IMG/VR virus record: IMGVR_UViG_3300032289_001410
Span: 1 to 24,971 of that record
DNA: 24,971 nucleotides
Direction: 5' to 3' (one strand)
Origin: a virus
Part shown: one piece after another, positions 1 to 24,971 of the stretch
How the letters are laid out: each line of letters opens with the position of its first letter
Position numbering within the stretch: the stretch's first letter is position 1
The notes under the pieces: model-generated
The model's database searches: none
What the model saw: only the letters and a program-made list of their open reading frames with translations
Told to the model about the DNA's origin: nothing
Program-made: the position numbers and the translations under genes

Positions 1-7
1 GACGTAA

Positions 8-23
8 CCGCGGCCGGCCGCGG
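8..23. repeat. 16-bp perfect GC palindrome
   Basis: CCGCGGCCGGCCGCGG is fully self-complementary and ends one base before the ATG at 25. It could be a binding site for a dimeric regulator or a hairpin in a leader. It could equally be chance in DNA this rich in GC and CCGCGG blocks, since a related GCCGCGGCCGCGGCC block occurs inside the following gene. No Shine-Dalgarno sequence lies between it and the ATG. Confidence 0.4.
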
Positions 24-24
24 A

Positions 25-354
25 ATGACAGCCGACGAGTTATATGACGATCTCGCAGACGGTGCCCCCGGATTCCGGCCGGCCGACGACGTTATGTCGG
101 CAGTGATCGACCGGCTGATCGACCAAGCCGGCACCGACGAGATCGAGACGACATGGACGGGCCTAGTAGCCGCCGCGGCCGCGGCCGACATAACCGAACA
201 ATGGCTCCGGCAACTCGTCAAGGCCGGGAAGGTTCGCGGACGACGAGTCGGCCGTCGCTGGGAGGTTGCCAGTGTTGACGTGGCATTCTTCTCCCGTCAT
301 CCGACGGCCGGCCGTCCCCGGCTTCGTGCTCACCTTGAATCTGCCCCCTTTTGA
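25..354 (+). CDS. Small winged-helix/excisionase-type DNA-binding protein
   Basis: This 109-residue protein has an acidic N-terminal half and, from about residue 45, a MerR/excisionase-like helix-turn-helix. An Ala-rich helix is followed by ITEQWLRQLVKAGKV, then a basic wing (RGRRVGRRWEV) and the motif RHPTAGRP. Proteins of this type bind DNA as excisionases or small phage regulators. The motif recurs in the product of the gene at 2174, so the two are probably paralogues. The frame stays open upstream of the ATG to the window edge and no ribosome site precedes the ATG, so the true start may lie outside the window. DNA binding is well supported. The role (excision, repression or other) is inference. 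Confidence 0.6.
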   Translation: MTADELYDDLADGAPGFRPADDVMSAVIDRLIDQAGTDEIETTWTGLVAAAAAADITEQWLRQLVKAGKVRGRRVGRRWEVASVDVAFFSRHPTAGRPRLRAHLESAPF

Positions 355-402
355 TCCTATATCACCGCTCGACAATACCATACAACCAACACACAACCCG
401 AC

Positions 403-427
403 CCCGCCGCGGGTTTCAATCGGCGGG
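403..427 (+). repeat. Hairpin in the leader of the 453 gene
   Basis: CCCGCCG (403-409) and CGGCGGG (421-427) can pair around an 11-base loop. This lies in the 98-base gap 355-452, which also holds CAACC-rich sequence (ACAACCAACACACAACC, 383-399). Similar GC hairpins precede other genes of this block. There is no T-tract, so termination is not obvious. Confidence 0.4.
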
Positions 428-452
428 AAACACTTCGAGAAAGATTGAAACC

Positions 453-737
453 ATGAATGCGACCAATGCCCCCGCAGTTGAAACGATCGCCGCAGGAGTC
501 ATCGTGACTCGCTACCTTTCCCCCACCAATCACCGCGGCAGCCGAATCAAGGCGACGAGTGCCAGCGGCCGATCCGCCACGCTCGCCTGGAGCCACGAAC
601 TGAACGTGAGGGAGAATCACGCGGCCGTGGCGGGGCTTCTCGCCACGAAGGTGCTGGAACTCGACCCGACACAGTTCACGCTCGTGGGCGGGGTGCTGGC
701 GAACGAAGACTTCGCATTCGCGGTGCTGCGGAAGTGA
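453..737 (+). CDS. Conserved phage-type hypothetical protein
   Basis: This is a 94-residue protein. The ATG at 453 was chosen over an upstream in-frame start because the longer version would begin inside the leader and read through the hairpin. The core VTRYLSPTNHRGSRIKA, followed by a Trp-rich segment, NHAAVAGLLATKVLEL and a short C-terminal strand region, resembles small proteins I associate with phage genomes (pattern TxYLxPTNxRGSRIKA). I know of no established activity. No membrane segment or signal peptide is seen. It is the second gene of the rightward block, 98 bases after the winged-helix gene. Coding is supported by GC-rich third positions and the conserved-looking motif. Confidence 0.65.
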   Translation: MNATNAPAVETIAAGVIVTRYLSPTNHRGSRIKATSASGRSATLAWSHELNVRENHAAVAGLLATKVLELDPTQFTLVGGVLANEDFAFAVLRK

Positions 738-802
738 TCGACCCCCCGTCGCCCCCCGTCGCCCACGGGCGGGGGCAAACGGGCGGCCGACTTCCGACCG
801 AC

Positions 803-829
803 CCACAACCACAACCAGGAGCCCACGCC
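803..829 (+). promoter_or_regulatory. Start-associated leader, copy 1
   Basis: Two CACAAC units run into CACAACCAGGAG (810-821). AGGAG (817-821) is placed 8 bases before the ATG at 830. A 21-base stretch here (803-823) is identical to 1211-1231. The strong ribosome site fixes the start of the downstream gene. The CAA-rich part is probably unstructured. Confidence 0.7.
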
Positions 830-1132
830 ATGCCCGCCTACGCCATCGTCAGTAACTACGCCGGGAAAGTCATGAACCACATCGAGTATCCCAAGCAGTG
901 CCGCCGCCGGTCGGATGCCGAACTCCGTTTCACGATCACCGACTGCCAGACCGCACTACGGGCGATGCCCGACAACCCGAACGCCGGTTACTACCTCGAC
1001 GAGATCAACTACTGCGCCCATGAACTCGCCCGACGTGCCCGCGGCGGGAAGCGCCGCCGCCCGACGGTCGACCAAATCGCAGCAGCCGCCGCCGCGGCCG
1101 CATGGGATCTCGCCGAGGGGCTCGACGACTGA
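830..1132 (+). CDS. Hypothetical protein, 100 residues
   Basis: Not recognised. The start is set by AGGAG 8 bases upstream within the repeated leader; an in-frame start further left (734) would read through that leader. The protein begins with a short region MPAYAIVSNYAGKVM, then looks helical with conserved-looking DAELRFTITDCQTALRAM and GYYLDEINYCAHELARR segments. It ends in a basic stretch (GGKRRRPT) followed by an Ala-run helix and an acidic tail. The layout suggests a small cytosolic helical protein, possibly nucleic-acid associated because of the basic patch. That role is a guess. Confidence 0.6.
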   Translation: MPAYAIVSNYAGKVMNHIEYPKQCRRRSDAELRFTITDCQTALRAMPDNPNAGYYLDEINYCAHELARRARGGKRRRPTVDQIAAAAAAAAWDLAEGLDD

Positions 1133-1149
1133 CCCGGCCGCCCCGGCCA

Positions 1150-1190
1150 CCGCCGCCCCACCGGGGACGGCGGGAACCGGGCCGGCCCGG
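1150..1190 (+). repeat. GC hairpins in the leader of the 1239 gene
   Basis: CCGCC (1150-1154) with GGCGG (1169-1173) and CCCC (1156-1159) with GGGG (1163-1166) form an imperfect hairpin. It is followed by the perfect palindrome CCGGGCCGGCCCGG (1177-1190). Both lie in the 106-base gap between genes, just before the second start-associated leader. No T-tract follows. Confidence 0.45.
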
Positions 1191-1210
1191 CGATCGCCGG
1201 CCACCGAGAC

Positions 1211-1238
1211 CCACAACCACAACCAGGAGCCACAACCC
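1211..1238 (+). promoter_or_regulatory. Start-associated leader, copy 2
   Basis: CACAACCAGGAG (1218-1229) with a preceding CACAAC unit, identical over 21 bases to copy 1. AGGAG ends 9 bases before the ATG at 1239. This decides the start of a gene whose frame is open well upstream. Confidence 0.7.
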
Positions 1239-1844
1239 ATGACGACCGCCACCCAGGCCCGTAACCGTTGCCACTACGCCGAACGCCTCGCCGCCGCACT
1301 AGGAGACGGCTCGAGGTGGGAATACCGCGGAGAGTGTGCCGAGCTGCCCCGCGCTACGGGCCGCTGCTCGTGCGGCCACCACGGGCTCCGTTACCTTTTC
1401 AATCTTCACAACCTGGACGACGGCCGGACGGCGATCGTCGGGAGCGTATGCGTCACGCAATACGCCGGCATAACGCCCGACGTGCTCGAGGCCATCCGGG
1501 CCGACGCCGACCGGCTCGAGACCGCCGCCGCCGATCGTGCCCGTGCCGCCCGCGAGACAGCCCGGCAGGTCGACGTGGCCGCCGCCGTCGCGGAGCTGTC
1601 AGCGGTCGAGTATGCCATCGACGCCGCCGTTCAGAACTGGCGAGACGACCACCACGGACAACGCTGGGAACCGTACCAGGTCTACCGCCGCCCCGGTGCC
1701 GCCGCCCGCCTCGCCGATCGTCAGCCCGTCCACCAATGCGTCAGCGTGCCCCAACTGAAAACCGCCGCCGGCATTCTTGCCCGCGTCCGGAAGGAGATCG
1801 TCCGTGCCCGCCACGTCCTCGACGAGATCCACGGCTACCAGTGA
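1239..1844 (+). CDS. Putative zinc-binding phage hypothetical protein
   Basis: This is a 201-residue protein whose ATG is set by the leader. The N-terminal third carries Cys33, then C43-S-C45-G with HH at 47-48, a beta segment (LRYLFNLHNLDDGRTAIVGSVCV) and Cys71. The pattern CxCG - beta strands - VGSxC resembles small zinc-ribbon domains in phage proteins of unknown function. A long, Ala/Arg/Asp-rich, probably coiled-coil helix spans roughly residues 84-125. A C-terminal helical part ends in KTAAGILARVRKEIVRARHVLDEI. Metal binding is inferred from Cys and His spacing only. Nothing indicates an enzyme, and a structural or nucleic-acid-binding accessory role is possible. Confidence 0.6.
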   Translation: MTTATQARNRCHYAERLAAALGDGSRWEYRGECAELPRATGRCSCGHHGLRYLFNLHNLDDGRTAIVGSVCVTQYAGITPDVLEAIRADADRLETAAADRARAARETARQVDVAAAVAELSAVEYAIDAAVQNWRDDHHGQRWEPYQVYRRPGAAARLADRQPVHQCVSVPQLKTAAGILARVRKEIVRARHVLDEIHGYQ

Positions 1845-1862
1845 TCCCGCAACCACAACCAC

Positions 1863-1883
1863 CACAACCAAGGAGCCGACCCC
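1863..1883 (+). promoter_or_regulatory. Start-associated leader, copy 3
   Basis: CACAACCAAGGAG (1863-1875) differs from the other copies by one extra A. It is preceded by CAACCACAACC. AGGAG ends 8 bases before the ATG at 1884. Confidence 0.65.
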
Positions 1884-2123
1884 ATGACCGCCGCCCAGTT
1901 CTGCCGACTCGCCGCCCGTTACCGCGACCTCGATCCCACAACCCGCCGAGCCGTCGACGCCCTCGCCGTCGGCGACGCCCGCACGGCCGACGACCACGCC
2001 CCCCGTGGCACCGACGCCCGCCGCACGGCCGACCGTTACCTACTGGACCTCGACGCCGCTGGTGCCCCCGTCGGCCCGGCCCGCCCGGCCCCGGCCCGCT
2101 TCGTCCCCATGTTCGCCGACTGA
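1884..2123 (+). CDS. Hypothetical protein, 79 residues
   Basis: Not recognised. The start is fixed by the third leader copy. The N-terminal half (AAQFCRLAARYRDLDPTTRRAVDALAVGDA) is predicted helical. The C-terminal half is Ala/Pro/Arg-rich and includes a short helical DARRTADRYLLDLD, ending in a disordered Pro-Ala segment. It has no membrane segment and a single cysteine. The leader and strong GC3 bias support it as a real gene. Confidence 0.5.
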   Translation: MTAAQFCRLAARYRDLDPTTRRAVDALAVGDARTADDHAPRGTDARRTADRYLLDLDAAGAPVGPARPAPARFVPMFAD

Positions 2124-2173
2124 CCACAACCAACCAGTATTGACAACCAGCAACCGGTCGCAAAAATGACATC

Positions 2174-2434
2174 ATGCCAACCAAAATCGACCCCACCCTT
2201 TACGTCAGAGTCGGCACCGCCGCCGACCTCGCCAACGTGTCCCGGCAGTGGATGCTCCAGCACGTTCAGACCGGCAAGATCCCCGGCATCGAGATCGACG
2301 GCCAGTGGTTTGCCCTTCGATCCGCGGCCTTGGCTTTTCAGCGCCACCCGTTCGCTGGACGGCCGCAATCCGAAGAGACCATCGCCCGCCGGGCGAAGTT
2401 GGCCCGAAAGCGTAGCCGCAAGCCGACCGAGTGA
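2174..2434 (+). CDS. Winged-helix/excisionase-type protein, second copy
   Basis: This 86-residue protein has a helix-turn-helix of MerR/excisionase type: TAADLANVSRQWMLQHVQTGKIPG at about residues 15-38, then a wing (IEIDGQWFALRSAAL) and RHPFAGRP. The same RHPxAGRP motif follows the wing in the protein encoded at 25-354, so I infer duplication or shared ancestry. The C-terminus is basic (ARRAKLARKRSRKP) and probably contacts DNA. Unlike its neighbours it has no AGGAG before its ATG, although CACAACCAACC occurs upstream at 2124-2134. It may therefore be translated differently, for example from a short leader. Confidence 0.65.
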   Translation: MPTKIDPTLYVRVGTAADLANVSRQWMLQHVQTGKIPGIEIDGQWFALRSAALAFQRHPFAGRPQSEETIARRAKLARKRSRKPTE

Positions 2435-2464
2435 TCGCCCCGAAAAGATTTTTTGCTCACCCAC

Positions 2465-2493
2465 TTGACTCGTTATTGCTGATCGCCGATAAC
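2465..2493 (+). promoter_or_regulatory. Putative sigma-70-type promoter
   Basis: TTGACT (2465-2470) and GATAAC (2488-2493) are separated by exactly 17 bases in the most AT-rich stretch of the rightward block (gap 2435-2547). They lie about 55 bases ahead of the ATG at 2548. The match is 5/6 and 4/6 to the classical hexamers. If the host uses different promoters this is chance. Confidence 0.45.
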
Positions 2494-2504
2494 TACACAA
2501 CCAA

Positions 2505-2547
2505 CGCGGGAACGAAACCCGCGGCCACAACCAGGAGAACCGAGACC
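2505..2547 (+). promoter_or_regulatory. Hairpin plus start-associated leader, copy 4
   Basis: CGCGGG (2505-2510) pairs with CCCGCG (2518-2523) around a 7-base loop. CACAACCAGGAG follows (2526-2537) with 10 bases to the ATG at 2548. The segment after AGGAG (AACCGAGACCATGACC) is nearly identical to that of copy 5, which has ACCGAGACCATGACC. Confidence 0.65.
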
Positions 2548-2799
2548 ATGACCATCCGCGACCACATCGACGCCATGAAAGCCGCTTGCGACGCCCGCCC
2601 GGTGGAGGTGCTCGCCGACGCCCTTCGGGAGCTTGGCCCCGGGATCCCCGCCGACGAGCACGCCCGGCTGGCCCGGGCCATGATGCTGGACAGCATCGAG
2701 CGCCGCTGCGGGGAGGCCGCGGTCGACGAGCTGCTCGCCGAGCTCGACCCCGACGCCATCATCCTCACCGCCGACGCCAGCCCGCTGGCGATCGCCTGA
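2548..2799 (+). CDS. Hypothetical helical protein, 83 residues
   Basis: Not recognised. The ATG at 2548 is set by the leader, and the frame's earlier start at 2431 would read through the promoter and hairpin. The protein is acidic and almost entirely helical: DHIDAMKAACDARPVEVLADALRELG, a Pro/Gly turn, then DEHARLARAMMLDSIERRCGEAAVDELLAEL, ending in a hydrophobic ILTADASPLAIA. It has no membrane span and no metal motif. The size and acidity would fit a small early phage protein that binds a host protein, but this is speculation. Confidence 0.55.
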   Translation: MTIRDHIDAMKAACDARPVEVLADALRELGPGIPADEHARLARAMMLDSIERRCGEAAVDELLAELDPDAIILTADASPLAIA

Positions 2800-2810
2800 C
2801 CGACAACCCA

Positions 2811-2835
2811 CCCCGCCGGCACTTCGCCGGCGGGG
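2811..2835 (+). repeat. Strong intergenic hairpin
   Basis: CCCCGCCGGC (2811-2820) and GCCGGCGGGG (2826-2835) form a perfect 10-base stem with a 5-base loop ACTTC, between the genes ending at 2799 and starting at 2876. No T-tract follows. It could be a stability or processing element, or a weak terminator. Confidence 0.6.
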
Positions 2836-2854
2836 ACAACCCGCGGCCCAGCCG

Positions 2855-2875
2855 CACAACCAGGAGACCGAGACC
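2855..2875 (+). promoter_or_regulatory. Start-associated leader, copy 5
   Basis: CACAACCAGGAG (2855-2866) with AGGAG ending 9 bases before the ATG at 2876. The sequence through the start codon is nearly the same as copy 4. Confidence 0.7.
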
Positions 2876-3109
2876 ATGACCGCCCCGATCTACACCGAGA
2901 CCTCGACCGCGGGTTACTACGTGCTCGCGATCATCACGTCGCAAATCTGCTGCCTGCTGAAATGCGGCGGCCGGATCACCCCGATCGCCCCGGAGTCCGA
3001 CCGCGTGAAACGCTTCACCACTCTCAAGGATGCTTGGGAGACGTGCGACGAGATCATGGCCGATGGCATGGCCCCGTACTTCGTTCGGACCGAAGGGGGT
3101 GCGGCATGA
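2876..3109 (+). CDS. Hypothetical protein, 77 residues
   Basis: Not recognised. The N-terminal half is beta-rich and includes a hydrophobic segment with cysteines (YYVLAIITSQICCLLKCGG). A short basic/acidic stretch and a helix follow (TTLKDAWETCDEIMADGMAPYFVRTE). The hydrophobic segment is short and strand-like, so I do not call it a membrane helix. The stop codon overlaps the ATG of the Prim-Pol gene (ATGA at 3106-3109), so the two are likely translationally coupled and may act in the same process. Confidence 0.55.
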   Translation: MTAPIYTETSTAGYYVLAIITSQICCLLKCGGRITPIAPESDRVKRFTTLKDAWETCDEIMADGMAPYFVRTEGGAA

Positions 3110-3597
3110 CCCCCATCGAATCCCTCGCCGCCGCCGGCTGCCGGTTCGTCCGCGTCGCCCGCCGGGCGAAACGCCCGGTCGGCACCGGCTGGCAGCACCG
3201 CGGCACAACCAACCCCGCCGACGTGGCCCGCTGGCTCGCCGCCGGCGACAACGTCGGCTTGCTCCTCGGCCCCGACTCCGGCGTGGTGGACGTGGAATAC
3301 GACGACGCCGCAGGCCGGGATCAGCTCTCCGACTTCGGCATCCTCGACCTGCCCACGCCCACCTGGCGATCGGCCCGTGGCGAGCACCGCCTATTCCGGT
3401 GGGAGCCGTGGATGCCGCAGACCGCCGTGCTCAAAACCGGCTGGCTCGAGTTGCGGATCGGCGGCCGGGCCGCACAATCCGTGCTGCCTCCGTCCAGGCA
3501 TCCGGACGGCGTGGCGTATGAGTGGATCGTCAGCCCTTGCGACGTTGACGTGGCCCCGTTCCCCGCTCAACTCATGGAACAGGAGATGTTCCGATGA
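3106..3597 (+). CDS. Stand-alone primase-polymerase (Prim-Pol) domain protein
   Basis: This 163-residue protein matches the N-terminal domain of bifunctional DNA primase/polymerases (AEP superfamily, Prim-Pol type). The N-terminus has the K-R-P-V-G-T-G-W segment (22-29) typical of the fold's first strand. GVVDVEYDD (59-67) supplies the D62-x-E64 metal ligands. RSARGEHRLFRW (88-99) matches the S-GRGG-H motif with His94. LPPSRHPDGVAYEW (127-140) matches the PPS-xH-xxG-xxYxW segment. Family members make primers or short DNA strands. The usual C-terminal helicase or primase-C part is absent, because the gene stops here and is followed by a 45-residue ORF. It starts by ATGA overlap with the preceding gene. 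The fold is confident. Activity is inferred. Confidence 0.75.
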   Translation: MTPIESLAAAGCRFVRVARRAKRPVGTGWQHRGTTNPADVARWLAAGDNVGLLLGPDSGVVDVEYDDAAGRDQLSDFGILDLPTPTWRSARGEHRLFRWEPWMPQTAVLKTGWLELRIGGRAAQSVLPPSRHPDGVAYEWIVSPCDVDVAPFPAQLMEQEMFR

Positions 3598-3731
3598 CCC
3601 GCCCCACCTGGACAACCATGCTCCGCGGTGCCCTGCTCGTGCGGATCGGCCAGGAGCTCGGCACCGACTCCAGGCTCGCCCGGGCGGTGCACGACACGAT
3701 CGACGCCCTACTCGCGATCATCGGCCAGTGA
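3594..3731 (+). CDS. Small ORF overlapping the Prim-Pol gene end
   Basis: This 45-residue ORF starts at the ATGA overlap with the Prim-Pol stop (3594-3597). The sequence is MTRPTWTTMLRGALLVRIGQ, then a helical ELGTDSRLARAVHDTIDALLAIIGQ. The overlap geometry is the same as elsewhere in the genome, supporting translation by coupling. It has no recognisable domain and is too short to assign. Its last 24 bases overlap, in convergent orientation, the end of the leftward gene at 3708-4070. Confidence 0.5.
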   Translation: MTRPTWTTMLRGALLVRIGQELGTDSRLARAVHDTIDALLAIIGQ

Positions 3732-4070
3732 CAGCCGCCGCAGGGCATCGCGCCAACCAGCGTCCGCCCACCACAGTTCCAGGATAACTTCGCCGACCGC
3801 ATCGACGGTGCCGGCGAGCACCAGATTCCATAGCGGCCCGATCCCGTGAGCCAACTCCCACCGCTCCTGCACCTGAGCCCCGCACAACCGCAGGGCATCG
3901 ACAACCAGCCGGGGGTTGCGGCCAACGACCGTAGCTTCCTCGAGCATTCGGTGGGGCCAATGCCGGACAACCAACACGGTCAGCTCGTCGCACCTGCCCG
4001 CACCCGCGTAGGCCACGCGGCTCCCCAGCCGGTAGCGAACGTGAGCCTGGAGCTGGGCGAGTGGCGTCAC
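3708..4070 (-). CDS. Hypothetical protein, last gene of the leftward block
   Basis: This is a 120-residue protein. A GTG at 4070 lies just after the stop of the upstream gene (4075-4077). The longer frame would put about 75 low-complexity Arg/Pro/Ala residues opposite that gene, so I reject it. The sequence is LAQLQAHVRYRLG, then a beta/helix pattern (CDELTVLVVRHWPHRMLEEATVVGRNPRLVVDALRL) and a Trp-rich C-terminal half (LWNLVLAGTVDAVGEVILELWWADAGWRDALRRL). No catalytic motif is seen. As the terminal gene of a membrane-protein cassette it may be accessory. Its end overlaps the convergent small ORF. Confidence 0.5.
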   Translation of the reverse strand: MTPLAQLQAHVRYRLGSRVAYAGAGRCDELTVLVVRHWPHRMLEEATVVGRNPRLVVDALRLCGAQVQERWELAHGIGPLWNLVLAGTVDAVGEVILELWWADAGWRDALRRLSLADDRE

Positions 4071-4074
4071 GCGG

Positions 4075-4359
4075 TCACCGGGGCAGGGGGCACCGCCCCG
4101 TCGAGCACCCACCGCAATCGCAACGCACCCATCCGCCGTCGGGCCGGTAGATTCGGCCGCCGCCCTTGCACTTTTGGCACGACGTCGGCTGGGCAGGCGT
4201 GGCCGCCACCCGCTTCGGGGCCGGAGCCGGCTCCTGGGCGAGCGCGGCGTATGCCACGTTGACCGCACCCGCACCCCTGGCACGCTCCTCGGCAAGCGAT
4301 GCCGGATCGTGGGCCAGCCACGTCAGAACGTAAAGCAGCCAGTGCCAGAGGGCGTGCAT
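4075..4359 (-). CDS. Membrane-anchored small zinc-finger protein
   Basis: This is a 94-residue protein. The ATG at 4359 shares its A with the upstream stop (TGATG); a GTG at 4362 is also possible. The N-terminus MHALWHWLLYVLTWLA is a short hydrophobic, Trp-rich membrane segment. An Ala/Pro-rich linker follows (about residues 30-58). The C-terminal metal site is C61-x-x-C64-K-G-G-G, then C80-D-C82-GG-C85, resembling the CxxCxGxG pattern of DnaJ-type zinc fingers in small phage proteins. The topology (membrane anchor plus zinc module) is visible. Its function in the lysis-like cassette is unknown. Confidence 0.55.
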   Translation of the reverse strand: MHALWHWLLYVLTWLAHDPASLAEERARGAGAVNVAYAALAQEPAPAPKRVAATPAQPTSCQKCKGGGRIYRPDGGWVRCDCGGCSTGRCPLPR

Positions 4360-4643
4360 CACCACACCTCGTTTCGCAGCATGGGGTGGCCGTCGGCCCC
4401 GATCGAGGCGTGCGAAATACTCACCTCGTCGGCGTCGGCGGGCGTTTCGCAGAAAAACAACGCCGTCAGCCCCAGCTTGGCGGCCAGCGTGCCGACCTTT
4501 CCGAAGAACCGCAGCACCGGCCGATCCGGCCGTACCGGGCCCGGCCGGAAAGGGCTATCAACCGACGTGCCCGCCCACCAGGTCAACGCCACAAGGATCA
4601 CGCCAGCCAAAGCCAGCCGCTTTTGAGTTTCGGTCAGGGTCAC
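4359..4643 (-). CDS. Small membrane protein
   Basis: This 94-residue protein starts at GTG 4643 in a GTGA overlap with the preceding stop. The longer ATG frame at 4787 is a shadow of the GlsB-like gene. A clear membrane helix (RLALAGVILVALTWWAGTSV) lies at about residues 8-27. A Pro/Arg-rich linker follows, then a second hydrophobic helix (LAAKLGLTALFF) and an acidic tail (CETPADADEVS). Two potential spans in under 100 residues would fit a holin or holin accessory, given the neighbouring protease and other membrane proteins. There is no sequence match that proves this. Confidence 0.55.
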   Translation of the reverse strand: MTLTETQKRLALAGVILVALTWWAGTSVDSPFRPGPVRPDRPVLRFFGKVGTLAAKLGLTALFFCETPADADEVSISHASIGADGHPMLRNEVW

Positions 4644-4870
4644 GACTGGCCCTCCACATACCAAGAGTGCAGGACGACAACCACCACGGCACCGATCACC
4701 GAGCCGACCAGCCCCGCCGGCCCTTCGCCGAACGGTAGGCCGCCGGCAACGGAGCCGAGGCAGCCGAGAAGAATCGTGGGCACCCAACCCGCGGGCACCT
4801 TGCCCGGCACGAGTGCCTTAGCGATGCCGCCGACGATCGCCCCGAACACGGCCCAACAAAGGATGTTCAT
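4640..4870 (-). CDS. GlsB/YeaQ/YmgE-family membrane protein
   Basis: This 76-residue protein has the family pattern: an N-terminal helix with WAVFGAIVGGIAKALVPGK, the loop GWVPTILLGCLGSVAGG, and a C-terminal helix LVGSVIGAVVVVVLHSWY. Cellular members (sometimes called transglycosylase-associated) are small inner-membrane proteins of about 80 residues with three hydrophobic segments, linked to stress, without proven enzymatic activity. Here the gene sits in a phage operon directly after a membrane-anchored protease (ATGA overlap at 4867-4870), so a holin-like role in membrane permeabilisation is plausible. Family assignment is fairly confident. The holin idea is inference. Confidence 0.7.
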   Translation of the reverse strand: MNILCWAVFGAIVGGIAKALVPGKVPAGWVPTILLGCLGSVAGGLPFGEGPAGLVGSVIGAVVVVVLHSWYVEGQS

Positions 4871-5937
4871 AGTGCCAGCCCCCAGTTTGCATTCTGCAAA
4901 TCACGCCACTCGAGCGACGTGCCGATGGCCCAGCTATCGCCGGCCTGCAGCATCGCCTCCACGTCGGGCCTCGACGACCAGAAAGAGCCCGGCGGCTGAT
5001 CGTCAGGCCAACGTGGGCCGCCGATCCAGTTGTCGTTCCACGAGTTCTGGATGAGCCCACCATCTCGAGGGCTGCCGTTCGCACGATGCCGCACACCCCA
5101 ACAAAGCATCGCGTGCGCCCAGCGTCCGGCCCTCGACTTGAAGCCGTCGGCGTCCCGCATGGCCCCGCTCTTGGGCTCGTAGCCAACCTGCGAGCAGATG
5201 GCGACCGGTGACCCACGCTCGAGGGCGGCACACAACTCCGCCCAGGTGTTCACCTGGACGCACCGCATCCGCAGGCGGCTTGCCGCCCTGGCCAACTCCG
5301 CGGGCACACCACGATCGCCCCAGTCTCGAGCACGCGAGACCGAATACTCGCGGAGGTCATACTGACCGATCTGCTCGCGGTGCAGCACACCACCCACGGT
5401 GGAGTCCTTGCAGCGGCCGGTGATCCACCGGGCCGCGGCACCGCCATACGTTCCATCACCGACCGGCCCGCGTGACTGCGGCGGCAACATAGCCAGCGTC
5501 CGGGCACCGCCGTAAATCGGTTCGACCGCACACGCCGGCTGCGGCTTGGCAGACTTGCCCACGACAGTATCGACGGCCTCTGCCGTCGTCACCCCGAGGG
5601 CGAAGGCGTTGCCCACGCACGTCCCGATCGGCCCCTGGTCCAACGAATGCCACGGCTTGCCGTAGATCTTCTGGTGGGCCTGGTATACGGCCCGGTAGAG
5701 AAACACATCGCGGCCGGTGGCGTTGGCCATCGAATCGCGGCCCGCCTCAGCGAACGTCGGTTCGTTCAACTCCGAAAGAAACTCGCGGACGCCTTCCGGA
5801 TTCGGGGTATACCCCAGCCCCTCGTCCACCCGGCTCAACACGCGGTGGGTGTAGTGATCCACAATCGCCCCGACCAGGGCGGCGAGCATCACGAAGGAGA
5901 TGGCAGACCACGTCCAATAGCGTTGGCGGATGCTCAC
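4867..5937 (-). CDS. Membrane-anchored papain-like cysteine protease
   Basis: This 356-residue protein has an N-terminal membrane helix (about residues 8-26) and a C1-type peptidase domain. The oxyanion Gln101 and catalytic Cys107 are in DQGPIGTCVGNAFA, with the six-residue Gln-to-Cys spacing of papain (Q19/C25). His275 lies in GRWAHAMLCWG, and Asn298 is followed by Ser-Trp in IQNSWND, matching the papain N-S-W motif. All three catalytic positions are present, so the enzyme is probably active. The usual Cys-Trp after the nucleophile is Cys-Val here. Residues 30-95 could be a propeptide or spacer. It lies in the cassette of small membrane proteins, where an endolysin would be expected. Cleavage of cell-envelope or virion proteins is inferred. 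Confidence 0.8.
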   Translation of the reverse strand: MSIRQRYWTWSAISFVMLAALVGAIVDHYTHRVLSRVDEGLGYTPNPEGVREFLSELNEPTFAEAGRDSMANATGRDVFLYRAVYQAHQKIYGKPWHSLDQGPIGTCVGNAFALGVTTAEAVDTVVGKSAKPQPACAVEPIYGGARTLAMLPPQSRGPVGDGTYGGAAARWITGRCKDSTVGGVLHREQIGQYDLREYSVSRARDWGDRGVPAELARAASRLRMRCVQVNTWAELCAALERGSPVAICSQVGYEPKSGAMRDADGFKSRAGRWAHAMLCWGVRHRANGSPRDGGLIQNSWNDNWIGGPRWPDDQPPGSFWSSRPDVEAMLQAGDSWAIGTSLEWRDLQNANWGLAL

Positions 5938-6191
5938 TCCGGCTCCTCCCCGATCCGCCGCAGGCGGGGCAGCACGCGGGGAAGCACTGGCACCGGGGCG
6001 TCAGGATCGCAGTGCCGGCAGTGTGGCTCCGCTGTGGCGACGCACTCGCGGATTACGGCCAGTTCTGTCCGAATCTGGTAGAGCAGCATCGTGCAGGCGA
6101 TCGCCGTGGTGGCCACGCCCATGATGAGCACGAGGTGGGCAACGTAGAGGCCGTTGTCGATGAGTTCCCAAACGAAATCAGACACCCTCAT
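5934..6191 (-). CDS. Small single-span membrane protein
   Basis: This 85-residue protein starts at ATG 6191 (ATGA overlap with the upstream stop). The longer frame from 6242 is a Gly/Arg shadow. It has one strong membrane helix (VAHLVLIMGVATTAIACTMLLY, about residues 15-36), then a helical segment (QIRTELAVIRECVATAEP), a CRHC pair and a basic Pro/Arg/Leu tail. Size and layout fit a phage holin or spanin-like component, but there is no lipobox and no diagnostic motif. It overlaps the protease start by four bases (ATGA at 5934-5937). Confidence 0.55.
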   Translation of the reverse strand: MRVSDFVWELIDNGLYVAHLVLIMGVATTAIACTMLLYQIRTELAVIRECVATAEPHCRHCDPDAPVPVLPRVLPRLRRIGEEPE

Positions 6192-6643
6192 TGAACGGCC
6201 TCCTCTGCGGCCAACGCCAAAGCCTTGAACGCCTCCGCCCACCGTGCCCGGGTGTCGGCCGCGAGCGGCCCGCCAGACGTGCCAACCTTCTCGTCGAGGT
6301 AACGGCCAGCCGCGGCCACCGCGTGCGGTTGCTCGCGGGATAGCGACCGCGGCAGGAACCTCCCCTCGGCGGCCGCGATCCGGAGATCTTCAAGCTGCGA
6401 TCCGGTCACGATCCGCGGCGAAGATGCCGTACCGTCCACAACCAAGGCTAGCGCGATGCCGTGGCACAATCCGGCGAACGTCGCGGCGTCCTCGGCGGCC
6501 GATGGGCCGATGAACTTCCCACGCAACAGCAGCTCGCCAGCCGGGGGCGGGGGCGACTTCGGCACAAACTCCATCGCACCAGCAAGCACGGCCCCGGCCA
6601 GCAGAGCGGCCACGATCGCAAACTTTTTCTGGTCGTCGGTCAC
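6188..6643 (-). CDS. Membrane-anchored hypothetical protein
   Basis: This is a 151-residue protein. GTG 6643 overlaps the preceding stop as GTGA, and a longer in-frame start at 6676 lies inside the upstream gene. The N-terminal helix KKFAIVAALLAGAVLAGAMEF (residues 6-26) can be a signal anchor, followed by a Pro-rich linker (PKSPPPPAG). The rest is predicted soluble and mostly helical: AAEDAATFAGLCHGIALALVVDG, SQLEDLRIAAAEGRF, ARWAEAFKALALAAEEAV. No cell-wall hydrolase motif is visible. The likely location is membrane-anchored with a periplasmic domain. The role is unknown. Confidence 0.55.
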   Translation of the reverse strand: MTDDQKKFAIVAALLAGAVLAGAMEFVPKSPPPPAGELLLRGKFIGPSAAEDAATFAGLCHGIALALVVDGTASSPRIVTGSQLEDLRIAAAEGRFLPRSLSREQPHAVAAAGRYLDEKVGTSGGPLAADTRARWAEAFKALALAAEEAVQ

Positions 6644-6921
6644 TTCTTCCCTCCACTGTGCAGGAGGTCGAGCCACAACCGGTCGATCGCCTTAGACGAC
6701 TCCGGATCCACGTCGCCGGCCTTGCCGAGCGTGTCTCGCACCTCGAGCAACGAGTCGATCGCAGCCCGAGCGTCGGACGATGCAGGGGCGGGCGTTACCG
6801 GCTGCATCGGCGGCACGCGGAACAACTCTGCCGGGACCGGCACTGCCGCCTTGGTGCCCGCTGGGGGCCGCGGCCAGAACAAATAACCGAGCGCGGCGGC
6901 AACGAGGATGAGCGTTATCAT
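6640..6921 (-). CDS. Small membrane-anchored protein
   Basis: This is a 93-residue protein. Its ATG at 6921 overlaps the preceding stop by ATGA. The N-terminus MITLILVAAALGYLFWP is a membrane helix with almost no leading cytoplasmic residues. A Pro-rich linker (about residues 18-48) and a helical acidic domain follow (DARAAIDSLLEVRDTLGKAG, SSKAIDRLWLDLLHSGGKK). This topology recalls i-spanins or small holin partners. There is no outer lipoprotein partner visible, so I leave the function open. Confidence 0.5.
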   Translation of the reverse strand: MITLILVAAALGYLFWPRPPAGTKAAVPVPAELFRVPPMQPVTPAPASSDARAAIDSLLEVRDTLGKAGDVDPESSKAIDRLWLDLLHSGGKK

Positions 6922-7301
6922 GCGGCAGCACTCCGAGAGATTCGCAGGAGGGATTCAAGGGCCCCGGCCGACAGCGAGAGCACAAGCAGGCGGATGGCCG
7001 GTCGAATAGCAAGCCAGACCGGATAGGCGACGATCGGCACGCACCGATCCGAGAACGTGTCGAACAGTGCGGCGGCAGACGCGAGGGCGAAATCACGTTT
7101 CTGCGGCCCCGTCATGGACGCCACGGTGTCGAGCCCACTGACGACCAGGTGCAGCAGGGCGACCAAAAGTTGCCCAAACTCTGCCCACGTCAGTCCGTCC
7201 ACGGCCGAGGCCCGAGCAGCGGCGATGAACGCACCCACCTTGTCGCCGATCAGACTCTCGGCGTTGGCCGCGTCGGTCACGGCATCGACTGTGCCGATCA
7301 C
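6918..7301 (-). CDS. Hypothetical protein with a hydrophobic C-terminal region
   Basis: This is a 127-residue protein. GTG 7301 forms a GTGA overlap with the stop of the gene ending at 7298. A longer open frame from 7784 only exists because it runs antiparallel in codon phase through that gene, and it is Arg/His-rich there. The N-terminal half is helical (ESLIGDKVGAFIAAARAS, WAEFGQLLVALLHLVVSGLDTVASM). The C-terminal half has DRCVPIVAYPVWLAIRPAIRLLVLSLSAGALESLL, which may form a membrane hairpin or amphipathic helices. It is the first gene of the membrane-protein cassette. Function is unknown. Confidence 0.55.
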   Translation of the reverse strand: MIGTVDAVTDAANAESLIGDKVGAFIAAARASAVDGLTWAEFGQLLVALLHLVVSGLDTVASMTGPQKRDFALASAAALFDTFSDRCVPIVAYPVWLAIRPAIRLLVLSLSAGALESLLRISRSAAA

Positions 7302-7768
7302 GAGTAGCTCCCCACGCCAACGGCGGTCACGTCCACGGTGTAGGTGCCGGCCACGCTCGACGAGAACGACAGCGTCCCGCCCGTGATGCCGGAGTTGTAG
7401 TCGGCGAGATGGAACTGCCCGCCGAGGCCAACCCGGACGCCGGAGATCCCCGGATGCGTCATGGTGAGGAACCCGCCCGTCGGGCCGGTGTTCACCTGCA
7501 CCAGCAACTCCCGAACGGTCGAGACGTTGGCGGTCTGCGTGGTGCCGAGGACCGAGCCCGTGATGCCGGTGATCGACAGACTGAAACCGGCCTGAGTCCC
7601 GGTGATCGTCTTGGTCGCGGCGACGTTTGCCTGGCCCACTCCAGTTCCGTTTTCGATCGCCCGCGAGGACCGCTCCTCTCCGGTGGCGGAGTAGGAGGCG
7701 ACGGACTGCGGATCTGACAGCGACCAGGCGAGCCGGGTGGTGCCGGCTACGGTGAGAGTCGTGGGCAT
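7298..7768 (-). CDS. Virion-type hypothetical protein, beta-rich
   Basis: This 156-residue protein has a composition typical of small virion or tail-tip proteins: Thr/Ser/Gly/Val-rich, almost free of charge clusters and predicted all-beta. It includes repeated G-I/V-T-G elements (TGITGSVLGTT, NSGITGGTLSFSSSVAGTYTVDVTAV). Similar GVTG/TGPTG elements occur in the cement protein at 23554-23880 and in two tail genes. No signal peptide. The ATG at 7768 overlaps the previous stop (TAATG). A virion or decoration role is inferred from composition and position downstream of tail genes. Confidence 0.55.
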   Translation of the reverse strand: MPTTLTVAGTTRLAWSLSDPQSVASYSATGEERSSRAIENGTGVGQANVAATKTITGTQAGFSLSITGITGSVLGTTQTANVSTVRELLVQVNTGPTGGFLTMTHPGISGVRVGLGGQFHLADYNSGITGGTLSFSSSVAGTYTVDVTAVGVGSYS

Positions 7769-7992
7769 TAGCGTTTCCCTTCATCTAGGAGCCTCTTCAC
7801 CTCTGTCAGCGTCATGCCGCTGCGGATGGCGAGGTATTCGAGGTAGGTCATTTTGTTGGACGTGATCGAGCCGATGCCGACCCGGCGAGTGGGCTGGTAG
7901 TGGACATGCGTGCCGCCTTCATTCGGTGCAGCGAGCGGCTCGCGCCCGCGGCGAGTCGTCCGAAACAGCCACTCTCTCGCCTCTCCGGCCAC
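7768..7992 (-). CDS. Small hypothetical protein, 74 residues
   Basis: Not recognised. A GTG start at 7992 is preceded by a purine-rich GAGGGGAGAGGG about 8 bases upstream, the best ribosome site nearby. The N-terminal half is basic and probably disordered, with HVHYQPTRRVGIG. The C-terminal half is a helix-turn-helix-like pair (TYLEYLAIRSGMTLTEVKRLLDEGKR). That helical pair could bind DNA or a protein, but it is too short to classify. Confidence 0.45.
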   Translation of the reverse strand: MAGEAREWLFRTTRRGREPLAAPNEGGTHVHYQPTRRVGIGSITSNKMTYLEYLAIRSGMTLTEVKRLLDEGKR

Positions 7993-8024
7993 GGTCTGCC
8001 CTCTCCCCTCTATTGTACGTTTGT

Positions 8025-8576
8025 TCAGGTGCCCGGATTGTCCATCACCTCATACATGCACGCGGCGTATCCGGCGATGTCCACGGGGCCGTCGACCGTG
8101 GCATTCGGCCCCCGGAACCGGGCGATCTTGTCGAGGATCATGATCGTGGCCCAATCCGCCTCGGTGAGCGGACGTTTCAGCACGTCGGCGAAGGCCGCAT
8201 TGACCATGCCGATCGTGCGGGCGAAGTGTTGTTTCGGCCCGCCGTATTTCGGACGCCGGTCGCGGATCACCTCCGCCGTGCGGTGGCACAACTCTTCGGC
8301 GGGCGTTTCCTTCGCCGGCTTGTCGCCATCGCACCCGTATACCTTCCGCTCCGTCGGCCCACGCTCCCGATACTTCGCCCACGCCTCTTCGACGATGGCG
8401 GACACCTCCGGCGTGGTGTGCTGCTTCCCCTCCAGCATCAGCATGATCTCCTCTCTCTCGATGATGAGTCTCCGAACGTGGGCCGCCATGGACCCGATCG
8501 TTCCCGTCCACTGCCCCTGGTAGCGACGTGCGTCCCGGTTGGCTTGTGCGATGTAGTCGTCGGAAAGGAGAGTCAC
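8025..8576 (-). CDS. DUF6378-like phage protein
   Basis: This 183-residue protein starts at GTG 8576 in a GTGA overlap with the phosphoesterase stop. The C-terminal half matches the pattern I know from phage DUF6378 proteins: IRDRRPKYGGPKQHFARTIGMVNAAF, then TEADWATIMILDKIARF, then DGPVDIAGYAACMYEV. The family is common in phages and often annotated near nucleotide-metabolism genes. Its activity is not established to my knowledge. The N-terminal half is helical (DDYIAQANRDARRYQGQW, VRRLIIEREEIMLMLEGK). Its pairing with a phosphoesterase suggests a nucleic-acid or nucleotide role, by context only. Confidence 0.65.
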   Translation of the reverse strand: MTLLSDDYIAQANRDARRYQGQWTGTIGSMAAHVRRLIIEREEIMLMLEGKQHTTPEVSAIVEEAWAKYRERGPTERKVYGCDGDKPAKETPAEELCHRTAEVIRDRRPKYGGPKQHFARTIGMVNAAFADVLKRPLTEADWATIMILDKIARFRGPNATVDGPVDIAGYAACMYEVMDNPGT

Positions 8577-9772
8577 GCCGGCACCTCCATCCGTGGCCCG
8601 GCGACGTGCATCGCCACGAGCCCGCCACCCTCGTCGTAGATGAACAACTCCATTGCCCGACGCTGCCCAAGCCAGCCGTTGACGGCGTGGTAGTCGTCTG
8701 CCGGCCCGAGGCTGGGGGCGACACGGACCAGAACCCCATCAAGGGTTTCGATCGGCCGCGACCACTCAGCCGCCTGGTGGTGGAGGTGTCCGGTGTGAAT
8801 CTCCCGATACGGGCATCGAGCCCACGCGGCAGCGGCCTCCAGGGCCATGAGCTGCGGCAGCTTCCGCTTCGCCTTGTTGCCGTGGGCGAACCCGAGAAGG
8901 TTGCCGCCGTGGTGCAGATACTTCCGGGGCGTGAACCCGCGATCAACAGCAACCCGGCCGCGGGCGTCGTATCGCTCCACCAATAGCCGGTGGGCCGCCC
9001 ACGTCAGCGTCTCATCATGGTTTCCATTCACAACCACAACGTCGGCTGGTGCAACCTCGGCAGCATCGTCGATCACGCCGATGATGGAGTCGGTGCCGAC
9101 CTCGATCATCTTCTGCAGCCGACCGTCCCGCTCAAGCGGCGTGCCGCCCGTGGTCGTGCCCGCCGGGGAATCGTAGTGATAGATATCTCCAAGCATCGCC
9201 ACCGTCATGCGGGCCGGCTTGTAGCGTGGTGCCTGGTCCAGCAACTCACGGGATGCGTCGGCAACCAACTGGGACGCGATGTCCAGGTCGTAGTCGGCCT
9301 CGCCGGTCGTCTTCTGCCAACAGTATTTGCCGAAGTGGGTATCCGCCACGACGAGAACGGCCCACGGGCCACGCTTCGACTTCGGGATCGGCCTTGCCCT
9401 CACCCGCCGGCCGGCCAGTGCCGAAGAGATCATCGCCTCAACGCACTCGCGGACGCTCGGCCCGGCCCGCGGCTTGAGCCGCACGAACACCCGGAACAAC
9501 TCGGTGACGATCGGCCGGCCGGTGTCCTTGTCGGCGGTCAGCCCCTCCCACTTGGTGGCCTCCGAGACCGCCACCTCGAACCGCTCCAGGTCTGCCTCGA
9601 TATGCCGCAGCAGATCATCGACCGTGCGGATCGTCTGCGATACGCTGCGGGCCTCCACGCCGTCGCCGGTGGACCGCTGCGTCACTTCCTCGATCGTCAG
9701 GCCGTCGCCTCCAGCAGCCTTCACGGCGGCCTTCTCGGCAACACGATCGGCTAGTCGCGGCGAGCGAGCCAT
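8573..9772 (-). CDS. Calcineurin-like metallophosphoesterase
   Basis: This 399-residue protein carries the full set of metallophosphoesterase motifs: ADTHFG (D144-x-H146), GD at 195-196, GNHDE (250-254), HG (297-298) and GHLHH (328-332). These are the ligands of the two-metal centre that hydrolyses phosphomonoesters or diesters. The first 130 residues are an extra helical domain (TVDDLLRHIEADLERFEVAVSEATKWE) not part of the catalytic fold. Phage members are often treated as nucleases or nucleotide phosphatases, and the substrate cannot be told from sequence. The start overlaps the preceding gene by 22 bases, and the 3' end couples to the DUF6378-like gene. Its place within the late structural operon is unusual. 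Confidence 0.85.
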   Translation of the reverse strand: MARSPRLADRVAEKAAVKAAGGDGLTIEEVTQRSTGDGVEARSVSQTIRTVDDLLRHIEADLERFEVAVSEATKWEGLTADKDTGRPIVTELFRVFVRLKPRAGPSVRECVEAMISSALAGRRVRARPIPKSKRGPWAVLVVADTHFGKYCWQKTTGEADYDLDIASQLVADASRELLDQAPRYKPARMTVAMLGDIYHYDSPAGTTTGGTPLERDGRLQKMIEVGTDSIIGVIDDAAEVAPADVVVVNGNHDETLTWAAHRLLVERYDARGRVAVDRGFTPRKYLHHGGNLLGFAHGNKAKRKLPQLMALEAAAAWARCPYREIHTGHLHHQAAEWSRPIETLDGVLVRVAPSLGPADDYHAVNGWLGQRRAMELFIYDEGGGLVAMHVAGPRMEVPA

Positions 9773-10008
9773 ACTCGTAGCCCTTGGGGTCCGCAGAGCT
9801 CGTAGCCGCAGGCCGCGGCCTCCTCGATCAGCAGGTCGGCCAGGGCCGACGCGGACGCCGGCAGCTCTCCGGCCTGCCAGCGGCGGCGGACCTCGAGGAG
9901 CTCGGCCTGGGCCTCCGGCTGGAGCCGGTCGAAGAATGACCGCGGGCCGTGGCGGATCGACGCGACTCGGTCAGCGACTCGATCGGCGAGGCTTGCCTGT
10001 ACGCCCAT
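9751..10008 (-). CDS. Small helical phage protein
   Basis: This 85-residue protein has a Shine-Dalgarno-like GGAGTAGAGG ahead of the ATG at 10008. The sequence is helical: SLADRVADRVASIRHG, then SFFDRLQPEAQAELLEVRRRWQAGELPASASALADLLIEEAAA, ending CGPQGLRVWLARRD. The middle part resembles small helix-turn-helix-like phage proteins with a LxPEAxAELxExRxRW pattern. I have no function for it. It overlaps the phosphoesterase gene by 22 bases and may act with it. Confidence 0.6.
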   Translation of the reverse strand: MGVQASLADRVADRVASIRHGPRSFFDRLQPEAQAELLEVRRRWQAGELPASASALADLLIEEAAACGYELCGPQGLRVWLARRD

Positions 10009-10027
10009 GCACCTCTACTCCGTGGGG

Positions 10028-10483
10028 TTAGTCGAGTGTCGCCGGACCCGCATCCCCGTCAACCTCTGTTTTTCCCCGGGTGATCGGCCCCCACTTGCCC
10101 ACCGGGCATGATTCGCCGGCCCAAGAGAGTTTTGAGACAAGCCCACGCTGCCCGCTCACGCCACACCCACATTTCCTGCAGGCCGACCCGGTGTAGTGCT
10201 CGCATCCCTGGCAGATAGCGAACCGTGCCGCCACCTCCTCGTCGGTGCAGCGCGGTGCACCCTCGCCGACGTGCCGGATGGCGGAGGTTGCAAAGTTGCC
10301 GACACGCTCCAGGAAGCCGGGCATGGCGGGCGGTGGCGTGGCGGGAGATGCCTGCTTGGCCGCACGGATGGCTTTGTATCGCTCAACAACGTTGGATTTG
10401 CGTGAGGCGGATTGTGCCCCTTGGTGGAGGCTCGCACTCAAGGTATCCGGTGACGGTTGTTCGTCCGAGGTATTCAATGTCAT
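10028..10483 (-). CDS. Zinc-ribbon-type phage protein
   Basis: This 151-residue protein uses the ATG at 10483, which I prefer over 10663 because the longer version would be Ser/Thr/Arg-rich shadow of the overlapping tail gene. It overlaps that gene's 3' end by 101 bases. The N-terminal 80 residues are Ser/Ala/Pro-rich with a helix (ERYKAIRAAKQ). The C-terminus has cysteines at about 91, 94, 102, 105, 107 and 126 (CxxC...CxxCxC...CPVGKW), a zinc-ribbon arrangement seen near phage tail genes, where it follows large host-contact proteins. A structural zinc site is likely. Function is unknown. Confidence 0.6.
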   Translation of the reverse strand: MTLNTSDEQPSPDTLSASLHQGAQSASRKSNVVERYKAIRAAKQASPATPPPAMPGFLERVGNFATSAIRHVGEGAPRCTDEEVAARFAICQGCEHYTGSACRKCGCGVSGQRGLVSKLSWAGESCPVGKWGPITRGKTEVDGDAGPATLD

Positions 10484-12176
10484 ACGGTTCTCCCATTGGC
10501 ACTGGTTCATCTTTGTCGATGAAGTTATCCAAGTCTTCGCACGCCTTGCGGCAGTCGATCTTTCCAACCCACTCGTCGTATGACCGGTGCGTGGATGTTC
10601 CGGCTTCGTCGTAGATGTCTCTGAAGCTCGTGAAGAGCACGAACCACTGGGCGACTCCGTCAATCACGTCGCAATAGAGCTCTGCGCGCTGGTACCACAG
10701 GCGGCGTGTGAAGTTGCCGTTGCCGTCTTGCGGCCCGTCGGGGTCTAGTTGTGTGTATTCGTAAAACCCGAACGGGCCTTGCCAAGAAACGGTTTGGTCG
10801 GGATCCATCTGAACAAAATCAACTAGCGAACTGCCAACTTCGTAGTATTCTGGATTGACGCTTAATGATTTTAGATTGCCAAGTAAAACCATCATCCCGC
10901 CGAGCGATGCGTCGCAGTTGCACGCTACGGGCGGCTCGCAGTTATCCCGCGAGGTGATGCGGAAGGTGGCGGAGAGTGCGTCGCGAATCGCCTCGCCGAT
11001 TTCCGCGGCGATGCCGCTTAGTCCAAACTCAGACTTGTTTTCATACGTTGAATCGTAGTCGCCGAGACTGGTCGTGAATGCTGTGGCCGAGAACTCAAAT
11101 GGAGCGTCTATGACTCGATACGTTCCCTTCAAATCCACGCACTTTCTATTCATGTCGTCGCGGCAAATCACCGGAAGCTCATAAAGCACACCTCGACCCC
11201 AAATATACGATCCGGCGCATTCCTTTATCTTCTCATCGCTAGACCCAATGCTTACATTGACGCCGGCCGATATCAGTACGCCAAACGGCTTAGGCGTTCT
11301 GCCGGTGACGCAAACTAGGGTTGCGCTAATAACGCCGCTAGCTGAGAAACCGGGGTTTTCGGTGTAGTATGCAATGCTTGGCGTGCAATCGGCTGAGGTG
11401 TTAGGCGTTTGCCCATCAAGATAATGAGCAACTATCGCGCGAAGTTCATAGCCTCCGGCAGATAGCCCCGCGCTATACGACGCCGCTGAGTCAGGTGACG
11501 TTCCGGATGGAAGACTTGCGGCAAGCGAATACGCTATTCTGTTTCCAGATGGCTGCCAAAGCTGATAGCAAGAAGCGTATCTACCGCTTGTCGCAATATC
11601 GCTTGGTTGCGTCACCGATATTGCGTACGAGCAAAGGCCCTCACAGTCGTAGAAGTCGCTGTGAGTTACGACAAACTCAACGCTTCCACCGCAAAACGCA
11701 GAACTGCCGCCCACAAGATCGGACGGCTTGAAAACATACATTGATTGCCCGCTGCACTTCGCGCTTGGGCATCCAAGGTAGTCGGCTTCATAGGTTGCAG
11801 ACCAGTTGCCGTACTCGCCTGGGATTATTTGCAGCCGGACTTTTGATCCTGCTTGAGCATTCCTGGGAATAAAAAACCGGATTGTTGCAATAAGCAGGTT
11901 TCCGATGTAATCACCAATGTAGAGCTCTCCTTGAAAAAAGTATCCGTTTTCATCTGGCAGGCTTGGTCCGTAAAGAATAATAGGATTGTATGGAAGGCGC
12001 AGGGACTGGCAGTACGCATTCGGGTCTGGTGAGAAGCCAAATCCTGTTGAGTAGTTTGCGGTGACATAGAGGTATCCTGGACACAGGCTACCGCACTGGC
12101 AGCACGAATTGGACGCTGCTACCTCCCCGGATATGAGGAGGGGCTGCCCGCCCTTTGACCGAATCGTTGGGCTCAT
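10383..12176 (-). CDS. Large cysteine-rich tail-tip protein, possibly receptor-binding
   Basis: This 597-residue protein overlaps its upstream neighbour by ATGA. It is a clear compositional outlier, visibly AT-richer than all flanking genes and with mixed third positions. It is rich in Cys (a CCQCGSLC cluster near residues 25-32 and many spaced cysteines), Tyr, Ser and Asn, and is predicted beta-rich with no membrane segment. It ends in a helical/acidic segment (RKACEDLDNFIDKDE) and a beta tail. I recognise no domain. Its position after the tape measure and several tail genes suggests a tail tip, fibre or receptor-binding role. The disulphide-type cysteine content would fit an exposed protein. 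It may have been acquired separately or be evolving fast. Confidence 0.55.
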   Translation of the reverse strand: MSPTIRSKGGQPLLISGEVAASNSCCQCGSLCPGYLYVTANYSTGFGFSPDPNAYCQSLRLPYNPIILYGPSLPDENGYFFQGELYIGDYIGNLLIATIRFFIPRNAQAGSKVRLQIIPGEYGNWSATYEADYLGCPSAKCSGQSMYVFKPSDLVGGSSAFCGGSVEFVVTHSDFYDCEGLCSYAISVTQPSDIATSGRYASCYQLWQPSGNRIAYSLAASLPSGTSPDSAASYSAGLSAGGYELRAIVAHYLDGQTPNTSADCTPSIAYYTENPGFSASGVISATLVCVTGRTPKPFGVLISAGVNVSIGSSDEKIKECAGSYIWGRGVLYELPVICRDDMNRKCVDLKGTYRVIDAPFEFSATAFTTSLGDYDSTYENKSEFGLSGIAAEIGEAIRDALSATFRITSRDNCEPPVACNCDASLGGMMVLLGNLKSLSVNPEYYEVGSSLVDFVQMDPDQTVSWQGPFGFYEYTQLDPDGPQDGNGNFTRRLWYQRAELYCDVIDGVAQWFVLFTSFRDIYDEAGTSTHRSYDEWVGKIDCRKACEDLDNFIDKDEPVPMGEPYDIEYLGRTTVTGYLECEPPPRGTIRLTQIQRC

Positions 12177-12511
12177 GTGATCTCCAAGGACGACACCACA
12201 ACATCGAGCCGATCCGCCGCCGACGCAGTAGCCGAGACCGAATCCCCCTGCCGCACCGCCAGCGGTGCCGTCAACACCTCGTAGCGGGTGCCGGTCGCCA
12301 CGTTGACGTTGGCCGCCAGGGCGTAACCGGTCGCCCCCTGGTGCAGCCTCACCGTCACCGCGGCGGCGTTGGATAGATCCACATTGGCGACCGAGATCGA
12401 CCGGATGAGTGTGACTCCGGTTACGCCGGCGAGCCCGGTCACGCCCGTGGCGACGTAGGTGGTGCCGGTGGTTGAAAGCCGGTAGCCGCGGCTGGCGAAT
12501 GATTCGGGCAT
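12173..12511 (-). CDS. Small beta-rich virion protein
   Basis: This 112-residue protein has no charged clusters and is rich in Val, Ala, Thr and Gly. It contains TGVTGLAGVTGVTLIRSI, then NAAAVTVRLHQGATGYALAANVNVATGT and a beta sandwich-like end (LAVRQGDSVSATASAADRLDVVVSSLEI). It looks like a small jelly-roll or Ig-like decoration protein. The overlap with the large cysteine-rich gene (ATGA) suggests they are made together. Tail-tip decoration or adaptor function is an inference from composition and location. Confidence 0.55.
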   Translation of the reverse strand: MPESFASRGYRLSTTGTTYVATGVTGLAGVTGVTLIRSISVANVDLSNAAAVTVRLHQGATGYALAANVNVATGTRYEVLTAPLAVRQGDSVSATASAADRLDVVVSSLEIT

Positions 12512-12518
12512 CGGAACC

Positions 12519-13235
12519 TCAGAGGAAGTAGCTGGAGGCGTAGGACGGGTTGCCGCTGCACTCCGTCACGGAATACCACTGGAGGCCGGTGTCGCACCCG
12601 CTGGCTCCGGTGGAGCCCTTGCCGTGGCCGAGGAGTTGGGTTGAGCCGGTGGAGTGGCCGGGGAAACTTTCTGGGATTCGATCGTTGCAGAAAGAGAGCA
12701 ACGCCCACGGCTTGGTGGGGCCGGTGACGCCGGTCGGGTTTGCCGGCCCGGTCGTCCCTTTCCAGATGATCCGGAACGGCCCGGCCTCGCACGTCTCTAG
12801 GTAGTCGATCTCGCTCAACTTCGGCTTGGCGTATTGGTGCCCCGTGCAGAGCACCAGCACCTTCGCCTGCACGACTCCGTCAATCGCAGCCTTGCCGATG
12901 GACCCGGCCGGGATCGGCTCGACCGCCACCGCATAGGCAGCACCGCCGCCGGACAGCGAAGACGGCGTGACGCCGATTACGCCCGGCCACTGCTCAAACT
13001 GGCTGCCGACGCCGGTCGGCTGCTCAAGCACGTTGCTAATCTGGAGCACGCCCCAGCGGGAAATGCCTGTGGAGGTGAAGTTTTTGCACCGCACCCGGAA
13101 GTTTGTCTCTGGCCATGCCGATCCCTCGCCATCGAATCGCGGCTTGGTAACGACCTGGTCGATGATCCGGTTCCAGGCCGAGGCCGCCACGCGGACTGGC
13201 TCGCCAGGCCGGACCTTGCGGAAGCCGTCGCTCAT
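12519..13235 (-). CDS. Tail-associated hypothetical protein
   Basis: This 238-residue protein uses the ATG at 13235, which forms an ATGA overlap with the preceding stop. The 24-residue longer form from 13307 would lie inside that gene. The N-terminus SDGFRKVRPGEPVRVAASAWNRIIDQV is a conserved-looking motif found at the start of phage structural proteins (KVxxGxPxxxxAxxWNxxxD). A beta-rich middle (WGVLQISNVLEQP, GVIGVTPSSLSGGGAAYAVAVEPIPAGSIGKAAIDGVVQAKV) follows. The C-terminal third is Gly/Thr/Ser-rich with GTTGPANPTGVTGP and cysteines. It is probably a tail-tip or baseplate-type component. Confidence 0.6.
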   Translation of the reverse strand: MSDGFRKVRPGEPVRVAASAWNRIIDQVVTKPRFDGEGSAWPETNFRVRCKNFTSTGISRWGVLQISNVLEQPTGVGSQFEQWPGVIGVTPSSLSGGGAAYAVAVEPIPAGSIGKAAIDGVVQAKVLVLCTGHQYAKPKLSEIDYLETCEAGPFRIIWKGTTGPANPTGVTGPTKPWALLSFCNDRIPESFPGHSTGSTQLLGHGKGSTGASGCDTGLQWYSVTECSGNPSYASSYFL

Positions 13236-14242
13236 ACCTTGTCTCTCTTGTCCGGGTCGAGCGGGTGGGCAAACGTGCTTCCGGTGTAGAGGAAGTGCTG
13301 CCCCCACTTGTCGCCGATGCCAAGGTCGCGGAAGTTGGAGCTCTCGTAAATCTGGTCGATGTAGACATACTTCGGCTTTTTGGTTGGGAACAACGCTTCC
13401 GCATCAACGTCATCCTCGTAGTAGATCCACATGAAATCCCAGCCGCCCTTGTAGTAGACGGCGATTCCTCCGACCTCGAACGGCTCCTCTTCCGTGTGGA
13501 ACCTTGTCTTTTGCACCGAGAACGAGAACGTGACGGGAACCATGCTCGCACCGCGGGAAATGTCGTAGCGAGCACCGAGAAACAGGACTTCGCCTTTCTT
13601 GAAAACCCTCCACGCATCCCCATTCGTCGTGCCGGTCAGATCGTGGAGTTTCTGTGCATACGGGACCGTCGGCCCGGGATCCTGCTCGGCGTCGTTGCCG
13701 ACGTCTTCCTTCTTCGCCCCCACAAGCAAATACCACGCGGGCACCAGCCACGTTTCACTGAACGTGAACGCAGGGACCGTTTTTGTAACGCCGTTGACTT
13801 GGTCGCCCGAGACGTTGATCGCGTTGTTTGTGCTGGGCGCGTCTGGACCGTCAAGCTGATAGCCAGACGTGTCAATCGCCTGCGTGACGTGCTCCGTGCC
13901 GCCGGTGGTGTCTACCGAAATACCCGCCGGCACTACTTTGACGCCGTCGGGATTCTCGACGCCCCACGTCCCATAGGCATCTACGCCTGCGTTGTTGTAG
14001 GTGCATACGATCTGATACCAGCCGCCCCCGACAGGGGTGCAGCGGATGTCGCCGCGGCGGTGGCCGTCATAGTAGAGCGGGGCCAACTCCTGCCCCTTGG
14101 CCTCCGCAGCCGTGTAGCCTTCAAGGCACATGACGAGGAACCGCAGCTCCACCTCGCGAGAGATGAGCCCGTCGGATCCTACGGAGAGCGAACCCGTGCC
14201 GGATTCAACGCCCTCGATCGTGGTTGGTGGGAGTGTTGGCAT
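13232..14242 (-). CDS. Tail protein immediately downstream of the tape measure
   Basis: This 336-residue protein starts 3 bases after the tape-measure stop. It is beta-rich with a regular alternation of strands: LYYDGHRRGDIRCTPVGGGWYQIVCTYNN near residue 57, GDAWRVFKKGEVLFLGARYDISRG in the middle, and VPVTFSFSVQKTRFH followed by a Trp/Tyr-rich GGWDFMWIYYEDD. Position right after the tape measure is where distal tail proteins are encoded, so a distal-tail or tail-tip role is likely by synteny. I do not recognise a specific family. There is no lytic or fibre repeat motif. Confidence 0.55.
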   Translation of the reverse strand: MPTLPPTTIEGVESGTGSLSVGSDGLISREVELRFLVMCLEGYTAAEAKGQELAPLYYDGHRRGDIRCTPVGGGWYQIVCTYNNAGVDAYGTWGVENPDGVKVVPAGISVDTTGGTEHVTQAIDTSGYQLDGPDAPSTNNAINVSGDQVNGVTKTVPAFTFSETWLVPAWYLLVGAKKEDVGNDAEQDPGPTVPYAQKLHDLTGTTNGDAWRVFKKGEVLFLGARYDISRGASMVPVTFSFSVQKTRFHTEEEPFEVGGIAVYYKGGWDFMWIYYEDDVDAEALFPTKKPKYVYIDQIYESSNFRDLGIGDKWGQHFLYTGSTFAHPLDPDKRDKV

Positions 14243-14245
14243 AGG

Positions 14246-16135
14246 TCACACAAAGGCGAATCCGGGGCCGCGGGACTGCTCGAGGAGTTGCCGCAGGTAG
14301 GTGTTCTGTTGCTCTGCGGCGATTGCGGTTCGCTCGGTAGCACTGAGGAGGTCGCGGCCACCGCCGGCGGCAACGCCACCCTTGGCTCCTGGGGCCGCCA
14401 TGCCGGCCTGCAGGGCAGCCGCCCCGGGCACCCGGGCCTCGCCTTGGCGAACGAGGGCGTCAATGCCGTCTGCCATCTTGCCGGTGTTGTTTGCCGTCTG
14501 CTCTTGGGCCGTCAGTGCAGGCCCGACGCCAAGCTGGTTTGCCACGATGCCGGCGAACGTGCCGAGCGACTCCCCACGCTTGCCGGAAGCAGCTTGTCCG
14601 GCTGGGGCGTCGTCTCCGCCACCCAGGGCCGCCCGATCCGCGTCTCTCTTGAGCCCGGACTTCTTTGCGGAAGCCTTCTTGCCGCCGGACCCAGAGAACA
14701 TAAATGCGGCGACGCCGCCGGCGAGGGCGAGGGCAGCAAGAGCCCACCCCCAACCAGGGATTGCGAACATCGCAGCACGCAGGCCGATGAGTGCCTTGGA
14801 GATGCCGCCAATCACGCTGGCCATGGACCGGCCGGCGAGAGCGAACGTCGTCGAGAAGTTGATGAAGTTCTTCAACCCGAAGTTGACAAATGCCAACAAC
14901 ACGCCGGCCCCGAGGGCCGCACCACCTACCACGACGAGTGCCCCAGCCATGCCGACGAGCAGGGGGGAAATGATCGGGATTTGCGCGAGCAGGAACGAGA
15001 GCGCGTCCATGACGGGGACGGCGACAGACGCGAACGCCGACAACGCTGGCGATGCACCCACCATGAAGGCAATCGCAAGCCGCTGGACCGCTGAGTAAAG
15101 CCTCTCAAACGATCCGCTGATCCCCGACATCGCGATCGAGAACTTCTCGGACACTGTCCGGCTGTTCTCCATCTTCTTCGCGATCTCGCTGAAACCTTCG
15201 GCCCCCGCACCGGCAAACGCCGAAATGACCTTGATGCCGCGATCGCCGAAAACCTCGACGACCGACTGGCTGGCGAGCATGGCATCCCGAAACTCTTTGC
15301 CCATGCCGCCGAGCTTCTTTTCAAACACGCCGGCGAGTTGTGCCATTGGCAGGAGCTTGCCGGTGTTGTCCACAAGGTCGCCCATTGAGAGCCCGAGGGT
15401 GGCGAGAGCGGCCTTGGCCTGGTCTGACGGGGCGATCAGTCGCGTGAGCATCGTCTTGATTGCAGTGCCAGCCTCTTCGCCTTTGATGCTGTATCCGGCG
15501 AGCACGGCCATCGCTTGCGAAATACCGAAAAGGGATTGGCCCGTGATCTTCCCGACGCCGGCCACCTGGCCGAATCCTTCGACCATTTGTGCGATCGACG
15601 TAGAGCTGGCATCGGCGGCGGCGGATAGCGTGTCGGAAGCCTCCGACGAACTCTTCCCGAACACGTTCATCGCGTCCGACATGAACTCGGCGGCGGCCGA
15701 CGCCTCGATGCCAGACACCCTCGCAAACTCAACGGCCGACTTCGCCCCACCTTTGAGCGCGACCTCTACGTCCATGCCAGCCTTGACGAGCAGGGCGAAA
15801 GCCTGGCTGACCTTCTCCGGAGCAACGCCCATCGCAGATGAAAGCCGAATGGCCTCGTCCCGCACCCGCTTCAAGTCGCCTTGCGAAAGGTCGGAGGCCG
15901 CCCCCTGTAACTCGAGCAGGGCATCTTCAAACGTGGCGGCAGACTTGGCGGCCAGCACCATCGGCAGGCCCATCGCACCGCCGGCAAGCAGCAGTCCGCT
16001 CCCGATCTGCCGCATCATGCTGCCGAGCCGCACGACGGAATGCTGGACTTTCTTCATGCCACGCTGAAAGTCGGTGTCGTTCGCCGTGATCTCGACGAAC
16101 GCCTTCCCGGCACGGACTGCGGATATGGAACTCAT
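14246..16135 (-). CDS. Phage tail tape-measure protein
   Basis: This 629-residue protein belongs to the TP901/PhageMin_Tail type. The N-terminus AGKAFVEITANDTDFQRGMKKVQ and the core with FEDALLELQGAASDLSQ, ALLVKAGMDVEVALKG, GEEAGTAIKTMLTRLIAPS and the G-D-R-G-I-K segment match the family. Several hydrophobic helices lie in the C-terminal half (PIISPLLVGMAGALVVVGGAALGAGVLLAF and FAIPGWGWALAALALAGGVAAFMF), as expected for a protein that helps eject DNA. It sets tail length and fills the tail tube. At 629 residues it is short for a tape measure, implying a short tail. It starts by ATGA overlap with the chaperone extension ORF. Confidence 0.92.
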   Translation of the reverse strand: MSSISAVRAGKAFVEITANDTDFQRGMKKVQHSVVRLGSMMRQIGSGLLLAGGAMGLPMVLAAKSAATFEDALLELQGAASDLSQGDLKRVRDEAIRLSSAMGVAPEKVSQAFALLVKAGMDVEVALKGGAKSAVEFARVSGIEASAAAEFMSDAMNVFGKSSSEASDTLSAAADASSTSIAQMVEGFGQVAGVGKITGQSLFGISQAMAVLAGYSIKGEEAGTAIKTMLTRLIAPSDQAKAALATLGLSMGDLVDNTGKLLPMAQLAGVFEKKLGGMGKEFRDAMLASQSVVEVFGDRGIKVISAFAGAGAEGFSEIAKKMENSRTVSEKFSIAMSGISGSFERLYSAVQRLAIAFMVGASPALSAFASVAVPVMDALSFLLAQIPIISPLLVGMAGALVVVGGAALGAGVLLAFVNFGLKNFINFSTTFALAGRSMASVIGGISKALIGLRAAMFAIPGWGWALAALALAGGVAAFMFSGSGGKKASAKKSGLKRDADRAALGGGDDAPAGQAASGKRGESLGTFAGIVANQLGVGPALTAQEQTANNTGKMADGIDALVRQGEARVPGAAALQAGMAAPGAKGGVAAGGGRDLLSATERTAIAAEQQNTYLRQLLEQSRGPGFAFV

Positions 16136-16530
16136 ATCAGCTCCCTCACGACATCATCGCTGGCGACCGGGACCGAGGGTGGCTCGCGCATGGGGTGGAA
16201 CTCGGATGAGTCGAACGGGTGTGGCCGCTTCTTCGGGTCGCGGTTGAACTCGGCTTGCTGGGCTATCAGGGCACTGGTGTGATTCCAGGCTTCTCGGCGA
16301 CGCCCACGGACTGCGTCGAAGAGTTGGCGGAGTGACCATTGGCCGGGATGGACGCCGAGGATGCCGGCGTATTCCCATCCAAGAGTCCACGGGTCCACTG
16401 GTCGATCGCCTTGTCGATCGCCTCTCCGAACTCCTCGATCTTTTCCTCGACCGTCTCCTCCGCCCTCTCTTCCGCTGCCCGGAGCTTTGTCAGCGTCATC
16501 TCCAGGAGCTTCCTCTGGCGGGGGTGGCAA
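16132..16530 (-). CDS. Tail assembly chaperone frameshift extension
   Basis: This open frame, -1 relative to the chaperone gene, begins at the nine-T tract and runs to an ATGA overlap with the tape measure. No convincing ribosome site precedes it. The first 43 or so residues are Pro/Gly/Arg-rich (the dual-coded part). From DPWTLGWEYAGILG the protein is credible: VHPGQWSLRQLFDAVRGRRREAWNHTSALIAQQAEFNRDPKKR, with a helical pattern and a late FDSSEFHPM segment. Such G-GT type extensions, read by -1 frameshifting just before the tape measure, are widespread in long-tailed phages. A shift at 16530 would give about 229 residues. Confidence 0.6.
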   Translation of the reverse strand: MPPPPEEAPGDDADKAPGSGREGGGDGRGKDRGVRRGDRQGDRPVDPWTLGWEYAGILGVHPGQWSLRQLFDAVRGRRREAWNHTSALIAQQAEFNRDPKKRPHPFDSSEFHPMREPPSVPVASDDVVRELI

Positions 16531-16820
16531 AAAAAAACCATCTCGTCGATGAGAGCACTGTATGCCTCATGGACAACGTCCCCGCGGAAGCCCTCGCCGA
16601 ACTCCTCTGGCGAAACGCCCTTGTCCTCCGCCTGCGGCTCAACCATCGCCCACAAGACCTTCCCGAGCGTGAGCGGGTCGGTGAGCTGCACAAGGCTGTC
16701 GCGGCTCTCGGTGGCGATGTCGTAGAGCTTGACGCCGGTGTAGTCCCGGACACGCCCATAGGACGTGAAGTTGGCGTCGAGCTTCCATTCGCGGCCTAGC
16801 GAATCCTTGAACAGCTTCAT
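16266..16820 (-). CDS. Tail assembly chaperone (G-like)
   Basis: This 184-residue protein starts at ATG 16820 (ATGA overlap with the preceding stop). A GTG at 16832 would only add four residues. The N-terminus LFKDSLGREWKLDANFTSYGRVRDYTGVKLYDI is the usual short beta/helix domain of this gene position. Helices with SALIDEMVFF and a Glu-rich coiled coil (AAEERAEETVEEKIEEFGEAIDKAIDQW) follow. Its tail after about residue 145 is Ser/Thr/Pro-rich and weak. It sits directly upstream of the tape measure, and a -1 ORF overlaps its 3' part, the classic layout of tail assembly chaperones that bind the tape measure. Confidence 0.8.
   Translation of the reverse strand: MKLFKDSLGREWKLDANFTSYGRVRDYTGVKLYDIATESRDSLVQLTDPLTLGKVLWAMVEPQAEDKGVSPEEFGEGFRGDVVHEAYSALIDEMVFFCHPRQRKLLEMTLTKLRAAEERAEETVEEKIEEFGEAIDKAIDQWTRGLLDGNTPASSASIPANGHSANSSTQSVGVAEKPGITPVP
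16529..16537 (-). promoter_or_regulatory. Nine-T slippery site for -1 frameshifting
   Basis: On the coding strand the zero frame reads GTT TTT TTT TGC, so the T TTT TTT heptamer meets the X XXY YYZ rule. A one-base slip back continues as TTG CCA into the open extension frame that ends at 16132. No other classical slippery heptamer was found between here and where the extension becomes protein-like (about 16400). Pausing by a downstream structure was not assessed. Confidence 0.6.
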
Positions 16821-17224
16821 GCGTGACCCCACTGCTTGAGAGTGAACCGCGGGGCGACGATGTCGTTCATCGGCTCGTCGGCGTCGGTGTCGTGCAGGGT
16901 GAACTTCCCGACGATCGGCCCAAGCAGGCCGCCGTCTAGGAAGACCTCAAATACGTTGGGGATTTTGAATCCGTTGAACAGCCGCCACCGTTGGGCGTAG
17001 AGTTGCCGTGCCTGGGCCATGTCCGGACACCCAAAACTGATCTCGATGGAACGCTGCGTGACGATCGTGGATGTGACCTGGTGGTTGAACCCGGTCGCAT
17101 CCACCTCTGTCACCAACTCACGCAACGCCAAGTCGGAGATCCCCGTCATCTGCACGCCCTCGATAAAGAGGACGCATTCGCGCCCCAGGACGTAGACGCG
17201 GTTCAGCCCGCCGTTGATTGGCAT
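16817..17224 (-). CDS. Tail tube-like protein
   Basis: This 135-residue protein is beta-rich: NRVYVLGRECVLFIEGVQMTGISDLALRELVTEVDATGFNHQVTSTIVTQRSIEISFGCPD, then FNGFKIPNVFEVFLDGGLLGPIVGKFTLHD and VAPRFTLKQWG. The alternation of strands, a mid-protein helix (MAQARQLYAQRWRLF) and the position just upstream of the chaperone pair make it a candidate major tail (tube) protein. It is shorter than typical tube proteins, and a similar-sized gene precedes it, so either or both could form the tube. The start at 17224 lies 9 bases after the preceding stop. Confidence 0.55.
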   Translation of the reverse strand: MPINGGLNRVYVLGRECVLFIEGVQMTGISDLALRELVTEVDATGFNHQVTSTIVTQRSIEISFGCPDMAQARQLYAQRWRLFNGFKIPNVFEVFLDGGLLGPIVGKFTLHDTDADEPMNDIVAPRFTLKQWGHA

Positions 17225-17233
17225 TCGTCAGCC

Positions 17234-17596
17234 TCACACGCCGACGAACCGCTTGAGCGTGATGGTGTATTCCACGACGCCGTCGATTTCCTGCGGCTCG
17301 CCGATGTTGTTGACGTAGTACGGCCCGGTCGTGGCAGTGCCCGTGGGGGGCGTGACGGTGGCAACGCCGGTGGCGTGCATCACGCACGAGTGATCCAGCA
17401 CGACCACCTCGAGCGTGGTGTTCTGGCGGATCGGCACGAACTCCTGGACGTTGTCGCTGCCGCGGGTCGTCACCTCGCCCTCAACCGCGGTCTCCCGCGT
17501 GACCGTGACACTCTTCACATCCTTGTTCGCGATGCTGGACGCGAAGACGAACGTGTGATCCTTGCCGAGCCGGTAGCTGTGAGAGACGGGGGGCAT
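17234..17596 (-). CDS. Small tail or tube-associated protein
   Basis: This 120-residue protein has an AGGAG motif 10 bases before the ATG at 17596. It is beta-rich with an N-terminal HSYRLGKDHTFVFASSIANKDVKSVTVTRETAVEGEVTTRG, a Gly/Thr/Pro mid-section (TPPTGTATTGP) and an EPQEIDGVVEYTITLKRF end. The sequence EVTTRGSD...VPIRQNTTLEVVVLDH resembles virion beta proteins. It follows a 61-base gap and is the first gene of the tail group. I take it as a second tube component or tail protein. It has no decisive family match. Confidence 0.5.
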   Translation of the reverse strand: MPPVSHSYRLGKDHTFVFASSIANKDVKSVTVTRETAVEGEVTTRGSDNVQEFVPIRQNTTLEVVVLDHSCVMHATGVATVTPPTGTATTGPYYVNNIGEPQEIDGVVEYTITLKRFVGV

Positions 17597-17657
17597 CGAG
17601 GAGGCTCCTGTTGATCGGTTTTGGCCCGGCGGGCCACCTGAACATCAGTATACCAGC
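17597..17657 (-). promoter_or_regulatory. Gap between connector and tail genes
   Basis: This 61-base gap is one of the few real spacers in the leftward block. On the coding strand it holds TATACT shortly after the upstream stop, a small inverted repeat GGCCC-GCC-GGGCC followed by AAAACC, and AGGAG before the next ATG. A promoter or weak attenuator for the tail genes is possible. No good -35 hexamer is seen. Confidence 0.3.
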
Positions 17658-18419
17658 CTACGGTCCACGGCGGATGGTGAAGCCACCGCCGCGGGAGCCG
17701 GCGGTTACGCGGAACGTGTTCCGGAATGCCCTCGCTATCGAGCCGTTGGCACTACAGAAATACACGGCAGGTTTCATAAACGGACGGGCCGGATACTGCA
17801 CCACGGTCTGCTGCGACATCGGCCGCCAGTGCGTCTGGTTGTGGGGACGCTGGCCGGTGGGCAGCTTCATCGTGATTGGGCTTCGCATCCCGCCACGCTT
17901 CGTCTTGATCTGCGGGATGTAGACCCATGTCCGCAGACGCAGCACGCCCCCGAACTCGTGGAGATACGGGATCATGCGGCCTTTCTTGGAGGGGCCGACG
18001 ACGGTCGAGTGGGTGGATTCGTCGTAGAAGTACCAGACGTTCCGCCGGAACCCAAGGTAGCTGGCGTAGTGTCCAGACTCAGGCGTGTGCGTGAATGGCG
18101 GCGAACCGGCTGGCGAAGGCTTTGGAGACTGCACCTCCCGAATGATGATGTCGCGCTGCTTTGCGGAAATGACGCCCAGCTTGTGTAGGGCAGTCGGGCC
18201 GGCACCTGGATAACGATCCGAGATCGTTTTTGAAATTCGGGCCAAACCTCGTCGCTTGATGATTCGGCGAACACGGTCTCGCACCAGCCCGCCGGCCTTC
18301 CAGAGAGCCTTGCGGTCCATCTCGGTCATCGCGGCCTGCACGGCTTGCTTGTCAAAAAACAGCTTGGTGCTGGCCTTCATCCCGATCGCAGGAACTTGCG
18401 GCGTCGGGATCATGCTCAT
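17658..18419 (-). CDS. HK97 gp10-like head-tail connector protein
   Basis: This is a 253-residue protein. The ATG at 18419 shares its A with the upstream stop (TGATG). A helical N-terminus (DKQAVQAAMTEMDRKALWKAGGLVRDRVRRIIKRRG) is followed by PSPAGSPPFTHT, SYLGFRRNVWYFYDESTHSTVVGPSK, a HEFGG element, then YPARPFMKPAV. That layout (long basic helix, G-x-PPxxHT, VGP, HEFG, RPFMxPA) is typical of the HK97 gp10-type head-tail connector and neck family. It probably sits at the head-tail junction. It neighbours a tail-terminator candidate, as expected. A long, Arg-rich C-terminus is unusual. Confidence 0.75.
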   Translation of the reverse strand: MSMIPTPQVPAIGMKASTKLFFDKQAVQAAMTEMDRKALWKAGGLVRDRVRRIIKRRGLARISKTISDRYPGAGPTALHKLGVISAKQRDIIIREVQSPKPSPAGSPPFTHTPESGHYASYLGFRRNVWYFYDESTHSTVVGPSKKGRMIPYLHEFGGVLRLRTWVYIPQIKTKRGGMRSPITMKLPTGQRPHNQTHWRPMSQQTVVQYPARPFMKPAVYFCSANGSIARAFRNTFRVTAGSRGGGFTIRRGP

Positions 18420-18880
18420 CAGAGCACCTTTTCTTGGCTTCGCCGGTAGACCACGGCAATGTCGGCAAGGAACGTCCGCATGTTCGCCACTTGGTCGCGG
18501 CCGAACGTCACGACGTTTTGGATGCTCATCCAGTGAGTGCCGGCCGGCATGGCCGGCGTCGAGGCCGGCAACGCCTTGGAGCGAATGGCATCAACGATGT
18601 CGCTCCGCAGGTCGTAGAGGGAATCCAGCTCGGCGTCGGTGTCGAATCGCTTGGCGATCACAACATGGACGGTCGGCTCGAAAAGGTCGGCCCCGTGGGT
18701 GTGATTGCTCACGTCCACCTCGCCTGGAACCACAGACACCTGGAGCGTGTCCAGATTCTCCGTTACCTCGTCGGGAACGATCCGCCGTACCGCGGTGATC
18801 GTCTTGATGTCGCCGGGAAACGTGAACTTGGAGAGCGAGTCGGCGAGCGAGTCGCAGATCAGTATTTCGATGGCATTCAT
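18419..18880 (-). CDS. Tail terminator/completion-like protein
   Basis: This is a 153-residue protein. The ATG at 18880 overlaps the glycosyltransferase stop (ATGA). The sequence has an N-terminal helix (IEILICDSLADSLSKF), strands (TLQVSVVPGEVDVSNHT, FEPTVHVVIAKRF), a helix (ELDSLYDLRSDIVDAIRSKAL) and a beta end (MRTFLADIAVVYRR). The size and alpha/beta order match tail terminator/completion proteins that cap the tail tube. Its position next to the gp10-like gene and upstream of the tail tube genes fits. The family assignment is from pattern and synteny. Confidence 0.6.
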   Translation of the reverse strand: MNAIEILICDSLADSLSKFTFPGDIKTITAVRRIVPDEVTENLDTLQVSVVPGEVDVSNHTHGADLFEPTVHVVIAKRFDTDAELDSLYDLRSDIVDAIRSKALPASTPAMPAGTHWMSIQNVVTFGRDQVANMRTFLADIAVVYRRSQEKVL

Positions 18881-19929
18881 GGCTTGGGTCCGTCCTCTCC
18901 TATCATTCTCTCAAGTGCCGAGACGTTGGCGGCGTGGCGAGGCTGGCCAGGGTTGCGGGCCGCGGCCTCGCGGGCGTAGGCGAGGGCCTCGTCAAGCAGG
19001 CCCAACTCGTAGGCGGCGGAGTAGGCGAGGTCTGCCGGGGCATCCCCATAGCACTCCGGGTCGCTCGTATGCGTGCGATTCTCATCGCTGCAGTTGATCG
19101 CCTGCCGGGCGAAGTGCAGCGTGGCCGCGGCATCATGCGTCTTCCAAGCAAGGTTGGCGACGTGGACGTAAGGCTCCGGCTCCAGCGGTGCCTCCAGCAT
19201 GGCCGCCAGCATGTGCAGGTTGCCGCCCTTCGGATCCAGCCTCGCCAGCGACCGGCGGGCATAGGCCCGCTCGTTTGGGGCCCCGCCCGGCATTTTGAGA
19301 TAGGCGGCGAACGCCGGCCCGGCATCCTTGTCCCCGGCGTAGTCCAACTCCCGGGCCAGATACCACGCCATGCGGGCGTCGGTCGGATTCTCGGCCACGG
19401 CCCGGCGGAGCAACTCCAGGTCGGTGCGGTGTTTCTTGTCGGGCTGCCGGTGGTGCCGGATCACCAGCCCATCGGAGTAGGTCTGCACCTCATCGCCCGA
19501 CCACCGCACAAGCCCCTCGTGTGTCGCCCCAGACCACCGATACCCGTGCCGGGAGTGAACCCGATCGCAGCGGAACCGCACTTCGTTCGACCACCAGTAC
19601 CAGTAGCGGAGTTTCGTTGTCTCCGGCTTCCAATCACGCTCCAGGGCTTCCCGCCAGCCGGGGTCGAGGGCTTCGTCGAGGTCCAGCCGGATCACCACGT
19701 CGGCGTCGGCCGGGGCGTGCATTAGCGATAGGTTGTGGGCGTCGTCCCACCGCCACGGGATCGGAGCCCCGTGGGCCACCGACACCCCAGCGTTGCCGAG
19801 CAACTCCAGGGTGCCGTCCGTGCTGCCGGTGTCAGTCACGACCCGATGGTCGGCATCCCGGCAGGAAGCCTCCCACCGCTCGACGTTGGCGGCCTCGTTC
19901 TTGGCAAGAGCGTAGATGGCTACCTTCAT
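18877..19929 (-). CDS. GT2-type glycosyltransferase with a helical repeat tail
   Basis: This 350-residue protein has an N-terminal GT-A domain: ALAKNEAANVERW at 7-19, TDTGSTDGT at 32-40, and the DxD sugar-nucleotide/metal motif in RLDLDEAL (81-88), followed by a Trp/Tyr-rich acceptor region (KLRYWYWWSNEVRFRCDRVHSRHGYRW). From about residue 165 it has TPR-like repeats (LELLRRAVAENPTDARMAWYLARELDYAG, AYSAAYELGLLDEALAYAREAAARNPGQP). GT2 proteins with such tails transfer sugars to proteins or envelope glycans. Flanked by a methyltransferase and a GH130-like gene (all overlapping), it may glycosylate virion or host-surface glycans. The acceptor is unknown. Confidence 0.8.
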   Translation of the reverse strand: MKVAIYALAKNEAANVERWEASCRDADHRVVTDTGSTDGTLELLGNAGVSVAHGAPIPWRWDDAHNLSLMHAPADADVVIRLDLDEALDPGWREALERDWKPETTKLRYWYWWSNEVRFRCDRVHSRHGYRWSGATHEGLVRWSGDEVQTYSDGLVIRHHRQPDKKHRTDLELLRRAVAENPTDARMAWYLARELDYAGDKDAGPAFAAYLKMPGGAPNERAYARRSLARLDPKGGNLHMLAAMLEAPLEPEPYVHVANLAWKTHDAAATLHFARQAINCSDENRTHTSDPECYGDAPADLAYSAAYELGLLDEALAYAREAAARNPGQPRHAANVSALERMIGEDGPKP

Positions 19930-20486
19930 GTCAGGATGGCCCCCTTCCGCAGCCCATCGTCGAAATACTCAACCGTGCAAGCCTGCTCCCGTGCGAACTG
20001 CTCCACCGCCGCCTTCACCGCCTGGTTGTCGCAGTCGTCGGCGAGAATCACTCGGCTGCCGGCCACCAGCCGAAGATCGGCCAAGGCACCCTCGTAGGAG
20101 TGGTCCCCGTCAACATGGGCGAAGTCCGCCGGCGGGAGGCTCTTGATGGCGTGCGAATCCACCACGATCAGGTCGGCGTCGATCTCGTGCCGCTCCACAA
20201 GCCGACGCCAGTGGGCGAGGCAGTCGTAGCTGTCCGCATCCATCGCCCCGTCGATGCACAGGAACCGTGCCCCAGGTGCCGCCTGGTGGAACGTCAGCAG
20301 CGAATACCCGCAGCGGGTGCCGATCTCGATCACTCGCCTGGGGCGGTATCGCTTGAAGATCTCGCCCTTCATGGCGTAGTGGAAGATCACGCGGCTGTCG
20401 CAGCCGAACCAATCATCCTCACGCCAGTTGCTTTCAAGGGCACGGCGGACGGTCTCGGTCCAAGCTGCGGAGGTCGTCACTCCCAT
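19926..20486 (-). CDS. Class I SAM-dependent methyltransferase
   Basis: This 186-residue protein has SAM-binding motif I in VIEIGTRCGYS (52-62), an acidic loop after strand 2 (CIDG, 77-80), and HVDGDHSYEGALADL (124-138), typical of the Methyltransf_24/cephalosporin-hydroxylase-like subgroup that methylates small molecules or sugars. Metal-type acidic residues DGDH and DDCDN (150-154) are present. Its start overlaps the GH130-like gene by 10 bases and its end overlaps the glycosyltransferase by ATGA, so the three are surely co-expressed. Sugar O-methylation of a glycan is a reasonable guess. Confidence 0.8.
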   Translation of the reverse strand: MGVTTSAAWTETVRRALESNWREDDWFGCDSRVIFHYAMKGEIFKRYRPRRVIEIGTRCGYSLLTFHQAAPGARFLCIDGAMDADSYDCLAHWRRLVERHEIDADLIVVDSHAIKSLPPADFAHVDGDHSYEGALADLRLVAGSRVILADDCDNQAVKAAVEQFAREQACTVEYFDDGLRKGAILT

Positions 20487-21535
20487 GCGTCACCCATGAT
20501 GTTGACCACGTCGGCAATCGGGATTCGGGCGAGCCAAGCCTCGGCGTCTTGGACGCCGAACGAAGCCATCAGCGACTCCTGATCGTTGACGCAAAGACCG
20601 GCACAGAACTCGATCGTTCGCGATTCGCGAAATGCGAACGGCGGCGACACCCTGACGATTTTCCAGTCTGCCGCCTCGTCGAACGTGACGAACCGGTGTT
20701 CGTAGACCCGGCGGCCACCGGAGACGGCGACCTCGTGGACGATCGCCCACCACAATCCCGGTGCCCACGGGTGCTCGACAAGTTGCGACCCGCCCCGGAA
20801 GCCACGGGCGACCGGCGGAGCCTCGGCGTGAGCCGTCACGGTCCAGTCGTTTTCCTGTTCTCGCACAAGGCACGTCCGGCCTTCGTGGCTGCAGTGGTAG
20901 ACGAACTCTTTCCGTCCGGTGATCGGCATCCAGTTTTTTTCGTGCCGGCCGTCGATCGTGGAGTGGACCCGCAGCCCGTCGATCCGATCGACCAAGTCCA
21001 ACCGGCCAACGCCGATCCGGCATGTGCCGTCCATGCGGGCCCAGTTGCGGACAGTAGCCGAGACGATCAGCCTGCCGTCAACGGAGTTGAGGCGCACGTC
21101 CTCGAGCCCCTCGACGGGGTATCCGGTCGTCTCGTAGTCTGCCGACCAGTAGGTGGCCTGATCGCGTCCTGGAATCCACAGGCAGTTCCGTGTCTTGATC
21201 GTCTCGCGATCTTCCGGCGGCATGACGTACCGGCCGTCCACGATCCGGTAGTTGCTCGACCGGACGTTGACCAGCATCCGGCCGTGGTGGATCACGACCG
21301 ACGGGTTGAACAGTGACCAGCCGGGGGATGCAGGCTCGCATTCCACTCTTTCGAATGTGGAACGAACGCCGAGATCCCGGAGCGTCTGCGTGTACCACGT
21401 CCGATTCGCCCGGACCTTCTCCTCTTTCTCCGGCGACAGCGGCAGCCGGAGCAGGCGTTCGCACGCCCGGCGGCCGGCGGGTTCCTCGCCGACGTAGTAG
21501 GCGTGGGCGGCGATGCGGTAAAGGTGTTCAATCAT
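20477..21535 (-). CDS. GH130/GH43-like beta-propeller glycosidase-type protein
   Basis: This 352-residue protein has a short helical TPR-like N-terminus (IAAHAYYVGEEPAGRRACERLLRLP, residues 8-32), followed by a five-bladed propeller-like sequence. GH130-type landmarks are visible: FNPSV (76-80), VNVRSSNYRI (89-98), GLEDVRL (143-149, compare EDPR), KNWMPI (200-205, compare KN-x-x-x-P), GGSQLVE (248-254), and a late ASFGVQDAEAWLARIP (324-339, compare YGAAD). GH130 members phosphorolyse or hydrolyse mannosides. Whether the catalytic acid is kept is not clear, so it could be a binding protein or a glycan-modifying partner of the glycosyltransferase. It follows a 66-base gap containing a weak GGTGAACAGG leader. 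Confidence 0.65.
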   Translation of the reverse strand: MIEHLYRIAAHAYYVGEEPAGRRACERLLRLPLSPEKEEKVRANRTWYTQTLRDLGVRSTFERVECEPASPGWSLFNPSVVIHHGRMLVNVRSSNYRIVDGRYVMPPEDRETIKTRNCLWIPGRDQATYWSADYETTGYPVEGLEDVRLNSVDGRLIVSATVRNWARMDGTCRIGVGRLDLVDRIDGLRVHSTIDGRHEKNWMPITGRKEFVYHCSHEGRTCLVREQENDWTVTAHAEAPPVARGFRGGSQLVEHPWAPGLWWAIVHEVAVSGGRRVYEHRFVTFDEAADWKIVRVSPPFAFRESRTIEFCAGLCVNDQESLMASFGVQDAEAWLARIPIADVVNIMGDAWE

Positions 21536-21601
21536 GTGTTCACCTGTTCACCAGCAAGGCTATCGAAATACCCGTGGGCGTAAACCCCGGGATTTTGGCC
21601 G

Positions 21602-21913
21602 TCAGGCGGGCGTGGCGGGTGGCAGCAGGGCCGCCACAGTAGCGAGCGGCACCACCTCGACGTTCGCCATCATTTCGGGCGTGATGTGACGAAACGCCTG
21701 GTACAGCAGGCCGCCCGGCCCCACCGCGGACAGCACCTCGCCCAGCATCACCCAGCGTCCATCCGTCAGTTGCCGACCAACCGGAACGTGTCGCGGGTCG
21801 CCGTGCTCAACCTGCACTTCGTACAGGGCGAAGGCCACCTCATGAGGGTAGACCAGGGCTAAGTCTTTGCAGTCAGCGTATGGCATTGGAAGCGCAAGAT
21901 CGGCGACTGTCAT
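21602..21913 (-). CDS. Hypothetical protein, 103 residues
   Basis: Not recognised. The ATG at 21913 overlaps the previous stop (TGATG). The sequence is LPMPYADCKDLALVYPHEVAFALYEVQVEHGDPRHVPVGRQLTDGRWVMLGEVLSAVG in mixed beta/alpha style, then a helix (LLYQAFRHITPEMMANVEVV) and a Pro/Ala-rich end. No membrane segment or catalytic motif. Its position after a virion-type protein and before the glyco island suggests a structural accessory. Expression is supported by tight coupling. Confidence 0.55.
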   Translation of the reverse strand: MTVADLALPMPYADCKDLALVYPHEVAFALYEVQVEHGDPRHVPVGRQLTDGRWVMLGEVLSAVGPGGLLYQAFRHITPEMMANVEVVPLATVAALLPPATPA

Positions 21914-22839
21914 CAGACATTCCTTCCCAGCGCAGTCTGGAACGCCTGCATGGCCGCGTTGTAGGCGTCAACCTGCGACTGCGAAAGTCCGAGTCCGAGT
22001 GAGTACGCCATGACCCTGCCGTTCATAAACGAGTCGGCCGTGCCTTGATTGTTGTTGGCAAAGATGAAAATCGGCCGGGCCGATGTGACTCCGACAATCC
22101 CGCCCGCGATGTTGATCGTTGAGTTTGTTTGCGAAACAGCGTTGTAGTAGTTGTCCAGCCTGTCTACTGCCGTGCGAGACAACACCCTGAAGCCACCAGC
22201 GGCTCCGGTCTGCGAACCTCCGGTGTTGAAGTTGGCAGTCGCGTTTGACATGTATTGTCCAAACACTGCCGATGTGCTGAACATGCCGTTGCTAAGGTAG
22301 ATTTGTGATGCAGTTGCCGTGTCGCGGCACGCAATCCATGCGCGCGTTTGATTGGCTCCGGTCGGCTGCGAGTGATACACCGCGAGATGCGCGGATGTGT
22401 ATGACGGCAGATCGGAAGGGGCGAGCCCGGCGTCTAGGTACTTGGTCGTTCCGTTGCCCACCAGCCCACCGCTCGCACCCGTCTCGTTGTAGTTCTCTGG
22501 CAAAAATGGGCCGTTGTTTTCGTCTATAGCGTTGCCGAGCGGCGAGCCCGAGGGCGAGGTGTTTCGGTAGAGCGGCACGACGCAGGCGTTTAGCCCGGCA
22601 ACGGTGTTGCTTGGACCGCCGCAGAACAGGTTCAGACGCACGAACCGATCTCGAATCCCGGCCGCGTCGATGGCACGACAAAACCTGTCCACCGCCGGCA
22701 GCGACGTGCCAACCGTTCCGCCGTTGGCGACAACGCGGGCCGCCCAATCGGCCGCCTCTGGGTGGGTGCCGTCGCGCCGATAAATCGCCACCGGCAGCCG
22801 GGTCCGCACTCCGCCGCGGGGCCATGATCCTCGAGCCAT
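21913..22839 (-). CDS. Virion-type hypothetical protein (beta-rich)
   Basis: This 308-residue protein has GAGGAG just upstream of its ATG (22839). The N-terminus DWAARVVANGGTVGTSLPAVDRFCRAIDAAGIRDRFVRLNLFCG is followed by ACVVPLYRNTSPSGSPLGNAIDENN, a pattern I recall from uncharacterised phage virion proteins. The rest is beta-rich, Gly/Asn/Ser-rich and without repeats (SAHLAVYHSQPTGANQTRAW, GRVMAYSLGLGLSQSQVDAYNAAMQAFQTALG). A concanavalin-like sandwich is plausible. Its DNA is somewhat AT-richer than the neighbours. It lies between the head-completion gene and the glyco island, so it could be a surface or decoration protein, even a glycosylation target. Not proven. Confidence 0.6.
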   Translation of the reverse strand: MARGSWPRGGVRTRLPVAIYRRDGTHPEAADWAARVVANGGTVGTSLPAVDRFCRAIDAAGIRDRFVRLNLFCGGPSNTVAGLNACVVPLYRNTSPSGSPLGNAIDENNGPFLPENYNETGASGGLVGNGTTKYLDAGLAPSDLPSYTSAHLAVYHSQPTGANQTRAWIACRDTATASQIYLSNGMFSTSAVFGQYMSNATANFNTGGSQTGAAGGFRVLSRTAVDRLDNYYNAVSQTNSTINIAGGIVGVTSARPIFIFANNNQGTADSFMNGRVMAYSLGLGLSQSQVDAYNAAMQAFQTALGRNV

Positions 22840-22852
22840 TTCTTCTCCTCGG

Positions 22853-23473
22853 CTACGCCAGGCCAGCCGTCACCGGCGAAGATTTCGGACCTTCGCCCAC
22901 GGCGTTGACGGCTGAAACTTGAATCACTTGGCTTTCACTAACAGCGTTAGCGCTTACGGTTGCCCACGGCTCAAACTCAGCCAGTATGTCGTCAATGTAA
23001 AGTTTGTATTGTGTCAGCGGGGAGCTTCCGTTGCTTGGAGTAGTCCACTCAACTGACTCGCCGGCCAACGCAACTGTGATCGTTGGGGCACCCGGTACGG
23101 CCTGCGGAATCCGGCTGGCCGACCCCTGCGTTACCATCGTGTGGATCCGCCTGATTGTCTGATTCCGATCCGACCACCGCCAATGGTGCTCGGCACCCGG
23201 CGGGATCGTCACCTCGTAGGTCGCGCCACCGTAGACCAGCTTGTCGCCACGCTTGGGGTCTTGGGCGAGGTCGGTCGTGTCAACGAGGAAGTCCCGCGTC
23301 TCCGTCCGCATGATCTGGCCGGCGGCATCCACCGACTCCCACCGCCCGACCACGATCGTCGCAAGGACTGTGCGGGCGGGGCCGACGGTTGGCTGGTACG
23401 AAACCTCCGTCGCCAGATGCTCACGCCGCTGCGAACGAAACCACGTCTCGCCGATGGCGATCATGTCCTGCAT
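22853..23473 (-). CDS. Head-completion-like protein with fused fibronectin type III domain
   Basis: This is a 206-residue protein. The first ~118 residues (GETWFRSQRREHLATEVSYQP, VLATIVVGRWESVDAAGQIMRTETRDFLVDTTDL, DKLVYGGATYEVTIPPGAEHHWRWSDRNQTIRRIHT) look like the small head-tail joining/head-closure beta-barrel family that follows capsid genes. Residues about 128-204 are a fibronectin type III domain (PGAPTITVALAGESVEWTTPSNGSSPLTQYKLYIDD ... VIQVSAVNAVGEGPKSSPV). Ig/FnIII additions to virion proteins often bind surface glycans. It follows a strong terminator-like hairpin. The GAGAG upstream site is weak; an internal ATG at 23464 is possible. Fusion is clear. The N-domain assignment is moderate. 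Confidence 0.6.
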   Translation of the reverse strand: MQDMIAIGETWFRSQRREHLATEVSYQPTVGPARTVLATIVVGRWESVDAAGQIMRTETRDFLVDTTDLAQDPKRGDKLVYGGATYEVTIPPGAEHHWRWSDRNQTIRRIHTMVTQGSASRIPQAVPGAPTITVALAGESVEWTTPSNGSSPLTQYKLYIDDILAEFEPWATVSANAVSESQVIQVSAVNAVGEGPKSSPVTAGLA

Positions 23474-23489
23474 GGAGAGTCACCAGCAG

Positions 23490-23538
23490 AGAGCAAAGAG
23501 GACCGGGCACGGCCGGTAGCGTTGGCCGTACCCGGTCC
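23490..23538 (-). terminator. Hairpin terminator/attenuator after the cement gene
   Basis: On the coding (minus) strand GGACCGGGTACGGCC and GGCCGTGCCCGGTCC form a 15-base stem with a single G-U wobble (arms at 23524-23538 and 23500-23514) and a 9-base loop. They are followed by TCTTTGCTCTC, a T-rich run with interruptions. It lies in the 80-base gap between the cement and head-completion genes. It would let capsid and cement be made in excess over downstream proteins if termination is partial. Confidence 0.65.
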
Positions 23539-23553
23539 CTTGCGTGGGGTCGA

Positions 23554-23880
23554 TCAAGAGCCCGGCCACAGGAGGACAGCCACCTGCCGGTCGGTCGCCA
23601 GGCGGGCACGGGCCAGGTAGCCGGCGTTGGTGCCGGTCGAGGCGTCGAACACGCCAGAGACCGCGTACCACTTGATCGCCGAGCCTTGGGCGCCGGTCAC
23701 GCCGGTGGTGTGAACCGGGCCGGTCACGATTCCATTGACAAGAACCGCACCGAGTTCGTTCGCGACGATCGCACGCTCGGCAATCGTCACGAGGGAACCG
23801 AGGACGACCATTTCGCCCGCCGCCACGCCCGTAGTTGGGGTGTAGTCGAGCTTGTCGCCGTCCGCAGAGTAGGAAGCCAT
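23554..23880 (-). CDS. DUF2190-type capsid cement protein
   Basis: This 108-residue protein has the pattern of DUF2190 capsid cement or decoration proteins: an N-terminal GDKLDYTPTTGVAAGEMVVLGSLVTIAERAI, then GAVLVNGIVTGPV, and a C-terminal GSAIKWYAVSGVFDASTGTNAGYLARARLATDRQVAVLLWPGS. These small beta-barrel proteins bind the capsid surface and stabilise it. It lies right after the major capsid gene, the usual location. A purine-rich site (AAAGG) precedes the ATG at 23880. Hairpins on both sides (23921-23951 and 23500-23538) suggest this gene and the capsid gene form a separately controlled transcript. Confidence 0.85.
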   Translation of the reverse strand: MASYSADGDKLDYTPTTGVAAGEMVVLGSLVTIAERAIVANELGAVLVNGIVTGPVHTTGVTGAQGSAIKWYAVSGVFDASTGTNAGYLARARLATDRQVAVLLWPGS

Positions 23881-23920
23881 CTGAGAAACCTTTCGTAACT
23901 GAGGGATTTGGTTGAGAGCC

Positions 23921-23951
23921 CCGGCCGGCGGGTTTGGCCCCCGCCGACCGG
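23921..23951 (-). repeat. Hairpin between capsid and cement genes
   Basis: CCGGTCGGCGGG pairs with CCCGCCGGCCGG on the minus strand (arms 23940-23951 and 23921-23932) with one G-U wobble and a 7-base loop. No T-tract follows, so it is probably an mRNA-stabilising or processing structure, with a weak terminator as the alternative. Confidence 0.5.
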
Positions 23952-23969
23952 GAATGAATCACGTCAGGA

Positions 23970-24971
23970 TCAAGCGGTCGCCATCCGGTAGGCACCGCGG
24001 GCTTCGGCCTTGGCAACGCCGTAGCTGAAGTGGCCGCGGACCTGGATACCGAGCTGGTTGAAATCGGCCTCGGCCTGCTGCACCGTCGGCAGCCGTTGGC
24101 CGTTGAGGAACGCGACCTCCATCGCCGGCAGTTCGGCCGGGTTCGCCATCAGCCACCAGGTCGTGCCGCTGGTGAGGTACGCACTGGAGACCACGCGGAA
24201 CCGACCGGCGAACACGTTCACATTTCCGCGAGTCGTGCTCTCTCCGGTGATGAGCACCGTCGAGCCCATCAGCTCGTCGGCCGTGATCTCCAGCTCCGGC
24301 GGAACCATGAGAATCTGCGGCGTGATGCCGAGCGGGTTGCCGTCGGGATCCGTGAGCTTGCGGTAGGACGAAGTGGCCGTCCGCAGGCTCGAGATCGAGA
24401 GGGCGTTGCCGGCCGCGGCCGACTCCGCACGGTAGAACGACGAGTTGCTCGCCTGGAACTCTGTCCAGAAATCCCGGTTGAGCTTTACCGCGGCACCGCG
24501 GCCAAGACGGGCCGGAACTTGGGTCAGAGCACCCAAATCGTCGTTCACGATGTCGACCATCGTGATGCTCGACATACGGCCGGTCAGCTTGGCCTTGATC
24601 GTCCGCGTCTCGTCCGAAGCATCCGCCGACTTCAGTTCGCCGGAAGGACCGAGATCCTCGAACTCGAAACCACCGTTGAGCCGCACGCCCGTGACGGTTT
24701 TGTAATCCGACACACTGCGGATCGACGCGATCTGGTCCCACGCCGCTTCGACAGCGGTGTAGCCCTGGAGCAAGAACTTGCCGTAGGTCGCGGCCAGCAC
24801 GTTGCTGATCGCGTGAGTGGCGAAACCACTCGCGAGCACCTCGCGGATATTGCCAGACGAGACGCGGGCGGGGCCGTGATACCCGTTGGCACGGGCGGCC
24901 TCGACGAGCACCTCCTGCAGCGACGTGCTGCCACGCCGACGGTCGGCCGCCTCGAGGGTCTTCGCATCGAA
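23970..24971 (-). CDS. Major capsid protein (Mu gpT/HK97-like fold), partial
   Basis: The open frame runs to the right edge (334 residues of known part, the N-terminus being cut off). A GTG at 24911 exists but the frame is open upstream through 20 more codons, so I take the gene as truncated by the window. Features of Mu-like major head subunit proteins are present: SSGNIREVLASGFATHAISNVLAATYGKFLLQGY, DQIASIRSVSDYKTVTGVRLNGGFEFEDLGPSGELKSADASDETRTIKAKLTGRMSSITMVDIVNDDLGAL, NRDFWTEFQA, and a C-terminal MEVAFLNGQRLPTVQQAEADFNQLGIQVRGHFSYGVAKAEARGAYRMATA. These proteins form the HK97-fold shell. The upstream part may carry a fused head-maturation protease, as in some relatives. Confidence 0.85.
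   Translation of the reverse strand, partial: FDAKTLEAADRRRGSTSLQEVLVEAARANGYHGPARVSSGNIREVLASGFATHAISNVLAATYGKFLLQGYTAVEAAWDQIASIRSVSDYKTVTGVRLNGGFEFEDLGPSGELKSADASDETRTIKAKLTGRMSSITMVDIVNDDLGALTQVPARLGRGAAVKLNRDFWTEFQASNSSFYRAESAAAGNALSISSLRTATSSYRKLTDPDGNPLGITPQILMVPPELEITADELMGSTVLITGESTTRGNVNVFAGRFRVVSSAYLTSGTTWWLMANPAELPAMEVAFLNGQRLPTVQQAEADFNQLGIQVRGHFSYGVAKAEARGAYRMATA

Follow-up and report, generated by a model that had tools for sequence, protein, structure and literature searches.

How does a virus open its host when the gene block in lysis position encodes a protease and no recognisable peptidoglycan hydrolase? This question is raised by positions 3708-7301 of the window, the 24,971-base virus contig analysed here, whose ends do not overlap and which is thus probably a fragment. 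The record terminates inside its own capsid-type gene, ahead of any visible head-protease gene. Its late genes occupy the minus strand and end at 3708, facing there a group of plus-strand genes that includes a Prim-Pol gene (3106-3597). The early region contains two paralogous small helix-turn-helix-like proteins (25-354 and 2174-2434; family F050). Three genes that are not obviously structural (18877-21535) sit inside the structural operon; by eye 18877-19929 is glycosyltransferase-like, and the gene family with a methyltransferase match is probably that of 19926-20486.

A sequence-only reading had described the block as nine overlapping genes at the end of the late operon, most with a membrane helix. 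The coordinates are correct, and the nine small genes are all co-directional on the minus strand. Overlaps of 1-4 bases, at GTGA, ATGA, or TGATG junctions, join the eight genes from 7301 down to 4075, whereas the ninth (3708-4070) stands 4 bases apart. At least one hydrophobic segment of membrane-spanning length is present in seven of the nine, in agreement with that reading. For the window, a position closing the late operon is accurate, but in relatives the cassette occupies three positions: at the tail region's end, ahead of the terminase gene, or between the prohead protease and capsid genes.

The first cassette gene (F003; 6918-7301) uses a GTG start and encodes a holin-like protein of 127 amino acids with two hydrophobic segments. 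It is followed by a 93-residue protein (F007; 6640-6921) with a hydrophobic N-terminus, a proline-rich linker, and a helical tail, and then by a 151-residue protein (F002; 6188-6643) with an N-terminal membrane helix and a predicted helical extracytoplasmic domain. The structure model of F002 (pLDDT 78.7) corresponds to no known fold, as Foldseek returned no match at E ≤ 0.001, and a hidden lysozyme was rejected for this protein because a fold match was absent. An 85-residue protein with a single membrane helix and a conserved PVLPRVLPR tail (F008; 5934-6191) precedes the membrane-anchored papain-like protease (F001; 4867-5937; 356 amino acids). Beyond the protease lies the second holin-like candidate (F004; 4640-4870), a glycine-rich protein of 76 amino acids with two to three hydrophobic segments that matches PHROG 15180, a family of unknown function (E 5e-5). 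The remaining genes encode a 94-residue protein with a single membrane helix and a polar C-terminal tail (F000; 4359-4643), a 94-residue protein with a cysteine-rich tail bearing CxxC pairs (F011; 4075-4359), and, last, a 120-residue protein without a membrane segment (F037; 3708-4070). Both holin-like proteins are candidates by hydropathy, and the cassette's small proteins match none of the holin and spanin family models. Directly upstream of the cassette, also on the minus strand, the gene at 7298-7768 (F012) falls outside the module.

The catalytic residues previously read from the letters (Q101, C107, H275, and N298) lie exactly at those positions, make up the papain set, and do not vary among 38 aligned relatives, which range down to 28% identity. 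The same Gln-Cys-His-Asn set, in order, also occurs in two more distant clades, namely the plasmid pPLIM01 and the second-clade homologues described below. In the AlphaFold model of the 4867-5937 product (pLDDT 86.7, pTM 0.85), the best solved match is xylellain of Xylella fastidiosa (Z 21.9, 245 residues, rmsd 3.2), followed by cathepsin and papain entries at Z 17-20. Sequence searches against solved structures, with the single protein or small profiles, gave weak matches only, with xylellain already the top profile match. None of the Pfam and PHROGs models identifies F001 as a protease; PF00112 leaves the window protease unmatched and reaches only E 0.0075, below its curated cut-off, for the distant relative L067. 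F001 is therefore named papain-like (C1A-type) by its modelled fold and its catalytic set, which support its designation as a predicted protease, and not as a member of PF00112. Its N-terminus is a membrane helix with basic residues ahead of it, which by the positive-inside rule predicts a catalytic domain outside the cytoplasm.

Relatives of F001 were found in 66 viral contigs, 62 of them close, and in each of the close loci whose contig is long enough, gene-order comparison showed the protease flanked by core cassette genes. Gene calling on the window and fifteen of the longest related contigs gave 262 protein families, only four of which occur in all 16 contigs: the protease and its cassette neighbours F003, F002, and F000. 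F007 is present in 11 of the 16. These cassette-bearing contigs are unrelated backbones. The cassette is co-directional and overlapping with late structural genes, and in some backbones it lies within the structural operon. Pattern scans of bacterial genome contigs found no relative. Some related contigs (alignments A4, A5, and A8) also encode a TET/JBP-type oxygenase, a TET-associated glycosyltransferase, and a cytosine methylase, a set that suggests DNA hypermodification.

The first cassette gene has 405 relatives among viral contigs and occurs in an alternative cassette too. Among 144 loci fetched with F003 or the 6188-6643 family, 127 also show the F001 protease; most of the remaining 17 end before the protease slot, and six have 5-8 kb downstream without F001. 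Those six instead carry, in the slot, a different set of small membrane proteins together with a protein about 290 residues long and a trypsin-like serine protease whose N-terminus is signal-like. The ~290-residue protein carries a conserved Q76, C82, H234, D252 pattern and is a second cysteine-protease candidate; it has no solved-structure match and is thus a protease by motif only. Its comparison with the window protease gave no support for homology, and cultured phage records hold no match to either protein, the pPLIM01 protease alone giving weak partial matches there. The trypsin-like protease (Trypsin_2, E 8.5e-21) follows the second candidate in 42/42 loci with room, and its zinc-ribbon-like N-terminus resembles F011. 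F001 occurs in 217 loci and the other cysteine-protease candidate in 88, with both together in none; some contigs enter the count through more than one locus, and the distinct full-length sequences number 128 and 62, respectively.

One contig, L329, represents the window's own phage type carrying the alternative cassette. It shares 92.5% DNA identity with the window over 7294-8575 and 71-90% in other matched segments, and the strong homology extends no further than the F012 stop codon, the junction with the first cassette gene, beyond which a different cassette begins. The right-hand border at 7301 is thus a real module border. In the window-type backbone, F037 lies downstream of both protease types. 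Among 77 loci with relatives of the neighbouring tail gene, 27 have one protease type and 50 have neither, many of these ending before the slot. The block 3708-7301 is a genuine, exchangeable, compact late module, as its recurrence and its replacement support.

A second clade of F001 homologues (L405-L418, L455, and L064-L067) stands in another cassette. There, the protease has a twin-arginine (Tat-type) motif wherever its N-terminus is present, loci that are long enough have a PKD-type anchored protein upstream of it, and nearly all loci have a thioredoxin-domain protein after it with a small membrane protein beyond. Most of the thioredoxin-domain proteins, which carry a CxxC pair, have a hydrophobic segment at the N-terminus, and two of them match solved thioredoxins (E 7e-10 and 2e-10). 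A relative of the PKD-type protein also precedes the pPLIM01 protease (E 1e-11). Comparison of F002 with the PKD-type proteins gave no support for homology, so that the two share position only. Because the proteases of the window family and of pPLIM01 have an N-terminal anchor and those of the second clade a Tat-type motif, both groups are predicted to be exported. By eye, the protease gene appears split by two inteins in L413 (4576-7761) and L414 (4585-7758), one directly before the catalytic Cys and the other beside the catalytic Asn motif; the second of these is also present in L455 (30-1355).

The plasmid pPLIM01 belongs to Planctopirus limnophila DSM 3776 and encodes an F001 homologue (26.6% identity, profile E 7e-21). 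It is a circular 37 kb phage-plasmid with terminase, portal, capsid, and tail genes, and its terminase aligns with those of G001-type contigs at 36% over 514 amino acids (E 2e-103). These similarities support a link, and the virus family appears to infect Planctomycetota, the window's own host being placed there only by way of pPLIM01. The earlier guess of a host with protein-rich envelope layers fits this assignment. None of murABCDEFGJ is essential in P. limnophila, whose essential genes include one for a wall protein with a YTV domain (PMC10632474). Cysteine-rich YTV proteins have been found in planctomycete wall preparations, and most Planctomycetales are without peptidoglycan genes (PMC8567305). 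P. limnophila does have a number of genes for peptidoglycan, and the presence of peptidoglycan in Planctomycetes has been reported (PMC4432640).

The impression that no hydrolase motif is visible was borne out by a profile search of the nine cassette proteins, in which no peptidoglycan hydrolase model matches. A conventional endolysin elsewhere in the genome had been named as evidence to the contrary, and none was recognised in circular pPLIM01 or in four contigs with overlapping ends: G001 (236 bases, 99.6%), G002 (821 bases, 97.3%), G004 (127 bases, exact), and G009 (74 bases, exact). These four are probably complete genomes, although their database class is linear. When their gene families and long uncalled ORFs were scanned with Pfam, no peptidoglycan hydrolase was among the families listed, and the same holds for pPLIM01 among the Pfam matches listed (25 of 29 families). 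Six-frame searches for Amidase_2, CHAP, NlpC/P60, phage lysozyme, SLT, and M23 were all negative, the first being run without pPLIM01 and the window and the last two covering seven records; CHAP (PF05257) and NlpC/P60 (PF00877) matched 0 of 17 records at E ≤ 0.1. A recognisable lytic protein is reported in 97.4% of dsDNA phages (PMC12596118). These proteases, too, go unrecognised by the Pfam papain model, so a peptidoglycan hydrolase of similar divergence could escape detection.

With host walls that are largely protein and no recognisable peptidoglycan-cutting enzyme, the virus family probably bursts its hosts by digesting protein. We consider it rather probable that the cassette is a lysis or envelope-breaching module with a protease in place of a peptidoglycan hydrolase. 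Under this proposal, the exchangeable late module would open the host envelope from within as infection comes to its end. The small membrane proteins accompanying the protease would include the putative holins at 6918-7301 and 4640-4870, and the papain-like enzyme, tethered by its N-terminal helix with a catalytic domain predicted to be periplasmic, would fill the place that a peptidoglycan hydrolase has in ordinary lysis cassettes and may cut wall proteins. Proteolysis would fit hosts with a cysteine-rich protein wall, and a thioredoxin adjoining the protease would suit a wall rich in disulphides. A bolder version, tentative and perhaps mistaken, is reductive-proteolytic lysis, in which exported proteases would dismantle a disulphide-linked, cysteine-rich wall, with exported thioredoxin helping in one clade and no peptidoglycan hydrolase needed. 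A literature search turned up no paper describing a lysis system in planctomycete phages or how phages of Planctomycetota exit their hosts.

The protease could instead be a conventional endolysin in disguise that cuts the peptide cross-links of peptidoglycan and not wall proteins. Papain-fold enzymes of the NlpC/P60 and CHAP types are peptidoglycan hydrolases (PMC10318531), the matches of a viral structure search also include phage proteins with the names N-acetylmuramidase and Peptidoglycan binding-like and, with weak scores, mycobacteriophage Lysin A, and peptidoglycan is reported in Planctomycetes (PMC4432640). However, the best structural matches are general papain and cathepsin proteases with the Q-C-H-N set, neither CHAP nor NlpC/P60 matches, the alternative cassette has a trypsin-like serine protease, and P. 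limnophila can dispense with most peptidoglycan-synthesis genes (PMC10632474), which together make a disguised endolysin unlikely. We regard as similarly improbable a membrane-modifying module unconnected with lysis, for instance one for prophage superinfection exclusion or surface remodelling, with lysis carried out by an unrecognised gene elsewhere. The co-directional, overlapping arrangement with late structural genes, and the location inside the structural operon of some backbones, speak against such a module even though its many small membrane proteins would suit one, and a prophage-stage function is conceivable from the integrase-like gene in related contigs and from the phage-plasmid nature of pPLIM01. 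Each genome does have several genes without known function, but all families present in 16/16 contigs belong to the cassette, so that a lysis gene outside it would not be the same one in every lineage.

A virion protease, acting in capsid maturation or in entry through the envelope, is the least probable of these explanations and very unlikely. A maturation role had been named earlier as a reading that would count against lysis, and the location between prohead protease and capsid genes in some backbones would be in keeping with it. Yet the F001 family has a membrane anchor or Tat-type motif, its companion genes encode membrane proteins, and relatives encode a separate prohead protease, S78 or ClpP-like, next to the capsid gene, so that the papain-like enzyme is not needed for maturation in the genomes checked.

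If proteolytic lysis is the correct reading, with protease modules that are swappable, it would suggest phage lysis to be matched to the load-bearing material of the host wall, and the lysis enzyme would serve as an indirect assay of that material. The role is directly testable, as genetic work is feasible in P. limnophila, whose strain DSM 3776 harbours pPLIM01 with its protease homologue.

Several known systems invite comparison. F001 shares its predicted fold and catalytic Gln-Cys-His-Asn with xylellain and the papain/cathepsin C1A proteases, and the region matched to xylellain takes in the N-terminal segment ahead of the catalytic domain. Unlike the C1A proteases, it is membrane-anchored, stands in a lysis-like phage cassette, and, at about 20% identity, falls below PF00112 detection. 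The CHAP and NlpC/P60 endolysin domains are likewise papain-like superfamily enzymes directed against bacterial envelopes, but F001 matches neither model (17 records) and has other structural neighbours. PeiW and PeiP, the pseudomurein endoisopeptidases of methanogen viruses, are described as peptidases of viral origin by which hosts with an unusual kind of wall are lysed (PMC4592898, PMC2989375); they differ in cutting the peptide of pseudomurein, a wall polymer, and the likeness drawn here is one of role. Relative to holin-endolysin-spanin cassettes, the enzyme is a predicted protease in place of a peptidoglycan hydrolase and the companions lack a holin or spanin model match, but the module is likewise late, compact, and exchangeable, and combines small membrane proteins with one putative envelope-attacking enzyme.
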